Source of the DNA: Gemmata palustris
GTDB taxonomy: Bacteria; Planctomycetota; Planctomycetia; Gemmatales; Gemmataceae
Direction of reading: 5' to 3'
Length of the DNA: 64,000 bases
Assembly: GCF_017939745.1 (NCBI RefSeq)
Contig: NZ_JAGKQQ010000001.1
Location: forward strand, 1,984,001-2,048,000
Positions within the stretch are counted from its first letter, which is position 1. Every line of letters begins with the position of its first letter. Made by a program: the position numbers and the translations under genes. Below the pieces are notes generated by a model. It saw nothing but the letters and a program-made list of their open reading frames with translations. It did no database searches and had not been told where the DNA came from. Positions 1 to 64,000 of this stretch are shown here, one piece after another.

Positions 1-1
1 G

Positions 2-274
2 GTCCACAACGCCATCGTCATCCCGCAGCGGGCGACGTTCGAGGTTCTCGACAAGCGGTACGTGTACGTCGTCGGTGAGGACCACGTGGTGCACCAGCGC
101 CTGATCACGATCCAGCACGAAATGGACGACGTCTTTATCATCAAGAGCGGAATCGGTGTGGACGAGAAGATCATACTCGAGGGGGGCCGGCAGGTTCACG
201 AGGGCGAGAAGGTGGAGTACGAGTTCCGTAAGTCGGCAGAAGCTCTGGCGAACCAAAAAAATCACGCGGAATAG
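2..274 (+). CDS. RND efflux periplasmic adaptor subunit (C-terminal end, partial)
   Basis: The frame is open from base 2 of the window and ends at the tag at 272-274, so only the last ~90 residues of a longer gene are present. They read as the C-terminal beta-barrel and membrane-proximal part of a MexA/AcrA-type membrane fusion protein: a segment beginning NAIVIPQRATFEV, then a VYVV strand, then a G(V)DEKIILEGGRQVHEGEKV block typical of the final domain. In this family the adaptor bridges the inner-membrane RND pump and the outer-membrane channel. The pump gene starts 55 bp downstream on the same strand, which supports the call. The N-terminal lipoyl and hairpin domains lie outside the window. 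Confidence 0.85.
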   Translation, partial: VHNAIVIPQRATFEVLDKRYVYVVGEDHVVHQRLITIQHEMDDVFIIKSGIGVDEKIILEGGRQVHEGEKVEYEFRKSAEALANQKNHAE

Positions 275-329
275 TACCCGTTTCCCGCCGCTCCCTGAAT
301 ACGGAACCTAACGAGATTATCTCAGAACC

Positions 330-3300
330 ATGTTCACACAGATCCTCCATCGGCCGGCACTGGCGATCGTCATCTCGATCCTCCTCTTGTTCCTGGGCGT
401 GCTGGGGATCAAGACCCTTCCGGTCGCACAGTTCCCCAACGTCGCGCCGCCGACCGTTCAGGTGTCCATTGCGTATCCGGGGGCCAGTGCCAACGTTTTG
501 GTCGATTCGGTTCTGATTCCGTTGGAGCAATCCATCAACGGCGTCCAGAACATGCGGTACATGGTCTCCTCCGCTACCAGCGCCGGTGAGGCGGCGATCC
601 TGATCTACTTCGAGCCGGGCACGGACCCCGACATCAACGTCGTGAACGTGCAGAACCGGGTCAACATCATGCTGAGCCGGCTCCCGCCGCTGGTGGTGCG
701 GGAGGGGATTCTCGTCAGCCAGGTCGTCCCCAGCATGCTGATGTACGTGAACATTTTCAGCACGGACCCGAACGCCGACCAGAAGGACCTGTTCAACTTC
801 ACCAACGTCAACGTCATGCCCGTGCTCAAGCGGATCCAGGGCATGGGCATTCCCAGAAACCTCGGCAACCGCACGTTCGCGATGCGGATCTGGCTGAACC
901 CCGACCTCATGCGCGCCCGCGCGATATCCACCGAAGATGTCATGAAGGCCCTGGCGGAGCAGAGTATAATTGGCTCGCCCGGGCGAATCGGCCAAGCAAC
1001 GGGTCAGACGTCGCAGTCCATCGAGTACGTCTTGACCTATAAGGGGCGATACAACAAGGCGGACGATTACGGAAACATCATTCTGAGGGCGAACGCCAAC
1101 GGCGAGATCCTGCGACTCCACCAGGTCTGTGGCGTCCCGGACCCGATCAAGCCCGACGTCCGGAAAGCGCTGCCGGCCGTCATCGGCGGCGCCGGCGCGG
1201 CGGTTCTACCTAAGTCCCCACCGCCCGGCATCGAGCTGGGCTCCGAGTTCTTCGATATTTACTCGGACATCAACGGTCACCCCGCGGCGTCCATCATTCT
1301 CAAGCAAAGTCCCGGCTCCAACGCCGCGGTGGTCATTGAGGAAATCAAGAAGGAACTCGAGCAAATTAAGAAGGAATCGTTCCCGCCCGGCATGGACTAC
1401 GAACTCGCCTACGACGTTTCCCGCTTCCTCGACGCCTCTATCGAAAAGGTGCTGCACACGCTGCTCGAGGCGTTCATTTTAGTGTCTCTGGTGGTCTACA
1501 TGTTTCTCGGGGATCTGCGGTCCACGCTGATCCCGATCCTCGCGGTTCCGGTGTCCCTCGTCGGGACCTTCTTTGTTTTGCAGTTGATGGGTTTGTCGAT
1601 CAACCTGATCACGCTCTTCGCACTGGTCCTCGCGATCGGGGTCGTGGTGGACGACGCGATCGTGGTGGTCGAAGCGGTCCACGCCAAGATGGGCGAAAAG
1701 CACCTGTCGCCGTACCGAGCGACGATGGAAGTGCTCCACGAGATCAGCGGCGCGATCATCGCCATCACCCTGGTGATGACGGCCGTCTTCGTTCCGGTGA
1801 CGTTCATTCCCGGGCCGGTCGGCACCTTCTACCGCCAGTTCGGGATCACGATGGCCACGTCCATCGTTCTCTCCGGTCTGGTGGCCCTGACGCTGACGCC
1901 CGTGCTCTGTGCGATGATCCTCAAGCCCCACGCCGGCGGCCACTCGAACCATACGAACCACACGACCCACGCAAAAAAGCGGCTCGGACTACAAGTCGTT
2001 CTGGTGTACGTTGCGGGCGGGCTGTTGGTCCTGGCGCCAATCACTTATCTGGCGTACTATTTGTGGGGAGCGGTCGGCTTCCTGTTCATTCTGCTGCCCT
2101 TTGTGCGGGGGCCTTTTGACCGCGCCGTCGAGAAGGTCACGAGCGGCTACGCGGGGGTCCTCCGGCGCATCGTGACGCGCCGGACGCTGAGCATGGCCGT
2201 CGTCGGGGGCTTCGCCGCCGGCATTGTTGTCGTCAACACGAAGCTCCCGACCGGGTTCATCCCCGGCGAGGACCAGGGCATCATCTACGCGGTCATCCAG
2301 ACTCCGCCGGGCTCGACGCTCGAGTACACCAACGCCAAGTCCCACGAACTCGAGGAGATCGCCAAAGAGGTCGAAGAAGTCACCTCCGTCACCTCGTTGG
2401 CCGGGTACGAGGTGCTGACCGAGGGCCGGGGCTCGAACGCGGGAACCTGCATCATCAACCTGAAAAACTGGACCGACCGCAAACGGACCGCGCGCCAGAT
2501 CATTGAAGAACTCGAGGAAAAATGCGGCCGGATGTCCAACGTCAAACTCGAGTTCTTTGAACCCCCCGCGGTTCCCGGCTTCGGCGCGGCCGGGGGCGTC
2601 TCCGTGGTGCTCCTCGACAAAACGAACACGTCCGACTACCAGCGGCTCGGGGAGGTGAACGAAAAGTTCATGGCCGCCCTGAAGAAGCGCAAAGAACTGA
2701 ACAATCTGTTCACCTTCTTCGCCACCGACTACCCGCAGTACGAATTGATCATCAACGACGACATCCTCTACCAGAAGGGGCTAACGAAGGCAAAAGTGTT
2801 GGACAATCTCAACATCCAAATTGGCAGCACTTACGAGCAGGGCTTCATTCTCTTCAACCAGTTCTACAAGGTCTACGTTCAGGCGTCGCCGGAGTTCCGG
2901 CGGCTCCCCAAGGATTTGAAGGACATGTTCATCAAGAGCGAACGCGAGATCGAGATCAAGAACGAAAAAACTGGGAACATGGAAAAGGTCCGTGTAGAAG
3001 GGGAAATGGTCCCCTACTCCGCGTTCATGGAACTCAAGAAGAAGCAGGGCTTGAACGAGATCACGCGCTACAACCTGTACCCCTCCGCCACCATTCAAGG
3101 TGCCCCCGCCGCCGGCTACAGCAGCGGGCAAGCCATCAAAGCGATCCAGGAGGTCGCAGCCGAGACGCTGCCGCGTGGGTACGGGATCGACTGGGCCGGC
3201 CTCTCTTACGACGAGTCGAAAAAGGGGAACGAGGCGATCTATATCTTTCTGGTCGTCATCGCCTTCGTCTATCTCGTGCTCGTCGGCCAGTACGAGAGTT

Positions 3301-3908
3301 TTATCCTGCCGCTGGCGGTAATCCTGTCGCTGCCGATCGGCGTCTTCGGTTCCTTCTTCTGCCTGCAGGCGATGGGGCTGGCGAACGACGTGTACGCCCA
3401 GATCGGTCTGATCATGCTGGTCGGTCTGCTCGGCAAGAACGCGATCCTGATCGTCGAGTTCGCGGTCCAGCGGCGCCAGGAGGGGCTGTCACTCAAGGAC
3501 GCGGCCATCGAAGGGGGGAAATTGCGCTTCCGGCCGATTCAGATGACCTCCTTCGCCTTCATCGCGGGGCTCCTTCCGTTGGTCCTGGCCACCGGCGCCG
3601 GGGCGATCGGGAACCGAACCATCGGCACCACGGGGGCCGGCGGGATGCTCGTGGGTACTGTGGTCGGGGTTCTGATAATTCCCGGCTTGTATTACTTGTT
3701 CGGTCGGATCGCCGACGGGCGCAAACTTCTCCAGGACGAGGTGGACGGGCCTCTCAGCGAGATTTTTGAGCGTGCCCCATTAGAGTCGCACGGCGCCGAG
3801 AGCGAGCACTTACCGTTCGATGCCGGTCCCGCCAGCCCGCCGCCCCCCGAGTCTCCGCCCCACCATCCGCCGTCGGACTCCCCCCCGTCGGACGGAGCCC
3901 AGAACTGA
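330..3908 (+). CDS. RND multidrug efflux transporter, HAE1 (AcrB/MexB-like) permease
   Basis: The 1192-residue protein is an inner-membrane proton-driven efflux pump. It starts with MFTQILHRPALAIVISILL, the usual first RND helix, and has the duplicated RND layout. The proton-relay residues are visible as DD at 441-442 (VVVDDAIVVVEA) and K1036 (GLLGKNAILIVEF), equivalent to AcrB D407/D408 and K940. It is longer than the usual ~1040-1060 residues. Extra material sits at about 266-300 (C-G-V-P-D-P onward, Pro/Ala-rich) in the first porter domain. More sits at about 533-600 in the central cytoplasmic linker, where a His-rich stretch (HSNHTNHTTH) precedes two hydrophobic segments. The C-terminal tail is Pro/Ser-rich. 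Adaptor and outer-membrane genes flank it. The substrate cannot be told from sequence. Confidence 0.95.
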   Translation: MFTQILHRPALAIVISILLLFLGVLGIKTLPVAQFPNVAPPTVQVSIAYPGASANVLVDSVLIPLEQSINGVQNMRYMVSSATSAGEAAILIYFEPGTDPDINVVNVQNRVNIMLSRLPPLVVREGILVSQVVPSMLMYVNIFSTDPNADQKDLFNFTNVNVMPVLKRIQGMGIPRNLGNRTFAMRIWLNPDLMRARAISTEDVMKALAEQSIIGSPGRIGQATGQTSQSIEYVLTYKGRYNKADDYGNIILRANANGEILRLHQVCGVPDPIKPDVRKALPAVIGGAGAAVLPKSPPPGIELGSEFFDIYSDINGHPAASIILKQSPGSNAAVVIEEIKKELEQIKKESFPPGMDYELAYDVSRFLDASIEKVLHTLLEAFILVSLVVYMFLGDLRSTLIPILAVPVSLVGTFFVLQLMGLSINLITLFALVLAIGVVVDDAIVVVEAVHAKMGEKHLSPYRATMEVLHEISGAIIAITLVMTAVFVPVTFIPGPVGTFYRQFGITMATSIVLSGLVALTLTPVLCAMILKPHAGGHSNHTNHTTHAKKRLGLQVVLVYVAGGLLVLAPITYLAYYLWGAVGFLFILLPFVRGPFDRAVEKVTSGYAGVLRRIVTRRTLSMAVVGGFAAGIVVVNTKLPTGFIPGEDQGIIYAVIQTPPGSTLEYTNAKSHELEEIAKEVEEVTSVTSLAGYEVLTEGRGSNAGTCIINLKNWTDRKRTARQIIEELEEKCGRMSNVKLEFFEPPAVPGFGAAGGVSVVLLDKTNTSDYQRLGEVNEKFMAALKKRKELNNLFTFFATDYPQYELIINDDILYQKGLTKAKVLDNLNIQIGSTYEQGFILFNQFYKVYVQASPEFRRLPKDLKDMFIKSEREIEIKNEKTGNMEKVRVEGEMVPYSAFMELKKKQGLNEITRYNLYPSATIQGAPAAGYSSGQAIKAIQEVAAETLPRGYGIDWAGLSYDESKKGNEAIYIFLVVIAFVYLVLVGQYESFILPLAVILSLPIGVFGSFFCLQAMGLANDVYAQIGLIMLVGLLGKNAILIVEFAVQRRQEGLSLKDAAIEGGKLRFRPIQMTSFAFIAGLLPLVLATGAGAIGNRTIGTTGAGGMLVGTVVGVLIIPGLYYLFGRIADGRKLLQDEVDGPLSEIFERAPLESHGAESEHLPFDAGPASPPPPESPPHHPPSDSPPSDGAQN

Positions 3909-4091
3909 CCGGTCGGTTCGAGACAGAAGCGTTTCACTGCGACCCCGGACCGACCGCGGATTGATTTATCAGCCCTGTGGTCGGCCCAAATACCAAAGAT
4001 CCCGATTATAGCGCCTGGATCACCTAATACTGCTAGGCAGGATTGCCGATCAAGTACGTAGGGTTTCCGACTGGGCGCTAACTCCTCAAGG

Positions 4092-5693
4092 ATGAGGCGG
4101 ATGAATCTCTTAGTGCGATTTCCGAACGCGAAGCGCCGGAGGTACGTGATCGCGCGAGTGATCGCGTGCGGCGCGCTGGTTTTGCCATCCTGTCGGATAC
4201 CCGAACTGCGCCAGGCGGACCCGGGGCCGATCCTACCGGCGAGTTTCACCGGGGCGATCAGTGACGCGCCCAGCGGGACGATTAGCGGAACGATCGGCGA
4301 GGCGGCCGGTGGGCTGATCGGCGGGCTAATCGGCCCACCGATCAGTTCGGGAAGCTCTGGCCAGCTCGGGGTAGAAGAATTCTATAACGACAGAATTCTC
4401 ACGCAGTTGATCGATCAGGCGATGCTTAACAACCGGGAACTGAAGATCCTCAACGAGGAAGTTCAGGTCGCCCGGAACGAGGTTCTTGCGCGCCAAGGGG
4501 CGTACCTCCCCTTCGTCACCGCCGGGGGCGGTACGGGGTTGGATCTGTCCAGCCGCTTCACGCGCGACGGGGCCGTCGATAGCCAACTCGATATTCGCCC
4601 CAACCAGCCCATTCACAACCCGCTGCCCGATTTCCGAATGGGTCTCAACCTCTTCTGGCGGCTGGACATCTGGCGGGCACTACGCAACGCACGGGACGCC
4701 GCGGCCCAGCGCTACATCGCCGCCAGCGAGAAGCGGAACGACTTCGTGACCCGTCTCGTCGCCGAAATTGCCGAGAATTACTACGGCCTTATGGCGCTCG
4801 ACAAGCGGCTCGAAACTCTGAACAAAACCATCGAGCTGCAGCAACGGAGCCTCGAGGTCGCCATCGCCAAGAAGGACGCGGGACGGGGCACCGAACTCGG
4901 CGTCCAGCGCTTCCAGGCCGAGGTTCGCAAGAACCAGAGTGAAAAGCTGATCGTTCTACAGGATATCGTTGAGGGCGAGAACCGTATTAACTTCCGCCTC
5001 AATCGCGTACCGGCGCCCGTCGCCCGTGCGTCCGCGGACTTCTTCGATCTCAACATTAACACCCTGAGCCTGGGGGCGCCCTCGCAGCTCCTTCAGAACC
5101 GCCCCGACATCCGGCAAGCCGAGCGCGAGCTGGAAGCCGCCGGACTCGACGTGAAGGTCGCCCGCGCCCACTTCTTTCCGGACCTGACCATCACCGCCGG
5201 CGTGGGCTACCAGGCTTTCAATCCCAAGTACCTGTTCAACACGCCGGAGGCCCTGGCCGCTAACGTCGCCGGCGACCTGATGGCACCGCTAATCAACAAA
5301 AAGGCGATCCGGGCCGAGTACCTGAGCGCGAACGCCAAACAATTGGAGAGCGTGTACAACTACCAGCGCGTGGTCCTCAACGCTTTCACCGAGGTCGTCA
5401 ACCGCGTGTCGATGGTGGAGAACTACCGCAAGAGCATCGAGATCAAGAAACAGCAGTTGTCCGCGCTCGAGGCCTCGGTCGACTCTGCCAGCAAACTGTT
5501 CGATAACGCCCGCGCGGAATACGTGGAAGTGCTGCTGGCCCAGCGCGACTTCATGGACGCGAGAATGGTCCTGATCGAAACGAAGAGGCAGCAACTGGCG
5601 GCCGTCGTAAATGCCTACCAAGCCCTCGGTGGTGGTAACTCGTTGTCGGTTCCGGCCGGGCCGCCACTGCCCCCCCGCCGGTGGAAGAAGTAA
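4092..5693 (+). CDS. Outer-membrane efflux lipoprotein, NodT/OprM (TolC) family
   Basis: The 533-residue protein is the outer-membrane channel of the efflux system. An N-terminal basic region is followed by ALVLPSC, a lipobox with Cys at residue 34, so it is probably a lipoprotein as in OprM. A Gly/Ser/Ile-rich linker follows (repeated GTISGTIGE-type units), then two copies of the long-helix OEP domain. Family landmarks include NRELKILNEEVQVARNEV, NRPDIRQAERELEAAGLDVK and the AEYVEVLLAQRD helix near the end. It lies 183 bp after the pump on the same strand, completing the adaptor-pump-channel set. The start used is the ATG before the basic MRRMN sequence; a second ATG three codons on is possible. 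Confidence 0.92.
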   Translation: MRRMNLLVRFPNAKRRRYVIARVIACGALVLPSCRIPELRQADPGPILPASFTGAISDAPSGTISGTIGEAAGGLIGGLIGPPISSGSSGQLGVEEFYNDRILTQLIDQAMLNNRELKILNEEVQVARNEVLARQGAYLPFVTAGGGTGLDLSSRFTRDGAVDSQLDIRPNQPIHNPLPDFRMGLNLFWRLDIWRALRNARDAAAQRYIAASEKRNDFVTRLVAEIAENYYGLMALDKRLETLNKTIELQQRSLEVAIAKKDAGRGTELGVQRFQAEVRKNQSEKLIVLQDIVEGENRINFRLNRVPAPVARASADFFDLNINTLSLGAPSQLLQNRPDIRQAERELEAAGLDVKVARAHFFPDLTITAGVGYQAFNPKYLFNTPEALAANVAGDLMAPLINKKAIRAEYLSANAKQLESVYNYQRVVLNAFTEVVNRVSMVENYRKSIEIKKQQLSALEASVDSASKLFDNARAEYVEVLLAQRDFMDARMVLIETKRQQLAAVVNAYQALGGGNSLSVPAGPPLPPRRWKK

Positions 5694-6101
5694 CCCCGGG
5701 ATCGAGCGACCGGTGGCCGACCGTGCCAACGCGAACTTCAACTCGATGACGGTATGAACACCGGGGACGTGACGCCGTGACAAATTCAGGTGGCCGACGT
5801 CACACCCGGCCGCCCGACGGGAACTGGATTGACGTGGGTGGCCGCGCCTCGCACCGGTCGCCGGGTTCGCTCTCGCAATGGTTTGGGGCGTGCGCGAATC
5901 GTTGGTATTTGGCGCACGCGGGCCAGGTGATTGCGGAGGTGCGGAACGGGAACCCGTTTAACCGGGCGACCGGGCCGCGGCGGGACCGAGTTCGCCGGCG
6001 GCCTGGGAATGGCCGCGTTCGTACTCGGTGTACACCTTTTAGTAACTGGGCAGTAGGCGCCCCGCGGTTCCGTCGCTCGACATCGGGTCGCCCGCCGGGA
6101 A
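5694..6101. other. 408-bp gap between the efflux operon and a convergent propeller gene
   Basis: No open frame here has a start, ribosome-binding site and codon bias that I trust. It separates convergent genes, so it should contain the transcription ends of both. I saw no long hairpin followed by a T-tract. Short frames on both strands are Arg/Pro-rich, as expected for antisense readings of GC-rich DNA. Confidence 0.5.
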
Positions 6102-6989
6102 TCACTTGTCGCCAAGAACCCGGACGGTGGTGATCGACTGCGCCAGTTTGTGGTCAGCGAACATCCACACCACCTTCTTCCCCCGGGTCACCTCGAAGGC
6201 GTGGGCGCCCTTCCCCTCCTGCCCGCGGAGGAAGTTACCCACCACGTAGTTTCCGTTCTTCAGCACCTGCAAACTGGAGATCCACGTCAGGTTTAACTCC
6301 GGGGCGTCCTTGGGGCCGAACTCCCAGGCCACCTCGCCCTTCGGTGTGACCTCAATAATCCGCTTCTGGGTTCCGCAGGCGATCAGGGTGTTTCCGTTGG
6401 CCAGGCGAACCGCTTCCCCGGCGTTCTCCACTTTCGCGTACTCCCACACGACCTTCCCGTCCGCGTCCACCTCTCGGACCGCCCCCTCGCCCTCGTGCGC
6501 GGCGAGGACGTTTCCATTTGCCAGCTTGTGAACGTTCCGCACCTGGAGGTGATACCCCTTCTCGGTTGTGGTCAGCGGGGTCGTCCGCACAACCTTCCCG
6601 TCCTTGTCGACCTCCACCGCCCGGCACGGCCCCTGCTCGGCGAGCAACGTGTTCCCGTTCGGCAGGCGGCGGCTCCCGAGCACCTGGGGGCACTTGCTCT
6701 CGTAATTCCAGATCACTTTGTGGTCGCGGTCGATTTCCTGCACCCCGGTCGGCTTGCCCCCGTAGGCGTAGATCACGTGCCCGTTGGGGAGCGCGTCAAA
6801 AATGACCGCGGTGCTCGGGAACTTGTGCTCCCATGTCACCTTTCCATCGGCACCCAATTCGACCAACCGGTTCGGCCCTTTCCCGTATTCCGCAAACATG
6901 ATCCGGTGTGCGGTGGGGTCGGCCGCGGCCGACGAACCCGCGACGCCAGAGAATACACAAGCAGCCAGCAACCAGTTGAGAGGGCGCAC
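6102..6989 (-). CDS. Exported beta-propeller protein (PQQ/arylsulfotransferase-like repeats)
   Basis: The 295-residue protein starts with a signal peptide (MRPLNWLLAACVFSGVAG, Ala-rich cleavage region). It then has five or six ~45-residue blades. Each blade pairs a turn of the type D-x-(D/H)-G/x-K-V-x-W (for example ADGKVTWEH, DHKVIWNYE, DADGKVVWEYA) with a strand of the type L-x-NGN/H (LPNGHVIYA, LPNGNTLLA, LANGNVLAA, LANGNTLIA, LKNGNYVV). This is the layout of small planctomycete secreted propellers related to arylsulfotransferase and PQQ-type folds. No catalytic His or Arg set of a true arylsulfotransferase is evident, so a binding or scaffold role is as likely as an enzyme. It is transcribed alone. 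The upstream region has a 10-bp tandem repeat at 7097-7130. Confidence 0.8.
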   Translation of the reverse strand: MRPLNWLLAACVFSGVAGSSAAADPTAHRIMFAEYGKGPNRLVELGADGKVTWEHKFPSTAVIFDALPNGHVIYAYGGKPTGVQEIDRDHKVIWNYESKCPQVLGSRRLPNGNTLLAEQGPCRAVEVDKDGKVVRTTPLTTTEKGYHLQVRNVHKLANGNVLAAHEGEGAVREVDADGKVVWEYAKVENAGEAVRLANGNTLIACGTQKRIIEVTPKGEVAWEFGPKDAPELNLTWISSLQVLKNGNYVVGNFLRGQEGKGAHAFEVTRGKKVVWMFADHKLAQSITTVRVLGDK

Positions 6990-7096
6990 GAGATGGTTCC
7001 TCGATCACGGGGAGAGGTCACGCGGGAACTCGGCCGGTTGGGTCTCCGGCGCGGGGTCATTGGACCGCGCCGGCCGGCGGGGAGCAACTCGATTCC

Positions 7097-7130
7097 AGTA
7101 GTTTCAAGTAGTTTCAAGTAGGTGCAAGTA
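7097..7130. repeat. 10-bp tandem repeat (AGTAGTTTCA type, three units plus a partial)
   Basis: Units read AGTAGTTTCA, AGTAGTTTCA, AGTAGGTGCA and then AGTA, so two are identical and the third differs at two or three positions. The period is about one helical turn. It lies ~110 bp upstream of the propeller gene start on the minus strand and is AT-richer than its surroundings. It could be an operator array or simple slippage. Confidence 0.7.
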
Positions 7131-7170
7131 TCGTGGTTACCGCGCCGGCCCCCGGCGCCGGGCTCTCAAC

Positions 7171-7360
7171 ACCGATGGCGGGCTCGACCAGTTGGTCACC
7201 CGGTTCGGGCCGTTGGAGGGCCAACGCTCGTCGTGTTGGAGGCCACCGACGAGTACCAGCGTTGGTCACCGGATTAGCCGATCGCGTGTGGCCGATCGAC
7301 GAATGGCTGACCTATCCCGTTGCCAAAACAGCGCAAGGCACCACGCAAACCGCGGCGTGA
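7171..7360 (+). pseudogene. Probable IS110-family transposase N-terminal relic
   Basis: No single frame is intact. Read across shifting frames the region gives GLDQLVTRFGPLEGQR, then VVLEATDEYQR, then LVTGLADRVWPIDEW and AKTAQGTTQTA. This order resembles the DEDD-domain start of IS110 transposases, where VVLEATGGYER is followed by a LPV-VNPRQVRDFA-type segment and an AKTD-type segment. At least two frameshifts and an in-frame stop separate the pieces. No end repeats were found. The match is from memory of the family, so confidence is low to moderate. Confidence 0.35.
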
Positions 7361-7485
7361 CGTCTTGCCTTCGTGCCTTCCAATCGCCGCAGTTCTCCCT
7401 TGCATTCAACTGCACTTTCGGGCATGACTGAATGTAGGCCGTAGCCCTCAGCGGCCCTGGCGCTCGCGCCACCGGAGGGTCTCCC

Positions 7486-7878
7486 ATGATGACCGCGATT
7501 ACCGCGCTGCTGCTCGGCGGCGCGACACACACTCTTGCCCCGGTGCCGCCGGAACTGCGGCCCGACCCGATGGGCCGCGGGTACCTCGGCGTCACGCTCG
7601 GCGAGGGGGTCGTGATCGATCGCATCGAACCGAACGCGCCCGCAGCGAAATACGGCCTCCGTCAAGCCGACGTGATTTTGCGCGTCGGCACCCTGAATCC
7701 CCGGGACTACAGCGACGCGGTCGCGCACATTTGCTCGTTCCGACCGGGCGCGATCGTCGAGATCGAAGTACAGCGCGGGACCGAGCGCAAGGTCTTCAAA
7801 GTGAAGCTCGGGTTACGGCCCGCGGAACTCGACCACCCCGACCGGTACCCGAGTCGGCCCGTCCCGATCGACGATTGA
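7486..7878 (+). CDS. Small PDZ-domain protein
   Basis: The 130-residue protein starts at the first of two adjacent ATG codons after a GGAGGG-like ribosome-binding site. A short hydrophobic N-terminus (MMTAITALLLGGATHTLA) may act as a signal or anchor. Residues ~30-105 form a single PDZ domain: the carboxylate-binding loop is GYLGVTLGEGVVID, and the strand IEPNAPAAKYGLRQADVILRVG is characteristic. No protease domain is attached, so it is a binding module rather than a DegP-type enzyme. It precedes the PSD1/DUF1553 gene by 149 bp on the same strand, but co-transcription is not certain. Confidence 0.8.
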   Translation: MMTAITALLLGGATHTLAPVPPELRPDPMGRGYLGVTLGEGVVIDRIEPNAPAAKYGLRQADVILRVGTLNPRDYSDAVAHICSFRPGAIVEIEVQRGTERKVFKVKLGLRPAELDHPDRYPSRPVPIDD

Positions 7879-8027
7879 TGCAACGACCTTTGAAATCTTC
7901 ATCCGGCCCGCCCGAACTCTTCGAGGCGGGCCGCTTTCGTTTTGCACCCCGTTCGTTCGGCGATAGAATAGCTGCAGCCCTCCCACCCGCCTCTTCCGCC
8001 CGAATCACGCCTCCGAGGTCAACAGGC

Positions 8028-10565
8028 ATGACGGCCCCGCTCCGCCGTGCTGCGTGCGTTGTCGCGACCCTACTGCTCGCGCCTCCGTTCACTGCCACTG
8101 CCGCGCCACCCGCTGCGCCGGCCAACGCATCCGCCGATGATGAGTTCTTCGAGAAGAAGATCCGGCCGCTACTCGCGGACCACTGTTTGAAGTGCCACGG
8201 CACGCCGCCCGCGAACGGCGGGAGCAAGTCCCTCGGGGGCGGGTTCAAGGTCACGTCGCGCGCGGAGCTTCTGAAGGGCGGCGAAACCGGCCCCGCGCTC
8301 GTACCGGGCGAACCGGACAAGAGCCTGCTCGTTAAAGCGGTGGAGTACACCGAAGAGGGGCTCAAAATGCCCCCGAAGGGCAAGCTCTCGGATCAGCAGA
8401 TCGCGGACCTGACGAAGTGGGTGAAGTCCGGCGCCGCGTGGCCCAATGACACCGCGACCACGAACCCAGCAGCACCAGCCGGTCCGCTGTTCACCCCCGA
8501 GCAGAAGGCGTTCTGGGCGTTTCAGCCAGCCAAGTTACCCCCGGTACCGGAGATCCAAAATCCGAAGTACGCGAGCCGGAATGAAATTGACCGTTTCATC
8601 CTCACGAAGCTCAGCGCCGCGAAATTGTCGCCGGCCGATCCCACGGACAAGCGGACGCTGATCCGGCGCGTAACGTTCGATCTCACCGGGCTCCCGCCCA
8701 CGCCAGAAGAAGTCGCAGCGTTCCTCAAAGACGATTCGCCCGAGGCGTTTGAAAAAGTCATCGACCGGTTGCTCGCGGCGCCGACCTACGGCGAGCGCTG
8801 GGCGCGCCACTGGCTCGACGTCGTGCGCTACGCCGACTCCAACGGCCTCGATGAGAACACCTCGTTCGGCAACGCCTGGCGCTACCGCGACTACGTCATC
8901 AAGAGCTTCAACGACGACAAGCCCTACGACCAGTTCGTGAAGGAACAGCTCGCGGGGGATTTGCTCCCCGCCGATTCGGGCGCGGCACGACTGGAACAAC
9001 TGACGGCGACCGGGCTCCTCTCGATCGGGCCGAAGGTGCTCGCGGAGCCGGACAAGCAGAAGATGCTGCTCGACATCGCCGACGAGCAACTCGACACCGT
9101 GGGCAAAGCGTTCATGGGCCTCACGCTCGGCTGCGCCCGGTGCCACGACCACAAGTTCGACCCGATCCCGACGCGCGACTACTACAGCCTCCTCGCCGTG
9201 TTCACCAGCACGCGCACGATGCAGAACCTGAACACCGTCGCGCGCGCCTTCGAGCGGTCCCCGGACGGTCCCGAAAAGCCCGAGATCCGGGCGGACCGCC
9301 AGAAACTCGAACAACTGCGTAAGGACGTCCGCAAGTTGGAGGTGGAGTACAGCAAGGTACCCGAAACAGAGAAGCAGAAGCGCATCGAGGTCGCGGCTAA
9401 GGCAGACGAGAAGCGGGCGGAAATCAAAAAACTCGAAGCGGCACTCCCGCCCGCGAGCCCGGTGGTACTCGCCGTCGAAGAGGGCAGCGGCGGCGCTTAC
9501 GGCACGCACGGGCGCAATCTCTACGTGCAGGTACGCGGTACGTACTCGACGCCGGGCGCTGAAGCCCCCGCAGTCTTCCCGCGCATCATCGCCGGAGAGG
9601 AGCAGAAGCCCTTTGTCGAGATTAAACCGAACCCGGCGGACAAGCTCGAAGCGAACAAGATCCGGTACGGCGCGCTCCGCACATCGAGCGGCCGGTTGGA
9701 ACTCGCGAACTGGCTCGCCGACCCCGCACACCCCCTGACCGCGCGCGTGATGGTCAACCGCGTCTGGCAGCACCACTTCGGCGAAGGGCTGGTGCGCTCG
9801 CCGGACAATTTTGGCCGACTCGGGGACCGGCCGACGCACCCCGAACTGCTCGATTGGCTCGCGGTACAGTTCGTCAAGAACGGCTGGTCGATGAAGAAGT
9901 TGCACAAACTCATCCTGCTCTCGGCGACCTACCAGATGAACAGCACCCACGACGAGCGAGCCGCGCTCGCGGACCCGGAGAACCGCCTCCTGTGGCGGTT
10001 CAACCGCCAGCGCCTCGAAGCCGAAGCCGTGCGCGATTCGATGCTCGTGGTGGCCGGGACGCTCGACCACACTGCGGGCGGTTCGCTCCTCAGCAACGGC
10101 AACTTCGAGTACGTCACCAACGACCAGTCCAACACGAAGACGCGGTACGACAGCCACCGCCGTAGCATCTATTTGCCGGTCATCCGCAACAACGTGTTCG
10201 ACTTCTTCCAGGCCTTCGACTTCGTGGAACCGCACGTTTCTAACGGCAAGCGCGCCTCGACCGTGATCGCGTCGCAGGCACTGTACCTGATGAACAACCC
10301 GTTTGTAACGGAACAAGCGAAGGCGTTCGCGGCATCGCTCTCGAAGCCCGAGGGGAACGACGCGGACCGCGTGAAAGCCGCGTACCTGCGGGCACTCGCG
10401 CGCCCCGCGACCGACGAAGACGTGAGTCGCGCTGTGAGCTTCGTTCAGCGGTTCGATGCCGCGCTGAGCACGAAAGAAACGGACGCCGCAACCCGCCGCA
10501 CGAAGGCCTGGGCCGCGTGGTGCCAGGTGCTGTTCGCGAGCAGCGAATTCGTGTACGTGAACTGA
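8028..10565 (+). CDS. PSD1 cytochrome c-like / DUF1549 / DUF1553 exported protein
   Basis: I chose the ATG at 8028 because it begins a clear signal peptide (MTAPLRRAACVVATLLLAP); the frame is open further upstream but without coding character. The 845-residue product has an N-terminal Planctomycete Cytochrome C domain with heme motif CLKCH (C53, C56, H57). DUF1549 follows (the GLPPTPEEVAAFL and RWARHWLDVVRYADSNG landmarks), with a second CARCH motif at 369-373 in LGCARCHDHKFDPIPTRDYY. DUF1553 closes the protein (RVMVNRVWQHHFGEGLV, LWRFNRQRLEAEAVRDSML). A charged coiled-coil lies between the two DUFs. The family is abundant in planctomycetes and usually sits next to a DUF1501 gene, as here. 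It is periplasmic and probably redox-linked, but the substrate is unknown. Confidence 0.92.
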   Translation: MTAPLRRAACVVATLLLAPPFTATAAPPAAPANASADDEFFEKKIRPLLADHCLKCHGTPPANGGSKSLGGGFKVTSRAELLKGGETGPALVPGEPDKSLLVKAVEYTEEGLKMPPKGKLSDQQIADLTKWVKSGAAWPNDTATTNPAAPAGPLFTPEQKAFWAFQPAKLPPVPEIQNPKYASRNEIDRFILTKLSAAKLSPADPTDKRTLIRRVTFDLTGLPPTPEEVAAFLKDDSPEAFEKVIDRLLAAPTYGERWARHWLDVVRYADSNGLDENTSFGNAWRYRDYVIKSFNDDKPYDQFVKEQLAGDLLPADSGAARLEQLTATGLLSIGPKVLAEPDKQKMLLDIADEQLDTVGKAFMGLTLGCARCHDHKFDPIPTRDYYSLLAVFTSTRTMQNLNTVARAFERSPDGPEKPEIRADRQKLEQLRKDVRKLEVEYSKVPETEKQKRIEVAAKADEKRAEIKKLEAALPPASPVVLAVEEGSGGAYGTHGRNLYVQVRGTYSTPGAEAPAVFPRIIAGEEQKPFVEIKPNPADKLEANKIRYGALRTSSGRLELANWLADPAHPLTARVMVNRVWQHHFGEGLVRSPDNFGRLGDRPTHPELLDWLAVQFVKNGWSMKKLHKLILLSATYQMNSTHDERAALADPENRLLWRFNRQRLEAEAVRDSMLVVAGTLDHTAGGSLLSNGNFEYVTNDQSNTKTRYDSHRRSIYLPVIRNNVFDFFQAFDFVEPHVSNGKRASTVIASQALYLMNNPFVTEQAKAFAASLSKPEGNDADRVKAAYLRALARPATDEDVSRAVSFVQRFDAALSTKETDAATRRTKAWAAWCQVLFASSEFVYVN

Positions 10566-10569
10566 TTCG

Positions 10570-10640
10570 GCGAACCCCGCCCGCAAGGGCGGCGGGTGAT
10601 TCACATGATGAGACCCGCCGCCCTTGCGGGCGGGGTTCGC
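10570..10640. repeat. Perfect 28-bp inverted repeat, REP/BIME-like, with hairpin arms
   Basis: Arms 10570-10597 and 10613-10640 are exact reverse complements separated by 15 bp. Each arm begins GCGAACCCCGCC and contains its own stem, CCGCCC/GGGCGG around a GCAA tetraloop. It fills the gap between the DUF1553 and DUF1501 genes. It could attenuate transcription or stabilise mRNA ends. The DUF1501 ATG lies 12 bp after it. Confidence 0.85.
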
Positions 10641-10652
10641 CCGGGAGCAACG

Positions 10653-12065
10653 ATGCCGACGTTCTGTAACACGCTCGCACCCGCCGTTTCCCGGCGCGAC
10701 ATGCTGAAGCTGTCGGCGAACAGCTTCGGGCTGCTTGCGCTGGCCGACATGCTCCACGCGCGCGAAGCGAAATCCGCCTCCGCCCTCGCGCCGCGACCCA
10801 CGCACTTCGCGCCAAAAGCGAAGCGCGTGATCTTCCTGTTCATGCACGGCGGACCGTCGCAGGTCGATACGTTCGACCCCAAGCCAATGCTGAAGAAGCA
10901 CCACGGCAAACCCTACCCGGGACAGAAGCCGCGCGTGCAGTTCGCCGCGACCGGGAACCTCCTTCAGTCGCCTTGGGAGTTCCGGCCCGGGGGCGATAGC
11001 GGCATCCAGGTGAGCGACCTGTTCCCCGAGGTCCGCAAGCGCGCGGACGACCTCTGCGTGATCCGCTCGGTCCACGCGGACAACTCCGCGCACGGCGGCG
11101 CGCTCCTTCAACTGCACACCGGGAGCGACACGTTCGTCCGGCCCAGCATCGGGAGCTGGGTCACTTACGGCCTCGGTAGCGAAAATCAGAACCTGCCCGG
11201 GTTCATCACGCTCTGCCCCACGCTGGGGCACGGCGGGTTACAGAACTGGTCGAGCGCGTTCCTGCCGGCCGCGTACCAGGGCACACCGATCGGGCACTCG
11301 GGCATTCCGGCCAAACAAGCCACGGTGAAGGACATCGTGCCCGCGGCCGCCCCCGAACTCCAGCGAATGCAGCTCGAACTCTTAAAAGAAATCAACACCA
11401 GTCACTTCTCGAAGAGCGGACCCGACGCGGCCCTCGAAGCCCGCATCGGGTCGTTCGAGCTGGCATTCCGAATGCAGGCAGAAGCCCCGACGGTCACGGA
11501 CCTGTCGAAAGAAACCGTGAAGACGCGCGAGAGCTACGGTATCGGAGACGGCAAACCGACGGACAACTTCGGGCGCCAGTGTCTTACGGCCCGGAGGCTG
11601 GCCGAAGCCGGCGTGCGGTTCATTCAATGCACCCACAGTTACAAGTGGGACCAACACGACAACTTGAAGAAGGACCACACGAAGAACGCGCTGGAAGTGG
11701 ACAAGCCCATCGCGGCGCTCTTGGCCGACCTGAAGCAGCGCGACCTGCTGAAAGACACACTCGTGTGGTGGGGCGGCGAGTTCGGGCGCACGCCCGCGGC
11801 GCAGGGCGGCGACGGGCGCGACCACAACCCGCACGCCTTCAGCATGTGGCTCGCCGGAGGGGGAGTAACTGGGGGCATGGTCCACGGCGCGACCGACGAC
11901 TTCGGTTACTACGCGATGGACAAGAAGGTCCACATGCACGACCTGCACGCCACGATCCTGCACCTGCTCGGGCTCGACCACGAAAAGCTGACGTTCAAGC
12001 ACGCCGGGCGCGACTTCCGCCTCACCGACGTGAAGGGAAACGTGGTGAAGGAACTGTTCGAGTAA
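10653..12065 (+). CDS. DUF1501 exported protein (sulfatase-like fold), Tat signal
   Basis: The 470-residue protein begins at the ATG just after the inverted repeat; an upstream ATG at 10596 would lie inside the repeat and is unlikely. The N-terminus carries a twin-arginine signal (SRRDMLKLSANSFGLLAL). DUF1501 landmarks follow: FLFMHGGPSQVDTFDPKP, the internal FGRQCLTARRLAEAGVRFIQ, and the C-terminal WWGGEFGRTPAAQGGDGRDH with MHDLHATILHLLGLDHEKL. The family belongs to the alkaline phosphatase/sulfatase superfamily, but its reaction is not established. It forms module A with the DUF1549/DUF1553 gene just upstream. Confidence 0.9.
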   Translation: MPTFCNTLAPAVSRRDMLKLSANSFGLLALADMLHAREAKSASALAPRPTHFAPKAKRVIFLFMHGGPSQVDTFDPKPMLKKHHGKPYPGQKPRVQFAATGNLLQSPWEFRPGGDSGIQVSDLFPEVRKRADDLCVIRSVHADNSAHGGALLQLHTGSDTFVRPSIGSWVTYGLGSENQNLPGFITLCPTLGHGGLQNWSSAFLPAAYQGTPIGHSGIPAKQATVKDIVPAAAPELQRMQLELLKEINTSHFSKSGPDAALEARIGSFELAFRMQAEAPTVTDLSKETVKTRESYGIGDGKPTDNFGRQCLTARRLAEAGVRFIQCTHSYKWDQHDNLKKDHTKNALEVDKPIAALLADLKQRDLLKDTLVWWGGEFGRTPAAQGGDGRDHNPHAFSMWLAGGGVTGGMVHGATDDFGYYAMDKKVHMHDLHATILHLLGLDHEKLTFKHAGRDFRLTDVKGNVVKELFE

Positions 12066-12083
12066 CTCTCGGCTCGGTTGAGG

Positions 12084-13967
12084 TCACTGAATTTTGGCAC
12101 CCAGGAGCGCCTCGTTCACGTCCCACACCGCGACCGGCGCGCCATTGGCAACCGTAACGAGTTGCGTCCCCGTAGGGTGGAACGCGATCGACCGAACGAC
12201 GCGCCCGCCCGTTTCGATGAGTTGCGTCTGCTGAGCGGTTTCGGTGTGCCAAAGCCACACGTGGCCGTCCGGCGTCCCGGCCGCGAGGCGCTTACCATCA
12301 GGCGAGAACGCCAAGCACGTCAGCACGCGCTCGAACCCGGTGATCGATCGCAACAGCTCGCGGTTTCGCACGTCCCAAAGTTGAATGACGCCGTTGAAGC
12401 CGACCGCGAGTAATCGCCCGTCGTCCGAGTAGGCCAGCGCGGTCAGCGGCTTCTTCGGTGTGGAGAGCGCGGAGAGCCGGTCACCGGTCGCGGCATCGAG
12501 CAGAGCGATCTTGTTGTTCGGGCTGCGGCTCGGGTCGTTCAACCCGACCGCGAGCACGCGCGAATCGGGGCTGGCGGCGATGCACCCCACGTTCTCGTCG
12601 AACTCGCGCACGAACCGCTCGTTCCCGGTTCCGCCGTCGAAGATGCGGACGCGCTTGCTCGGCTTCGGTTCAACCAGCGCGAGCCAGGACGCATCCGGCG
12701 CCGCGGTCCACAGTCGCGCTTCGTTCGGGCGCACGTTGATCGCCGCGTGTTCCCCGCCGTCGGGGAGGGTGCGAACCAGTACGCGGTCGTCCTTCTCACC
12801 GCGGAAAGTGATGAGGAGCTGCTTGTTACGTGCGAACGCGGCCTGCCCCTCGAGCCTCCGAACGTAAAAGCTGAGTTCGACGGGACCGGTCGGGGTCCAG
12901 CGCGTGAACGCGCGCCCGTTCGCGGTCCACACCTCGGAGCCGTCTGGCGAAAAGATCGCGTCGCGGTAACCGGGTACCGGGGCCGTGAGCGTGCGCCTTG
13001 CAACACGGTCCACGTTCCACGACTGCTCGATGTGAACTTTGTCAAAACCCGCGTTCACGACGGCCGAGCCGACCCCGACCAGGACCGGCTTCGGAGTGGC
13101 GGCGCGGACCAGTTCCACCTTCCCGCGCTTGATGTCCACGCGGGCCGAATCGGGGCCGGCCGAAGAAACAATGAACAATCCGCTCCGCGCGAACACTTCC
13201 GCCACCGGCGTGCCCACGACCATGTGTCTGTTATCAGATTGCTGCGGGACCGCGGCCGTGAGTTGCCCCGCGGCCAGGAACAATTGCGACTTGGTCGCGT
13301 TCTCCGGCGCGCTGGCCCGGAACCGCACAACGGAGTCCGGTTCGATCTCGAACCGCGAGTTATCGGAGAGCACGTCCACGACCGCGAGGCTGTCATCACC
13401 CACGGTGCGAAGGGTGAACCCCGCGGGAAGGTCGCCGCCCTCCTCTGTGGGAATCGCATCACCCGCGGGGTTGAGCACCTCGACGAACCCCGCCTTCCGC
13501 GACAGCTTGGCGAACGCCCGTGTCTCGGGAACTGCCGCTTCGTCGCGCTTGGGCTGAACAACTTCCGCGGGTTTGGTGCCCAACCACACAACGAGCACGA
13601 TCGTGGCCGCACACGCGGTCAGCGCAACCACTCCGGCCCACCTCCGGCGCTGCGGACGCGATTCAGCCCGCGGCACCGGCGCGAGTTCCGAACGCGCGGC
13701 CCATGTGGGTGGCGCTCGGTCGGCGATTTCGGCCAGCACCGCGTCGGTTGTGCGCTCGGTCTGGAATTCTTGTACTCGCGCGAGCGTCGCTTCGGAGAGA
13801 TCGAAGCCCGTGCGGAGCCCGCGGAGTTCCGCTTCGAGTTCAAGCAGCGCGAGGTGTTCCGCTTCCGCGTCGGGATCGGTCGCGATGAGGGCGTCGAGTT
13901 CCGCACCCTCGGCGTCGCTGAGAGTGTGGTCGAGCAGGCGCAGGGTGAGTTCGGTGATGCGAGTCAT
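12084..13967 (-). CDS. Membrane anti-sigma-like protein with FecR domain and WD40 repeats
   Basis: The 627-residue protein has an N-terminal cytoplasmic helical domain of ~105 residues (MTRITELTLRLLDHTLSDAEG), similar to planctomycete anti-sigma N-termini. One membrane segment follows at about 108-128 (VVALTACAATIVLVVWLG). Then comes a FecR-like domain (~150-290, with FEIEPDSVVRFRASAPEN and GTPVAEVFARSG). The C-terminal WD40/propeller region contains GYRDAIFSPDGSEVWTANG, LTALAYSDDGRLLAVGFNG and LTCLAFSPDGKRLAAGTPDG. It overlaps the upstream ECF sigma factor by 4 bp (ATGA), so the two are translationally coupled. It most likely binds that sigma factor and senses a periplasmic signal through the FecR/WD40 part. 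The partnership is inferred from gene order. Confidence 0.85.
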   Translation of the reverse strand: MTRITELTLRLLDHTLSDAEGAELDALIATDPDAEAEHLALLELEAELRGLRTGFDLSEATLARVQEFQTERTTDAVLAEIADRAPPTWAARSELAPVPRAESRPQRRRWAGVVALTACAATIVLVVWLGTKPAEVVQPKRDEAAVPETRAFAKLSRKAGFVEVLNPAGDAIPTEEGGDLPAGFTLRTVGDDSLAVVDVLSDNSRFEIEPDSVVRFRASAPENATKSQLFLAAGQLTAAVPQQSDNRHMVVGTPVAEVFARSGLFIVSSAGPDSARVDIKRGKVELVRAATPKPVLVGVGSAVVNAGFDKVHIEQSWNVDRVARRTLTAPVPGYRDAIFSPDGSEVWTANGRAFTRWTPTGPVELSFYVRRLEGQAAFARNKQLLITFRGEKDDRVLVRTLPDGGEHAAINVRPNEARLWTAAPDASWLALVEPKPSKRVRIFDGGTGNERFVREFDENVGCIAASPDSRVLAVGLNDPSRSPNNKIALLDAATGDRLSALSTPKKPLTALAYSDDGRLLAVGFNGVIQLWDVRNRELLRSITGFERVLTCLAFSPDGKRLAAGTPDGHVWLWHTETAQQTQLIETGGRVVRSIAFHPTGTQLVTVANGAPVAVWDVNEALLGAKIQ

Positions 13968-14557
13968 GCGTCGGTTAGCTTATTTTGGATGCACGCGCGG
14001 AGCCGGAACCGAATGCGGGAAATCATTCGCTGCACGGCTTCGGGCGTCTGCCCCTGCTCCTCGGCGATGGCCTCGAAGGAAAGGCCCTTCTCGTACCGCA
14101 AGTTCACGAGTACAGCGTCACGCGGCGGGAGCTGATCCCGGCACCCGCGGAGGGCCTCGACGAAGTTCTCAGAATCGTCGTTCGCCGAACCGGATTCGGC
14201 CCGGAGGCGCTCCGCGAGCCGCTCGCGGTACACGGCCAACCGCCGGTCCTCGCGCCCCGCGGCCCGGAGCTCTTTCCGCAAGCGGTTACGTGCGACGGTC
14301 CGCACCCACGCGCCGAAGTCCGTACCGGGAGCGTACTGGTCCAGGTGAAAGTAAGCGTCCACGAACACTTGTTGCACGAGATTTTCGGTCGCGTCGCGGT
14401 CGCGGAGCACGGCCGCGGCGATGCGCCACACGCTTTCCTGGTACAGGCGCACGAGCCCGGCGAACGCCGGGGTGTCACCGGCGAGCACGTCTGCCACAAT
14501 CCGGTCGGCTTCCAGTGTCGCCGGTCCGGTCTGTTCCGAGTCGTGTTCCACAATCAC
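13964..14557 (-). CDS. ECF RNA polymerase sigma factor (sigma-70 family)
   Basis: The ~197-residue product has sigma-70 region 2 (AFAGLVRLYQESVWRIAAAVLRDRD, ATENLVQQVFVDAYFHLDQY) and region 4 (LPPRDAVLVNLRYEKGLSFEAIAEEQ, then the recognition helix TPEAVQRMISRIRFRL). The frame is open to an ATG at 14644, but the extra 29 codons have AT-richer third positions than the rest and no family similarity. I therefore prefer a GTG start at 14557 (or 14551), with a GGGG sequence ~10 bp upstream. The 3' end overlaps the FecR-WD40 gene by 4 bp. It should direct polymerase to target promoters when released by that partner. Divergent to it is the GT2 gene. Confidence 0.88.
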   Translation of the reverse strand: MIVEHDSEQTGPATLEADRIVADVLAGDTPAFAGLVRLYQESVWRIAAAVLRDRDATENLVQQVFVDAYFHLDQYAPGTDFGAWVRTVARNRLRKELRAAGREDRRLAVYRERLAERLRAESGSANDDSENFVEALRGCRDQLPPRDAVLVNLRYEKGLSFEAIAEEQGQTPEAVQRMISRIRFRLRACIQNKLTDA

Positions 14558-14846
14558 CAAGAAGAACCCCGCTGACGGGCGCGCCCAGACACACGAAATT
14601 GCGTTCGCGCTGTGATTTTGCGCCCCCCAGCAACCTGCGAACAATCAACTCGTTCGCCAAAATGACCCGAATTCGGTGCCGCGTCGATTCGCGCGAAGCC
14701 GTCCGGCGCGGATTTAACCCCGCATTTGGTCCAAAATCAGCACTTTTCGCCGGCAAACGGGCCGGGCCGGTCGCGATTGACCCGGCCGCGCACTTCCCCT
14801 ATAACCCCGCGTCGCCCCTACCCCGAGCCGGCGGGTTTCGTTCACT

Positions 14847-15632
14847 ATGGCCCCGCTCCTCACAACTGTTTGCGGCCCCGCCCACCAGCCGACCGAGGCG
14901 TGGGACCACGCGCCCCCCGTGCGCACCTGCACGGTCACGCTCGTCGTGCCGACTCTCAACGAGATCGACGGCATGAGGGCGATCATGCCGCTCATCCGCC
15001 CCGAATGGGTGGATCAGATCATTATTCTGGACGGCGGGTCCACCGACGGCACGGTCGAGTGGGCGCGGGCCAACGGCTACGAGGTCCACGTCCAGAGTGA
15101 ACCCGGTATCCGCCAGGCGTACATGGAAGTGCTCCCGAAGGTGCGCGGGGACGTGATCGTCACCTTCAGCCCGGACGGGAACAGTATCCCCGACCTGCTC
15201 GTCGACCTCGTCACCAAGATCGACGAGGGGTACGACATGGTGATCGTGTCGCGCTACAAGCCCCCCGCGAAGAGCACGGACGACGACTGGGTGACCGCGT
15301 TCGGGAACTGGCTGTTCACGCGCACGGTGAACCTGCTCCACGGCGGCCGGTACACCGACGCGATGGTGATTTACCGGGCGTACCGCACCCGCCTCGTCCG
15401 CGAACTGGAACTCGACCAGGACCGGTGGTACCAAACGCCCGAGCGCCTGTTCGGGTGCCGCATCAGTTGGGAGCCGCTGCTCTCCGTGCGCGCGGCCCGC
15501 CGGCGCCTCAAAGTGGCAGAGATTGCGGGTGACGAACCCCCTCGGATCGGTGGCGAACGCAAACTCCGAGTGATCCGGTGGGGCGCATCGTACTACTTCC
15601 AGTTCCTCCGGGACTTCTTCCTCTGGCGCTGA
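14847..15632 (+). CDS. Family 2 glycosyltransferase (DPM1-like)
   Basis: The 261-residue protein has a GT-A fold of GT2. The nucleotide-sugar binding strand is VTLVVPTLNEIDGMRAIMPL, followed by IIILDGGSTDGTVEWA. The metal/acceptor region VIVTFSPDGNSIPDLL stands where the DxD is normally found. A later VIVSRYKPP segment matches the polyprenol-phosphate glycosyltransferase subgroup. There is no clear membrane helix. The 547-residue polytopic protein starts 32 bp downstream, so the pair may transfer sugar via a lipid carrier: the GT2 makes the polyprenyl-phosphate sugar and the membrane protein uses it. That coupling is inference. Confidence 0.85.
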   Translation: MAPLLTTVCGPAHQPTEAWDHAPPVRTCTVTLVVPTLNEIDGMRAIMPLIRPEWVDQIIILDGGSTDGTVEWARANGYEVHVQSEPGIRQAYMEVLPKVRGDVIVTFSPDGNSIPDLLVDLVTKIDEGYDMVIVSRYKPPAKSTDDDWVTAFGNWLFTRTVNLLHGGRYTDAMVIYRAYRTRLVRELELDQDRWYQTPERLFGCRISWEPLLSVRAARRRLKVAEIAGDEPPRIGGERKLRVIRWGASYYFQFLRDFFLWR

Positions 15633-15664
15633 GCGCCGAAATCACCTATTGAGGCGCGCCACGG

Positions 15665-17308
15665 ATGATTCGCCGACTCGCGGAATGGACCCGAACCCCG
15701 ATCGGTCGGCGGACCGTCACGGATCTTTTGGTTCTCGCCGGCGTGTTCGGGTTCGTGATGATGGCCCACGCGCCCTCGCTCAAGCACCCGCCCCGCGCGG
15801 ACCAGTGGTGCTACCTCGTCGATGCGATGAACGACCACTCGTTCTTCGACGCCCTGCGCCACACGTACTCCTATAATCGCACGCGGCAGATGATGCCGGG
15901 CGACACCGACTTGTTCCGGCCGATCCTGTTCGCTCTACTCGCAGCAGAAAAGACCGCGTTCGAGGGCAATCTCGCACTCACACAAGGGTTCGGCATCGCC
16001 CTCCATTGTGCCACCTGTGTACTGTTCTTCGTGCTACTGCGTCAGATCGCGAATATCGTTCGGCCACCGAGTGAGGGCTCGGCCACATCCGACCCCGGAC
16101 GCGACTACCTCATCTACGCCACGCTCGCGTTCTTCGCGCTCAACCCGTGCGGTCAGGAACTCGTCATCTGGAGCCACCTGCACGGTTACTTGCTGTTCCT
16201 GCTATTTCTCCTCGGGTCCGTGAGCTGTCTGTTCCGATACGCAAGCGGAGTGCAAAATGGCACCCCCGCACGCGGATACCTCTGGGGGACGTGGGCACTG
16301 GCACTTCTTTCGGCGTTCACTTACGAGTTGGGCCAACTCTACGCCGTCCTTGCCGGTGCGTTTACGGCGGCTGTGCTGCTCCCACAAATCGGAAAGAAGC
16401 GCGCGGCACTCGTGATTGCGGCGTTCGCGTCGATCATAGTCATCTACCAAACAACGAACCGAATCGACCTACACGCCCACCGCGGAAACTACGTCGCCGA
16501 CAATCTGGGACCGGCCATCGTGGACCAGGCGCTCACGCGCGCGACGCTGGAACACTCCGTGCGCTACGGGAGCTACACTGCGGTCCAGCCGTTCTTCCCC
16601 TCGCTGGTCCAGACGACGTACAGCGGGCAGCGCCTCCAGATCGCAGAGAGCCTGGAGTGGAAGATCCGGCTGCGGTTCCTGTCGCCGGCAGTGGCAACAT
16701 CGATCGCCGTACTCGGGGCCGCCGTAATCCTGGGACTTGTGGGTCTGTGGCGACTCGTTGGCACACGGGCACGGTTACCGCTGCTCACGTTGTTGTTGCC
16801 GACCGTGCTGTACGCCGCTTACGGCGCGATGACCGTACTCGGCCGAATGAACATGCGCCCCAGCCCGTTTATCCTCAGTTCGAACTCGTACTACGCCTAC
16901 ACTGCGCTGCTGTTTGGGCTGCTGGCAGTGTCGGCCGCGTGGTTCGCGGTCGGTTCGTGGGGTGGTCGCATTCGCACCGGGTTGGTGATCGGACTTCTCG
17001 CCCTCAGCACCCTGGGGGCCGAGCACATCCGCGATGCAAACCTCACTGTAACGCAGCAAGAACAAGAACTGACCCGCGCGTTACGGGCCGTCCAAACGTT
17101 CGTGGACGCACACCGGCGCGAACCGGGCTTCAGCTTCGAGATCGATTACGCAGCGTCCGATCCCGTGGTGAAGATCCACAACCGCCGCACCACGCAGATC
17201 GTGTTTAACGAATGGATGTCCGCGCCCCAACCGCGGTATCGAGTCACGATCCGGGACGGTAAAATCCAAATCCAACCCGCTTCCGTTGCGTCCGCGCCTG
17301 CCCGATAG
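15665..17308 (+). CDS. Polytopic membrane protein, GT-C-like
   Basis: The 547-residue protein has about ten hydrophobic segments, starting with VTDLLVLAGVFGFVMMAH and including HCATCVLFFVLL, LHGYLLFLLFLLGSV and ALLFGLLAVSAAWFAV. A loop after the first helix contains acidic and aromatic residues (RADQWCYLVDAMNDH), the position of catalytic acids in GT-C enzymes. A soluble C-terminal tail of ~90 residues follows. No named family was recognised. Position directly after a DPM1-like GT2 suggests a lipid-linked-sugar-dependent transferase or another role in surface glycan assembly. Confidence 0.7.
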   Translation: MIRRLAEWTRTPIGRRTVTDLLVLAGVFGFVMMAHAPSLKHPPRADQWCYLVDAMNDHSFFDALRHTYSYNRTRQMMPGDTDLFRPILFALLAAEKTAFEGNLALTQGFGIALHCATCVLFFVLLRQIANIVRPPSEGSATSDPGRDYLIYATLAFFALNPCGQELVIWSHLHGYLLFLLFLLGSVSCLFRYASGVQNGTPARGYLWGTWALALLSAFTYELGQLYAVLAGAFTAAVLLPQIGKKRAALVIAAFASIIVIYQTTNRIDLHAHRGNYVADNLGPAIVDQALTRATLEHSVRYGSYTAVQPFFPSLVQTTYSGQRLQIAESLEWKIRLRFLSPAVATSIAVLGAAVILGLVGLWRLVGTRARLPLLTLLLPTVLYAAYGAMTVLGRMNMRPSPFILSSNSYYAYTALLFGLLAVSAAWFAVGSWGGRIRTGLVIGLLALSTLGAEHIRDANLTVTQQEQELTRALRAVQTFVDAHRREPGFSFEIDYAASDPVVKIHNRRTTQIVFNEWMSAPQPRYRVTIRDGKIQIQPASVASAPAR

Positions 17309-17378
17309 TTTTCGAGGTGCTGTGGGATGCGACAATAACAATCCGCAAGTCGTAACAACGTAATAATTTATCTCGTCG

Positions 17379-17413
17379 TCGGTTCGCGCGGGTTTGCTCG
17401 CGGTGCGAACCGA
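17379..17413. promoter_or_regulatory. Hairpin in the leader upstream of the HDOD gene
   Basis: TCGGTTCGC (17379-17387) pairs perfectly with GCGAACCGA (17405-17413) around a 17-nt loop. It follows an AT-rich stretch (17361-17373, TAATAATTTATCT) that could be promoter DNA. It lies 42 bp before the preferred start of the HDOD gene. No riboswitch family was recognised. Confidence 0.4.
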
Positions 17414-17454
17414 TTCTACGTTTGGGGCACACAACGCTGAAGGACAGCACCCCA

Positions 17455-18384
17455 ATGCCCGTTCTCTCCCACCCAAAACCCACCGACCGCGCACCGATTC
17501 CGTGTACCCGGGACATCGTCCTGTCGGACCTGGAGCGCGTCGAATCGTACCCCATGCTGTCGGACTCGGCCGTCCGAGCGGCGGCCCTGGCGAGCACCCC
17601 GGACGCATCGGCGGCCGAGGTCGCGGCCGTCATCCGCCGGGACAGTGTACTCACGGCGGCCGTTCTTCGTGTCGCGAACACGTGGACGTACCGCGGACGG
17701 GCGGAAGTCGGGGACGTGCTTCAGGCCGTCCTCCGAATCGGGCTGAAAGAGTGCGCGACCCTGGTTTGCGCGATCGGAATGCGAAACCTGTACAAGAGCC
17801 ACCCGCCGGAAGTCCAGAAGCGGTGCGACGTGTTGCTCCGGCACTCGCTGTTCGTGGCCCAGGTCGCGGCGGGGCTGGCGCGACTCACCGGGGCCGAATT
17901 CGAGGGAACGGAGTTCACCGCGGGGTTGCTGCACGACATCGGTCGGATCGTAGCCACCGTCAAGGTGCCCGAAACGGCCGAATCCGCGGACCCACTCGAT
18001 TTCCGTGAAGACGATGACACACTCGCCCATGAGCGGAACGTGCTGGGCATCGACCACTGTGCCATCGGGTACCAGTTCGCGACCCAGAACTCGTTGCCCG
18101 AGCCGGTCGTTCGGGTGATCCTGAACCACCACCGGCCCGGGGAAGAGAAGCTCCACCGCGAACTCGTCGCTCTCCTTTCCGCGGCTGATGCGCTCGCCAA
18201 CTACGTTCAGGACAAACACAAGGTCGCCGGGTTCGAGCCCGCGCGCCACTCGGCCTTCGCCATCCTGGTGACCGGCTGGCCCTCCGACCGCAAAGCGAAG
18301 TTCCGCAGCGCGTTCCCGGGCACGGTCGTCCAGGCGCTCCGGGACACCCGCGCGATGCTCAAAGCCTTCACACCCAGCGAGTGA
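17455..18384 (+). CDS. HDOD domain protein
   Basis: The 309-residue protein is built around an HDOD domain (~35-240). Landmarks are ILVLSDLERVESYP-like entry helices, VIRRDSVLTAAVLRVANT, and a later region that keeps HD-type metal residues (RHSLFVAQVAAGLA, then GLLHDIGRIV and ILNHHRPGEE). Most HDOD proteins lack phosphodiesterase residues; the LLHDIG and NHH motifs here leave activity possible. The start used is the ATG at 17455, 12 bp after GAAGGA; an ATG 11 codons upstream is also open. HDOD proteins act in signalling, often with cyclic-di-GMP or chemosensory systems, but no partner gene is adjacent. Confidence 0.85.
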   Translation: MPVLSHPKPTDRAPIPCTRDIVLSDLERVESYPMLSDSAVRAAALASTPDASAAEVAAVIRRDSVLTAAVLRVANTWTYRGRAEVGDVLQAVLRIGLKECATLVCAIGMRNLYKSHPPEVQKRCDVLLRHSLFVAQVAAGLARLTGAEFEGTEFTAGLLHDIGRIVATVKVPETAESADPLDFREDDDTLAHERNVLGIDHCAIGYQFATQNSLPEPVVRVILNHHRPGEEKLHRELVALLSAADALANYVQDKHKVAGFEPARHSAFAILVTGWPSDRKAKFRSAFPGTVVQALRDTRAMLKAFTPSE

Positions 18385-18518
18385 ACGGCCAGCGGATCGG
18401 GTCGGCCCCGCGGGGCGAACGCCTCATCGCTCGCAGAGCGAATCACGAGCGCCTGTAGACTTTCGCGAACCCGATCGGCACAATCGGGCTATTCTCCTGT
18501 CGCGAAAGCGAGCCCGCG

Positions 18519-20141
18519 ATGCCGCTCCCCTCCTATGCGCACGGCGCGTCCCCGGTTCCGCTACTCGGCGAAACGATCGGCGCGAACTTGCGTCGGACCG
18601 TCGAGCAGTTCGGCGGGCGCGATGCGCTCGTCGTGCGGCACCAGAACTTCCGCGCGACCTACCGCGAATTGTGGGAGCTGGTCGCGCGCGCAGCCTATGG
18701 ATTGATCGCGCGCGGGGTGAAAACCGGTGATCGCGTCGGGATCTGGGCACCCAATCGCTTCGAGTGGGTCGTGCTGCAATACGCGACCGCGCGCATCGGC
18801 GCGATCCTCGTGAACATTAATCCTGCGTACAAGGCCACCGAACTGGAATACGCGCTGAACAAGAGCGGCGTCGCCCTGCTCTGTTTGGCCCGCGGGTTCC
18901 GGCAAACGGATTACCTCGCGATCTTGAACCAAGTCCGCGACCGCTGTCCCGCGCTGCGTGCGGCACTCGTCATCGACTCCGAATGGGACGCCCTGCTCGC
19001 GGGCGCAGAAGCGACCAGCGAAGAGCGGCTCACAGAGATCGAAACCAAGCTCCAGTTCGATGACCCGATCAACATTCAGTACACGTCCGGCACGACGGGC
19101 TTCCCCAAAGGCGCGACGCTGTCGCACCACAACATCCTGAACAACGCCTTCTTCACCGCGGAGGGCCTCGGCTACACGGAACGCGACCGCGTCTGCGTGC
19201 CGGTGCCGTTCTACCACTGCTTCGGAATGGTGCTCGGGAACCTCGCGTGTACCACCCACGGCGCGTGCATCGTCGTGCCCGCGGAGTCGTTCGACCCGCT
19301 CGCGGTGCTGGAAACGGTTCAAGCCGAGCGCTGCACGTCACTCTACGGCGTGCCGACCATGTTCATCGCGGAACTCAACCACCCGCGGTTCGGCGAGTTC
19401 AACCTGTCTTCGCTCCGCACCGGTATCACCGCCGGCGCGCCGTGCCCGATCGAGGTGATGAAACAGATACAAACGCGGATGCACATGCGCGAAATCACCA
19501 ACGTGTGCGGCATGACGGAAACGTCACCGGCTTCAACACAGACCGGCCGCGACGACCCGCTCGAAAAGCGCGTCGCGACCGTCGGGCGCCCGGTTCCCCA
19601 CGCCGAGATCAAGATCATCGATCCCGCAACGGGAGCCGTCGTTCCGCGGGGCGTGCCGGGCGAGCAATGTACGCGCGGGTACATGGTGATGCTGGGCTAC
19701 TGGGACGACCCGGACGCGACCGCCCGCGCCATCGATTCCACCGGGTGGATGCACACCGGCGATCTCGCGGTCATGGACGACGAGGGGTATGTGAGCATCG
19801 TCGGCCGGCTCAAGGACGTCATCATTCGCGGCGGCGAAAACGTGTACCCGCGCGAGGTCGAAGAGTTCCTGCACACGATCCCCGGCGTCGCGGAGGCCCA
19901 GGTGATCGGCATCCCGTGCCCGAAGTACGGCGAAGAGGTCATGGCCTGGGTGCGGCTCCAGATCGGTGCGATCCTGACCGGAGACGACCTCTTCCTGGCC
20001 TGTCACGGGCGCATCGCAACGTACAAGATCCCGCGCCACTGGAAGTTCGTAGACACCTTCCCGATGACCGTTACGGGTAAGGTGCAGAAGTTCCGCATGC
20101 GCGAACTCGCGACCGCAGAACTACGCGGTGCGAGCGCGTAG
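18519..20141 (+). CDS. Acyl-CoA synthetase (AMP-binding, ACSF2/FadD-like)
   Basis: The 540-residue protein is a full-length ANL-superfamily acyl-CoA ligase. It activates a fatty acid with ATP to acyl-AMP and then forms acyl-CoA. The P-loop motif is YTSGTTGFPKGATLSHHN (~191-208). The A5 motif is GMTETSPASTQT, the A7/A8 region is TGDLAVMDDEGYVSIVGRLKD followed by GGENVYPREVEEFL, and the catalytic lysine is in TVTGKVQKFR near the C-terminus. The motif set and length fit medium/long-chain ACSF2-type enzymes. The gene is probably monocistronic; the next gene starts 83 bp later. Confidence 0.92.
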   Translation: MPLPSYAHGASPVPLLGETIGANLRRTVEQFGGRDALVVRHQNFRATYRELWELVARAAYGLIARGVKTGDRVGIWAPNRFEWVVLQYATARIGAILVNINPAYKATELEYALNKSGVALLCLARGFRQTDYLAILNQVRDRCPALRAALVIDSEWDALLAGAEATSEERLTEIETKLQFDDPINIQYTSGTTGFPKGATLSHHNILNNAFFTAEGLGYTERDRVCVPVPFYHCFGMVLGNLACTTHGACIVVPAESFDPLAVLETVQAERCTSLYGVPTMFIAELNHPRFGEFNLSSLRTGITAGAPCPIEVMKQIQTRMHMREITNVCGMTETSPASTQTGRDDPLEKRVATVGRPVPHAEIKIIDPATGAVVPRGVPGEQCTRGYMVMLGYWDDPDATARAIDSTGWMHTGDLAVMDDEGYVSIVGRLKDVIIRGGENVYPREVEEFLHTIPGVAEAQVIGIPCPKYGEEVMAWVRLQIGAILTGDDLFLACHGRIATYKIPRHWKFVDTFPMTVTGKVQKFRMRELATAELRGASA

Positions 20142-20224
20142 AGAGCGCTTGCCTTTCGTGGAACCACAACCGACAATCCACCGATTCCTACCTCACTCGC
20201 TCGTCCCACGCGCAGAGTCAGCAC

Positions 20225-22864
20225 ATGACCCCGATCGTCTTTTCCGCCCTCGTCGCGCTCGCGACCGCCGCTCCACCGCCGACCGAGAAGATCGACCACT
20301 GGGTGCCCGCGACCGCGCACGCGATCCCGAAAGAAACGGCCCCCGAAGGCGAGGGCTATTTCTCGATCATCGAGGGGCACAACGGGAAGCTCTACATCGG
20401 CACGCACGCGAACGGCGTAAACGCCTGGCTCGTCGAGTTCGACCCGAAAACGAAGCAAATGAAGGTGGTCGTCGATTGCCACAAGGTGATCGGAAAAGAC
20501 CTCAAGGGGTTCGGTTCACAGGCCAAGATCCACACGCGAAACAACGTCGGTGCGAGCGGGAAAATCTACTTCGGCACCAAGCAGGGGTACCCCGACAAGT
20601 CCGAGACGCGCGAAGACTACCCCGGCGGGTACCCGATGGTCTACGACCCGAAGACCGGCGAAACGAAGGTGTACGACATCCCGGTGAAGCACCACGGGAT
20701 CAACAGCATCACGCCCGACGAGAGCCGCGGAGTCGCGTACATTTCGACGTGCTCGGACGGGCGCCCCGGACCCGGCGAAAGTTCGATCTTCCTCGTTCTC
20801 GACCTGAAGACGGGCAAGTACCGCGAACTGATCGACACAAAACACATCTACGGCTTCATCGTGCTGGACCACCTGGGCCGCGCCTATCACCCGCTGTTGG
20901 GCGGCGAAATCGCGCGCTACGATCCGAAGACCGACAAGCTCGACAAGTTGAAGCAGACCATCGACGGGAAAGAGCCGAAGCTCGATCCGAACCTGGTGGA
21001 GCAGCCGCGAGGCCACCCCATTAATTGGGACACGTCGCCCGACGGCAAGACGCTCTACTGCGTGCCGATGAGCAGCAACCACCTGTACGCCTACGACCTG
21101 ACTGCCGCGGGCGACACGCTCCCGGGGCGCGACCTCGGCCCACTCGTGCCAGGCGCAAAGGGGACGGATTGCAGGGCGATGTGCGTCGGGCCGAAGGGGG
21201 ACGTGTGGGTTTCCGTCACACGATCGAGCGCGTGGGGAATCAACCTGCACCACGCGGTGAGCTACGCGCCCGGCACCGGGGCACCCAAGGATCACGGGCC
21301 GGTCGCAATTAAGAACCCCGATTACACCGCGTTCGTGGGGAAAGACGGCAAACCGCTCCCGTACCACGCGGGCACGTTCAAAACGCCCGAAGGCGTCACG
21401 ACTTCGCGCTACGTTACGCTCGGCGTTTGCCAAACGAAGGCGGGTGGTGTGTATGTGCTGATGCTCAGTCCGTACACGGTGCTGGAACTCGCCCCCAAAG
21501 CCGTCCCGACCGCGAACACGTCCGAAAGCAAGGACGAACTGTTCGTTGCGAAGCCGCTTACCGAGAAGAACAGTTTCACACCCGGGATCGAAGGCCCGGC
21601 GTGCGACGCGGCCGGGAATCTTTACGTTGTGAATCTGAAGAAGAACGGCGACATCGCGCGCGTCACGCCCGACGGCAAAACGGAAGTGTTCGTGGAGCTA
21701 CCGAACAAGAGCGTCGGGAACGGCATCGTGTTCGACAAGAACGAGTTCATGTTCGTAGCGGATTACACAGGGCACAACGTCCTCAAGATCGACCCGAAGA
21801 CGAAGAAGATCGAGGTATTCGCCCACGAACCGACCATGAACCAGCCGAACGATCTCGCCATCGCGCCGGACGGCACCCTGTACGCGAGCGACCCCAATTG
21901 GGGAAAAAGCACGGGTCAACTCTGGAAGATCAGCACGAACGGAAAAATCACGAAAGTGGCGAGCGACATGGGCACCACGAACGGCATCGAGGTGAGCCCG
22001 GACGGGAAGCTACTCTACGTTAACGAAAGCGCGCAGCAAAACGTGTGGTCGTTCCCGATCAAGACGGATGGGAGCCTCGGCGAAAAGACGCTCCTGAAGA
22101 AGTTCGACGACCACGGCTTCGACGGCATGCGCTGCGACACCGCCGGCAACCTGTACATCACGCGATACGGTGCGGGTACGGTGGTGAAGCTCTCCCCGGA
22201 GGGCAAAATCCTGAAGGAAATCGCCGTGTTGGGCAAGCAGCCGAGCAACATCTGCTTCGGCGGCCCCGACGGTCGCACCGCTTACGTAACTGAGGTGGAG
22301 TTCAACCGCGTCGTGCAGTTTCGCGTTGATACTCCGGGGCTCGCGTGGGAGCGGGCACAGAAGCTCGAACCGGGAACGGTCGAACTCTTCAACGGCAAGG
22401 ATCTGACCGGGTGGGGCTACAAGTCGGGTGACAAGTTCGAGTCGTTCGACGGCAAAATAGAAGCGTCCGACAAGCGCTACACCGCGAAGGACGGCGTTCT
22501 GACCGTGAACCCCGGGAAGGGACTTCAGCAACTCTGGACCGGTGCGAAGTTCCCCAAAGACTTCGAGCTGCGCCTGGAGTTCCGCGCGGCGGTGAACGCG
22601 GACAGCGGGCTGTTCGTTCGCGGACCACAACTCCAGGTGCGGGACTACTTCGTTGCCGGGCCGTACAAGGAACTGAAAAAGTACAAACCCCAAGACTGGA
22701 ACGAAATTGTGGTCGTGGTGAAGGGAGAGGTCGCGTACTGCACGTGCAACGGCGAAGTGCTGGAGGCGAAGTTCAAGCTCCCCGCGACCGGTCCCATCGG
22801 TCTGGAAGCGGACCGCGGGCAGATGGAGTACCGTAAGATCCGGCTGAAAGAGCTCGCAAAATGA
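20225..22864 (+). CDS. Exported beta-propeller (SMP-30-like) fused to DUF1080
   Basis: The 879-residue protein has a short signal peptide (MTPIVFSALVALATAAP). Residues ~30-440 form repeated propeller strands with VYDPKTGETKVYDIP- and LVLDLKTGKYRELIDT-type units. Residues ~440-710 form an SMP-30/gluconolactonase or NHL-like propeller (GPACDAAGNLYVVNLKKNG, MNQPNDLAIAPDGTLYASD, GTTNGIEVSPDGKLLYVNE). The last ~170 residues are DUF1080/3-keto-disaccharide hydrolase-like (GTVELFNGKDLTGW, FELRLEFRAAVNADSGLFVRG). DUF1080 is a concanavalin-like fold linked to glycoside breakdown. Two propellers plus a lectin-like domain suggest a periplasmic sugar-acting or carbohydrate-binding protein. The reaction is not certain. 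Confidence 0.85.
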   Translation: MTPIVFSALVALATAAPPPTEKIDHWVPATAHAIPKETAPEGEGYFSIIEGHNGKLYIGTHANGVNAWLVEFDPKTKQMKVVVDCHKVIGKDLKGFGSQAKIHTRNNVGASGKIYFGTKQGYPDKSETREDYPGGYPMVYDPKTGETKVYDIPVKHHGINSITPDESRGVAYISTCSDGRPGPGESSIFLVLDLKTGKYRELIDTKHIYGFIVLDHLGRAYHPLLGGEIARYDPKTDKLDKLKQTIDGKEPKLDPNLVEQPRGHPINWDTSPDGKTLYCVPMSSNHLYAYDLTAAGDTLPGRDLGPLVPGAKGTDCRAMCVGPKGDVWVSVTRSSAWGINLHHAVSYAPGTGAPKDHGPVAIKNPDYTAFVGKDGKPLPYHAGTFKTPEGVTTSRYVTLGVCQTKAGGVYVLMLSPYTVLELAPKAVPTANTSESKDELFVAKPLTEKNSFTPGIEGPACDAAGNLYVVNLKKNGDIARVTPDGKTEVFVELPNKSVGNGIVFDKNEFMFVADYTGHNVLKIDPKTKKIEVFAHEPTMNQPNDLAIAPDGTLYASDPNWGKSTGQLWKISTNGKITKVASDMGTTNGIEVSPDGKLLYVNESAQQNVWSFPIKTDGSLGEKTLLKKFDDHGFDGMRCDTAGNLYITRYGAGTVVKLSPEGKILKEIAVLGKQPSNICFGGPDGRTAYVTEVEFNRVVQFRVDTPGLAWERAQKLEPGTVELFNGKDLTGWGYKSGDKFESFDGKIEASDKRYTAKDGVLTVNPGKGLQQLWTGAKFPKDFELRLEFRAAVNADSGLFVRGPQLQVRDYFVAGPYKELKKYKPQDWNEIVVVVKGEVAYCTCNGEVLEAKFKLPATGPIGLEADRGQMEYRKIRLKELAK

Positions 22865-22923
22865 TCGAATCCCGTGGGTGAGTGTGCGCACCGAACCACG
22901 ACATCGACCGGAACGTCGTCGCT

Positions 22924-22945
22924 TCTTCCCCAAAGAAGGGGAAGA
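22924..22945. terminator. Hairpin between convergent genes (bidirectional terminator candidate)
   Basis: TCTTCCCC (22924-22931) pairs with GGGGAAGA (22938-22945) across a 6-nt loop. It lies in the 93-bp gap between the convergent propeller-DUF1080 and prenyltransferase-repeat genes. There is no T-tract, so factor-independent termination is uncertain. Confidence 0.45.
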
Positions 22946-22957
22946 GGCCCCGCCGCA

Positions 22958-24109
22958 CTACTTCTGCAAAATGGGGAGATAGTTGTTGGGCAACTGGAGC
23001 ACGATGAGGCTCATCGCGGTGGCGTAGGAGGTGCCGTGGAAGTGGTCGCTCCAGGTGCCGCCGTTGGCCCGGGCGCGGCCCAGGAGCTCGTCGCGGATCG
23101 CCGGGAACCAGGTGCGCCAGTAGTCGCCCCCGGCCGACCACATCGCCAGGGCCGCGTAGTACTGGCCGTAGTAGTAGTGCGCCGGGGGCAGCTCGCGCTG
23201 GTTGAACTGGCGGTTGGGCGTGAACTGCTGCAGGTACCGCAGCCCGCGCTCGATGGCCGCGTTGTTCGCCTTCTCGTCCTCGGGGATGCTCGCGCTGTAC
23301 AGCCCGACGACCGCCGCGGCGCTCCGCGCGAACGCCGACGGCCCCGTGCCCTTGAAGTAACTGAACCCGCCGTCGGCCACCTGGCACTCGCGGATGTACT
23401 TCGCGCCGCGCCGCACGACGTCCTTGCGCACGAACACGCCCGCGTTCCGGGCCGCGCGCAGGCCCATCATCATCGCGACCGTCACCGACACGTCCGCGAA
23501 CGGGGCGTTGGGCTCGTACCGCCACCCGCCCTCGGTGTTTTGTGCGCTCACCCCGAACGCGGTCGCCTTCTCGAGCACCGCGCGCACGCGCTTCTGGCGC
23601 TGGGCCTCGGGCAGCATCCCGCACACTTCCGCGAGGAACAGGCTCGCGAACCCGTGGCTGTACATCGCGCTGGGCTGATTGCTGATGCGCCCGAACTGGT
23701 TGTCGCTCAGAAACCCGGGGTTTGTGCCCGCCACCAGCCCGGTGACGTAGTCGACCACCCTGCTCACGTTCTTCCCGAACTTCCCGCGCCCGGGCTGGTG
23801 CCCGGCCCCGAGCAGGGCCAGCCCGCTCAGCCCCGTGATCCCCGCCGTGGCCCCGCCGATGCGGTCCCCGAACGACCCGTCGGCGCCCTGGCTCTGCGCG
23901 AGCAGCGCGAGCCCGCGGTCGATGGCCAATTGCGTGTCCGGGGTGATGAACTCGGCGCCCGTGTCCGACCGCGGGGCGGCCGGTTCGTCCGCGCGCGGTC
24001 CGCCGCCCGGTTGGGCGAACCCGCCCAGGTGGAGCGCGGCCACGGACCCGCCCACCGCCGTTGCCCGGAAGAAGTCGCGCCGCGACACGGACCGCAGGGG
24101 GTTACGCAT
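22958..24109 (-). CDS. Exported prenyltransferase/squalene-oxidase repeat protein, Tat signal
   Basis: The 383-residue protein starts best at the ATG at 24109, giving a twin-arginine signal (SVSRRDFFRATAVGGSVAAL). The body is an alpha/alpha toroid with repeated QSQGADGSFGD-, ATAFGVSAQNTEGGWRYEP- and CQVADGGFSYFKGTGPSAFARSAAA-type motifs of prenyltransferase and squalene-oxidase repeats. The catalytic DxDD or DCTAE of true squalene cyclases is not seen, so it is probably not a terpene cyclase. Such exported toroids are common in planctomycetes and often accompany BatA/VWA clusters. The DUF4175-like and BatA fusion genes lie upstream in the same orientation, beyond a repeat element. Confidence 0.85.
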   Translation of the reverse strand: MRNPLRSVSRRDFFRATAVGGSVAALHLGGFAQPGGGPRADEPAAPRSDTGAEFITPDTQLAIDRGLALLAQSQGADGSFGDRIGGATAGITGLSGLALLGAGHQPGRGKFGKNVSRVVDYVTGLVAGTNPGFLSDNQFGRISNQPSAMYSHGFASLFLAEVCGMLPEAQRQKRVRAVLEKATAFGVSAQNTEGGWRYEPNAPFADVSVTVAMMMGLRAARNAGVFVRKDVVRRGAKYIRECQVADGGFSYFKGTGPSAFARSAAAVVGLYSASIPEDEKANNAAIERGLRYLQQFTPNRQFNQRELPPAHYYYGQYYAALAMWSAGGDYWRTWFPAIRDELLGRARANGGTWSDHFHGTSYATAMSLIVLQLPNNYLPILQK

Positions 24110-24215
24110 GAATCGGGAACCTTCGGTGGGCACGCTTCGATTGTATACCGGGTTCGGGCATTACGCCGAACGTGTTGTTTACATTTGCGATGGTGCTGTA
24201 CCTGGGAGTATTTGT

Positions 24216-24391
24216 TTTTGTAGGGTGGGTCAAGGCTCTGCGCAGGCCCACCATCTCCCTGCGAACTGAAGCACGACCCGTGGGCCGCCGTTTCCTGATG
24301 GACGCCACCCTGAAAAGGCAGACCCGTGGCCATACTGAGAGCTGAAGCACGACTGGTGGGCCTGCGCGAAGCCTTGACCCACCCTACAAAA
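24216..24391. repeat. 176-bp inverted-repeat element (38-bp arms, MITE/BIME-like)
   Basis: Arms 24216-24253 and 24354-24391 are reverse complements with a two-base difference near the middle (CT versus TC). Each arm contains its own GGTGGG/CCCACC stem, so each is a hairpin unit. Inside lie two direct copies of CTGAAGCACGAC followed by GTGGGCC. It occupies the gap between two minus-strand genes. I saw no transposase, so mobilisation would be in trans. Confidence 0.85.
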
Positions 24392-24403
24392 CTACAAAAC
24401 AAA

Positions 24404-25264
24404 TCACTTCTTCGGGTCGCCGGGCTTCATGCCTTTTTCCGAGAGCGACGAATAGTACAGCCGGAGCAGTTCCGCGTACTTCGGCGTGAAGTCTTCCTTG
24501 TAATACTGCGACATCTGCTGGCGGAGCTTGTCCGGCAGGTGCCCCCACACGTCCTTCGCGACGTCCTCCTCGAACGGCAGCGACGGCTTGCCGGTCTTCG
24601 CCGTGCCCATCGGGTTCCCGCCGGTCGTACCCGGGGGGCCTTTCGGCTCGGTCCCGCCCTTTTTGGGGTCGTTCTCCGACTTGTTCGGCTCCTTCGCGTT
24701 GCCTCCCGGCTCCTTTTTGGAATCGTTCATCGGATCGCCCATGCGCGGCTTGCGCCCCATCGGCTGTGAGTCCCCCATCCCGCCGCCCATTGGGGGCGGA
24801 TCACCCATATTCATACCGCCCATCGGCATGTCGTTTTTCATGGGCGTGTCGTTCTTCATCGGCATGCCCGTGTTCATCATCGGGTCTTTCTTATCGCTCT
24901 TGTCTTTATCCTTGTCCTTCTCTTTGTCTTTATCCTTGTCGGGCTGCGGGGGCGGCGGGTTCTCCTGCTGGTTGATGAGTGCATCGATGTCGGACAGGAT
25001 CTTGCCCTGGGTCTTGCGCGTGTCGGTGCCCGTATCGGTCTTCGCGAGCTTGTCGCCGACGTCCTTCGAGTTCTCGATGATGCGCTTGACGGTGACGGCC
25101 GGGTCTTCGCCCTTCGCGGGCGGTTCCGGGGGCGGGACCGGGTCGCGGGTACCGTCGGGCCGGATCTCGCGGGGCGGCGGGGCGACGGGCACCTCGGCCC
25201 CCGCCCGCGCGTTCGCGAGGGAACCCACCGCAGCGAACAGCACGAGAAACGAGACGCGGTTCAT
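24404..25264 (-). CDS. Exported K/D/P/M/G-rich low-complexity protein
   Basis: The 286-residue protein has a signal peptide (MNRVSFLVLFAAVGSLANA). The middle is biased: Pro-rich stretches, then KDKDKEKDKDKDK, then Met/Gly repeats (MGGMNMGDPPPMGGGMGDS), then a Lys/Pro/Gly segment. Two ordered parts can be seen. One is at ~55-95 (VKRIIENSKDVGDKLAKTD). The other is the last ~55 residues (WGHLPDKLRQQMSQYYKEDFTPKYAELLRLYYSSLSEKG), which resembles the C-terminal 'LP.R.R' end found in planctomycete proteins beside DUF4175-like genes. It follows the DUF4175-like gene by 54 bp and is probably co-transcribed with it. Function is unknown. Confidence 0.75.
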   Translation of the reverse strand: MNRVSFLVLFAAVGSLANARAGAEVPVAPPPREIRPDGTRDPVPPPEPPAKGEDPAVTVKRIIENSKDVGDKLAKTDTGTDTRKTQGKILSDIDALINQQENPPPPQPDKDKDKEKDKDKDKSDKKDPMMNTGMPMKNDTPMKNDMPMGGMNMGDPPPMGGGMGDSQPMGRKPRMGDPMNDSKKEPGGNAKEPNKSENDPKKGGTEPKGPPGTTGGNPMGTAKTGKPSLPFEEDVAKDVWGHLPDKLRQQMSQYYKEDFTPKYAELLRLYYSSLSEKGMKPGDPKK

Positions 25265-25318
25265 GGGTCACCTGCTGTAAGGTCGAGCGTGAGAAAGTAC
25301 AAACGAGCCGGCACCACG

Positions 25319-28300
25319 TTACGGGTCGGTCTTCTCTTTCGCCTCTGCGCCCTTTTCCTTTTCGTTCTTGTCCTTTTCCTTCTCGCCCGACGGGAACAGC
25401 TTCGCCATCTGCTCGAACAACTCGGCGATCTCGCGCTGGGCCTGTTCCAGTTCCCCGAGTTCTTCCTTCTCGCCGTCCGTTAGTTTATCAGGGTCCGGGT
25501 GATCTTTCGCGAACTGGACGGTACGGTCGTTGAGTTCCGCCTGGAGCGCGCGGAGCACCTTCAGTTGTGCGAGCGGCGGAATCACGTCCTGCTCGCCACC
25601 CCCATTGGGATTCGCCGGCGGGTTCGGCACCTTGGGCGGGTTCTCGGGCGGGTTGTTCTTCTTGGTGGGCGGTTTCTTGTCGTCGGGCTTGAGCGCGTCG
25701 GCAAGTTGTTCCAGGCGCCGCAGCGCGAGTTCCATCGGCCGGATGACCTTGCGGTCGCCGAGCGCTTCGAGGTCCGCGTCGAACGCGGCGGCGAGGTCCG
25801 CATCGTCGCACCGCGTCTTGATCTTCTCGCGGGCCGTATCGATGGCTTTCGCGGAATCGGTGAGTAAACGGGCGAAAACCGGGAGCGGCGCGAAGTCGGT
25901 TTCCGCGAGCTTGCGGACCTCGATCGCGATGTCCTTTTCGCGCACCGCGTCGATGTCGGAGTAGCTCGTGAGCAGGAGCTTGTCCCACCCCTTTTGCTTC
26001 GCGACCTCGCCGTGAATACGGTTCGCCTCTGCCACGGCCGCGCGCTGCTTTTCGAGTAGTGACTTCACCTGGTCCGCGAGCTTGCGGCGCTTCTCGTCGG
26101 AGAGCTGCCGGCCGCCCTGCGCCGCGGCGAGGTCGAGCTTGTCGCGCGCGGCATCGAGGCGCTCCACCGCCTCGCGCTGCGAGCGGGTGTTCGGCTGCCC
26201 CTGCTCCAGGTCGTCGCGCGCGGCCTCCATCCGGTCGAGGGCGGCGCGGAGGTCCCGGGCCGCGTCCTCGGCCTTGTCCGCGGTCAATTTTTGGAGCATC
26301 TCGCGCCCGCGCTCGACGAGCTTGTCCTGCTCTTGGCCGAGGATCTTGAGCGTTTCGGCCCGTTGAACCGGGTCCGCGAGCCGGGCCGCGGTCTCGACGC
26401 GCTTTCGGAGGCTGTCCACGTTCCCGGCGAGTGCGTCCAGTTGGTCGGCGGCGCGGCGCTGGATCTTCGGCTTGGCGAGTTCGGGCACCGCGTCCACTTC
26501 TTTTTCCGCGAGTGCGTCGGCGAGCGCGTCGAGGCGCCCGCCCGCGGAGCGCAGCGCGGTCTCGGCACCGCTCTGTTTGTTCTTGCGGAGCAGATCGGCC
26601 GCGGTGCGCAGTTCATCCGCCAGTCCCTGCCCGCCGGCCGCCTCGAGCCCCTTGCGGAGCGCCTTCGCTTCGGCCTCGGCCTTCTCTGCTGCGGCCTTCA
26701 GATCGGCTGCGGTCGCCGCGACCGCGTCCGCCTGTGCGTTCAGTGACGATTTTTCGACCGGGTTGTCGGTCGCGCCCGCCTGGCGCTTGAGGTCGGCCGC
26801 TTCCTTTTCTTTGGCCGCGGCCTGGGTACGGAGGTCGTCCGCTTGCTTGTCTTTTTCGGCCGCGAGGTTCGCGGCGCGCCCGATCAGCTCGCGGGCTTGG
26901 TCCGCGGACTGGTCGGCCCGGAGTGCAGCGCGGTCGAGTTCGCGCTGCTCGTCGTCGGCGGGGTTCTGCTTGCCCTCCTTGACGCGCTCTTTGAGCTGCT
27001 CGTTGCCCACGAGTTGGCGCAAGATCGCGTCCTTCTGCACGCGGGCCTCGCTCCGGATCTCGCCGGCCCCGCCCCAGAGCGCGAGCAGGTCCAGAAGCGC
27101 GGTCGCGGTGTCCTCAATGTTCTTCTGGCTCCGCCCGGCTTTGCGCAGGTAGTCCGCCAGCTCCTTTTCCTGGCCGGCTTTGGGGGACTGCCCCGCGAGC
27201 CGGAGCGCGTCGGCCAGGTTCTGTTGCGCAGCGCCCAGGTCGCGGTCGGCCGCGCGCCCGAGCTCGGTCGCGACGATCTCCACGCGGTCGGTCGTGTTCG
27301 ATTTCGGGAGCCCGTTGGCGCGAACCGTTTCGCGGAGCAGGTCCGCTTTCGCGCGGAGCCCCTGCGCGGGGTCGGCGATCTTGCCCGTGACTTGCCGCTG
27401 GCCCTGGTCCGCGCCCACGAGCCGGTCGCGGTCGGCCGGGGCGAGTGCCCCGCCCGGGAGGGGCATCACCTCGAGGGTCTTCTGTTTCGCGTCGCGCTGT
27501 TGCTCCCGGACGCGGACCAGTTCGGGGCGGATCGCCGCCAGTTCCCTCTGGAGCCACGCATCGATCGCTTCCGGCGCCGCGATGCGAATTTCGACTTCGC
27601 CGGCGCTCCGCCCGCGCCCCTTGAGCACGGCGACGTCATCCCAGTCGTCGGCCGCGGCCCGCAGGACGAGCAAGTCGCCCGCGCGCACGGGCGTGCCGTC
27701 GTCCCGCAGGAACACTTTGACCGGGACGCTCGCGGAAGCGTCGAGGCTCCCCGCGGGCGGGGTGAGCACAACCGCCGGCCCGCCGACCACCCCCGCGAGG
27801 GCCGCGACGGGGTAGTTACCGGCCGCGCCGAGCGGGATCGAGCGCACGGGGCCGTCGCGCCCGACCCGGTACTCGAGGAACGCGCCGCGCACGCCGTAGA
27901 GCGGGTCGTCCGCGGTCGCGCGCACGACCACCGAGGCGGTGGGGGCGAGGTACGAAGGGTCGCGCCCCGTAACGGGCTGATTGAGCGCGACTTTGGGAAC
28001 CGGGTCCGGGGTGAGGTCGATCTTGATCGTCCGCGTGCCGGTCAACCCGGTGTCGTCGGTCAACTTCAGTGCGTAAGTGCCGGACAGCACCGGAACGAAC
28101 GTCGCGGAGAAGCGCGTCCCGTCCTCGGAAATGGTAAGCGGGATGTCGGCGGTCATCTCGTTGGCAAGCGCCTGCGCGCCGAGGGCCGCTATGGGGTCCA
28201 GGTGCGCCAAATGCGCGAGCGGCGCCGCACTTGTGACGCCGCTCTTGTCCCCCGCGAACGCGAGAACCGCGGCCGAGAGTCGGACGTCGGTCGCGGCCCG

Positions 28301-29368
28301 GAAGCGGACCACGGTCCCGGTCGGGATCTCGATCACCGACGCGCCGGGCGGCAGTTCGACCGCGGGCAGGTGCGTGTACGCGGGCGGGGTAATGTTGAAC
28401 TGCGGGGACGGGCGCCCGTCGAGCGGGACGAGGCGCGGCGGGGGCACCACGGTGACCGTTTGCCAGTCGGTGACCGCGTCGTTCGAGGCCACCCGAACTT
28501 CAAACGTGCTGGACACGCGGGACGGGTCGAACCGGGCCGTGACGACCGCGGCCCCGGGCACCTGCGGGTCGTTGTTGCGCGCGAGCGGGAACGGCTCCTC
28601 GAACTCACCGCCGTCCTTCACGCGCACGGAAACGACCGCCGGCCCCGCGAGCTCGTCGCGCACGGCGAACCGGAACTCGAACGCTTCGCCCTTCGGGATG
28701 CGCGCGGGGAACTCCTTCGGGGCGAGGAACTCGATGCGCGTTTTCGTGGGCCAGGGGTGCGTGCCGAACGGGTCCGCCAGGCGCGCGACGGCGGTCGCGG
28801 CGCGGTCCGTGTCGAACAGCGCGAGCGGCACCGCGACCGCGACCGCCGCGCCGCACAACCATCCGTTCCACCAGCACCGGCCGGTCGGGACGAGGTGGTC
28901 GAGCGGCAGGCGCCCGGCCCGGCGCTCCGCGACCCGCACCGCGGACGCGGTCAGGCGGTTGGACACGCCGGTTCGTTTCGGCGGGAGGTCATCGGCCGCA
29001 TCGCCGTCGTCGTCGGTTCCCAGGAACGAAACGGCCGACGCAAGCGCGTCGTTGAGCGAAGGGAACTGGTCCTCGAGTTCGAGGGCAACGGCGAGCGCAT
29101 CGGCGCGGTACCGCCGCGCGCGGCCGATCCCGCGCGCCCAGGCGACCCCACCGGCCGCGAGCAGGGCGACGAGCGCGAGCGTGCGAACGAACGGCGACAG
29201 GTGAACGGCCGCGTCGAGGAGCCCGGAGACCGTGGCGATCCCGACGACGGTGCCGACGAACCCGAACGCGCCCGCGGCGAGCGCGACCCGTTTCCGCGCG
29301 CGCCCGAGGTCGGCGAGGCGGACCGGGAGCGATTCGCGCTCTTCCGGCGGGCGCAGGAGCAGTGCCAT
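25319..29368 (-). CDS. DUF4175-like membrane-anchored coiled-coil protein
   Basis: The 1349-residue protein begins at the ATG at 29368, seven bases after AAAGG; a GTG six codons upstream is also open. Two membrane segments lie at ~28-75 (LAAGAFGFVGTVVGIATV, LALVALLAAGGVAWARG). The DUF4175 landmark LALELEDQFPSLNDALASAV-type sequence follows, and a third segment is at ~165-190. The periplasmic part (~200-600) contains beta-rich Ig-like modules. The remainder (~650-1250) is a long Ala/Lys/Glu/Gln coiled coil. The C-terminus is charged (EKEKDKNEKEKGAEAKEK). It lies 81 bp after the BatA/VWA fusion. A scaffold for the VWA protein is plausible but inferred. Confidence 0.85.
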   Translation of the reverse strand: MALLLRPPEERESLPVRLADLGRARKRVALAAGAFGFVGTVVGIATVSGLLDAAVHLSPFVRTLALVALLAAGGVAWARGIGRARRYRADALAVALELEDQFPSLNDALASAVSFLGTDDDGDAADDLPPKRTGVSNRLTASAVRVAERRAGRLPLDHLVPTGRCWWNGWLCGAAVAVAVPLALFDTDRAATAVARLADPFGTHPWPTKTRIEFLAPKEFPARIPKGEAFEFRFAVRDELAGPAVVSVRVKDGGEFEEPFPLARNNDPQVPGAAVVTARFDPSRVSSTFEVRVASNDAVTDWQTVTVVPPPRLVPLDGRPSPQFNITPPAYTHLPAVELPPGASVIEIPTGTVVRFRAATDVRLSAAVLAFAGDKSGVTSAAPLAHLAHLDPIAALGAQALANEMTADIPLTISEDGTRFSATFVPVLSGTYALKLTDDTGLTGTRTIKIDLTPDPVPKVALNQPVTGRDPSYLAPTASVVVRATADDPLYGVRGAFLEYRVGRDGPVRSIPLGAAGNYPVAALAGVVGGPAVVLTPPAGSLDASASVPVKVFLRDDGTPVRAGDLLVLRAAADDWDDVAVLKGRGRSAGEVEIRIAAPEAIDAWLQRELAAIRPELVRVREQQRDAKQKTLEVMPLPGGALAPADRDRLVGADQGQRQVTGKIADPAQGLRAKADLLRETVRANGLPKSNTTDRVEIVATELGRAADRDLGAAQQNLADALRLAGQSPKAGQEKELADYLRKAGRSQKNIEDTATALLDLLALWGGAGEIRSEARVQKDAILRQLVGNEQLKERVKEGKQNPADDEQRELDRAALRADQSADQARELIGRAANLAAEKDKQADDLRTQAAAKEKEAADLKRQAGATDNPVEKSSLNAQADAVAATAADLKAAAEKAEAEAKALRKGLEAAGGQGLADELRTAADLLRKNKQSGAETALRSAGGRLDALADALAEKEVDAVPELAKPKIQRRAADQLDALAGNVDSLRKRVETAARLADPVQRAETLKILGQEQDKLVERGREMLQKLTADKAEDAARDLRAALDRMEAARDDLEQGQPNTRSQREAVERLDAARDKLDLAAAQGGRQLSDEKRRKLADQVKSLLEKQRAAVAEANRIHGEVAKQKGWDKLLLTSYSDIDAVREKDIAIEVRKLAETDFAPLPVFARLLTDSAKAIDTAREKIKTRCDDADLAAAFDADLEALGDRKVIRPMELALRRLEQLADALKPDDKKPPTKKNNPPENPPKVPNPPANPNGGGEQDVIPPLAQLKVLRALQAELNDRTVQFAKDHPDPDKLTDGEKEELGELEQAQREIAELFEQMAKLFPSGEKEKDKNEKEKGAEAKEKTDP

Positions 29369-29449
29369 GCGGAGACCTTTCGCCACGACGAACCCGGGAG
29401 GGTCACTTCCCGGGTTCTTGTCCGGTTCGGCTGTGCAGCGCGCCCACCA

Positions 29450-32400
29450 TCATAACAGCCGCTCGCGCTTCCGCAAAAGCCACTCGCTCAGGAGAAGTGA
29501 CAATAGCAGTACGTAGAGGAGCGGGTGGTTCCAGAGCGGTACCGGCGGGCACGGCTGGTTCAGCGGCACGCGCTGGAGGTTTTTGAGGTCGTTGAAGACG
29601 TCCGCGGCCCGGTCGAGCGTGTAGAACCCGCCCCCGGAGATGTTCGCCGCCGCCGCGAGGTCGGCGCGGTTCATTTCGGTGCGCTCGCGCTCGCCCATCG
29701 GCGGGAGCACCCGGGCCGTCGCGAACGGCCGCGTCCCCTGCACTTCCGGGTCCGCCAGTTCGAAGCGGTACTCGCCCTCGGCGGCGCGGGCCAGGGTCGT
29801 CTCGAACAGCACCGTCGGCCCCGGCGTGCGGGTCAGCGTGAGCGTGTTCGTTTCGGTGGGGCCGGGCGCGGGGGTGCCGTCCGGCTTCAGCACCGGGCCG
29901 CGCGTCATCGTCACGCGCACGGGCGCCGCCCCCGCCGGGGCCGGCGCTTCGACCGGGAACCGCACCTGGATAGTGACTTTCTCGTCGCGCCAGAACTCCG
30001 TTTTGGGCGCGACGCGCACCTCCGGCCGGCGAACGCGCGAGCGCGACAGCACCCGCATCGTCTGCATCCAGAAGCGATCGAAGTTCTCCTCGTCGGTGCG
30101 GAACCGCCAGCGCCAGGTGTCGTCGAACCCGAAGAACAGCACCGGGCCGTTCCCGACGAACTGCTGCACGATCAGCGCGTGGTTCTCGTCGGCCGCGCCG
30201 CCGTCCGCCCGGCGCGTCGGGTGCGTCGCGAGCACGCGCGTGAGCGGCTTGGGCCGGTACCCCTTCGCGTACCAGAACAGTTCCTGGAACTGGTTCCAGG
30301 CGCGGCCCGACGCGGCCTCGTCCGGCGAGAGCAGGAACAGCGGGTGCTGCTTCCCGGTCTGGGTCCAGCGCGGGCGGAACCCCTCGGTGATCGGCTGCTC
30401 CTCGGGCGGCCGGGTCGCCACCGGCTGGTCGCCCGGGGCGACGGGCAGCACCTCCGCGAGCGGCGTGTCCGCGTAGGCGGCCGGGGTGCCCTGTTCGCCG
30501 CTGAGGAAGAGCAGCCCGCCGCCCTTCTCCTTCACGAAGTCCGCGAGGTCGCGCAGCGCGATCGCCGCGCGCGGCACCTGCTTCGGGTCCACGTCGCCGA
30601 GCACGACCACGTCGTACCCGAACAGCTCCGTGCGCGTGGGGAAATCGCCGCGGAACGCGGACCGGTCCGTTTCCGCCCACCCCTTCGAGGCGTCGAGCAG
30701 CACGACGTGGACCTCGACCGCCTTGCCGCCGACGGACTTGTCCGACTCGCGCTCCAGCATCACCTTCACGAAGCGGAAGTCGTACCGCGGGTACCCCTCG
30801 ACGTACAGCACCCGGATGCGCCGCGACTCGGTGACGAGCACCGTGCGCTCGATCTTGTTGTTGCGGACGTTGGTTTCTCCCGGGACCGCCGGCACGCTGA
30901 GGATGAACGTCTTCTCGCCCACCTCCATCGGGACGTGCGTGACCGTGACGTCGACCGGGTTCCCGTTCGGGTCCGGCGCGACGGTCGCGCGCCCGCGGTC
31001 CTCCAACTTGCCGTTCGGGAGGCGCTCCTGGAGGAACACCGTGACCGGGTTCGCGGGCACGTCGCCCTTCGCGCTCAGGCGCGCCTTAAAAACGAGCTGG
31101 TCGCCCTTCCCCACCACGTCCTCGGCCTGAATGTCGGCGAGCGCGAGGTCCGGCGGTTGCCACGGGTCCCCGGTGCCCACGAGGAACAGCGGCACGCCGT
31201 CGTCGGCCGCGGCGCGCGCGGCCTTGGGCAGATCGTCGCCGCTCGTTGTCACGCCGTCGGTGAACATGATGATGGCCGACAGCGTGCTCCCGCGGAACGC
31301 TTTCAGCACCGACTCGATGCCCTCGCCGAGGTGCGACCCCTCGCCCGTCGGTTGCTGTTTCGTGAGGGCGTCGCGCGCGTCGGCGAGTTGGCTCTCCTCC
31401 TCCACGGACCCGATCTGCCGAGTCTGCGTGTCGACCGCGTACAGGTGAACCTTGACCTGCTTCTCGCGAAGCAGCCGGTCGAGCCAGTCGGCGTCTTTCC
31501 GCGTGAGGAGCATTTGGGCCAGTTTGAGCCGGCTCACTTCGGACAGGTCCGTGGTGCCGGCCAGTTCTTCCGCCCGAGCGCGCACGGCGGGGTCTTTCAG
31601 CTCGTCCCGCGTGTTCATGCTCGCGGAGGTGTCGAGCAGGATGACGATTTCGGGCAACCCCTCGCGATCGAACGCGAGCCGGATCTGGGCCAGGACCACG
31701 AACAGCGCGAGCAGGAATGTGACCGACCGGAGCAGCGCCGGGACCGTGACCCGGCCGAGCCCGCCCGCGGCGCGGCGCTCGATCCAGTACACGCCGAACG
31801 TGAGCGCGAGGCACGCGCACGCGAGCGCCGTGACCGTCCGCCGGTCCGTAGTGCTGTTCTTGAAGAGCGCGGGGAACCATTCGAGGCGCCAGTGGGTTCC
31901 CTCACCCGGTCCCGCGGTGGGCACATCGGCCGCGGCCTCGATGCCAGAGCGCAGGCCGTGCGGGAGGAACCCGAGCGGGTTGCCGGTGCGGTCGGCGTGG
32001 ATCACCGAAACCATCACAAACGTACCGACCGCGAGCGGAACGAGCGCGCCGACGAGCACGAGGGCGCGCCCGATGCGAGAGCGTGCCGGTGCCCCCCCGC
32101 CCGCCCCGGACCGCGACGGGCCGAAGCGCCACGCCAAAACGAGCTCGGTCACCAGGAAGAGGACCGCGAACAGAGCCGCCCCGCGCGCGACCCGGGGGCC
32201 GTGCGGCTTCGGTGCGGTGATAACGAACGCGCCGCTCGCGCTCGTGGGCTTCACTTCCGTCACATCGGGCACGATCTGGACGGCGCTGAAGGACTTGAAC
32301 TCGCGCGGATCGATGCGCGCGAGGTCCGATTCCGTGGGGGCACCGACGACCACCTCCGGCACGTTCACCGCGAACACGCGGTCGCGCGAGCCGTTCAGCC

Positions 32401-34450
32401 CCACGCGGTACAACCCGCTCAGTGAGGTGTTGGCGAACCGCGCGACGCCCGCCTCGTCCTGCGTCACGAGCGGAACGGTCGCAGAAAGCCCGTCGGGGCC
32501 GCTCAGTCCGGCGGTCAATCCGACCGCGGCCGCGGGGAAGAACTCCTCGAGCGCCTCGCCGACGCGGACCGTGTGGCGGTCCGGGTTCGCGACGGAGTAT
32601 TTCAGAAACTCGTGCCAGAACACGAGATAGGTCTGCATCGTCGCCCAGTCGTTCCAGTCGCGGTTGAACGAGCTGGTGAAGACGCAGACGCGCCCGCGGT
32701 GCTTGCTCCACTCAATAAGGGCCGGGTCGGGTTTGGCGGCGGACGTGGTCATCGGGGCCGGCCCCGTCCCGGCGCGCGAGAAGGTCATGAGTCGGCGCGC
32801 GCGGCCGTCGGCCGGCGCGTCGATCCGCAGGTACGTGCGGAACGGTTCGTTGATGAGCTCGGCCCGCAACTTGTCCGCGCCGAACATCGCGAGCGGCGGT
32901 TTGCGGTAATCGTCTTCCTCGGCCGCGAGCCGGAACCCGGGGTCGTCCGGCCCGGTCGCGGTCACGACGTCGCCGAGCGCACCGGGGAGCACGCCGGCCC
33001 CGTCCCGGTAGAACTCCGCGTTGTACTTCGCGCGACTCGCGGCGGAAGCCGCGTTCGGCCCCAGCCCGATGACGACGGTCCCCCCGCGGCGCAGCACCGC
33101 ATCGAGTTTCGCGGCCATCTCCGCGGTCGGGTTCGGTACGTCACAGAAGAACACGCAATCGACGTTGGTGAGGTCACAGGACGGGTCGGCGAAGTCGTTG
33201 GGCGCGACCACGCGCGGGCGGTTCGGGGTATCGGTGTACTTGGCGCCGGGCGGGAACAGCGCGCGCTGAAGGTGCGTGGCCCCGCGCCGGTTCACGTCGG
33301 GGTCGGCCCGGCCGTCGACGAGGAGCGCGTGCAGCCCGTCGCGCACCTCGACCGCGAGCGCCCGGCTGTCGTCGGCCGCGAGGTCGTCGCCCTCGACGAT
33401 CCTGGCCTGGAGCACGTGGACCCCGCGGCTGCGGAACCGGTGCTGGTGGTCCAGGTCGAACTTCACGCTCTGGCGCCCGCCGGGGGGGATCGGCTCGACG
33501 GGCTTCTGCTCGACGGACGCGAGCGCGTCCCCTCCGGCCGAGGGGCGCCCCACGAGCAACTCGACGCGCACGCCCTTGCGCTCGCTGCGCCCGAAGTTCG
33601 CGACCGTGACCGTAACCGTGACCGGTTGGTCGACGAGCGGCATCGGGTCGGCGAGGGTCATCTCGGCAACGGCCAGGTTCTCGGGGTCGTGGCCCGCGGT
33701 GTCCACGAGGGCCACGTCCGAGCGCGAGACGATCCTCTGCCAGACCTCGGCCGTGCTGTTCTCGGCACGCGGGACCGCGTTCACCCACGAGGAGCGCTGG
33801 AGGTCCGTAAAGAACGTGAGCTGGCGCCGCGGGTAGGCCCGCGGGGACCGCGTGAGGACGTCCGCGACGTGCGCGAGTGCGGCGGCGTGGTCGGCGGCAC
33901 CGTGTGCCGGCCTGATTTTGCGCAGCTCGGCGACCACCTTCTCGGGGTCGTTCGACGGCCCGGGCACAACGGGCTGCAGCGCGGTCGCTAGGACCAGCAC
34001 GGTGTACCCGTCGCCGGGGTTCCCCGAGCGGACCAGGTTCTCGGCCTGCGCGATCGCGCGCTGGAACCGGGTCCGATCGCCTTCGGCCCGCGCGGTCATG
34101 CTGAGGGACGCATCGATCACGAGAACGTGGTGCGTGCGGGGCACGTTCGCGACCGTTTCCGCGGCGCCGGGGCGGATCTGCTGCCACAGTCCTTCGGCCC
34201 ACGGCATCACCGCGATCATGGCGAACAGGAACAACAGGAGCGCGAGCGTGCGCAGGGCGAGCAGCAGCCACTGGTCGATGCGGCGCTTGTGCCGGCGCTC
34301 CGCGACGAGGAGGAACCGCATCGCGGCCCACGGCACGATCTGGTACCGCTTGCGGAAGAGCAAGTGGACGACGAGGGGCACGCCGAGAGCGACGACGGCG
34401 GCGCCGGCGGCGAGCGCGGGACTAAACACGGCGAACAGGGGGTGCGTCAT
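29450..34450 (-). CDS. Giant BatA-VWA / VWA-GATase1-like membrane fusion protein
   Basis: I place the start at the ATG at 34450, which begins the BatA N-terminal domain (MTHPLFAVFSPALAAGAAVV, then RKRYQIVPWAAMRFLL). The upstream open frame has no coding character. The 1666-residue protein reads as two proteins end to end. The first half has BatA_N with membrane helices, a VWA domain with MIDAS start DASLS at D113, a Gln-amidotransferase-like segment and helices at ~770-810. The second half has further helices, a second VWA domain with DTSAS at D940, a GATase1-like beta/alpha domain (~1205-1420; LFLSGEQGTPAAY, NGPVLFFGFDDTWRWRF) and a final helix. In relatives I know, these halves are usually separate neighbouring genes. 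The usual MoxR and DUF58 partners are not in the window. Confidence 0.88.
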   Translation of the reverse strand: MTHPLFAVFSPALAAGAAVVALGVPLVVHLLFRKRYQIVPWAAMRFLLVAERRHKRRIDQWLLLALRTLALLLFLFAMIAVMPWAEGLWQQIRPGAAETVANVPRTHHVLVIDASLSMTARAEGDRTRFQRAIAQAENLVRSGNPGDGYTVLVLATALQPVVPGPSNDPEKVVAELRKIRPAHGAADHAAALAHVADVLTRSPRAYPRRQLTFFTDLQRSSWVNAVPRAENSTAEVWQRIVSRSDVALVDTAGHDPENLAVAEMTLADPMPLVDQPVTVTVTVANFGRSERKGVRVELLVGRPSAGGDALASVEQKPVEPIPPGGRQSVKFDLDHQHRFRSRGVHVLQARIVEGDDLAADDSRALAVEVRDGLHALLVDGRADPDVNRRGATHLQRALFPPGAKYTDTPNRPRVVAPNDFADPSCDLTNVDCVFFCDVPNPTAEMAAKLDAVLRRGGTVVIGLGPNAASAASRAKYNAEFYRDGAGVLPGALGDVVTATGPDDPGFRLAAEEDDYRKPPLAMFGADKLRAELINEPFRTYLRIDAPADGRARRLMTFSRAGTGPAPMTTSAAKPDPALIEWSKHRGRVCVFTSSFNRDWNDWATMQTYLVFWHEFLKYSVANPDRHTVRVGEALEEFFPAAAVGLTAGLSGPDGLSATVPLVTQDEAGVARFANTSLSGLYRVGLNGSRDRVFAVNVPEVVVGAPTESDLARIDPREFKSFSAVQIVPDVTEVKPTSASGAFVITAPKPHGPRVARGAALFAVLFLVTELVLAWRFGPSRSGAGGGAPARSRIGRALVLVGALVPLAVGTFVMVSVIHADRTGNPLGFLPHGLRSGIEAAADVPTAGPGEGTHWRLEWFPALFKNSTTDRRTVTALACACLALTFGVYWIERRAAGGLGRVTVPALLRSVTFLLALFVVLAQIRLAFDREGLPEIVILLDTSASMNTRDELKDPAVRARAEELAGTTDLSEVSRLKLAQMLLTRKDADWLDRLLREKQVKVHLYAVDTQTRQIGSVEEESQLADARDALTKQQPTGEGSHLGEGIESVLKAFRGSTLSAIIMFTDGVTTSGDDLPKAARAAADDGVPLFLVGTGDPWQPPDLALADIQAEDVVGKGDQLVFKARLSAKGDVPANPVTVFLQERLPNGKLEDRGRATVAPDPNGNPVDVTVTHVPMEVGEKTFILSVPAVPGETNVRNNKIERTVLVTESRRIRVLYVEGYPRYDFRFVKVMLERESDKSVGGKAVEVHVVLLDASKGWAETDRSAFRGDFPTRTELFGYDVVVLGDVDPKQVPRAAIALRDLADFVKEKGGGLLFLSGEQGTPAAYADTPLAEVLPVAPGDQPVATRPPEEQPITEGFRPRWTQTGKQHPLFLLSPDEAASGRAWNQFQELFWYAKGYRPKPLTRVLATHPTRRADGGAADENHALIVQQFVGNGPVLFFGFDDTWRWRFRTDEENFDRFWMQTMRVLSRSRVRRPEVRVAPKTEFWRDEKVTIQVRFPVEAPAPAGAAPVRVTMTRGPVLKPDGTPAPGPTETNTLTLTRTPGPTVLFETTLARAAEGEYRFELADPEVQGTRPFATARVLPPMGERERTEMNRADLAAAANISGGGFYTLDRAADVFNDLKNLQRVPLNQPCPPVPLWNHPLLYVLLLSLLLSEWLLRKRERLL

Positions 34451-34920
34451 GTGGTTCGCCGGGCGACAGCGGCGCGGCGGAGCTGTGTGTGCGAACAGAA
34501 ATAGATCGAACCAGCAGCGGCCTCTGGTGCCCTTCAGTATGACGGGTCGCGATTCCGGTGGCAACGGGCAGAACGGTCGAGTGCGCTCCTCCGAGGGGAT
34601 AAGTCCGAGGAATGTGCGCGGTATTCAAGCGGCTTGTGGTCCGGGGGGCATTCCAGAAGCCCTCGTTGCTGAGCAAGAGGGCGCGTAGCGCCGCGCCTTG
34701 AGCGGACCGGGGCTTCCACCACTTCATACCCGCGCCGCGCAACCGGCGGCCCGCGATCTTGCACCCCGTCCCCGTCGGACCACGGCCGATGTCCCGACCG
34801 CGATCGCGGTCGGGTAGTCCGTTCGGTGAACGTTGCTAGTGCAGTTTCAGGCGCCCGGCGCGGACCCGGCAGTAGGCGGCCTGCCACGCCGGGAATTTGC
34901 TCGAGCGTTTTGTGGCCCGA
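34451..34920. other. 470-bp gap upstream of the BatA fusion gene
   Basis: Both neighbours are on the minus strand, so this stretch holds the end of the DUF1501 transcript and the promoter region of the BatA cluster. A perfect 22-bp palindrome is at 34793-34814. Short frames through it are Arg/Pro-rich and start without recognisable ribosome-binding sites, so I call no gene here. Confidence 0.5.
34793..34814. repeat. Perfect 22-bp palindrome
   Basis: The sequence from 34793 to 34814 equals its own reverse complement, centred on GCGATCGC with flanking CCCGACC/GGTCGGG. It has no spacer, so it suits a dimeric DNA-binding protein or a cruciform better than an RNA hairpin. It is ~340 bp upstream of the BatA fusion start. 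Confidence 0.6.
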
Positions 34921-36408
34921 TCACGCGATGATTTCGGTGATCGGGCGGCCGCGCTCCAGGTCCAGGCGCCGCCGACCGGGGATCTCCAGCCGCTGCGGGT
35001 CGAGCCCGAGTTGCCGCAGCACGGTCGCGTGAATGTCGGCGACGAAGTGCCGGTTCTCAGCGGCGTGAAACCCGAGTTCATCGGTCGCACCGTGGACAAT
35101 CCCTCCCTTGATCCCGCCCCCGGCTAGCCACGACGAGAACCCGTAAATGTGGTGATCGCGCCCGCGCAGTTCCTCGCGATCACTCTCCCCGTCCGGCCGC
35201 GGCTCGACGTTCGGCGTCCGCCCGAACTCGGTCGCCCACACTACCAGCGTGCTGTCCAGCATCCCGCGGCGCTTGAGATCCTTGAGCAGCGCGGCAACCG
35301 GCCGGTCCACCTCGCGGCACCGGTCACTCGTGTTTTTCCGCAGTTCCTGGTGCGAGTCCCACAGCCCGTTGTCGTCGTCGGCCGCCCCGCCGTGGTAGAT
35401 CTGGACGAACCGTACCCCGCGCTCGACCAGGCGCCGGGCCACCAGGCACTGGCGGCCGAACGGCGCCGTTACCGGATCGTCCAAGCCGTACAGGGTCTTC
35501 GTTTCGCGGGTCTCGTCGGCCAGCCCCACGATGTCCGGGAACGCCGACTGCATCCGGAACGCCAGTTCGTAGGACCTGATTCGTGCCCTGAGTGCGGGAT
35601 CGTCCGGGTACTCGACGTCGGCGAGATTGTTCAGCTCGCCCACGAGGTCGAACTCGGCCTTCTGAGCCTCGCGCGTGAGACCGGCGCCGCGCGGCGGGTA
35701 CGGCACCGCGCGATCCGGTTGCACCTCGACGGGTATGCCGTCGTGCTCCGGCCCCAAGTAACTCGCCTGGTGCGCCCCGTAGCCCCCGCCGAAGTCGCTC
35801 GGCGGCCGCCCCATCACCACGAACTTCGGCAGGTCGCGGTTGAGCGTGCCCAGTCCGTAATGCGCCCACGAGCCCAGGCACGGCTCGCGCCCGTCGATGA
35901 TGATCCGGCCGGTGTGGGCCAGGGCCTGCGCCGCGTGGCTGAAGTCGGTGGTCCAGAGCGACCGCACCACCGCAATATCGTCCGCGCAGTCGCCGACGTG
36001 CGGCAGCCAGTCGCACACCGCGGTGCCGCACTGCCCCCGCTCGCGGAACCCGACTTGCGGGCGCAGGATCTTGGTCCCCAGTCGGGCGGCCCCGGCGAAC
36101 ACGCGGAAGTTCTTGGTCACCTTCGGGTCGCTGACGGTCCGCTCGAACGGCGTCTCGGCGATCGTCTTGTCCGCATACTTGTTCAGCGCCGGTTTGGGGT
36201 CGAAGGTCTCCAAATGGCTGGCCCCGCCGAGCATGAACAGCCAGATCACGCTCTTGGCCCGCGCGGCCGGCGCGGCCCCGCCCCCGGCCGTCACCGGCTT
36301 GGCGATGCCGTCTTCGAACAGCATGGCCCCGAGAGCGGCGCCGGTGAACCCCATCCCGAGGTCCGCGAGGAACCGCCTCCGCCCAACGGGGCGCGGTGAC
36401 ACCGCCAT
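34921..36408 (-). CDS. DUF1501 exported protein, Tat signal
   Basis: The 495-residue protein has a Tat signal (GRRRFLADLGMGFTGAALGA). DUF1501 landmarks follow: WLFMLGGASHLETFDPKPAL, a middle FGRQCLVARRLVERGVRFVQ, and a late VVWATEFGRTPNVEPRPDG with a DHHIYGFSSWLAGGGIKGG segment. It ends with VADIHATVLRQLGLDPQRLE. It starts 15 bp after the DUF1549/DUF1553 gene on the same strand, so the two are co-transcribed (module B). It is a paralogue of the 470-residue DUF1501 protein at 10.7-12.1 kb but diverges in the middle. Confidence 0.9.
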   Translation of the reverse strand: MAVSPRPVGRRRFLADLGMGFTGAALGAMLFEDGIAKPVTAGGGAAPAARAKSVIWLFMLGGASHLETFDPKPALNKYADKTIAETPFERTVSDPKVTKNFRVFAGAARLGTKILRPQVGFRERGQCGTAVCDWLPHVGDCADDIAVVRSLWTTDFSHAAQALAHTGRIIIDGREPCLGSWAHYGLGTLNRDLPKFVVMGRPPSDFGGGYGAHQASYLGPEHDGIPVEVQPDRAVPYPPRGAGLTREAQKAEFDLVGELNNLADVEYPDDPALRARIRSYELAFRMQSAFPDIVGLADETRETKTLYGLDDPVTAPFGRQCLVARRLVERGVRFVQIYHGGAADDDNGLWDSHQELRKNTSDRCREVDRPVAALLKDLKRRGMLDSTLVVWATEFGRTPNVEPRPDGESDREELRGRDHHIYGFSSWLAGGGIKGGIVHGATDELGFHAAENRHFVADIHATVLRQLGLDPQRLEIPGRRRLDLERGRPITEIIA

Positions 36409-36423
36409 ATCGGTCTCCTTACT

Positions 36424-38730
36424 TCAGCGAACGGTGATAAAGTCGTTGTGGTTCAGCAGCGCGTGAACCAAATACTCGCGCGCCCGCGCGACCGGGCCGG
36501 CGGCAGGGGGCACCGGCGGCAGCGGCTTGGCGTCCCCGAGCACCAGCGGTAACCCGCGCACCCGCGTGGCTAATTGTTTGGCGGCCTCGGGATCAAGTTT
36601 GACGGGCTCCGGCGGGAGCGGGAGCGGGGTCAGCCCGTTCGGATCGGCTAATAGCGCCTGCTGGCGGGCCAGAAACGCCTCACATGCCGCGCCCTCGGCG
36701 GCCGTGGGGGGGCGCCCGAGGACGTGCTCGAACGCGGCCGGTACGAACGCGGCCGGGGCGGGCGCGTCGCGCTCGAGCCGGCGGGCGATCCGCCGGGCCT
36801 GGTCCCACGAGAACGCGCTGTTTTCGAGCGCCAACGCCTGCTGAGGCACTATGCTCTGCTCGCGGCGATAGCACTCCTCCACGCCCGGCGCATCGAACGC
36901 CAAGAGCAAGTCCATCTTGTCCTCGCGCGAGTAACGGTAGTAGAGGCTGCGGCGCCCGGTTTCTGTTCCGCGGGCCGGATCGACCGGCGGTCCGCCGGCC
37001 GTTGGTTCCAGCGCCCCGGCCAGCCACAGGAGCGAGTCGCGCACCGCCTCGGCCTCCATCCGCCGAGAGTTCGCCCGCCAGTAGAAATTATTGTCCGGGT
37101 CGGCGGTCAAGTTCCCGGCCGACGCGCCCCGGTTCGACGAACTCATGCGGTACGCGGCGGAGGTCACGATGAGCCGGTGCAGGTGTTTGGCGCTCCACTC
37201 GCGCTCCATGAATTCGACGGCCAGCCAGTCGAGCAACTGCTGCTGTGCGGGCGCCGGCGTGCGGAGGCCGAAGTCGGCAACGTTGTTCACGAGCGGTCGG
37301 CCGAAGTGCCGCATCCAGATGTGATTCACGGCGACACGAGCCGTAAGTGGGTTCTCCCGGGCGCCGATCCACTTGGCCAGCGCGAGCCGCCGCCCGGTGC
37401 TGTTCGCCCCGGCCGCGGGCGGAGCGACGGCGACCGCGCCGAGCGCCGCCGGGACCCCCGGGGGCATGCGGACCGATTTGTCCGGCGCTTTGGAGTCCCC
37501 CCGCACGAACACCCAAGTCGGCTCATCCGGTTTGGCGTCGTACACGCGAGCGACGTGGGCCGCCGGGCCGGTTTCGCCAGGAACCGGGTCGGTGCGCACG
37601 TCGTGCGGCTCGAAGAACGCGCGGAACCGGTAGTACTCTTTCTGGCTCACCGGGTCGAACTTGTGGTCGTGGCACCGGGCGCACCCGAGCGAAAGTCCGA
37701 GAAACGCTTTCGCGGTGTGGTCGACCGTATTGGTCAGCCAGATGTCGCGATCCAGTTTGAACCAGTTGCGCACCAAGAAGCCGGTGGCCGCGGCGGTGGT
37801 GTGGTCCCCGCCGGCGACTTCGTCCCCGGCCAGCATCTCGAGTACCATACGGTCGTAGCGCTTGTCCTCGTTGAGCGCGCGGACGATCCAATCGCGCCAC
37901 CGCCAGACGTGCGCGTTACCCCACCAGATGTCGGCTTTGGCTTTGCGCCCGTCGGCGTCGGAGTAGCGCCACACGTCCATCCAGTGCCGGCCCCAGCGCT
38001 CGCCGTACCGCGCGTCGGCGAGGAGGCGCTCGACTACCTTCTCGTATGCTCTTTCGGAAGTGTCCGCCAGAAACGCGGAGAGCTCCTCTCGGGTCGGCGG
38101 GAGCCCGATGAGGTCGATGTAGACGCGGCGCAACAGGATCGCGCGCGGCGCGGGCGGATTGGGGGTCAGTCCGTGCCGTTCGCGACCGACGGCGAGAAAG
38201 GCGTCGATCGGGTGCCCGGCCGCCGGAACCGGGGCTGCGACCGGGGGCCGGAACGCCCAGTGATCCGACCGGGGAGCGGGGGCGGATTCGTTCGGCGCGC
38301 CGGATTCGTTCGACGCGCCGGCCCCGTCGTCGATCCAAGCCTTGATGATTGCAACTTGCTCGGCGTTCAGCGGTTCGCCGGTCGGCGGCATCTGGACCTG
38401 GTCATCGGCGCCGGTCAGTACCGTGACAAGGAGGCTTCTGGAACCGTCACCCGGGACAACCACGCCACCACTGTCGCCGCCCTTGCGGATAGACGCGACG
38501 GTATCGAGCCGGAGCCCGGCCGCGGACTTGCTCGGCCCGTGGCACGAGTAGCAGTGAGCTTCCAGGATGGGCTTGACATGACGCGCGTAATCGATCTTGG
38601 TTGCGACTGAATCGGGCTTGTTTTTCTTGGGCTTCTTCTTGCGGGGGTGGTTCGCTGCGAACGCAGCGGTTCCCGCCGCGGCCAGAAGTAACACGAGCAC
38701 GAGATACCGTCGCCTCGGAAACCTTCTCAT
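36424..38730 (-). CDS. PSD1 cytochrome c-like / DUF1549 / DUF1553 exported protein
   Basis: The frame is open much further upstream, through a transposase relic on the opposite strand. The first credible start is the ATG at 38730, giving an Arg-rich signal peptide (MRRFPRRRYLVLVLLLAAAG). The 768-residue product has the PSD1 heme motif CYSCH (C60, C63, H64). DUF1549 shows GLPPTREELSAFLADTSE and RWGRHWMDVWRYSDADGR, then LGCARCHDHKFDPVSQKEYY. DUF1553 shows RVAVNHIWMRHFGRPLV and RANSRRMEAEAVRDSLLW. It is shorter than the module A protein because it lacks that protein's charged spacer. It is followed after 15 bp by DUF1501. Confidence 0.92.
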   Translation of the reverse strand: MRRFPRRRYLVLVLLLAAAGTAAFAANHPRKKKPKKNKPDSVATKIDYARHVKPILEAHCYSCHGPSKSAAGLRLDTVASIRKGGDSGGVVVPGDGSRSLLVTVLTGADDQVQMPPTGEPLNAEQVAIIKAWIDDGAGASNESGAPNESAPAPRSDHWAFRPPVAAPVPAAGHPIDAFLAVGRERHGLTPNPPAPRAILLRRVYIDLIGLPPTREELSAFLADTSERAYEKVVERLLADARYGERWGRHWMDVWRYSDADGRKAKADIWWGNAHVWRWRDWIVRALNEDKRYDRMVLEMLAGDEVAGGDHTTAAATGFLVRNWFKLDRDIWLTNTVDHTAKAFLGLSLGCARCHDHKFDPVSQKEYYRFRAFFEPHDVRTDPVPGETGPAAHVARVYDAKPDEPTWVFVRGDSKAPDKSVRMPPGVPAALGAVAVAPPAAGANSTGRRLALAKWIGARENPLTARVAVNHIWMRHFGRPLVNNVADFGLRTPAPAQQQLLDWLAVEFMEREWSAKHLHRLIVTSAAYRMSSSNRGASAGNLTADPDNNFYWRANSRRMEAEAVRDSLLWLAGALEPTAGGPPVDPARGTETGRRSLYYRYSREDKMDLLLAFDAPGVEECYRREQSIVPQQALALENSAFSWDQARRIARRLERDAPAPAAFVPAAFEHVLGRPPTAAEGAACEAFLARQQALLADPNGLTPLPLPPEPVKLDPEAAKQLATRVRGLPLVLGDAKPLPPVPPAAGPVARAREYLVHALLNHNDFITVR

Positions 38731-39549
38731 ACGAGACCCCACCCCTCTACTTTGGCCTCGGCGACCGGGTGCCGCCCGGAGGCCGCACCAATGCCCCCGC
38801 TTCTGCCCGGGGCTGGGGCGCCGGTTTAGCAAAGATGGGGGCCGCAGGGAAGACGAGTCCTGCAGCTCGCGCGGGCCGTTTAGTTCGTTGGTCTTGGCAG
38901 TTGGGTGAAGTTCGGGTATTCGCTCCCGGTCCTTTTTCGGGGAGACCGGTATGGAAGCCGTGCCGTCGCTGACCGAAGTTCTGGCCACGATTCCCGATCC
39001 GCGCGATCCGTCGGGCGCCGGTACCCGCTCCCGGTAGTTCTGAACCTCGTGATCGTCGCCACACTCGCGGGCACGCGCTCGTTGGAAGCCATTGCCCCAT
39101 TCGCACGCGACCACGGCCCCGCGCTGGCCCACGCCCTGGGTTCCGGTCCGCCAAGACCCCGTGCAACGCGCGAACACCTCCGCCCGCACCGCTTCGATTG
39201 CGGTAAACACAGCAGCGAGTTCCTCGATGCGCCGAAACCGCTGAAGTTACTCATCAAACGCCTCCGGGTGAGCCATGAGTTTCTGGAGCCCGGACGGTCC
39301 GCGTTACCCCGTGTACCCCGTCGTCGTACTACTCGGGCACCAGCGCCCAGCCCTCGCCGGCTTGCGAGCGGGTGTAGGCTTCGCGGCGCCGGCGCCCGAA
39401 GTGTTCGGTTCGGGGTCCGAGCCGGCGCGGACCGTTTCGGTTCTGGTTGGGAACAATTTCATGATCCGGGAATTTCGGTTAGCCGGTTCGCTGTCGGCGG
39501 GGATTGTAGGGTAGCAATGGGACTTCGGATCACCGGAGTGGGGACGACA
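38731..39549. other. 819-bp gap with a transposase relic, between divergent genes
   Basis: The region separates the minus-strand PSD1 gene from the plus-strand sigma factor fusion and must hold both promoters. An ISAs1-like relic occupies about 38951-39240. I recognise nothing in 38731-38950 or 39241-39516. The plus frame 1 is open throughout and runs into the sigma factor gene, which makes an over-long gene call likely. Confidence 0.6.
38951..39240 (+). pseudogene. ISAs1-family transposase N-terminal relic
   Basis: Starting at an ATG at 38951 the frame reads SLTEVLATIPDPRDPSG and soon stops. Shifting frame gives RRYPLPVVLNLVIVATLAG, then SLEAIAPFARDHGPALAHALG. A further shift gives FRSAKTPCNAR. 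This order and wording match the N-terminus of ISAs1/H-repeat transposases (IPDPR...G.RYPL...LL...A.FARDHGPALAHALGFRR..TPC). The catalytic core is missing. At least two frameshifts show it is dead. Confidence 0.75.
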
Positions 39550-42500
39550 ATGGCGATACGGGGCGCCGGGATCGACCGACAGCGCGTTCGGCAGTTGGTA
39601 ACGGGGACTGTCGATCCCGGGACCACGGACCGGGAGCTGCTCCGACAGTTCACCGAGCGGCAAGACGAGGGCGCGTTCGAGACCCTGGTCCGGCGCCACG
39701 GGCCGATGGTGATCGCGACCGGGCACCGGGTGCTCGGCAACGCACACGACGCGGAGGACGTGTTCCAGGCCGCGTTCGTGCTCCTGGCCCGACGAGCCCC
39801 GTCCGGGCACTGGCACCCGTCGGTCGCGAGCTGGCTGCACCGGACCGCGCACCTGCTGGCCCTCAAGGTCCGGCGCGGGACGGCCCGGCGGACCCGGCGC
39901 GAGGGCGCGGTCGCGCCGCGGGTGCCCGCGGACCCGCTCGCCGAGCTCACCGCCCGCGAGTTGCTCGCGGTGCTCGATGAGGAACTCCTCGCGCTGCCCG
40001 AGCCGCTCCGGGGTCCGCTCGTGCTGTGTTACCTCGAGGGCGCGACCCGGGACGAAGCGGCCGCGCGCCTGGGGTGTCCACTCGCCACACTCAAGAACCG
40101 CTTGGAGCGGGGCCGGGACCGGCTCCAAGCCGCGCTCGCCCGGCGCGGGCTGGGCCTTTCTGCGGCTCTCCTCGGGACACTTCTGGGCGCGCGCCCCGCG
40201 CACGCGGTGCCCGTACCCCTTGTCCAGAGCATGTCACACATCGTGCGGACACTCGCTACCGGAAATCCGGACGGGGTAATCTCGTCCCGGGTTGCTCAAC
40301 TCGTTAGTGGAGGAATCGGGATGACGGGTCGGAACAAGATGAGGGCTACCCTCGGCGTACTGATCCTCGGCGGGTTCCTCGCGGTCGGGGCGGTCGCATC
40401 GAGCACCGCCCCCGCGGCGCCGGTCGCGCCACCAACGGGCACCACCGCGCCCCTGGATCGAGCCCCCGAACCGCACGCCCCACCGGTCGCGGCCGGGGCA
40501 ATGCGCGTGGTCGTTTTGGACGCCCGGGGCCAGCCCCTGTCGGGGGCCAACGTTCACGTGGGTGTCTGGACCGACGAAAAGGATTTTAAAGCCAACCGCG
40601 ACACCGAGACCGATACGGCAGGTGTCGCCCGGATCGAGCTCCCAAAGACTTTCTACATCCTGCGCCTGTGGGCCAGTAAGATCGGGTGCGCGACCCTGTT
40701 CGCGAACTGGGAGCAGGCCGAACTGTTGAACGGCAAGGGCGTCCCGGCCGAGTACACGTTCCGGCTCGAGCCCACGGGAACCGCGGGGGGCCGAATCGTT
40801 GACGAGAAGGGGCGCCCGGTCGCCGGGGCCAAGATCGAGGTCCGCCTCGGGAACGACCCGAGGCCCGTTCGGGGCGATGGGCGCGTCCGTTACAGCGACA
40901 CCTTGGCACGGGGCAGCGACGCGCCCGCGACGGACGCCGACGGCCGGTGGCGCATCGACACCGTGCCGGACCACCCGGAGGTCGAACTGAGCCTGCTCGT
41001 GACGCACCCGGACTATGTCACCGAACCCCGCTGGGCACAGGTGGCTAAGGAGACCGGGATTACGACCGCAGCCCTGCGGAAGGGGACCGCAATTCTCGTG
41101 CTCAAGACCGGCGTCGTCGTCCGCGGGACGGTGACCGATCCGGACGGCAAGCCGATCAAGGACGCGCTCGTGGCCCACAGCGACGCCCCCGACGGGGGCG
41201 ACACGACGAACACATTCTCGACCGACGCCGACGGCCGGTTCCGACTCCCGGCCCTGGCCCCGGGAAAAACGTCACTCACGGTGATTGCTCCCGGCTGGGC
41301 GCCGCAACTCCGCGCGGTCGAACTCAAGCCCGACTCCCCGGCCCAGGACTTCCGTCTGGTGCCGGGTAAGTTGGTGCGCCTTCGGACCGTCGATACCGGT
41401 GGTAAACCGGTCCCCGCTGCGTCCGTATCCCTGATGGAGTGGAAGGGGAGCAAATCGATCCATTCGGTACACAACGCGAACCACCCGAAGGGGACGGGCA
41501 CCGGGATCCCGCGCCGGGCCGACGCGAACGGGTCTTGGGAATGGGCGGCCGCTCCGAACGAGCCGGTGAAAGTCCAAATCGAGGCGCGGGGGTACACGGC
41601 ACTCAAGCTCGAGGTCACCGGCGGGTCGCCGGATCGGACCGTGACCCTCAAGGCCGAGCATCGGGTCACCGGTACGGTCACGGACGCGGCCACCGGCAAA
41701 CCGGTCCCGCGCTTCGCCGTGATCCCGGTGGACGTGTTCGGGAAGGACCACCTGAGCGCGGAGCGGTTCAACGGGGCCGCCGGCACCGCGGGGCGGCTCG
41801 ACTTTTTGGCGTACCGGACCGACATCCCGCTCCGGCTCCGGATCGAGGCGCCCGGGTACCGGACCCAGGACGGACCCGAGTTCCGGGTCGGGGACGACGC
41901 GGCCCGAGTTCAGAACTTCCGGCTCGCCCCGAGCCGCGCGCGGACCGGGCTGGTGGTCGATGCTACCGGCCGGCCCGCGGCCAAGGCGGAAGTGCTCCTC
42001 GCCACCCCGACCGAGCAGGTCCGGCTCTCCGGGGACGACACCCACCGCACGTTCACGGACGAGCAGGGGCGGTTCGAGTTCCCGGACCCGGGCGAGCCGT
42101 GGGCCGTGGTCGCTCGGACCGGCGCGGGGTTCGCGTTCGCCGAGTGTTCCGCCGACCGGGTCGATGCGGGCACCCTGAAGCTGCAACCGTGGGGCGCGGT
42201 CCGTGGCACGCTGTACGACGGCGGAAAGCCGGTGCGCGGGGCCACGGTGTTCGCGGCCGCGGTCCGCATCCAAGACCTGACCCGGCCGCGCGTTTCCTAC
42301 GACCTGCAAGCGACTACAGACGCCGAGGGCCGGTTCGAGTTCCCGCGCGTCCCGCCCGGTCCGGTGAGCGTTCGGGTCTACTTGGGTCCGTGGAAGGACG
42401 AGGGGTTCCGTTCCGGACCGAGAGTGCCGCTCGACCTCAAGCCGGGCGCACGGGTCGACCTCGCGCTCGGGTCCGGTGGGGCCGTCGTGACCGGACAGGT

Positions 42501-43314
42501 GAAGCTCGCCGGCAAGGTTCCACCGGACCTCGACTGCACGTACTCGCTGAACTACCTGGTGCGCCGGGAGCCCGGGATCACCCCGCCGCCCGACGTGGCG
42601 GCCGCCGGGTTCGATGCCCGGAAGGGGTGGCGGGACACGTGGCACCAGAGCACCGAGGGCCTCGCGTACCTGAGCACCCTTCAGAACTGGTTCGTGAAAC
42701 TCGCCTCCGACGGCACGTTCCGGGTGAGCGGTGTGCCGGCCGGGGAGTACGACCTGGCAGTCGCGGTGTACGCGAAGCCGAGCGGGTGCCTCATCGACCC
42801 GGTGGCCCGGCGCGTGGTCCGGGTCACGGTGACGGCCACCGATGCGGCCCGCGGGGAACTGAAGGTGTCCCAGATCACAGCAGAGGTCGAACCCGTTCTG
42901 AGCCCCGGGGACGTCCCGGCACTGTCTTTCAAGAGGACCGACGGCAAGGACGGGACGCTCGCGGACTGCAGGGGCAAGTACATGGTGGTGCATTTCTGGG
43001 CGAGTTGGTGCGCGCCGTGCAAGAAGCAACTCCCGGCGCTGAAGACGTTACACGAGCGGTTCGCGGCGCGCGGATTGGGAGTGCTCTCGCTCGCGCTCGA
43101 CGACGACGCGACGGCTTGGGAGACGGCGCTGAAGGGCCTCGATGTGGGGTGGGCACAGGGGCGCCTCGGGGCCAGCGGCACGAGTGGGGTGTCGAGCGTG
43201 CCGACGTACTGGCTCCTCGACCCGACCGGGAAGCTCGTGGCCAAGGCATACGACCCCAACGAACTCGCCACGGTCCTTGAGGAGCGGCTCAAACGCGCGC
43301 CCGCCGATCGGTAG
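39550..43314 (+). CDS. ECF sigma factor fused to TM, carboxypeptidase-regulatory-like repeats and thioredoxin
   Basis: The 1254-residue product is a single uninterrupted frame. Residues ~40-84 are sigma-70 region 2 (DEGAFETLVRRHGPMV, GNAHDAEDVFQAAFVLLARR). Residues ~150-203 are region 4 (LPEPLRGPLVLCYLEGATRDE, then ARLGCPLATLKNRLERGRDR). A membrane segment lies at ~262-283 (ATLGVLILGGFLAVGAVA). Then about six to eight beta-sandwich units of the carboxypeptidase-regulatory/CNA-B type follow (V-x-G-T/R-V-x-D-x-x-G-x-P; D-A-x-G-R-F-x-x-P). The last ~150 residues are a TlpA/ResA-like thioredoxin with active site W-C1154-A-P-C1157 (VVHFWASWCAPCKKQLPALK) and cis-Pro SSVPTYWLLDP. The topology implies a cytoplasmic sigma factor tied to an extracytoplasmic redox sensor or reductase. 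The start could also be the ATG at 39517. Confidence 0.88.
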   Translation: MAIRGAGIDRQRVRQLVTGTVDPGTTDRELLRQFTERQDEGAFETLVRRHGPMVIATGHRVLGNAHDAEDVFQAAFVLLARRAPSGHWHPSVASWLHRTAHLLALKVRRGTARRTRREGAVAPRVPADPLAELTARELLAVLDEELLALPEPLRGPLVLCYLEGATRDEAAARLGCPLATLKNRLERGRDRLQAALARRGLGLSAALLGTLLGARPAHAVPVPLVQSMSHIVRTLATGNPDGVISSRVAQLVSGGIGMTGRNKMRATLGVLILGGFLAVGAVASSTAPAAPVAPPTGTTAPLDRAPEPHAPPVAAGAMRVVVLDARGQPLSGANVHVGVWTDEKDFKANRDTETDTAGVARIELPKTFYILRLWASKIGCATLFANWEQAELLNGKGVPAEYTFRLEPTGTAGGRIVDEKGRPVAGAKIEVRLGNDPRPVRGDGRVRYSDTLARGSDAPATDADGRWRIDTVPDHPEVELSLLVTHPDYVTEPRWAQVAKETGITTAALRKGTAILVLKTGVVVRGTVTDPDGKPIKDALVAHSDAPDGGDTTNTFSTDADGRFRLPALAPGKTSLTVIAPGWAPQLRAVELKPDSPAQDFRLVPGKLVRLRTVDTGGKPVPAASVSLMEWKGSKSIHSVHNANHPKGTGTGIPRRADANGSWEWAAAPNEPVKVQIEARGYTALKLEVTGGSPDRTVTLKAEHRVTGTVTDAATGKPVPRFAVIPVDVFGKDHLSAERFNGAAGTAGRLDFLAYRTDIPLRLRIEAPGYRTQDGPEFRVGDDAARVQNFRLAPSRARTGLVVDATGRPAAKAEVLLATPTEQVRLSGDDTHRTFTDEQGRFEFPDPGEPWAVVARTGAGFAFAECSADRVDAGTLKLQPWGAVRGTLYDGGKPVRGATVFAAAVRIQDLTRPRVSYDLQATTDAEGRFEFPRVPPGPVSVRVYLGPWKDEGFRSGPRVPLDLKPGARVDLALGSGGAVVTGQVKLAGKVPPDLDCTYSLNYLVRREPGITPPPDVAAAGFDARKGWRDTWHQSTEGLAYLSTLQNWFVKLASDGTFRVSGVPAGEYDLAVAVYAKPSGCLIDPVARRVVRVTVTATDAARGELKVSQITAEVEPVLSPGDVPALSFKRTDGKDGTLADCRGKYMVVHFWASWCAPCKKQLPALKTLHERFAARGLGVLSLALDDDATAWETALKGLDVGWAQGRLGASGTSGVSSVPTYWLLDPTGKLVAKAYDPNELATVLEERLKRAPADR
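40309..40323 (+). promoter_or_regulatory. Internal Shine-Dalgarno and ATG inside the sigma-thioredoxin fusion
   Basis: GGAGG at 40309-40313 lies seven bases before an in-frame ATG at 40321. That ATG begins MTGRNKMRATLGVLILGG, a good signal-anchor N-terminus. Initiation there would give a 997-residue anchored repeat-thioredoxin protein without the sigma domains. This is the strongest ribosome-binding site in the gene. Confidence 0.55.
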
Positions 43315-43692
43315 CTCCCCAATACCCTTTCTCGCGGGTGCGCGTCACTGATCGGAAGGGTTTTCCATGCACACCGGCTACGGGGCGCGGTCGTCCGAAA
43401 GGCGGGTGATCGGCAGTGGATTGGTGGAGGGATCGTGTGAGCGGGCGGTGTGCCATCGGCTGGAGCCGACAGTGGCGCGGTGGAGTGTAGCGCGCGGCTC
43501 GGATGGCGACCCTGTGCGCCGTCCAAGCCGGCCGGCAGCGGGAGGACTACCGGGTACGGCCCGCCTGACACGCCACAGTCCGTTTCTGCACTCGAGCCCT
43601 TTAACCCGCCTTGTTCGTTGCAACATTCGGGTGCGGCTGATAGCCTGAAATTCACCTCTCATCGCTCGACTGCGCACGCCCGTGAGGTTATC
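43315..43692. other. 378-bp gap with a transposase C-terminal relic
   Basis: This stretch lies between the sigma-thioredoxin fusion and the zinc-ribbon protein, both on the plus strand. It holds a relic of a transposase C-terminus at about 43367-43568 and presumably the promoter of the next gene at 43570-43690. Confidence 0.6.
43367..43568 (+). pseudogene. Transposase C-terminal relic (ISKra4/UPF0236-like)
   Basis: From 43367 one frame reads RRVIGSGLVEGSCERAVCHR, then LEPTVARWSVAR. A one-base shift gives RMATLCAVQAGRQREDYRV and a stop. This matches the C-terminal block of transposases that read IGSG.VE.AC...V..RLKQTG.RW....RMA.LCAVLY.. W..Y. The order is right and the end is at the expected distance. 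Only the last ~65 residues remain. The exact IS family name is from memory. Confidence 0.65.
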
Positions 43693-45687
43693 GTGGTCTT
43701 GGTGCTGTGTCCCAACTGTGGGGTGAGGCTGAAAGCGCCCGAAAGTCGAATCGGCAGAAAAGTCCGGTGCCAGCAGTGTCAACACTCGTTCCGCATTCCC
43801 GTACTCACCCCGGCGGATCGCGCCGCCCGTGAACCGCAGGAGATCGACGCAGCCGAGGCGCCCGCGCTTCCTTTATCCAACGGCATAAAATACGCCAAGA
43901 TAAGATGCCCTTACTGCGGGGTGAAACTGAAGGCGCCCGAGAGTCGAATCGGCAGAAAAGTCCGGTGCCCGCGGTGTCAGCACTCGTTCCGCGTCCTCGC
44001 GCCCCTCCCGGTGAATCGCGTCGCCCGTGAACCGCAGAGACTCGATGCAGCCGAAGCACCCGCGGCTCTACTGTCGAAAGAAAATAAGGCCGACCCAACC
44101 GACTTCGCACCGGCGCAACCGGCGCCGGACCTGACAACCGCACCGGTGAAAGCTCTCTCCGGGCTTCCGGGCGCCGGTGCGGTCGACCTCGATCAAGCGG
44201 CTCCGAAGCCCCCCGCGCCCCAGCCCGTCGCGCACTCGTCCGAAATCCCCGCCGACGGCCCACAACCCCGCAAGACGCGCGAGAACGAGCCGGAGGAAAC
44301 AGCAGAGAACACGTCCCGTTACCAGTGCCCGGAAGCAAAAAGCGGGACGGACAGGAGGCTGCGGACCAGGGTCGGCGCCAGACTTCTCGCGGTCACTCTG
44401 GGGACCGCCGCGGTCATCGCGTACATGAAGAACACGGAACCGCCGGAAGCGATCAAAACGGAAGCGCAGAACGAAGACCCGTCGGCTCCGGCGGACCCGA
44501 ACTCGGCGGACCAGGCTCTCGAACCCGAGGGCACGCGCCCGGCGCTCGAACTGACGGCCGCGCGCCCCGCGTTCACTGTCGGTAAGGAGCCGATCGTGTT
44601 CGAGCGCGCGGACAAGCCGAGTGAACCGCGGTTCATCCTCGAAACGGAGTTCGACCTCGTCCGGCGCGCGTTCCCGCCCTTCGACCCGAAAACGGCCGAC
44701 ACCTTTGTCGTGGTGCGAACCGGTACGAATTTCGCGCTCGACGCCTACAGTCCGTCGTCCCGGGTGCGCGTCTCGCGCCTGGAGTTCACCGCCGACCCCG
44801 TCGAGCCGATCTGGGACCTGCACTCCTCCGCCACCGCCACGCGGTTCCTCGCCGCGTCCGGCGGGAAGCTCACGGTGTGGGATCTGGAGGGTAACACGAA
44901 GCTGGCCGATGCCGTTGATCCCTTCGCCGGCAAGCCGGACCACCAGAAAGACGGTCTCGCCGCCGCGTTCTTCGCGCCCCAACCGGACCAGATCGTGACC
45001 GTTTCCACGGCCGGCGCGGTCCACCTGTTCGACGTGCGCCGCGGGGCCACCGTGTCCGAGTTCATCGCGCCCCGCGGCGCGCGAGGGAAAGTCATCTTGG
45101 GTGCGTCCGTCGCCCGCGCCGCGGGGGGCGGATCGATCGTCCTCGTCGTGGGCGGGGTTCTTTACCAGATCAAGGCCGGAGCGGCCCTCGACCGGCTCCG
45201 CGTACACGACCTCGGGGGCGAGGTGAAGCCGCTCGCCGTCGCCGCCAGCGGTACCCCCGGCCGACTCCTGTTGACCCTCGAGACGAAAGGGAAGGGCAAA
45301 AAGGACCGCGCGCTGTTCTATCTTCCGCTCGGCGCCGAGTCGCGGCCCGTGACCTCGTTGTGGCCACCCGGCGCGGGGGCACCGAAGGGCGCGCTCTGGG
45401 TCAACGACACCTCGGCCGGTGTGATTACCGAAAGTGGGGTCGTGTGGTTTAGCGACGACCAGAACAAGTTCGGCCCGGTCGTCGTCACCCGGCCGGCCGG
45501 CGGCGGTCTTTACTTCGGGGCCGGGAACCTGTTCTGGTTCGTCGTCCCGCACCCGAGCAACCCGGCGCGGTCGGTCCTCGTCCCGCAAGCGGTCCCGTTC
45601 GGGGACACGTTCGAGTTCCGCGGCGCGGCCGAAGCGAACGAGCCGCTCCGCGTCCTCCGCATCGACCCCAACGGCCTCGCCAAGTGA
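43693..45687 (+). CDS. Protein with tandem zinc ribbons, TM and a WD40-like propeller
   Basis: I place the start at GTG 43693, six bases after GAGG; the frame is open upstream through the transposase relic. The 664-residue product starts with two near-identical four-cysteine zinc ribbons (CPNCGVRLKAPESRIGRKVR with CQQCQHSF, then CPYCGVKLKAPESRIGRKVR with CPRCQHSF), duplicated at DNA level with a 198-bp period. A Pro/Ala-rich linker follows. Then comes a membrane segment at ~235-250 (ARLLAVTLGTAAVIAYM) and ~400 residues of propeller-like strands (FLAASGGKLTVWDLEG, IVTVSTAGAVHLFDVRRG). Planctomycetes have many such proteins, with a cytoplasmic zinc ribbon and an exported propeller. The ribbon's target is unknown. 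Confidence 0.8.
   Translation: MVLVLCPNCGVRLKAPESRIGRKVRCQQCQHSFRIPVLTPADRAAREPQEIDAAEAPALPLSNGIKYAKIRCPYCGVKLKAPESRIGRKVRCPRCQHSFRVLAPLPVNRVAREPQRLDAAEAPAALLSKENKADPTDFAPAQPAPDLTTAPVKALSGLPGAGAVDLDQAAPKPPAPQPVAHSSEIPADGPQPRKTRENEPEETAENTSRYQCPEAKSGTDRRLRTRVGARLLAVTLGTAAVIAYMKNTEPPEAIKTEAQNEDPSAPADPNSADQALEPEGTRPALELTAARPAFTVGKEPIVFERADKPSEPRFILETEFDLVRRAFPPFDPKTADTFVVVRTGTNFALDAYSPSSRVRVSRLEFTADPVEPIWDLHSSATATRFLAASGGKLTVWDLEGNTKLADAVDPFAGKPDHQKDGLAAAFFAPQPDQIVTVSTAGAVHLFDVRRGATVSEFIAPRGARGKVILGASVARAAGGGSIVLVVGGVLYQIKAGAALDRLRVHDLGGEVKPLAVAASGTPGRLLLTLETKGKGKKDRALFYLPLGAESRPVTSLWPPGAGAPKGALWVNDTSAGVITESGVVWFSDDQNKFGPVVVTRPAGGGLYFGAGNLFWFVVPHPSNPARSVLVPQAVPFGDTFEFRGAAEANEPLRVLRIDPNGLAK
43711..44010 (+). 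repeat. Intragenic tandem duplication encoding the two zinc ribbons
   Basis: Two blocks of about 90 bp are nearly identical at DNA level, offset by 198 bp (GTCGAATCGG occurs at 43745 and 43943). The duplicated unit also includes the GCAGCCGA-type linker coding for LDAAEAPA. Identity in synonymous positions points to a recent duplication. Confidence 0.8.
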
Positions 45688-45827
45688 GGCGGGCGACCGG
45701 TATTCAGTGGCGGAGAGCGGGTTTATGACTTAGGAATGATGTTGCGGAACCGAACGGCCCGCCGGGGCGTCGAACCAGTAACGGGTTCTATTCCCACCCA
45801 CTCACCACTCCCAGAGGGACGTTTACG

Positions 45828-46547
45828 ATGTTTCAGCGGACGACGTACATCGCCGCGCTCGCAGTGTGCGGCCTCGGGTTGACCGCCCTTCACAGCGGCG
45901 CGCAACCCGAAAAGAAAGCGAAGCCGGAAGACTCGGCCAAGTCGAAGAAGGCCCTTCAAGAAGTTCAGGACTTCATCGGGCTGTGGAACCTCGAGGGCAC
46001 GCAGAAGGTCGGCGCGAAGACCGAGGCGTGGAAGGAGAAGGTGAGCTGGGGCTGGAAGTTCAAGGACGGCGACGCCTGGATCACAGTTTCGTTTGCCGAG
46101 GGTAAGGGCAAATACTTCACGAGCGGCGAACTGAAGTACGACGCGGAGAAGAAGAAGTACCTGCTCGCCCTCACCCCGTCCGCGAAGGGCGAAGCCGCCC
46201 AGACGTTCGAGGGCGCCTACGCGAAGGGCGCGCTGAAGGTCGAGCGCAAGGACCCGAAGACCAACGACGTGTACCGCCTCACACTGAACACCGCTGCCGA
46301 GGGCGAGCGGTTCGCCATGAAGTACGAGAAGCAGGACGGCGGGAAGGGCCTGTTCTCCGCGGTCCACGCGATGAACGGCAGCAAGGACGGCGTCGTTGCC
46401 GGCGCACCCAAGAAGCCGGAGTGCATCGTCTCGGGCGGTTCCGCCAACATCTCCGTGAGCTACAATGGCAAGGACTACTGGGTGTGCTGCTCCGGGTGCC
46501 GCGACGAGTTCAAAGAGAATCCAGAAAAGTACGTGAAGGGCAAGTAG
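45828..46547 (+). CDS. Exported protein with C-terminal YHS-like metal-binding domain
   Basis: The 239-residue protein has a signal peptide (TYIAALAVCGLGLTALHSGA). A central beta-rich domain (~45-175) repeats short Gly/Lys/Glu strands (FIGLWNLEGTQKVG, YDAEKKKYLLALTP) and resembles lipocalin-like or DUF1579-type domains. The last ~45 residues are YHS-like: CIVSGGSANISVSYNGKDYWVCCSGCRDEFKENPEKY, with Cys pairs positioned as in TRASH/YHS metal sensors. A role in binding a soft metal such as copper in the periplasm is likely but not shown. It stands alone between two plus-strand genes. Confidence 0.8.
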   Translation: MFQRTTYIAALAVCGLGLTALHSGAQPEKKAKPEDSAKSKKALQEVQDFIGLWNLEGTQKVGAKTEAWKEKVSWGWKFKDGDAWITVSFAEGKGKYFTSGELKYDAEKKKYLLALTPSAKGEAAQTFEGAYAKGALKVERKDPKTNDVYRLTLNTAAEGERFAMKYEKQDGGKGLFSAVHAMNGSKDGVVAGAPKKPECIVSGGSANISVSYNGKDYWVCCSGCRDEFKENPEKYVKGK

Positions 46548-46738
46548 CCGCGGGGCGCGAGAAGAGTGGCAGGTGGTGGTCCCGGGGCGCGACGCACGCA
46601 CTCCGGGAAGCGTTCCTCGGGCTTCACTCCGGCCCGCATTTCCCCCAACTTCGCTCCCTTTCGCTCAAGCCATCCATCCCTCCCGGTCGATCTTCTGTGT
46701 GGTGCACGGTCCCGGCGCACCACGAGAGGAGGTCAACC

Positions 46739-48214
46739 GTGCGCTCCAAACACATCCTGATCGTCGTTATCGGGTTGGGTACGGCGCTCGCGCTGACCCC
46801 GACCGCGAGCCCCCAAGACACCCGCGACCCGTTCGGCGGCCTTCAGCCGCACTACTGGCCGAACCGGTCCGTCAGCATCCCGGTCAACGTTCAGAACCTC
46901 GGTGCGCTCCAGAACAAGGTCACGCACCTCCAGCTCTACTACTCCTTGAACCGCGGCGCGTTTCAGAAGGGGCAGAAGTTACCGGTCGGCGGGCTGAGCC
47001 AGATCAACGACCGGCGCGGCTTCATCTTTGAGGCCCCCCGCGACGGGGATTACGAGTTCGCGGTGCAGCTCGTCTACGCCGACGAGACCGTCGCACCCAA
47101 AGCGGACGCGCTCGCGCCGGAAATTCGCGCCGTCGTCGATACCGTGGCCCCGCGCGTGCAACTCGCGCCGTCGGGCACCGGGGTGGAGTGGCGCGCCACC
47201 GACGACAACCTCGACCCAACGAGCATCGTCCTCGAGTGCAAATGGCCGTCCAGTACCGACTGGACGGCGGTGAAGAACGTGCCCGCGGATAAGCCGTTCC
47301 GGGCGAGTGACTTCTACGCATGGAAGTTCAAGCCGGGGCAGTCGCTCGACGTGCGCGTCAAGGCCCGGGACCGGGCCGGGCACGAGGGGCTCTCGCCGGT
47401 CGTGCGCGTCCCCGCGGAGCCGGGCACACCGGTCGGGCTGCCGAAACAACCGGGCGGACCGGCGTGGGCGGGCGGGTCCGTGCCGTCCCTGCCGGAACCG
47501 CGCATCGACTACGTAAACGCACTCGAATTCGACTTCGAGTACACCGTGCAACACATGGGGCGCTCGGGGGTTCAGGCCGCGCACCTCTTCGTGCAGAAGG
47601 ACAAGGGCACCTGGGAATTCGTGAAGAAACAACCGAGCAAGCTGATGCCCGGCGACGCAGAACCGCACAAAATCCCTCTTGCGTACAAGGCGCCCAACGA
47701 GGGCATTTACGGGTTCTACATCATCCCGGAGAGCGGCGCGGGTAAGAAGGCCGACGACCCCAAAAAGGACGACCCGCCGATGGTGCTCGTGGTGGTGGAC
47801 ACCACGAAACCGCGCGTGGAGATCACCGGCGTGCAGGTGAAGCCGGGCGGCGTTAAGGGGCCGCTCGTCGAGATCACCTGGAGCGCGTCCGACGCGAACC
47901 TGATGCCGCAACCCGTGCGGCTGGAGTGGTCGCTCGACAAGACCGCCACGAAGTGGAACGAGATCAAGTACCGGCTCGACAACGATCTCACCGCCACCAC
48001 CGGGCGCTACGCCTGGGAAGTGCCCGACGAAAAGTTGTGGAAGTTCTACGTCCGCGCACAGGCCGTGGACAAAGCCGCGAACACCGGCGAACACGTCTGG
48101 GGCCAAGAAGTAATCGTCGATCTGGAGAAGCCCTCGGGCACGATCGACCGGGTTCGTGGGGGGGCGGGAGCACCCGACCCGAAGCCCTCCGTACCGGAAA
48201 AGTCAGCCCACTAA
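46739..48214 (+). CDS. Exported Ig-like-repeat protein of unknown function
   Basis: I place the start at GTG 46739, five bases after GAGGAGGT, giving a signal peptide (RSKHILIVVIGLGTALAL). The 491-residue product has three or four beta-sandwich units with a recurring pattern of YSLNRGAFQKGQKLPVGG, VLVVVDTTKPRVEITGVQV and LEWSLDKTATKWNEIKY. The W-x-A-x-D-x-N-L sequence (WRATDDNLDPTSI, WSASDANLMPQPV) occurs at least twice. These look like Ig-like or fibronectin-like modules of planctomycete secreted proteins. No enzyme motif was seen. It converges with plsC. Confidence 0.7.
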   Translation: MRSKHILIVVIGLGTALALTPTASPQDTRDPFGGLQPHYWPNRSVSIPVNVQNLGALQNKVTHLQLYYSLNRGAFQKGQKLPVGGLSQINDRRGFIFEAPRDGDYEFAVQLVYADETVAPKADALAPEIRAVVDTVAPRVQLAPSGTGVEWRATDDNLDPTSIVLECKWPSSTDWTAVKNVPADKPFRASDFYAWKFKPGQSLDVRVKARDRAGHEGLSPVVRVPAEPGTPVGLPKQPGGPAWAGGSVPSLPEPRIDYVNALEFDFEYTVQHMGRSGVQAAHLFVQKDKGTWEFVKKQPSKLMPGDAEPHKIPLAYKAPNEGIYGFYIIPESGAGKKADDPKKDDPPMVLVVVDTTKPRVEITGVQVKPGGVKGPLVEITWSASDANLMPQPVRLEWSLDKTATKWNEIKYRLDNDLTATTGRYAWEVPDEKLWKFYVRAQAVDKAANTGEHVWGQEVIVDLEKPSGTIDRVRGGAGAPDPKPSVPEKSAH

Positions 48215-48251
48215 TGTCGTTTCGGGATCGTTGGAGCGAATTGGACGAGCC

Positions 48252-48294
48252 GCGACCGCCGGGGAGCGGAAGCACTTCCCACTCCCCGGCCCGC
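48252..48294. repeat. REP-like unit in a convergent gap (weak)
   Basis: GAGCCGCGACCG followed by CCGGGGAGCGG (48252-48275) resembles one arm of the 51428-51525 repeat. It is followed by CTCCCCGG, which pairs with CCGGGGAG. It lies between the convergent exported-protein and plsC genes and could serve as a terminator. Confidence 0.4.
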
Positions 48295-48372
48295 GAGAAG
48301 CTCCGCTGACAGGGCCGGGAAGACAACGCAGAGAGCAGCACGCCAATGTGAATTGCCACTGGGCGACGGTAA

Positions 48373-49041
48373 TCACTTCCGACGCAGGCGCTCGGCGTCC
48401 GCGTGCTGCTCCACGAGCGCGCGGTGCAGGTCGGCGAGCATCGCGTCGCGCTTCATGTTCTGGTAGCGCGCGGCCTCAATAGGAGCGCCCACGGAAATCG
48501 CAATCGTACTCGGGTCCGGTGGTAACAAGAGGGGCGACAACTTCGGCCACTTCATGTGCCGCGACCACGCCGCGAACGCGCCCGCGATCCCCACTGGCAC
48601 AATCGGGCAATTCACGCGCTTGATGAGCAGCGACACGCCCGGCTTCAGCGGCTCGACCGCGCCGTCCTGCGTGCGCTCGCCTTCGGGGAACACGAGCACC
48701 GCCTGCCCCTGGCCCAGCGCATCGAGCACCGCCTGAATGCCGTCCTTCCCCATGCCGCGGTCGATCGGGATCGCGTTCAGGCTGCGAATGATGGGTGCGA
48801 GTCCGCGCTGCTCGAAGAGGTTCTTTCGCGCGAGATACGAAAGATAGCGGCGCGACGAGAGCCCCACCATCACCGGGTCGAACATCGACTGGTGGTTCGC
48901 GAGCACCAGCACCGGCCCGGTGCGCGGCATGTTCTTCCAGCCGCTGCGCCGGATGCTGAACCCGAACGTGAAGAACGTGAATGAGGACCAGAAAACGGTG
49001 TCGTACCACACGCGGCCGACGAAGTTCGGGCGGTCTGCCAT
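48373..49041 (-). CDS. plsC: 1-acyl-sn-glycerol-3-phosphate acyltransferase family protein
   Basis: The 222-residue protein is a PlsC-type acyltransferase that adds an acyl chain to lysophosphatidate or a related acceptor at the membrane. The NHX4D motif is NHQSMFD (~52-58). The second block is FEQRGLAPIIRSLNAIPIDRG and the third is VFPEGERTQDG, followed by PVGIAGAFAAW. All key residues are present. The start at 49041 (MADRPNFVGRVWY) avoids overlap with cmk; an ATG 15 codons upstream would overlap it. It follows cmk by 29 bp, a pairing known from other bacteria. Confidence 0.88.
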   Translation of the reverse strand: MADRPNFVGRVWYDTVFWSSFTFFTFGFSIRRSGWKNMPRTGPVLVLANHQSMFDPVMVGLSSRRYLSYLARKNLFEQRGLAPIIRSLNAIPIDRGMGKDGIQAVLDALGQGQAVLVFPEGERTQDGAVEPLKPGVSLLIKRVNCPIVPVGIAGAFAAWSRHMKWPKLSPLLLPPDPSTIAISVGAPIEAARYQNMKRDAMLADLHRALVEQHADAERLRRK

Positions 49042-49070
49042 ATCCGAAGTGCTTTCTGCGGCCCCAACGC

Positions 49071-49733
49071 TCAGCGCCGCAGGCACGCGCGGAGGTCGCG
49101 GACGACGTTCTCTAAGCGGTTGATGACTTCGTTCGTGGTGAGGTGTGTTGTATCGAGGACCATCGCGTCCGGGGCGGGGGCCATCGGCGCGAGTTCGCGC
49201 GCCGCGTCGCGCCGGTCGCGCTCGTCCTGGTCGCGCATCACGTCCGCGACGCTGACAACGTCGCCCTTCGCGGCGAGTTCGGCCGCGCGCCGTTCGGCCC
49301 GCACGCGCGCGTCAGCAATCAGGAAGAACTTGCACTCCGCGGTCGGAAACACGAACGAACCCTGGTCGCGCCCGTCGCAGATCATGTCGTGCCCGGTCGC
49401 CGTCGCGCGCTGGGCGGCGACGAGCATCAGGCGCACGGCCCGGTGAACGGCGACCTCGCTCGCGCCACGCGACACGTCCGGCGCGCGGATCGCTGCGACC
49501 ACGTTCTCGCCGTTCAGCAGGATACAGCCCGGCGGCACCTCGACGCGCACGCCCGCCAGCGCCGCCGTCACCGCGGCCTCGTCGCCGGGGCGAATGCCCG
49601 CCCGCAGAACCGCGAGCGCAACGGCGCGGTACATCGCGCCGGTGTTCAGGTACTCGAACCCCAAACGGGCCGCGAGTTCCTTCGTAACGGTGCTCTTGCC
49701 GACCCCGGACGGACCATCAATGGTAACGATCAT
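49071..49733 (-). CDS. cmk: Cytidylate kinase
   Basis: The 220-residue enzyme phosphorylates CMP/dCMP to the diphosphates with ATP. It starts at the ATG at 49733 with MIVTIDGPSGVGKSTVTKEL, a Walker A motif at residues 7-14. The NMP-binding landmarks are GFEYLNTGAMYRAVAL and DGRDQGSFVFPTAECKFFL (family consensus GRDIGTVVFPDA), and a lid-type RDQDERDRRDAARELAP is near the end. The Q in GRDQGS is a small departure from consensus. A start 17 codons upstream is possible but adds no conserved sequence. It precedes plsC. Confidence 0.93.
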   Translation of the reverse strand: MIVTIDGPSGVGKSTVTKELAARLGFEYLNTGAMYRAVALAVLRAGIRPGDEAAVTAALAGVRVEVPPGCILLNGENVVAAIRAPDVSRGASEVAVHRAVRLMLVAAQRATATGHDMICDGRDQGSFVFPTAECKFFLIADARVRAERRAAELAAKGDVVSVADVMRDQDERDRRDAARELAPMAPAPDAMVLDTTHLTTNEVINRLENVVRDLRACLRR

Positions 49734-49825
49734 GTGCAGCGCGGGATGCGGAGCGCGGAGCAGAAAACCAAGAACGGAAGACAATCGTCTTCCGTTCTGA
49801 GCGTCGTGTCCCGCACTTCTCGGGT

Positions 49826-51373
49826 TTACTTGATCCGCAGCGTAACAGTCTCTTTGTCCTTGATGACGCTCCGCGTGACCGCGGCCCCGGACTGGAGGAG
49901 CTGGTAGCTGAACTCTCCGGCCGGCACTTCGACATCGATCTTCGTGTTCGGCAGAATCCGGTGCGACTTCTCGTTGATGACCATCGAGATCTCGACCGGG
50001 TACTCGTTCACCACCTTCACGATGCCCCTCGGCTTCGCCTCGGGGACGATCGCCGGCTTCAACGCGGTCTGCGTCTTCAGCGATTTGAGTTCGTTGTCGA
50101 GTTCCGCAATGCGGTTCTTGAGCCGCTTGATTTCCTCGACCGCGCCGGGATCGCTGGGAAGGATAGTCGTCCCGTCGGTGTCCTTCTTGCCCTTCAACAG
50201 TTCCGTAAGCCCCTTAACAGATGTTTCGAGCGCCGTGATCTTCTTGTTTGCTTCGGTCAAGTCGTCTCTGAGCTTCTCCGTCTCCGTCTTCTCGGCGGCT
50301 TTCACCGGCACGGCCGGAACGATCGGCGGAAGTGGCACGGCGGACCGGGCCTGCTCCGCGGTGAGCATCGCACCGCTAAGGACCGCGAGGGCGGCCGTCT
50401 GTTTCAGGTTGAGCATGGCGGATTCTCGTGGTGTCGGGCTCAGTGGGTTGGCCGCCGGGACCGAGAACTTGTCGGTCGAACCGAATGACGGCTCGGGCGG
50501 CTTCGGCCGATCGACCGGCGTGCCGGGCACGTCGCGCCCCCCGGGGCTCTTCGGTGGGAAGCCGGCAGGCATCGCGGCACCAGTCGGCGGCGTTGGATTG
50601 AGCGTATTCCCTGGAATAGTCGGGTTCAAGCCAGAATCCGGTTTACCCGGTAACATCGGCTGCACCGACTCGGTAGTTTGTACCGGTGGTATCAACGGCG
50701 CAATTCCCGCCGGCGGGGGAACTACGGGCATTACCGGCGCGGGCGGCGCAGGAACGACGGGTACCTTTTGTGGCTCCGCGGTCCCACCGGGAAGCGCGGG
50801 AAGTGCGGGCAGGGAGCCCGGTGTGGTCGGCGCTGGTAACCCAGCGGCGGGAGGGGCACTCGGAACCGGCAGTTGCGGCAGCAAGTCCATCGGCGGAGCC
50901 GGGATGGTCGGCTTCGCGGCCGGTGGAGTTTGCGCAGCCGGCACCTTCGGCAGCTCGACGGGCGGGAGCGACGGCACCGGCGGGAGCAAGTTCTTATCGG
51001 CACCAGAACCCGCATCGGGAACGCGCGGACCCGCTCCGACCGGTTCGAGATTCGGCGGGAACGGCGCGGGCGGGGCCGGAATAACGGGCACTGCGGGTGC
51101 AACCGGGGTCGGCGCGCTGGGTACGGGTATCGGGAGCGCGGCCCCGACCTGAATCACTTCCCCGGGCGGAACATCACGCCGATCGACTTCGGCAACCGCC
51201 GGCACAACCGGATCTGCTAACCGCGTCCAGGCGGCGTCTTCGACTACGGGCGGCACGGGCTTATGAGTGTCCGTGGTTGCCCGAACGACGCCGACCAGTC
51301 CGCCCGCGACGACACCCCCACCGATCGCGACCGCCACGACCTTGCGCCACCACAGTTTGCGTTCCGTCGTCAT
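49826..51373 (-). CDS. Membrane protein, Pro/Gly-rich, with coiled coil and C-terminal beta domain
   Basis: The 515-residue protein begins with a basic signal-anchor (ERKLWWRKVVAVAIGGGVVAGGLVGVV). Residues ~70-320 are rich in Pro, Ala and Gly. At ~320 a second signal-peptide-like stretch occurs (MLNLKQTAALAVLSGAML, then an A-R-S-A cleavage-like site). A coiled coil (KLRDDLTEANKKITALETSV, EIKRLKNRIAELDNELKSL) follows, and the last ~75 residues look like a compact beta domain (IVKVVNEYPVEISMVINEKS). The internal signal peptide suggests either a fusion of two genes or internal initiation at 50415. The proteins encoded upstream and downstream are also exported. No function is recognised. Confidence 0.7.
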   Translation of the reverse strand: MTTERKLWWRKVVAVAIGGGVVAGGLVGVVRATTDTHKPVPPVVEDAAWTRLADPVVPAVAEVDRRDVPPGEVIQVGAALPIPVPSAPTPVAPAVPVIPAPPAPFPPNLEPVGAGPRVPDAGSGADKNLLPPVPSLPPVELPKVPAAQTPPAAKPTIPAPPMDLLPQLPVPSAPPAAGLPAPTTPGSLPALPALPGGTAEPQKVPVVPAPPAPVMPVVPPPAGIAPLIPPVQTTESVQPMLPGKPDSGLNPTIPGNTLNPTPPTGAAMPAGFPPKSPGGRDVPGTPVDRPKPPEPSFGSTDKFSVPAANPLSPTPRESAMLNLKQTAALAVLSGAMLTAEQARSAVPLPPIVPAVPVKAAEKTETEKLRDDLTEANKKITALETSVKGLTELLKGKKDTDGTTILPSDPGAVEEIKRLKNRIAELDNELKSLKTQTALKPAIVPEAKPRGIVKVVNEYPVEISMVINEKSHRILPNTKIDVEVPAGEFSYQLLQSGAAVTRSVIKDKETVTLRIK

Positions 51374-51624
51374 TGGGGCGTCCCTTTCCCGTTAGTCCGG
51401 TTCGTCCGGTTTCTGATTCCTTGGAAGCGAGCCGCGACCGCAAGAGAGCGGGAGGCACAACCGGTTCCCAATGGTTCCGGCTCAACGCGGGGAGCCGCAG
51501 ACCGCTCCCTTGCGGTCGCGGCTCGTTTGCCCGCTACGACGATCACAAAAACGAAACCAATCGCATTCACCGTAAGTGCCTTTGTCGGGCGGATACCCAC
51601 CGGACGAGGGCAATTTCGCCGCGC
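51374..51624. other. 251-bp gap carrying an inverted repeat
   Basis: It lies between the Pro-rich protein gene and the GNAT gene, both on the minus strand. It contains the repeat at 51428-51525 described separately. The remainder shows no open frame of merit. Confidence 0.5.
51428..51525. repeat. 24-bp inverted repeat, REP/BIME-like
   Basis: Arms 51428-51451 (CGAGCCGCGACCGCAAGAGA, then GCGG) and 51502-51525 are reverse complements with one mismatch, 50 bp apart. Each arm folds as CCGC...GCGG around a GCAA-type loop, as in the 10570-10640 element. The shared core is CCGCAAG-G/A-G. Confidence 0.8.
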
Positions 51625-52179
51625 TCAGCTCTCTTCAAACATCGCGACGCGGTTGATCGGTTCGCCACCGAACTCGGCCCACTCCTCTTCCGCGGGCTTG
51701 TACTCCATCTGGTAGGCGTCCTCGCCGCTGTCCTCGTAGTAGTTGCGGAGGACGCGGGCCGCCTTGAACCGGTGCGCCCGGAAGAACAGTTGCGCGGCCG
51801 TGTTCCCCTCGCGCACCGCGAGGCTCAGCTTCTGCCGGCGGTGGCTGCACAGTTTGTAGATCAGCTTGTTGATGAGCAGCCCGCCCACCCCGCTCCGACG
51901 AACCGCGGGTGCGACCGCGAAATTCAGGAGCTGGAGGCGCGCCCGGTGCAGTTCATAAATCATGAACCCGATGATCGTGTCGCCCCGCTCGGCGACCATC
52001 CCGATGCAGTTCCGCTGGCGCAGGCACCGGAGGAAGTCGTCCTCGGTCCAGGCGTACTCGAAGCTCGACAACTCGATGCCCATGACGTCCGGCATGTCCC
52101 GCCGGATCATCCAACGAATGTGGATCGCGTTCGCGTCCGTTTCGATCCGGTCCCTGCGTGGCGCACGACTAATGCTCAT
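51625..52179 (-). CDS. rimI: GNAT N-acetyltransferase, RimI-like
   Basis: The 184-residue protein starts at the ATG at 52179 after GGGAGG; an upstream open frame is Arg/Gly-rich and not coding. The GNAT fold shows FEYAWTEDDFLRCLRQRN, GFMIYELHRARLQLLNFAVA, and the acetyl-CoA motif RRSGVGGLLINKLI (consensus Q/RxxGxG/A). The later SLAVREGNTAAQLFFRAHRF matches the ribosomal-protein S18 alanine acetyltransferase subgroup, including the aromatic-rich C-terminus (RNYYEDSGEDAYQMEYKP). It would acetylate an N-terminal amine from acetyl-CoA in the cytoplasm. A different amine target is possible. Confidence 0.82.
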   Translation of the reverse strand: MSISRAPRRDRIETDANAIHIRWMIRRDMPDVMGIELSSFEYAWTEDDFLRCLRQRNCIGMVAERGDTIIGFMIYELHRARLQLLNFAVAPAVRRSGVGGLLINKLIYKLCSHRRQKLSLAVREGNTAAQLFFRAHRFKAARVLRNYYEDSGEDAYQMEYKPAEEEWAEFGGEPINRVAMFEES

Positions 52180-52319
52180 GAACGGACTCCCTCCCCCGTC
52201 CGGCCCCGCAGCGCGTCCCGCGCACGGAGCCGGTATGAAGTCGCCGGACTGTAGCAACCCCCGCTGTTCCCTTCCACTGCACCTCGCCCCGTGCCCCCGC
52301 ACGGCCGAGGCCGTCTCGC

Positions 52320-52342
52320 CCCCCGCTCTTGTGGAGCGGGGG
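52320..52342. terminator. Stem-loop downstream of the DUF11 gene
   Basis: CCCCCGCTC (52320-52328) pairs with GAGCGGGGG (52334-52342) around a 5-nt loop. It lies about 110 bp after the stop of the DUF11 gene on the minus strand. No T-tract follows. It may also be a repeat unit. Confidence 0.35.
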
Positions 52343-52452
52343 CAACTCACCGATCTGTCGCCACTGCCTTTCGCCCTCGCGGGCGCCGCCGCTGTCCTTG
52401 ACACCCCTGGCCGCGCGGACGGGGTGCTCCCGTCCCCTGCCCTTGGGCCGCG

Positions 52453-54633
52453 TCACTCCTTGTAGAACCGCGTACTCTCTTCCTTGACCACCGGCGTGCG
52501 GACCTGGTCGCAGGTGAGTTGCACCCGGAACCGCTGGTCGCCGGCCGCGGCCCCGCGGACCCGCACGCGGTACACCGTCTCGCCCTTCACCGCGAGCGTC
52601 GGGATCGGCTCGAACACCAGTGTCTGCCCGGTGGCCTTCGCCTGGGTCGGGCCGTTCGAGTTCGTGAACGTGGTCCCGTCGGCGAGGGCGGCCATGATTT
52701 GCACGTTGGTGCAAGCCCCGGTGCCCTGGTTCATGATCCGGATCTCGTAGACCGCTTCCTTGCCGACCTCGACCGGGTTCTCGAGCCCCGCCACATCGAA
52801 CCGCAGCGCGGCCACGCCCTCGGCCTTGATCGCGGTATCGGCTTTCGCCTCTAACACACGCCCGGCCCGGACCGCAACGCCACCCGCGGGGGCCACGCCG
52901 CCCGGTTGCACCTCCGGCGCGGCCGTCGCCGTGGTCCGCAGCGCCACGTCACCCGCGGCCCCGGCCCGCAACTTGATGCCGACGGCCTTGGTGCCGCCCG
53001 CGGCCAGCCCGCTCAGCTTCCAGCTCACGACCCGGTTGGTCGCGTTGAACGTGCCGCTGTCGCTGGCCTGGACGAAGTCGAAGCCGTCCGGCAGCACGGA
53101 GTAAACCGTGATCGCGTCCGTCGCGGCGGTGCCCGGGTTCGAGAACTTGATTTCGTAGGTCGGCTCGGCCCGGACGAGGCACTTCGCCGGACCCGATTGC
53201 GCGATCTGGAGCAGCGGTTCGACCACGTTCACGGACGCCCTCGCAGTCGCTTCCGGGCTACCCTCGGCCGCCACAGTCACCTGACACGACTGCAAGCCGG
53301 ACTTGAGCGCGCTCAGCGGCAGGTCCACCGTCCGCGATTCGCCCGCGGGCAGGCTCGCGAGTTTGGTCACGAGTTCTTTACCCTGGTCGCGGTAGTCCAA
53401 CCCGTCCGACAGGAGCGCTTTGAACACCATCTGCTGCGCGGGGCCGGTCCCGGAGTTCGTGACCTTGATCTTGAACAACGGCTCTTCGCCCGCACGAGCC
53501 ACTTCGGGGCACCCGACGGTCACCGCGAGGCGCGGGCGGGTCACTTTGGTCTTCGCATCAACGGACGCGGAGTACGTCACGGATGCGCGGCTGCGGAGTT
53601 CGCCCTCTTCGGTCGGTCGCACCCGCACGGCGATCCGCTTTTCGGTGGCGCCATCCATCGAGCCGAGCGCCCACACCAGTTTGTCGCCGCTCACTTCGGC
53701 GGGCGGATCACTGCCGACGTACTGGGCACCGGCCGGGATGTCGTCCTCCACGCGGACGTTCTGCACGACGACGTTGCCCGAGTTGCGGATCACGATCTCG
53801 TAGCGCCATTCCGAGTTGAACACCACGGACTCGGGGCAGACCGCGTCAATGGTCACGCTCTGCGACACGCGGCTCGGGAGCGGCGCGCCGGTGGGCGCGG
53901 CGGACACGCTCGGCACACTCGGTCCCGGGGGAACGAGCGGCACAATTCCCGGAGCGGGGATCGGCTTGGTCCCGCCACCCGGCGGGGCGATCGGCGTTGA
54001 CGGGAACGCGGGCAGCCCGGGCGGAACGGTCGGCGGCGCAACTGCGCCCGGCGGCGCGATTCCCCCCGGCGCCGGCGGCACCGGAACGAACGGCGGGGCC
54101 GACGGTGCGAGCGGAGTACCGCCCGGGGCCGGCGGAACGGCAGGCCCACCGAGCGCGGGCGGCGGGGCGAACTTGTTGTCCCCCGGCTCGACGCTCAGGC
54201 TCGGCGGCGGGAGCGGCCGGGCCAGAGGGGTGCCCGCGCCGGGCAGGTCCATGCTCGGGGCCGGGATGTCAAATCCCCCGGCGGGGCGGATCGGATCGGC
54301 CCCCGCGATGCCGGGGCGCGGCCGATTCACGGGCTGACTGCCCGCCGGGTAACCATTCTGCGGTTGACCGCCGGGAGCCGGGTAAGAGCCGCCCGCGGGT
54401 CGCGCTCCCCCCGGGTTCCCGCTACCGAGGCCCGCGGCGGGCGAGGGAATGGGCTGGTTCGAGTTCGGCGTCCACTCGTTGTAGGGGCGCGTCGTTGCCG
54501 GAAGCGTGCCGCTGGCCGGCACCACTTTGGGCTGCGTGTACCCGCTGCTCGGTTGCTGCGCCACCACCGTCCCCAGCACGGCGAGCCCCGCGACCGCAAC
54601 AGCGGCCGCGAGCACAATCGGTCGTTTACGCAC
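52453..54633 (-). CDS. Exported protein with DUF11 repeats
   Basis: The 726-residue protein has a signal peptide (RKRPIVLAAAVAVAGLAVLG). A Pro/Gly/Ala-rich linker of ~230 residues follows. The rest is four or five DUF11 Ig-like repeats, each with a pattern such as VVFNSEWRYEIVIRNSGNVV, LFKIKVTNSGTGPAQQMVFK, PTYEIKFSNPGTAATDAITV and AVYEIRIMNQGTGACTNVQI. In this family the repeats are adhesive or structural domains of outer-envelope proteins. Planctomycetes have very large numbers of them. No enzyme motif was seen. The start at 54633 has no strong ribosome-binding site, but the signal peptide fits. Confidence 0.85.
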   Translation of the reverse strand: MRKRPIVLAAAVAVAGLAVLGTVVAQQPSSGYTQPKVVPASGTLPATTRPYNEWTPNSNQPIPSPAAGLGSGNPGGARPAGGSYPAPGGQPQNGYPAGSQPVNRPRPGIAGADPIRPAGGFDIPAPSMDLPGAGTPLARPLPPPSLSVEPGDNKFAPPPALGGPAVPPAPGGTPLAPSAPPFVPVPPAPGGIAPPGAVAPPTVPPGLPAFPSTPIAPPGGGTKPIPAPGIVPLVPPGPSVPSVSAAPTGAPLPSRVSQSVTIDAVCPESVVFNSEWRYEIVIRNSGNVVVQNVRVEDDIPAGAQYVGSDPPAEVSGDKLVWALGSMDGATEKRIAVRVRPTEEGELRSRASVTYSASVDAKTKVTRPRLAVTVGCPEVARAGEEPLFKIKVTNSGTGPAQQMVFKALLSDGLDYRDQGKELVTKLASLPAGESRTVDLPLSALKSGLQSCQVTVAAEGSPEATARASVNVVEPLLQIAQSGPAKCLVRAEPTYEIKFSNPGTAATDAITVYSVLPDGFDFVQASDSGTFNATNRVVSWKLSGLAAGGTKAVGIKLRAGAAGDVALRTTATAAPEVQPGGVAPAGGVAVRAGRVLEAKADTAIKAEGVAALRFDVAGLENPVEVGKEAVYEIRIMNQGTGACTNVQIMAALADGTTFTNSNGPTQAKATGQTLVFEPIPTLAVKGETVYRVRVRGAAAGDQRFRVQLTCDQVRTPVVKEESTRFYKE

Positions 54634-54753
54634 GGCCTACTCCCCCTCGACAGGTCGATCCGTTTCTCAACGCCGGCGCGCCGGCCCGACATCGAATTCG
54701 CGGCTCCCCCCGGAGCCGCGCCCGATCGTGATCCCTTCCCCTTCCGCGCCGGG

Positions 54754-55083
54754 CTAGGCCGGCGGCGGGTACTTGATCGCGTTCTTCGTCATCTTCGCCG
54801 CGATCGCCTCGGACAAATCGATCCCGGTGTGAGCGCTGAGCAAGAACACGATGTTCGCGATGTCCGCCAGTTCGTCCGCGACCGCTTCGCGCGTGGCCGG
54901 GTCCGCAGCCACGGCGACCGACTCCTCGGGCGTCAGCCAGCGGAGGATGTCGCACAACTCACCGACCTCGCTCGCGAGGGCCATCGCGAGGTTCTTCGGC
55001 GTGTGGTACGGCTCCCACCCGCGCACGGTGGCGAACCTCCGAATACCGTCTTTGAGCGATTCCACCGAAGTGGTCGCGTCCAT
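54754..55083 (-). CDS. MazG-like nucleotide pyrophosphohydrolase
   Basis: The 109-residue protein has the all-alpha NTP pyrophosphatase fold of the MazG-like/dCTPase (RS21-C6) group. The first metal-binding motif is ALASEVGELCDILRWL (ExxE12-28ExxD type), and the second is AVADELADIANIVFLL. These positions bind Mg2+ and hydrolyse dNTP to dNMP and PPi. The size fits the one-domain housecleaning enzymes. The substrate is not fixed by the sequence. It is divergent to the GT2 gene at 55390 and lies upstream of the DUF11 gene on the same strand. Confidence 0.85.
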   Translation of the reverse strand: MDATTSVESLKDGIRRFATVRGWEPYHTPKNLAMALASEVGELCDILRWLTPEESVAVAADPATREAVADELADIANIVFLLSAHTGIDLSEAIAAKMTKNAIKYPPPA

Positions 55084-55389
55084 TGTGCCCCCTCCGGCCC
55101 TGTCAGCAGAGCGTCTCGCGGACCGGGGCGTTTCGGACTCGTGTTTGTTTGGCGCGGCTACCGGTCGTTTCCCCCGTCGGCGGCCGCCCGTTTTCGGCCA
55201 CGAGGTATAGCGGCACCGCGCCGTGTGTCAACAGAAGATGGAACGAAATGTACCACGCGCTCGTTGACACTCACGGTTCTAGGGACGAACCGCGAGGCAA
55301 CGAGCGCCCGCCAAAAAACGACTTGCTCTCGTCGCGACGCACCGGTATGGCCCGCGCTGAACCAAAATATCCTTAATCGTCGGTGAGGC
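55084..55389. other. 306-bp divergent promoter region
   Basis: It lies between the minus-strand MazG-like gene and the plus-strand GT2 gene and should contain promoters for both. I saw no clear hairpin, repeat or open frame with coding character. Confidence 0.5.
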
Positions 55390-56472
55390 ATGGTCGCTAC
55401 GACCGGGCTTCTGGCGTGCCTCGTCCTGGCGACGGTGGCGTGCCTGGGCTATCTCGTCCCCACGCTCGCCGGGCTCTGGCGCCGGCGCGAGCGATCGCGC
55501 GCGCCGACCAACACTTTCACCATCCTGGTCCCCGCACACAACGAAGAGCACGCGCTTCCGCGGACACTGCGAAGTTTGGCGATCCTCGATTATCCGCAGG
55601 AACTGGTGCGGGTCTGCGTGGTCGCGGACAACTGCACGGACGGCACCGCAACGGTCGCGCGCGAAGCCGGAGTTACGTGCTTCGTTCGGCTCGACCTCGC
55701 GGAGCGCGGAAAGGGGTACGCGCTCGCCTTTGGACTGGAGCGCGTACTGAGGGGGGCGCCGGACGTTGTGCTTATTCTCGATGCGGACTGCACGCTGAAC
55801 CGCAATGCACTTCAAGCACTCGACGCAACGTTCACGACCGGCGCGGAAGCGGCACAAGTGGCCGTGCGGTCCCGGAACGCGGACGACGGGCCGGCCGGGT
55901 TCGTCGCGGCCGTGGGTGCGGCGTTCGATGATTCCATCGCCGCGGGCTGGGACCGGCTCGGCTTTTCGGTCCCACTTCGCGGAACCGGAATGGTGTTTCG
56001 CCGCAGTGTGTTGGCGCGCGTGCCGTGGGATGCGTTCGGCGCAACAGAAGATGCCGAATACTCGCAGCGGCTGAGATCCGCGGGCGTTCGCGTGCGCTAC
56101 TGCGGCGGCGCGGAAGTGGCGTGTGAAGCGCCGCCGTCGGTCGCGGATTTGTGCCAACAGCGCCGGCGCTGGCGCGGGGCCGGGCTGCTCGCGAGCAAGC
56201 CGCTTGTACTGGCGCATCTCGCGCTCACGGCGGCGGTCGGTCTCGCGTGCGGCTTCGTCTTATGGCCGGCCGTGCTCGTATCCGTGATCGTGATGCTGTA
56301 CTTACGCGCGATGTGGGTCGTGGGGCTATCGCGCAAGCGACTCGGGCTGCTACTCCGGTCGCCGTTCGTGGTGGCGCGGTTGGGCTGGGTGACACTGGCA
56401 GGTTTGGTGCGCCGAAGTTCGGGCTGGGAACGCACTCCGCGCCCGCTCGAAGGGACAAGGCGCGCGGCATGA
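55390..56472 (+). CDS. Membrane family 2 glycosyltransferase
   Basis: The 360-residue protein has an N-terminal membrane segment (GLLACLVLATVACLGYLV). The GT-A domain shows FTILVPAHNEEHALPRTLRS, VVADNCTDGTATVARE, the metal-binding DADC in VLILDADCTLN, a TEDAEYSQRL acceptor-site motif, and QQRRRWRGAG (QxxRW). These are the motifs of processive or cellulose-synthase-like GT2 enzymes. Two or more C-terminal helices follow (~270-320). Its stop overlaps the start of the NodB gene (ATGA). A polysaccharide polymerase paired with a deacetylase is the likely role. The product sugar is unknown. Confidence 0.88.
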   Translation: MVATTGLLACLVLATVACLGYLVPTLAGLWRRRERSRAPTNTFTILVPAHNEEHALPRTLRSLAILDYPQELVRVCVVADNCTDGTATVAREAGVTCFVRLDLAERGKGYALAFGLERVLRGAPDVVLILDADCTLNRNALQALDATFTTGAEAAQVAVRSRNADDGPAGFVAAVGAAFDDSIAAGWDRLGFSVPLRGTGMVFRRSVLARVPWDAFGATEDAEYSQRLRSAGVRVRYCGGAEVACEAPPSVADLCQQRRRWRGAGLLASKPLVLAHLALTAAVGLACGFVLWPAVLVSVIVMLYLRAMWVVGLSRKRLGLLLRSPFVVARLGWVTLAGLVRRSSGWERTPRPLEGTRRAA

Positions 56473-57101
56473 CGTTCGCCCGACGCACGAACTGGTTGAA
56501 GCGCGCTGCGCTCGCACCGTTCAGCCGAACCCGCTACGCGGGTTCAGACGTGTGGCTCACGTTCGACGATGGCCCGCACCCCGAACACACCCCCGCGGTG
56601 CTGGACCGACTCGCAGTGTTCGACGTCCGTGCGGCATTCTTCCTGGTCGGCAAGCGCATCGCGGACCCGGCGCTCGTAAAACGCATCACAGCAGCCGGGC
56701 ACACACTGGGGAACCACACGTTCGCTCACACTGTTCCGCGCTGGCGCGACATTCGGGAACCGCGCGCCGACGTGCGGAAGTGCCAAACGCTAGTACCGGG
56801 GGCAACCCTCTTCCGCCCACCGCTCGGCAAACTGAGACCCGGGTCGTGGTTCGCCGCGAAGCGCTTGGGACTGGAGTGCGTGAATTGGTCGCTCGATAGT
56901 GGTGACTGGCAGTGCCGCAGCGAAGCCGATGCGATTCAGTGCGCGCGGGAAGTGCTGGAACTCGTGCGCCCCGGCGACATCGTGCTCTTTCACGACGATC
57001 ACCGCTGGATCGCGCCGATACTCGATGTGGTACTGCCGGCGCTCGCGGCGCATCAGACTTTTCCCAAGACGAGATCGACGACCCAACACCCGCGCACGTG
57101 A
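56469..57101 (+). CDS. Polysaccharide deacetylase (NodB homology, CE4)
   Basis: The 210-residue protein starts at the ATG overlapping the GT2 stop by 4 bp; upstream open frame is antisense-like. Motif 1 is WLTFDDGPHPEHT (catalytic base D and metal D). Motif 2 is LGNHTFAHT (H-x-x-x-H metal ligands). Motif 3 is LFRPPLGKLRPG. Motif 4 is the CVNWSLDSGDWQ region, and the closing motif is GDIVLFHDDHRW. All residues needed for a metal-dependent N-deacetylase are present. No signal peptide is evident, which is unusual for a surface-polysaccharide enzyme. Coupling with the upstream GT2 suggests deacetylation of an N-acetylated polymer. Confidence 0.9.
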   Translation: MTFARRTNWLKRAALAPFSRTRYAGSDVWLTFDDGPHPEHTPAVLDRLAVFDVRAAFFLVGKRIADPALVKRITAAGHTLGNHTFAHTVPRWRDIREPRADVRKCQTLVPGATLFRPPLGKLRPGSWFAAKRLGLECVNWSLDSGDWQCRSEADAIQCAREVLELVRPGDIVLFHDDHRWIAPILDVVLPALAAHQTFPKTRSTTQHPRT

Positions 57102-57149
57102 ACCCTGCTGACGCACGGCGTCGCTTACATCCACAGCGCAAGCACCGCC

Positions 57150-57179
57150 CCACCAGCCGGCTTACGCCGGCCGTTCGCC
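57150..57179 (-). repeat. Lone REP-like unit overlapping the rarA stop
   Basis: On the minus strand the unit begins GGCGAACGGCCGGCG and contains an inner GCCGGC-type stem. It matches one arm of the 62470-62547 inverted repeat with a few changes. It encodes the last residues of RarA (G-E-R-P-A) and supplies its TAA stop at 57162-57164. Confidence 0.7.
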
Positions 57180-58727
57180 CTCTGTCGGCTTCTTCTTCCG
57201 CTTCCGCAGTTCTTCGAGACGCGCTTTGATCTTCCCCTCGTGGCCGCGGTCGGTGGGCTGGTAATACTCCGCGTCCGTTGGGATGTACTCCTGGTCGACC
57301 CACCCGCCCTCGAAGTCGTGGGCGTACTTGTACCCGACCCCGTGACCGAGCGTTTCCTTCGCGCCGCGATAGTTCTTGTCGCGGAGGTGCAACGGAACCG
57401 GGAGCGTGCGGCCCTCTTTCACGTCTTTCGCAGCGGCTTCACCGGCCATGTAACTCGCGTTCGATTTCTGGGCGGTCGCGAGGTAGCAGACCGCGTGCGC
57501 CAAGTTGATTCGGCACTCCGGCAAGCCGACCTTCTCCACCGCGTCCCACGTCGCGTTCGCGAGCACCACCCCGAACGGGTCCGCGTTGCCGACGTCTTCG
57601 GAAGCGAAGATGACCAACCGGCGCGCCACGAACCGCGGATCTTCGCCGCCTTCGAGCATCCGGGCCATCCAGTACAGTGCCGCGTCCGGGTCGCTCCCGC
57701 GGAGGCTCTTGATAAAAGCGGAAGCGGTGTCGTAGTGCGTATCGCCGGTCGGGTCGAACTCGATCACTTTCTGCTGGATGGAATCTTGCGCGAGGGTGAG
57801 GTCGAAGAGGATACCGGGCGCAGAACCTAACCCCCCAACCCCCTTCCCTAAGAAGGAAGGGGGAGCAGAGCCAAGAACAGGTGCGGAACTGTTTTCGGTA
57901 TTAAGCCCCTCTCCGTTTAGGGGAGGGGTTGGGGAGGGGTTGTTCCCCCCCTTCCCTGTCAGGAGGGGGTTGCAGGGGGAACCCGCAGGGGGTTCCCCCT
58001 CACAAGAAGCGAGGGGGGACGGGGGGGTAGGTTTCGCCCGCTCCGGCGCGAGGGCCGACTTCACGCCGATTTCCAGCGCCGTGAGCGCCCGGCGCGCGTC
58101 GCCGTCGCACGTTTCGACCAGGAACGCCAGCGCGTCCTCGGTGATCGTCACGTTCTGTTTGCCCAGTCCGCGTTCTTTGTCTGTGAGGGCGCGGGCAATC
58201 AGCGTGCGGATGTCGTCCCGCGTCAGCGGCTCGAAGCGGAAAATCTGGCTCCGCGACAGGAGCGGCGTGTTAATCGCGAAGAACGGGTTCTGCGTCGTAG
58301 CACCGATGAGAACGATCACGCCGTCTTCCACGTCGGGCAGGAGTACGTCCTGTTGCGCGCGGTTGAAGCGGTGGATCTCGTCGAGAAACAGGATGGTGCG
58401 CTCGCCGAGTTCTTCGAGGTGACTGCGCGCCTCCGCGAGCAACTCGCGCACTTCCTTGATCCCGGCCGCGACCGCGTTCAGCGGCTTGAACCGGCTCTTG
58501 GTGTGGTTCGCGATGACGTGCGCGAGGGCGGTTTTGCCGCACCCGGGCGGGCCGTAGAAGATGAGTGAGTTCAGCCGGTCCGCGAGGAGCATGCGCCGGA
58601 GCAGTTTGCCCGGCCCGAGGAAGTGACTTTGCCCGACGTACTCGTCGAGCGTGCGCGGGCGCATCCGCGCGGCGAGCGGCCGCGCACGCAAACGGTTCTC
58701 TTCGCGCAGGTCGTCAAAAAGGTCCAC
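57162..58727 (-). CDS. rarA: Replication-associated recombination protein A (RarA/MgsA AAA+ ATPase)
   Basis: The 521-residue protein is a clamp-loader-like AAA+ ATPase acting at stalled forks. N-terminal landmarks are LAARMRPRTLDEYVGQSHFLG, Walker A GPPGCGKTALA (~59-68), Walker B ILFLDEIHRFNRAQQD, and sensor 1 GATTQNPFF. The C-terminal MgsA domain shows SAFIKSLRGSDPDAALYWMA, RRLVIFASEDVGNADP and PVPLHLRDKN. Family members are ~440 residues. The excess is an insert at ~230-303 between AAA+ lid and MgsA domain, encoded by a G/C-tract repeat at about 57818-58040. The extreme C-terminus comes from a REP-like unit. Both should sit outside the catalytic core, so function may be intact. Confidence 0.92.
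   Translation of the reverse strand: MDLFDDLREENRLRARPLAARMRPRTLDEYVGQSHFLGPGKLLRRMLLADRLNSLIFYGPPGCGKTALAHVIANHTKSRFKPLNAVAAGIKEVRELLAEARSHLEELGERTILFLDEIHRFNRAQQDVLLPDVEDGVIVLIGATTQNPFFAINTPLLSRSQIFRFEPLTRDDIRTLIARALTDKERGLGKQNVTITEDALAFLVETCDGDARRALTALEIGVKSALAPERAKPTPPSPLASCEGEPPAGSPCNPLLTGKGGNNPSPTPPLNGEGLNTENSSAPVLGSAPPSFLGKGVGGLGSAPGILFDLTLAQDSIQQKVIEFDPTGDTHYDTASAFIKSLRGSDPDAALYWMARMLEGGEDPRFVARRLVIFASEDVGNADPFGVVLANATWDAVEKVGLPECRINLAHAVCYLATAQKSNASYMAGEAAAKDVKEGRTLPVPLHLRDKNYRGAKETLGHGVGYKYAHDFEGGWVDQEYIPTDAEYYQPTDRGHEGKIKARLEELRKRKKKPTEGERPA
57818..58040. repeat. In-frame G/C-tract stem-loop array inserted in rarA
   Basis: The array holds at least four hairpins. The clearest are CCCCCTTCC/GGAAGGGGG (57839-57863), CCCCTCTCC/GGGGAGGGG (~57906-57930), CCCCCTTCCC with GGAGGGGG (~57945-57970) and GGGGGAACCC/GGGTTCCCCC (~57975-58002). 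It encodes P/G/S-rich residues such as NPSPTPPLNGEGL and PPSFLGKGVGGLG without a stop. Similar G/C-tract arrays are dispersed repeats in many high-GC genomes. Confidence 0.8.
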
Positions 58728-58796
58728 AACGGGTCTCCGAGTTTCGGGAGACCGTTATGTTACCGTGGGGTACAGAGTTACACCAGCCGAGGTGAA

Positions 58797-60200
58797 TCAG
58801 CGCCCGAACGCGAGCCAGCCGATCAGCACCCCCGCCACGAGCATCGCGAACGCGAGGCCGGCCACGAGCGCCATCGTACCGCGCCCCGCGCGCGGCACGG
58901 GTACCGGCACGAGCAGCGGATCTGCGGGAACGGTGCGAACGGGGACCGACACGGGCGCGGGCGTTCGCGAACGGGCGGTTTCGGCACCGGAGAGGGCGAT
59001 CGTGGCCTTCCCCGTATCGGAAAAATCCAGTTCGCCCGAATCGCTCGGTTCCGTGCCCAGCGGGACCAGCCGGATGCGCTGTGAGCTGCCGGACGAGGAC
59101 CACCCCCCGAGCACGGATTGTCGGTCCGCGGATTGCCCGATCTTCGTCCGCGAGAGGCCCGCCACAACGTGCGAGCTGTGGCCCGCCCACGGCACGAGAG
59201 CGGCAATCACTTCCGCGGCCGTCGGGTACCGGTCGGCCGCCTTCTTCGCGAGCATCCGCGCGACCACCTCGGTCAACCCCGTCGGCAGGTCCGGCTTCAG
59301 CCCGGCGAGGGGGGGCACGTCCTTCATTTGGTGCTGCATCAGCTTTTGGGTCGTGTTCCCGTCGAACGGCGTCTTGCCCGCGAGCAGCGTGAACAGCGTG
59401 GCACCCAGGCTGTAAATGTCCGCCCGGCCGTCGATGTTCGGGCAGTTGATCGCCTGCTCGGGGGAGATGAAATCGGCGGTCCCCACCACCGCGCCCCGGT
59501 CGAGTACCTCCGTCAGCTTGTCCTCGTCGCTCCCGGACCGCGCCAGCCCCATGTCCAGCACCTTCACTACGCCGAACCGGTCGCGGATCAGGTTCGCGGG
59601 CTTGATGTCGCGGTGAATGAACCCGCGCTCGTGTGCGTGCTGGAGCCCGGACGCGGCCTGGGAAACGTATTCGGCCGCGACCTCGGGCGGCACGCTCCCG
59701 TCCCGGTCGAGCGTTTCCTGGAGCGTCTCGCCGTCCACGAACTCCATCACGAGGTACGGCGTCTCGTTGTGCCGGGCCACGTCGAAAACTCGGACAATGT
59801 TCGGGTGATCGAGAGCCGCCGCGGCGCGGGCTTCCCGCAGGAACCGCTCCGTGGCGAGCTGCTGGGCCTCCCCACGCACCGGCGCGAGTACCTTGAGCGC
59901 CACCTTGCGGTTCAGTTCCAGGTGCTCGCCCAGGTACACAGCGCCCATGCCCCCGCGCCCGAGCAGATCCTGAATCACATACGGCCCGATGCGGAAGCCC
60001 TTGTACCGCCCGGCCAGCAGTTGTGTGCTTTGGAATTTGGTGAGAAAGTTCTTTTGAATCAGCGCGCCCGCGGCCTGGCGCGGGTCCACAGAAAGCGATT
60101 CCGGCCCGGGGAGCGCGAGGAGACGCGCCGTCGGGAGCAGGTTGCTCTTCTTGATGAGGTCGAGCAGATCGGTTGTAGAAACCGGGGCAATGGCTGCCAT
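58797..60200 (-). CDS. Membrane Ser/Thr protein kinase (PknB-like)
   Basis: The 467-residue protein has an N-terminal ~70-residue helical region (TTDLLDLIKKSNLLPTARL) seen in planctomycete kinases. The kinase domain starts with the Gly loop LGRGGMGAVYLGE and the Lys in VALKVLAP. The catalytic loop is H196-R-D198-I-K200-P-A-N-L. The DFG position reads DMG (DMGLARSG), a tolerated change in bacterial kinases. A later P-loop-like SPEQA sequence marks the activation segment (GTADFISPEQAIN). A Ser/Thr/Pro-rich juxtamembrane region leads to a C-terminal helix (MALVAGLAFAMLVAGVLIG). There is no large extracellular sensor. It lies between rarA and ubiX. Confidence 0.92.
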   Translation of the reverse strand: MAAIAPVSTTDLLDLIKKSNLLPTARLLALPGPESLSVDPRQAAGALIQKNFLTKFQSTQLLAGRYKGFRIGPYVIQDLLGRGGMGAVYLGEHLELNRKVALKVLAPVRGEAQQLATERFLREARAAAALDHPNIVRVFDVARHNETPYLVMEFVDGETLQETLDRDGSVPPEVAAEYVSQAASGLQHAHERGFIHRDIKPANLIRDRFGVVKVLDMGLARSGSDEDKLTEVLDRGAVVGTADFISPEQAINCPNIDGRADIYSLGATLFTLLAGKTPFDGNTTQKLMQHQMKDVPPLAGLKPDLPTGLTEVVARMLAKKAADRYPTAAEVIAALVPWAGHSSHVVAGLSRTKIGQSADRQSVLGGWSSSGSSQRIRLVPLGTEPSDSGELDFSDTGKATIALSGAETARSRTPAPVSVPVRTVPADPLLVPVPVPRAGRGTMALVAGLAFAMLVAGVLIGWLAFGR

Positions 60201-60324
60201 AGCCCGTCGTTTCCAATGATTTTAGGGGGTGCGACGACCTCGCATGAGGTACGACGAATTGAGCATAGAACAGAAAATCAAAAATGTGCCGAATGTTCGG
60301 ACTATGCCGCAGGAATTTCGGGCG

Positions 60325-60951
60325 CTACTCGTCCACCGGCTCCCCCCAGCGCCGCGAAAGCCCGTGTTCGACCCCTAGTTGGTCGCAGATGCGCCCGACG
60401 ACAAAATCGACCATGTCGCCGAGTCCCCGGGGCCGGGTGTAGAAGGCCGGCATTGCGGGAAGCACCACGGCTCCGGCTTCAGTCACTGCCACCATGTTCT
60501 TCAAAGCGATCAGACCAAGTGGGGTCTCGCGCGGCACCAAAATTAACTTCCGCCGCTCCTTCAGGTGAACGTCCGCGGCGCGGTGAATCAGGTTCTCCGA
60601 AACGCCGTGCGCAACGGCCGCGAGGGTGCCGAGGCTACAGGGACAGATCACCATGCCGCCGGTGAGAAACGACCCGCTCGCGATGCCCGCCCGAAAGTTG
60701 CGAAAGTGATGGTAGTGCAAGCGCGCGAGATCCAGCCCGTCAGCGCGTTCGCCCAGCAGTGCGGCGGGGTCGAACTCGTCCGAGTCGAGTTGAACCGTTG
60801 CGCCGGCTTCCGTTTCCAACACCTCGACCGCGGCCGGGCTGATGGTCAAATGCACGGCACGACCCGCCCGGAGCAGCACTTCCACGAGCCGCAAACCGTA
60901 GGGCGATCCGCTCGCACCTGTGAACGCCACCACCAGATCCGACGCGGCCAT
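60325..60951 (-). CDS. ubiX: Flavin prenyltransferase UbiX
   Basis: The 208-residue protein transfers dimethylallyl from DMAP(P) to FMN to make the prenylated FMN cofactor of UbiD-type decarboxylases. It has the Rossmann-like start VVAFTGASGSPYGLRLVEVLL, the FMN-phosphate loop with GMVICPCSLGTLAAVAHGVS and the prenyl-binding ETPLGLIALKNMVAVTEAGAVVLPAMPAFY. Start choice is the ATG at 60951 after GAGGTGAC; eight codons upstream there is another. No UbiD gene is in the window. It is either part of quinone synthesis or of another prFMN-dependent decarboxylation. Confidence 0.92.
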   Translation of the reverse strand: MAASDLVVAFTGASGSPYGLRLVEVLLRAGRAVHLTISPAAVEVLETEAGATVQLDSDEFDPAALLGERADGLDLARLHYHHFRNFRAGIASGSFLTGGMVICPCSLGTLAAVAHGVSENLIHRAADVHLKERRKLILVPRETPLGLIALKNMVAVTEAGAVVLPAMPAFYTRPRGLGDMVDFVVGRICDQLGVEHGLSRRWGEPVDE

Positions 60952-61043
60952 GAAGTCACCTCGAGAACCGGGCACTCACTTCCAATCCTACCGTTCCCGA
61001 CGCACAATAGTTAACACGCCCCTCAACCGTGCCGGACGAATCC

Positions 61044-62444
61044 ATGCGTTGCGCACTGCTCGTTCTCCTGGTCGCTCTCGCGTGTGCCGGCGCGGTGGCA
61101 CAACCGCCCGCGCAACCGGCGGGGCTCTCGAACTGGGCGTTCGACGAGATCACGCTGACGAACGGCGCGAAGTTGCAGGGGCTGATCCTGCACGAGTTGC
61201 TGGACGGCATCGAGTTCCAGTCCGTCTCGCGCCCCCCCGGGCGCCCCACGGTCACACTCACGAGCTTCTTAAGCAAGGCCGAAATTGCCGACACCAAGAA
61301 GCTCTCCGACAAGGATCGCGAGACCCTGAAAGAGCGGCTCGCGGAACTGGACCCGACCGGCGAGGGTGAGCGCAAGCGGATGGAGTCGCTCGAACTGGTG
61401 CCCGCGGATTGGCCGGAGAAACCGGGCGGCGCGAAGTTGTACGATTCGGACTACTTTACCCTCGTTTGCACCGGGACCGAGGAGCTCACGCGCCGGTCCG
61501 CGGTGCGTCTGGAGCAGATCTACACCGCGTTCACCCGGTTCCTCCCGCCAACGGTGAAGAACGGGCGCCCGACGAAGATCATGCTCGCGACCGCGCCGGA
61601 CGAGTATGGGGCGCTGCTCGGCGGCGCGCGGGTGCTGAACCCGGCCGTGTACGACGTGACCAACAACCGCGTTTTGTGCGGCAGCGATCTGACGCGCCTC
61701 GGGACCGATTTGCAGTCCGCCCGAGTTCACCACGGGCAGCAACTCGCGGGGCTGGACCGCTACGAGGACGGGGTGCGCAAGTTGTACAAGGGCGAGGAAC
61801 TGGCGCGCCACCTGAAAACGATCGCGACCGAGAAGAAGCGCGTCTTCACCGCCGACGTGAACAACGGCATCAAGTTCGACACCGCGACCGGCAAGTTGCT
61901 CTTCGCGCTGCTGTACCACGAATCGTTTCACGCCTACGTCGCGACGTTCGTGTACCCGCCGTTGAAGCCCGACGAAGTCAAGGCCGGGAAGGGAACCGGC
62001 GAGCTCCCGCGCTGGCTGAACGAGGGGCTCGCGCAGGTGTTCGAGACGGCCGTGGTGGAAGCCGGCGAGCTGCGCGCGGACCACCCGGACAAGGACCGGC
62101 TCCAGCGCACCAAGGACTGGCTCAAGTTGAAGAACGGCAACGCGCTCGTTCCGCTCGGCGACCTGCTCGCGACCGGGCGGGACGCATTCATCGCGTCGCA
62201 CGCGGACCAGAAGGCCGTATCCGATCGGGCGTACCTGTCGTGCTGGGCGCTGGCCTATTACCTGACGTTCGACCGCCGGCTGATCGGCACGAAAGAGTTC
62301 GACAAATACCTGGTCGCGCTCAACAGCGGGGGCGATCCGAAGAAGGCGTTCGCGGCGCTGGTCGATAAGGATCTGCCCGCGTTCGAGAAGGACTGGCACA
62401 CCTACCTGACGCACCTACAAACTAACGGCAAACTGGCGAAATGA
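61044..62444 (+). CDS. Exported DUF1570 protein with HExxH motif
   Basis: The start is the ATG at 61044, giving a signal peptide (MRCALLVLLVALACAGAVA); a GTG five codons upstream is also open. The 466-residue product has an N-terminal segment of ~110 residues, a middle ~150-residue part (YFTLVCTGTEELTRRSAVRLEQ, LPPTVKNGRPTKIMLATAPDEY) and then a DUF1570-like region with H-E-S-F-H in LLYHESFHAYVATF and a downstream NEGLAQVFE, the classic HExxH...E zinc-peptidase layout. It ends with an ALAYYLTFDRR-type helix region. It is probably an extracytoplasmic metallopeptidase. The substrate is unknown. It converges with the DedA gene. Confidence 0.85.
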   Translation: MRCALLVLLVALACAGAVAQPPAQPAGLSNWAFDEITLTNGAKLQGLILHELLDGIEFQSVSRPPGRPTVTLTSFLSKAEIADTKKLSDKDRETLKERLAELDPTGEGERKRMESLELVPADWPEKPGGAKLYDSDYFTLVCTGTEELTRRSAVRLEQIYTAFTRFLPPTVKNGRPTKIMLATAPDEYGALLGGARVLNPAVYDVTNNRVLCGSDLTRLGTDLQSARVHHGQQLAGLDRYEDGVRKLYKGEELARHLKTIATEKKRVFTADVNNGIKFDTATGKLLFALLYHESFHAYVATFVYPPLKPDEVKAGKGTGELPRWLNEGLAQVFETAVVEAGELRADHPDKDRLQRTKDWLKLKNGNALVPLGDLLATGRDAFIASHADQKAVSDRAYLSCWALAYYLTFDRRLIGTKEFDKYLVALNSGGDPKKAFAALVDKDLPAFEKDWHTYLTHLQTNGKLAK

Positions 62445-62469
62445 GGCGCACTCGAGTGTGGCCTGCGGT

Positions 62470-62547
62470 GTGGGGCGAACGGCCGGTGTCAGCCGGCCGG
62501 TGGGAAGCCAAGAACACCGGCCGGCTGACACCGGCCGTTCGCCCCAC
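62470..62547. repeat. Perfect 33-bp inverted repeat, REP/BIME-like, with hairpin arms
   Basis: Arms 62470-62502 and 62515-62547 are exact reverse complements separated by 12 bp. Each arm starts with GGGGCGAACGG and has its own stem (CGGCCGG/CCGGCCG). It lies 26 bp after the DUF1570 stop, in the gap between two convergent genes. It may act as a bidirectional terminator. A single related unit sits at 57150-57179. Confidence 0.9.
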
Positions 62548-62561
62548 TACTCTACGGGGCT

Positions 62562-63416
62562 TCACCCGCCCGCCTTCTCGTCTGCTTTCTTCTCGCTCAC
62601 TTGGTTCCCGGCCGCGTTGCCGTTGGCGCTCGGCTCCTGAACGCGGATGCCGAACTCCTGGTCCGCAGCGCCGTCGGGCGCGGCGGGCGCCCCCTCGTGC
62701 GGTTTGTCGTGGTGCCGGCCGGTCACGGTATCCACTGCCATTTCAACCGCCTGACCGACCACGTGCCCCATCGCGACCGCGGGCTTGGCGATGATGGTGG
62801 GCACGTGGGGCGGTTCGCCGGTCGAGACGTGGCGGCCGAAGACGTACTTCTGAATCATCGCGCCCGCGATCCCCGACAGAATGGCGACGATCACCAGCGG
62901 TTTGTACTCGTTGATCTTGTTAAAGATCAGCAGCACTTGATCGGTGAGGAAGTAGGACAGCCAAAATATGATGTTGACGAGCGGAATGGCGTAGATCGCG
63001 TCCGCGAGCAGGAACCGGCCTAGCGGCACCCGGAGCACCCCGGCCATCATGAAGATCGGCCCGCGGATGCCCGGCAACATGCGCGCGCCGAGCAGAATCA
63101 TGATCCCGCGGTCGTGGAAGTTCTTCTCGATCTGCTCGCGCTTCTCCGGCGTGATGATCTTGCGCTGCACCCACCCGATGTGGAGCAGCCGGCGCCCCCA
63201 GAACCGGCCGATGCCGTAGAGCGCGCCGTCGCCGATCACCACGCCGGCCATCAGCACCGGCAGCATGATGTACCACCGGAGCGACGTCCCCTCGTGCCCC
63301 ACCAGGATGCCCGCAGTGATGACCGGCAGCTCTTCCGGGAGCGGGACCACCGTCGCCGACGCGATCAGCGCCACGAACACGCCGAGGTAGCCGTAATCGC
63401 CGAAATGTTCCAGCAT
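62562..63416 (-). CDS. DedA/SNARE-associated membrane protein
   Basis: The 284-residue protein is a DedA-family (VTT domain) inner-membrane protein. I chose the ATG at 63416 as start, giving MLEHFGDYGYLGVFVALIAS. Landmarks are VVPLPEELPVITAGILVG, VIGDGALYGIGRFWGRRLL, and LLGARMLPGIRGPIFMMAGVLR, which contains the R...PG.R signature. Three further helices follow. The C-terminal ~80 residues are soluble, His/Pro/Ala-rich and unlike the short tails of most DedA proteins. The family maintains membrane lipid and proton balance and includes undecaprenyl-phosphate flippases; the exact role is not fixed here. Confidence 0.88.
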   Translation of the reverse strand: MLEHFGDYGYLGVFVALIASATVVPLPEELPVITAGILVGHEGTSLRWYIMLPVLMAGVVIGDGALYGIGRFWGRRLLHIGWVQRKIITPEKREQIEKNFHDRGIMILLGARMLPGIRGPIFMMAGVLRVPLGRFLLADAIYAIPLVNIIFWLSYFLTDQVLLIFNKINEYKPLVIVAILSGIAGAMIQKYVFGRHVSTGEPPHVPTIIAKPAVAMGHVVGQAVEMAVDTVTGRHHDKPHEGAPAAPDGAADQEFGIRVQEPSANGNAAGNQVSEKKADEKAGG

Positions 63417-63504
63417 CAAATGGGTCCGGTGTAAAGTCCCGGCGCCGCCGGGCGGTCTGGTCAACCTACCAGCGCCGGTGGCTTGGGCCAGTGTTTGGCG
63501 TTTT

Positions 63505-63593
63505 GTGTTTGGGGTTTGGTGCGCGGAGTTTACTGTGTGCGAGCCGGGCGCCGGTGCGCACGGGGCACCGGCCCGGCACCAAACACGAAACAC
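63505..63593. promoter_or_regulatory. Nested inverted repeats upstream of the isomerase gene
   Basis: An 18-bp imperfect outer repeat pairs 63505-63522 with 63576-63593 (two mismatches), both arms built on GTGTTTGG/GGTGC. Inside, 63543-63557 (GCCGGGCGCCGGTGC) pairs with 63565-63577 (GCACCGGCCCGGC) apart from a two-base bulge. The whole forms one long stem in the leader just 9 bp before the start codon, so it could mask the ribosome-binding site. Confidence 0.6.
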
Positions 63594-63602
63594 GGAATAA
63601 TC

Positions 63603-64000
63603 ATGAAACTCGGACTCATCAACTCGGCCTGGGCGCAAGCGGGAAAGGGCACGGCGTTCGGTATCCGGCAGACGAAGGCCATCGGGTTCGACACCATTGA
63701 CATCTTCGCGGACCCGCTCGACACCGGCGCGAAGGAGCGCAAGCTCATCCGCACCGAGTGCGCGCGGGCCGACCTGCCCGTCGTGAGCGTCGCGTGCGTC
63801 GCGGTGGGGCTGATCGACTTCAACCCAAGTGTGCAGCGCTTTCACCTCGACCGCTGCCGCGCGTACCTGGATTTTTGCTACGAACTGGGCGCGCGGAACC
63901 TGCTGCTCGTGCTCGGGGAGTACATCTGGGAGCGCCAGGTGATCCCGCCCGCGGAACAGTGGAAGACCGGCGTGGAGCACCTGAAAACGCTCGGCGATTA
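63603..64000 (+). CDS. Sugar phosphate isomerase/epimerase-like protein (partial, TIM barrel)
   Basis: The frame opens at an ATG at 63603 and runs off the window end, so 132 codons and part of another are visible. They read MKLGLINSAWAQAGKGTAFG, then a KAIGFDTIDIFADPLD strand-helix, VVSVACVAVGLIDFNP, and ELGARNLLLVLGEYIW. This is the alternating strand/helix pattern of xylose-isomerase-like TIM barrels (IolE/IolI type). Metal ligands are normally at the C-terminal ends of later strands, beyond the window except for the E in LGEYIW. The enzyme class is assigned; the substrate is unknown. It is divergent to DedA. Confidence 0.75.
   Translation, partial: MKLGLINSAWAQAGKGTAFGIRQTKAIGFDTIDIFADPLDTGAKERKLIRTECARADLPVVSVACVAVGLIDFNPSVQRFHLDRCRAYLDFCYELGARNLLLVLGEYIWERQVIPPAEQWKTGVEHLKTLGD

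Follow-up and report, generated by a model that had tools for sequence, protein, structure and literature searches.

One gene of the window (the whole stretch of DNA analysed here, 64,000 nucleotides from Gemmata palustris) encodes, in a single frame, an ECF sigma factor, a transmembrane segment, a row of CarboxypepD_reg repeats and a terminal thioredoxin domain. The repeats and the thioredoxin together form a predicted outer module, whose relatives are found on other kinds of planctomycete proteins. What is new here is this portability, as judged by sequence comparison. The module is probably a portable sensor part, since it also occurs on an unrelated membrane switch or secreted alone.

The fusion gene

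The features are collected in Table 1. The frame contains no internal stop, and every Pfam domain call on its product exceeded the curated cut-off. ECF membership is indicated by the scores for PF04542 (37 bits, cut-off 24), PF08281 (36 bits, cut-off 25.7) and TIGR02937 (53.9 bits, cut-off 42.9). The first-pass annotation had read from this frame ECF regions 2 and 4, a transmembrane segment, six to eight carboxypeptidase-regulatory-like units and a thioredoxin with WCAPC (C1154, C1157) and a cis-proline, and had proposed a search of the full protein against domain databases. That search recovered all of these domains, with seven CarboxypepD_reg stretches and an AhpC-TSA match at residues 1122–1228; both cysteines are where they had been placed, and the cis-proline is P1218.

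Table 1. Features of the fusion gene and its upstream region, in window coordinates
Feature	Coordinates	Strand	Basis
Conserved upstream element (GTTAGCCG..GGGGATT), candidate promoter of the fusion gene	39478..39506	+	Alignment, five genomes
ECF sigma – TM – CarboxypepD_reg repeats – thioredoxin fusion, 1254 aa	39550..43314	+	Translation, Pfam
Sigma-70 region 2, residues 46–113	39685..39888	+	Pfam PF04542 Sigma70_r2, E 2.9e-9
Sigma-70 region 4, residues 142–192	39973..40125	+	Pfam PF08281 Sigma70_r4_2, E 5.5e-9
Transmembrane segment, residues 266–284, predicted N-in	40345..40401	+	Hydropathy peak, charge bias
Predicted extracytoplasmic CarboxypepD_reg beta repeats, residues 313–1110	40486..42879	+	PF13620, 7 stretches, E 4.3e-55
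TlpA/ResA-type thioredoxin domain, residues 1111–1254	42880..43311	+	PF00578; ResA/TlpA/DsbE-like matches by sequence and fold

The survey of planctomycete genomes suggested by the same annotation found the complete domain order in 6 of 95 family-level genomes, and because the order recurs in this way the fusion is real and no frame artefact. It is unbroken in five other genomes (L002, L003, L055, L056 and L005), so that an error or stop at residues ~230–260, which the annotation had named as a weak point, does not account for it; nor are the sigma and thioredoxin parts always separate genes in relatives. No internal stop was reported in five of the six full-order matches, and G483, despite one reported TAA, has an open frame of 1252 aa. 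In G443, another genome of this family, no sigma head precedes the module.

The proposed transmembrane segment is the strongest hydrophobic segment of the protein (KD19 2.06), with three K/R in the preceding 12 residues and none in the following 12. This peak is kept in all six orthologues (KD19 1.86–2.55), and K/R are in excess before it in four of them, the numbers being equal in G002 and G483. A predicted membrane segment between sigma and outer domain is also the arrangement of IutY-like tethered sigma factors. We place the module outside because homologous modules stand behind M56 (BlaR1-type) peptidases and signal-peptide-like segments; the extracytoplasmic location in the earlier annotation thus gains backing from homologues, the placement itself still being a prediction.

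Module, sigma heads and upstream element

In other planctomycetes the module stands behind a BlaR1-type M56 peptidase (G050, G054, G057, G113 and, in a frame split by stops, G053), these copies being 26–33% identical to the window module over the alignment. All five thioredoxin-bearing M56 relatives keep HExxH, and the gene immediately upstream of each is a Penicillinase_R (BlaI-type) one, separated by 1, 1 or 19 nt or overlapping by 4 nt. G435 likewise combines an M56 peptidase, a BlaI-like gene and similar repeats, but has no W-x-x-C-x-x-C motif. Elsewhere the module appears to be secreted alone, behind signal-peptide-like segments; a regulator head is lacking in G233, G350, G439, G443, whose contig is cut before the thioredoxin, and L098, with one in-frame stop. 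M56 peptidases number 0–7 per genome in the six ECF-module genomes versus 9–27 in the eight genomes with M56-borne or secreted modules. The corresponding region-4 matches, counted among the best 150 candidates at most, are at least 48–142 versus at least 23–66, with overlapping ranges. Module carriers match the M56 numbers of their lineages with the exception of G132, which lies outside both patterns (3 M56, 32 region-4).

Among at least 80 related loci there was one long relative, L098 (54%), nearly all others matching in the thioredoxin region and little more. The L098 assembly is labelled Candidatus Kuenenia and is, at a guess, probably mis-binned.

With regard to the thioredoxin domain, the window copy has the WCxxC and cis-proline in a thioredoxin fold that characterise the TlpA/ResA type, and its solved relatives by sequence and fold include ResA, TlpA and DsbE-like proteins. 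The tryptophan, CxxC and cis-Pro position are invariant across 12 aligned modules (the alignment and the trees exclude the broken frame of G053). CxxC is intact in 15 of the 16 thioredoxin domains counted, G132 having SxxC instead; this count omits G443, the broken-frame relative L099, and G435, G044, G053:C187 and G496, in which no W-x-x-C-x-x-C was seen. Within the window's family it is present in 6/6 ECF-borne copies, down to ~31% module identity, and in 5/5 M56-borne copies counted. C1080 (module column 768) was rejected as a third redox cysteine: its possible partners vary from lineage to lineage and G057 lacks it, and we therefore claim no redox role for it. A low-confidence model of the whole module (mean pLDDT 66, pTM 0.45) serves here only to describe the repeat region as mostly beta strands.

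The G. palustris genome also encodes a second, different sigma–thioredoxin fusion. Its family gave 14 matching rows, four of them head-only (two in G010, one each in G008 and G000), and CxxC is lost in three ECF-fused members (G460 L189, G446 L185 and G463 L187), a reading that leaves out G461, which has stops inside.

A sigma-domain tree of 55 rows, from which the incomplete L017 and L181 were excluded, rejected a single clade of the six module-bearing heads (p-AU 6.6e-6), and also of the five heads without the long-branched G019 (p-AU 3.1e-6); a clade of the core four plus G019 was not rejected (0.065). In the module tree the five closest modules may form one clade (p 0.34), and the M56-borne modules, four of which were included, were rejected as one clade (p 5.4e-56). 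Since a common origin of the module-bearing sigma heads is rejected, ECF heads have acquired the module repeatedly: in G483 and G019 it sits on other sigma heads. The G496 head belongs to the window-type clade, yet its outer part differs.

The upstream element lies 40–50 nt before the equivalent start in the alignment of five genomes, which supports the start at 39550. An in-frame ATG near 39514 is a possible alternative start. In its 26-nt form with up to three mismatches the element gave one site each in G000, G016, G002 and G499 and none in G008 and G010, the reversed-pattern control giving 0 in all six genomes. A looser pattern produced three more sites at 2–3 mismatches, one of them in G010, a genome with no match to the fusion protein at 1e-75. 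In G496 a copy with three mismatches lies 40 nt upstream of the sigma start; this is the sole independent case, the pattern having been drawn from the others. Upstream of the module-bearing sigma genes in G483 and G019 the element was not found. It thus tracks the sigma head and not the module. A two-block form occurred in the window at chance level (4 found, 4.2 expected). A regulon reading was rejected, since each of the four genomes with the strict form has it at a single place, the looser form adds three sites, the one in G010 included, and the two-block form is at chance in the window. The regulatory reading we keep is that the fusion gene may regulate itself through this element.

The neighbouring genes in the window encode DUF1501, PSCyt1/PSCyt2/PSD1, zinc-ribbon and YHS proteins. 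By eye, no neighbourhood is common to the ECF forms of G000, G016, G002 and G019, and the window's neighbours were rejected as a clue to partners because they recur in none of G016, G002 and G019.

Possible working of the fusion protein

The best explanation, to which we give about an even chance, is a membrane-tethered ECF sigma factor with its fused outer module as signal input. Sigma2–sigma4 would lie in the cytoplasm, followed by one transmembrane helix and, outside, a CarboxypepD_reg rod tipped by the TlpA/ResA-like thioredoxin. The module would report either a thiol/disulfide state or that of a ligand, its signal would pass the helix, and the sigma part would be freed or activated, probably through an IutY-like proteolytic cut close to the membrane, and would then transcribe at least its own gene. 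That one outer module occurs on two transmembrane regulators unrelated to each other argues for this, as do its repeated joining to ECF heads, the invariant residues of the 12 modules, the agreement of carriers with lineage M56 numbers and the tracking of the sigma head by the element. Against it stand the headless modules, the SxxC of G132, the G435 repeats on an M56 protein without the cysteine motif, the three second-family fusions without CxxC, the differing neighbourhoods of the ECF forms (by eye) and the chance-level count of the two-block element.

The thiol/disulfide state may itself gate the sigma factor. The invariant tryptophan, CxxC and cis-Pro position point in this direction, whereas the second-family losses and the modules without any regulator domain speak against such control as a general rule. 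A wider proposal, which we hold tentatively and with some doubt, is that of a portable extracytoplasmic thiol-redox cassette in at least two unrelated switches, with the sigma factor gated by its own disulfide state and self-amplifying; ECF sigma factors and BlaR1–BlaI would then be switches sharing a redox cassette.

The main alternative is a tethered, self-regulated extracytoplasmic thiol-disulfide reductase, anchored by the transmembrane segment and involved, like TlpA/ResA, in for example cytochrome c or copper-site maturation, with the sigma part setting its amount through its own promoter. Copies without a regulator head, the invariant CxxC and cis-Pro, the solved relatives, the strict element with its single site at this gene in four genomes (the looser form adding three sites) and the divergent neighbour, a planctomycete cytochrome c protein (PSCyt1), would all suit an enzyme. 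However, this leaves unexplained both the module on M56 proteins beside BlaI-type genes and its repeated joining to different ECF heads, and the cytochrome neighbour does not, by eye, recur in G016, G002 or G019; we regard the enzyme as the less likely of the two readings. Non-redox sensing, in which the thioredoxin fold would serve for binding or docking and the cysteines would count for little, would agree with the missing CxxC in G132 and the three second-family members, but hardly with its retention in all ECF-borne and counted M56-borne copies of the window's family, and seems improbable.

More improbable still is a cytoplasmic extension, in which two hydrophobic stretches would cross the membrane and leave the module inside the cell. 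A first stretch, starting at residue 194, recurs in 5/6 orthologues (KD19 up to 1.85, in G002), G483, G019 and G002 have further weak peaks ahead of the main segment, and the charges around that segment are balanced in G002 and G483. In the window protein, however, the first stretch is weak (KD19 1.26 versus 2.06), it is absent among the hydropathy peaks of G499, and homologous modules elsewhere follow signal-peptide-like segments or M56 proteins. That two genes were joined artificially by a frame or assembly error, an idea in whose favour nothing was found, is already refuted by the orthologues and their open frames.

Relation to known systems

The window protein resembles the WD40-extended ECF sigma factors in its sigma2–sigma4 head, long C-terminal extension and many paralogues, but has beta repeats and a terminal thioredoxin instead. 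WD40-like repeats are called prevalent, not universal, in ECF57 extensions in the available part of PMC8999054; none is among the 25 of 32 Pfam families listed for the window protein, and neither is an anti-sigma or zinc-finger family or an M56 peptidase as in BlaR1–BlaI. The ECF extensions named in the available parts of PMC8999054 and PMC8103513 are WD40, SnoaL, TPR, cysteine-rich, zinc-finger and TM; thioredoxin is not named there, the word occurring 0 times in PMC8999054. A search of literature titles and abstracts yielded no ECF–thioredoxin fusion. IutY (ECF243), whose activation by proteolysis has been shown, and the ECF52 protein SCO4117 also continue from the sigma factor through a TM segment into an outer domain (PMC8999054, in part), the outer part of the window protein being of another kind.

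In BlaR1/MecR1–BlaI, too, a membrane regulator is followed by a C-terminal outer module, and M56 proteins encoded next to BlaI-type genes carry relatives of the window module; the window module itself is not a penicillin-binding domain. TlpA, ResA and DsbE share the thioredoxin fold, WCxxC and cis-Pro with the window domain; as enzymes they are either anchored or periplasmic, and they carry no sigma factor.

If true, redox gating of a membrane-tethered sigma factor would be a signalling layout not described in the available parts of PMC8999054 and PMC8103513. Long extensions are carried by dozens of ECF sigma factors in Gemmata-like planctomycetes, and an extension that is an exchangeable part common to BlaR1-type sensors offers the concrete hypothesis that the extensions may be outside sensors. 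Matched pairs for testing are at hand in one outer module on two regulators and in one sigma-head clade with two outer parts. In the window's genome at least 136 region-4 matches were obtained among the best 150 of 308 candidates, 79 of them in stop-to-stop frames of at least 400 aa.

Domain order and conservation of the fusion

The frame under study, open throughout, lies on contig C1 of genome G000. In a Pfam search its single protein showed two sigma regions (2 and 4), CarboxypepD_reg in seven stretches and, C-terminally, AhpC-TSA, all above the curated cut-offs, and TIGR02937 also exceeded its cut-off, in agreement with the domain order read earlier from the sequence. C1154, C1157 and a cis-proline (P1218), which the first-pass annotation placed in the thioredoxin, were borne out by the sequence and by alignment of the outer part (repeats plus TlpA/ResA-type thioredoxin with WCAPC, hereafter the module; the regulator domain before it is the head). 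Searching solved structures by sequence with the thioredoxin domain gave TlpA and ResA among the matches, and a model of residues 960–1254 (mean pLDDT 82, pTM 0.72) matched the folds of ResA, TlpA and DsbE-like proteins.

The fusion recurs in relatives. Eight of 95 same-family genomes matched the protein at E ≤1e-75, six of them at full length, namely G000 and five others (identities of 72% in G016, 69% in G002, 65% in G499, 56% in G483 and 32% in G019). The G443 match is a form without sigma head that is cut by the contig end, and that of G496 is an ECF protein whose repeats differ and in which no thioredoxin was seen by eye. The strong hydrophobic segment was the top hydropathy peak in all six orthologues (KD19 1.86–2.55), with more K/R before than after it in four and equal numbers in G002 and G483. 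A weaker stretch close to the end of the sigma head formed a peak in five of the six (KD19 1.26 in the window, maximum 1.85 in G002).

The tryptophan, both CxxC cysteines and the cis-Pro position were kept in 12 of 12 modules aligned end to end. CxxC was intact in 15 of 16 thioredoxin domains counted (six ECF-borne, five M56-borne, three head-less from G233, G350 and G439, and one from locus L098), and replaced by SxxC in G132; that of G053 sits in the second open piece of its frame.

Extensions at either terminus occur in members of at least 26 ECF groups (PMC8999054, available part). The available parts of two ECF reviews (PMC8999054, PMC8103513) name no thioredoxin extension, and we therefore count it as new within the known extended-ECF type. 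A second G000 fusion matched 11 of the 95 genomes at E ≤1e-75. ECF fusions of this second family carry CxxC in G000, G016, G495 and G460 (L181, truncated by the start of its contig), and lack it, with the thioredoxin fold remaining, in G460 (L189), G446 (L185) and G463 (L187), so the cysteines are not kept in every sigma–thioredoxin fusion; forms without sigma but with CxxC occur in G448 and G462 (L182, L186). A further G016 protein was the single sigma-headed frame among eight fetched AhpC-TSA open frames of at least 701 aa from five genomes, which brings the sigma–thioredoxin layouts to at least three.

Features of the window, of its protein (residues) and of fetched loci (L)
Feature	Position	Strand	Remarks
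Sigma–thioredoxin frame	39550-43314	+	1254 aa
TIGR02937 (sigma70-ECF)	residues 42-196
Strong hydrophobic segment	residues 266-284
Conserved upstream element	39478-39506		alignment of five genomes
DUF1501 and PSCyt1/PSCyt2/PSD1 cytochrome genes	34921-39210	-	divergent from sigma gene; PSCyt and DUF1501 families mark the source as a planctomycete
Protein with C-terminal YHS domain	45828-46547	+	3' of zinc-ribbon gene
Heavy-metal P-type ATPase gene, G016	L035 12417-15773	-	by eye; upstream of sigma–thioredoxin gene
Second G000 fusion, 832 aa	G000:C1:270178-272673 (L090 5176-7674)	- (in L090)	ECF, TM, TIGR03067, thioredoxin with CGDC
Thioredoxin-like protein	L090 7905-9116		by eye; divergent, next to second G000 fusion
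Further G016 fusion	L210 252-2699	-	ECF–TM–TIGR03067–thioredoxin with WCGPC
BlaI-like and M56 genes, G435	L052 6714-11728	-	similar repeats, thioredoxin motif absent

An element upstream of the sigma gene

In G000, G016, G002, G499 and G496, the block GTTAGCCGRTYCGNYGYCGGYGGGGATTT sits 40–50 nt 5' of the corresponding start codon. Its start lies 72 nt from the start codon in G000 and 77 nt in G016; as the spacing does not keep to multiples of three, the element is not conserved as protein. A 26-nt form (≤3 mismatches) had one site each in G000, G016, G002 and G499 and none in G008 and G010, with zero matches to the reversed control in all six; a looser 28-nt form gave one extra site each in G016, G002 and G010. 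Because the pattern was derived from the first four genomes, G496 is the one independent test, and there the element was found at the expected place with 3 mismatches. The best match in 54 other loci, mostly with ECF paralogues, had 6 mismatches, and 30 shuffles of locus L094 gave 7–10. For the loci of G483 and G019, the best matches had 8 and 6 mismatches, respectively, and neither stood upstream of the fusion gene. With no such upstream site there and one in G496, the element tracks the sigma head, not the module. It is a candidate promoter, with a spacing that an ECF-type promoter may have, and we infer that the sigma factor may regulate its own gene.

The module on other carriers

Among 392 genomes drawn from the phylum, nine had a module match at E ≤1e-60, the window's own included; the module is rare, yet spread across several families. 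Matches in this draw also include G435 and G132, both without intact CxxC. In G050, G054, G057, G113 and G053 the module is preceded by an M56 (BlaR1-type) peptidase (PF05569 in each of the five) that retains HExxH, and a Penicillinase_R (BlaI-type) gene lies directly upstream, with gaps of 1 nt (G054, G050) and 19 nt (G113) or overlaps of 4 nt (G057, G053). The outer part varies on M56 too, since the G435 protein has similar repeats without the thioredoxin motif.

In G233, G350 and G439 the module gene has no regulator head and opens with a signal-peptide-like segment. Two genes come next on its 3' side (L047, L048, L049), one PadR-like and the other with a TM segment plus CarboxypepD_reg (families from G233 alone: PadR, CarboxypepD_reg, permease prefix domain 1), a pair also found without this module in G435 (L052). 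The sigma head is likewise absent from the modules of G443 and L098, both near the window's clade. The L098 module, on a contig labelled Candidatus Kuenenia, is 54% identical and interrupted by a single in-frame stop; the contig is perhaps a mis-binned planctomycete one.

A tethered sigma factor with an outside sensor is the best-supported reading of the window protein, the strongest argument being that the same module occurs on BlaR1-type proteins and is joined to different heads; the outer C-terminal domain of BlaR1 is its sensor (available parts of PMC9834060 and PMC3356374). The module would sense outside the membrane, and its signal would pass to the sigma domain by analogy with IutY, in which proteolytic processing activates the sigma factor (PMC8999054, available part). 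That the protein is instead a self-regulated tethered thiol enzyme seems less likely: this would account at least as well for the invariant active site and for copies that lack a head, but leaves the BlaR1 pairing unexplained. The two readings may be true together, provided that the enzyme signals the redox load it carries itself.

History of heads and modules

In the sigma-domain tree (55 rows), the heads of G000, G016, G002, G499 and G496 formed one supported clade, with those of G483 and G019 placed elsewhere. A single clade was rejected for the six module-bearing heads (topology test, p-AU 6.6e-6) and for five without G019 (3.1e-6), and not rejected for the core four plus G019 (0.065). In the module tree (16 rows), it was rejected for the six ECF-borne (p 8.9e-6) and four M56-borne modules (p 5.4e-56), and not for five ECF-borne modules without G019 (p 0.34). 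G019 and G057 are long branches, and their positions are therefore unsure. On the simplest reading of these trees, the module was probably joined at least twice to ECF heads and at least twice to M56, and a single clade of ECF heads appears to have borne differing outer parts.

The six ECF-module genomes had 0–7 M56 matches versus 9–27 in the eight with M56-borne or head-less modules. Region-4 matches (E 1e-6; up to 150 candidates scored per genome) numbered at least 48–142 versus at least 23–66, with overlapping ranges. As a weak test, these repertoires suit a module taken up by whichever membrane regulator abounds; G132, with 3 M56 and at least 32 region-4 matches, fits neither group.
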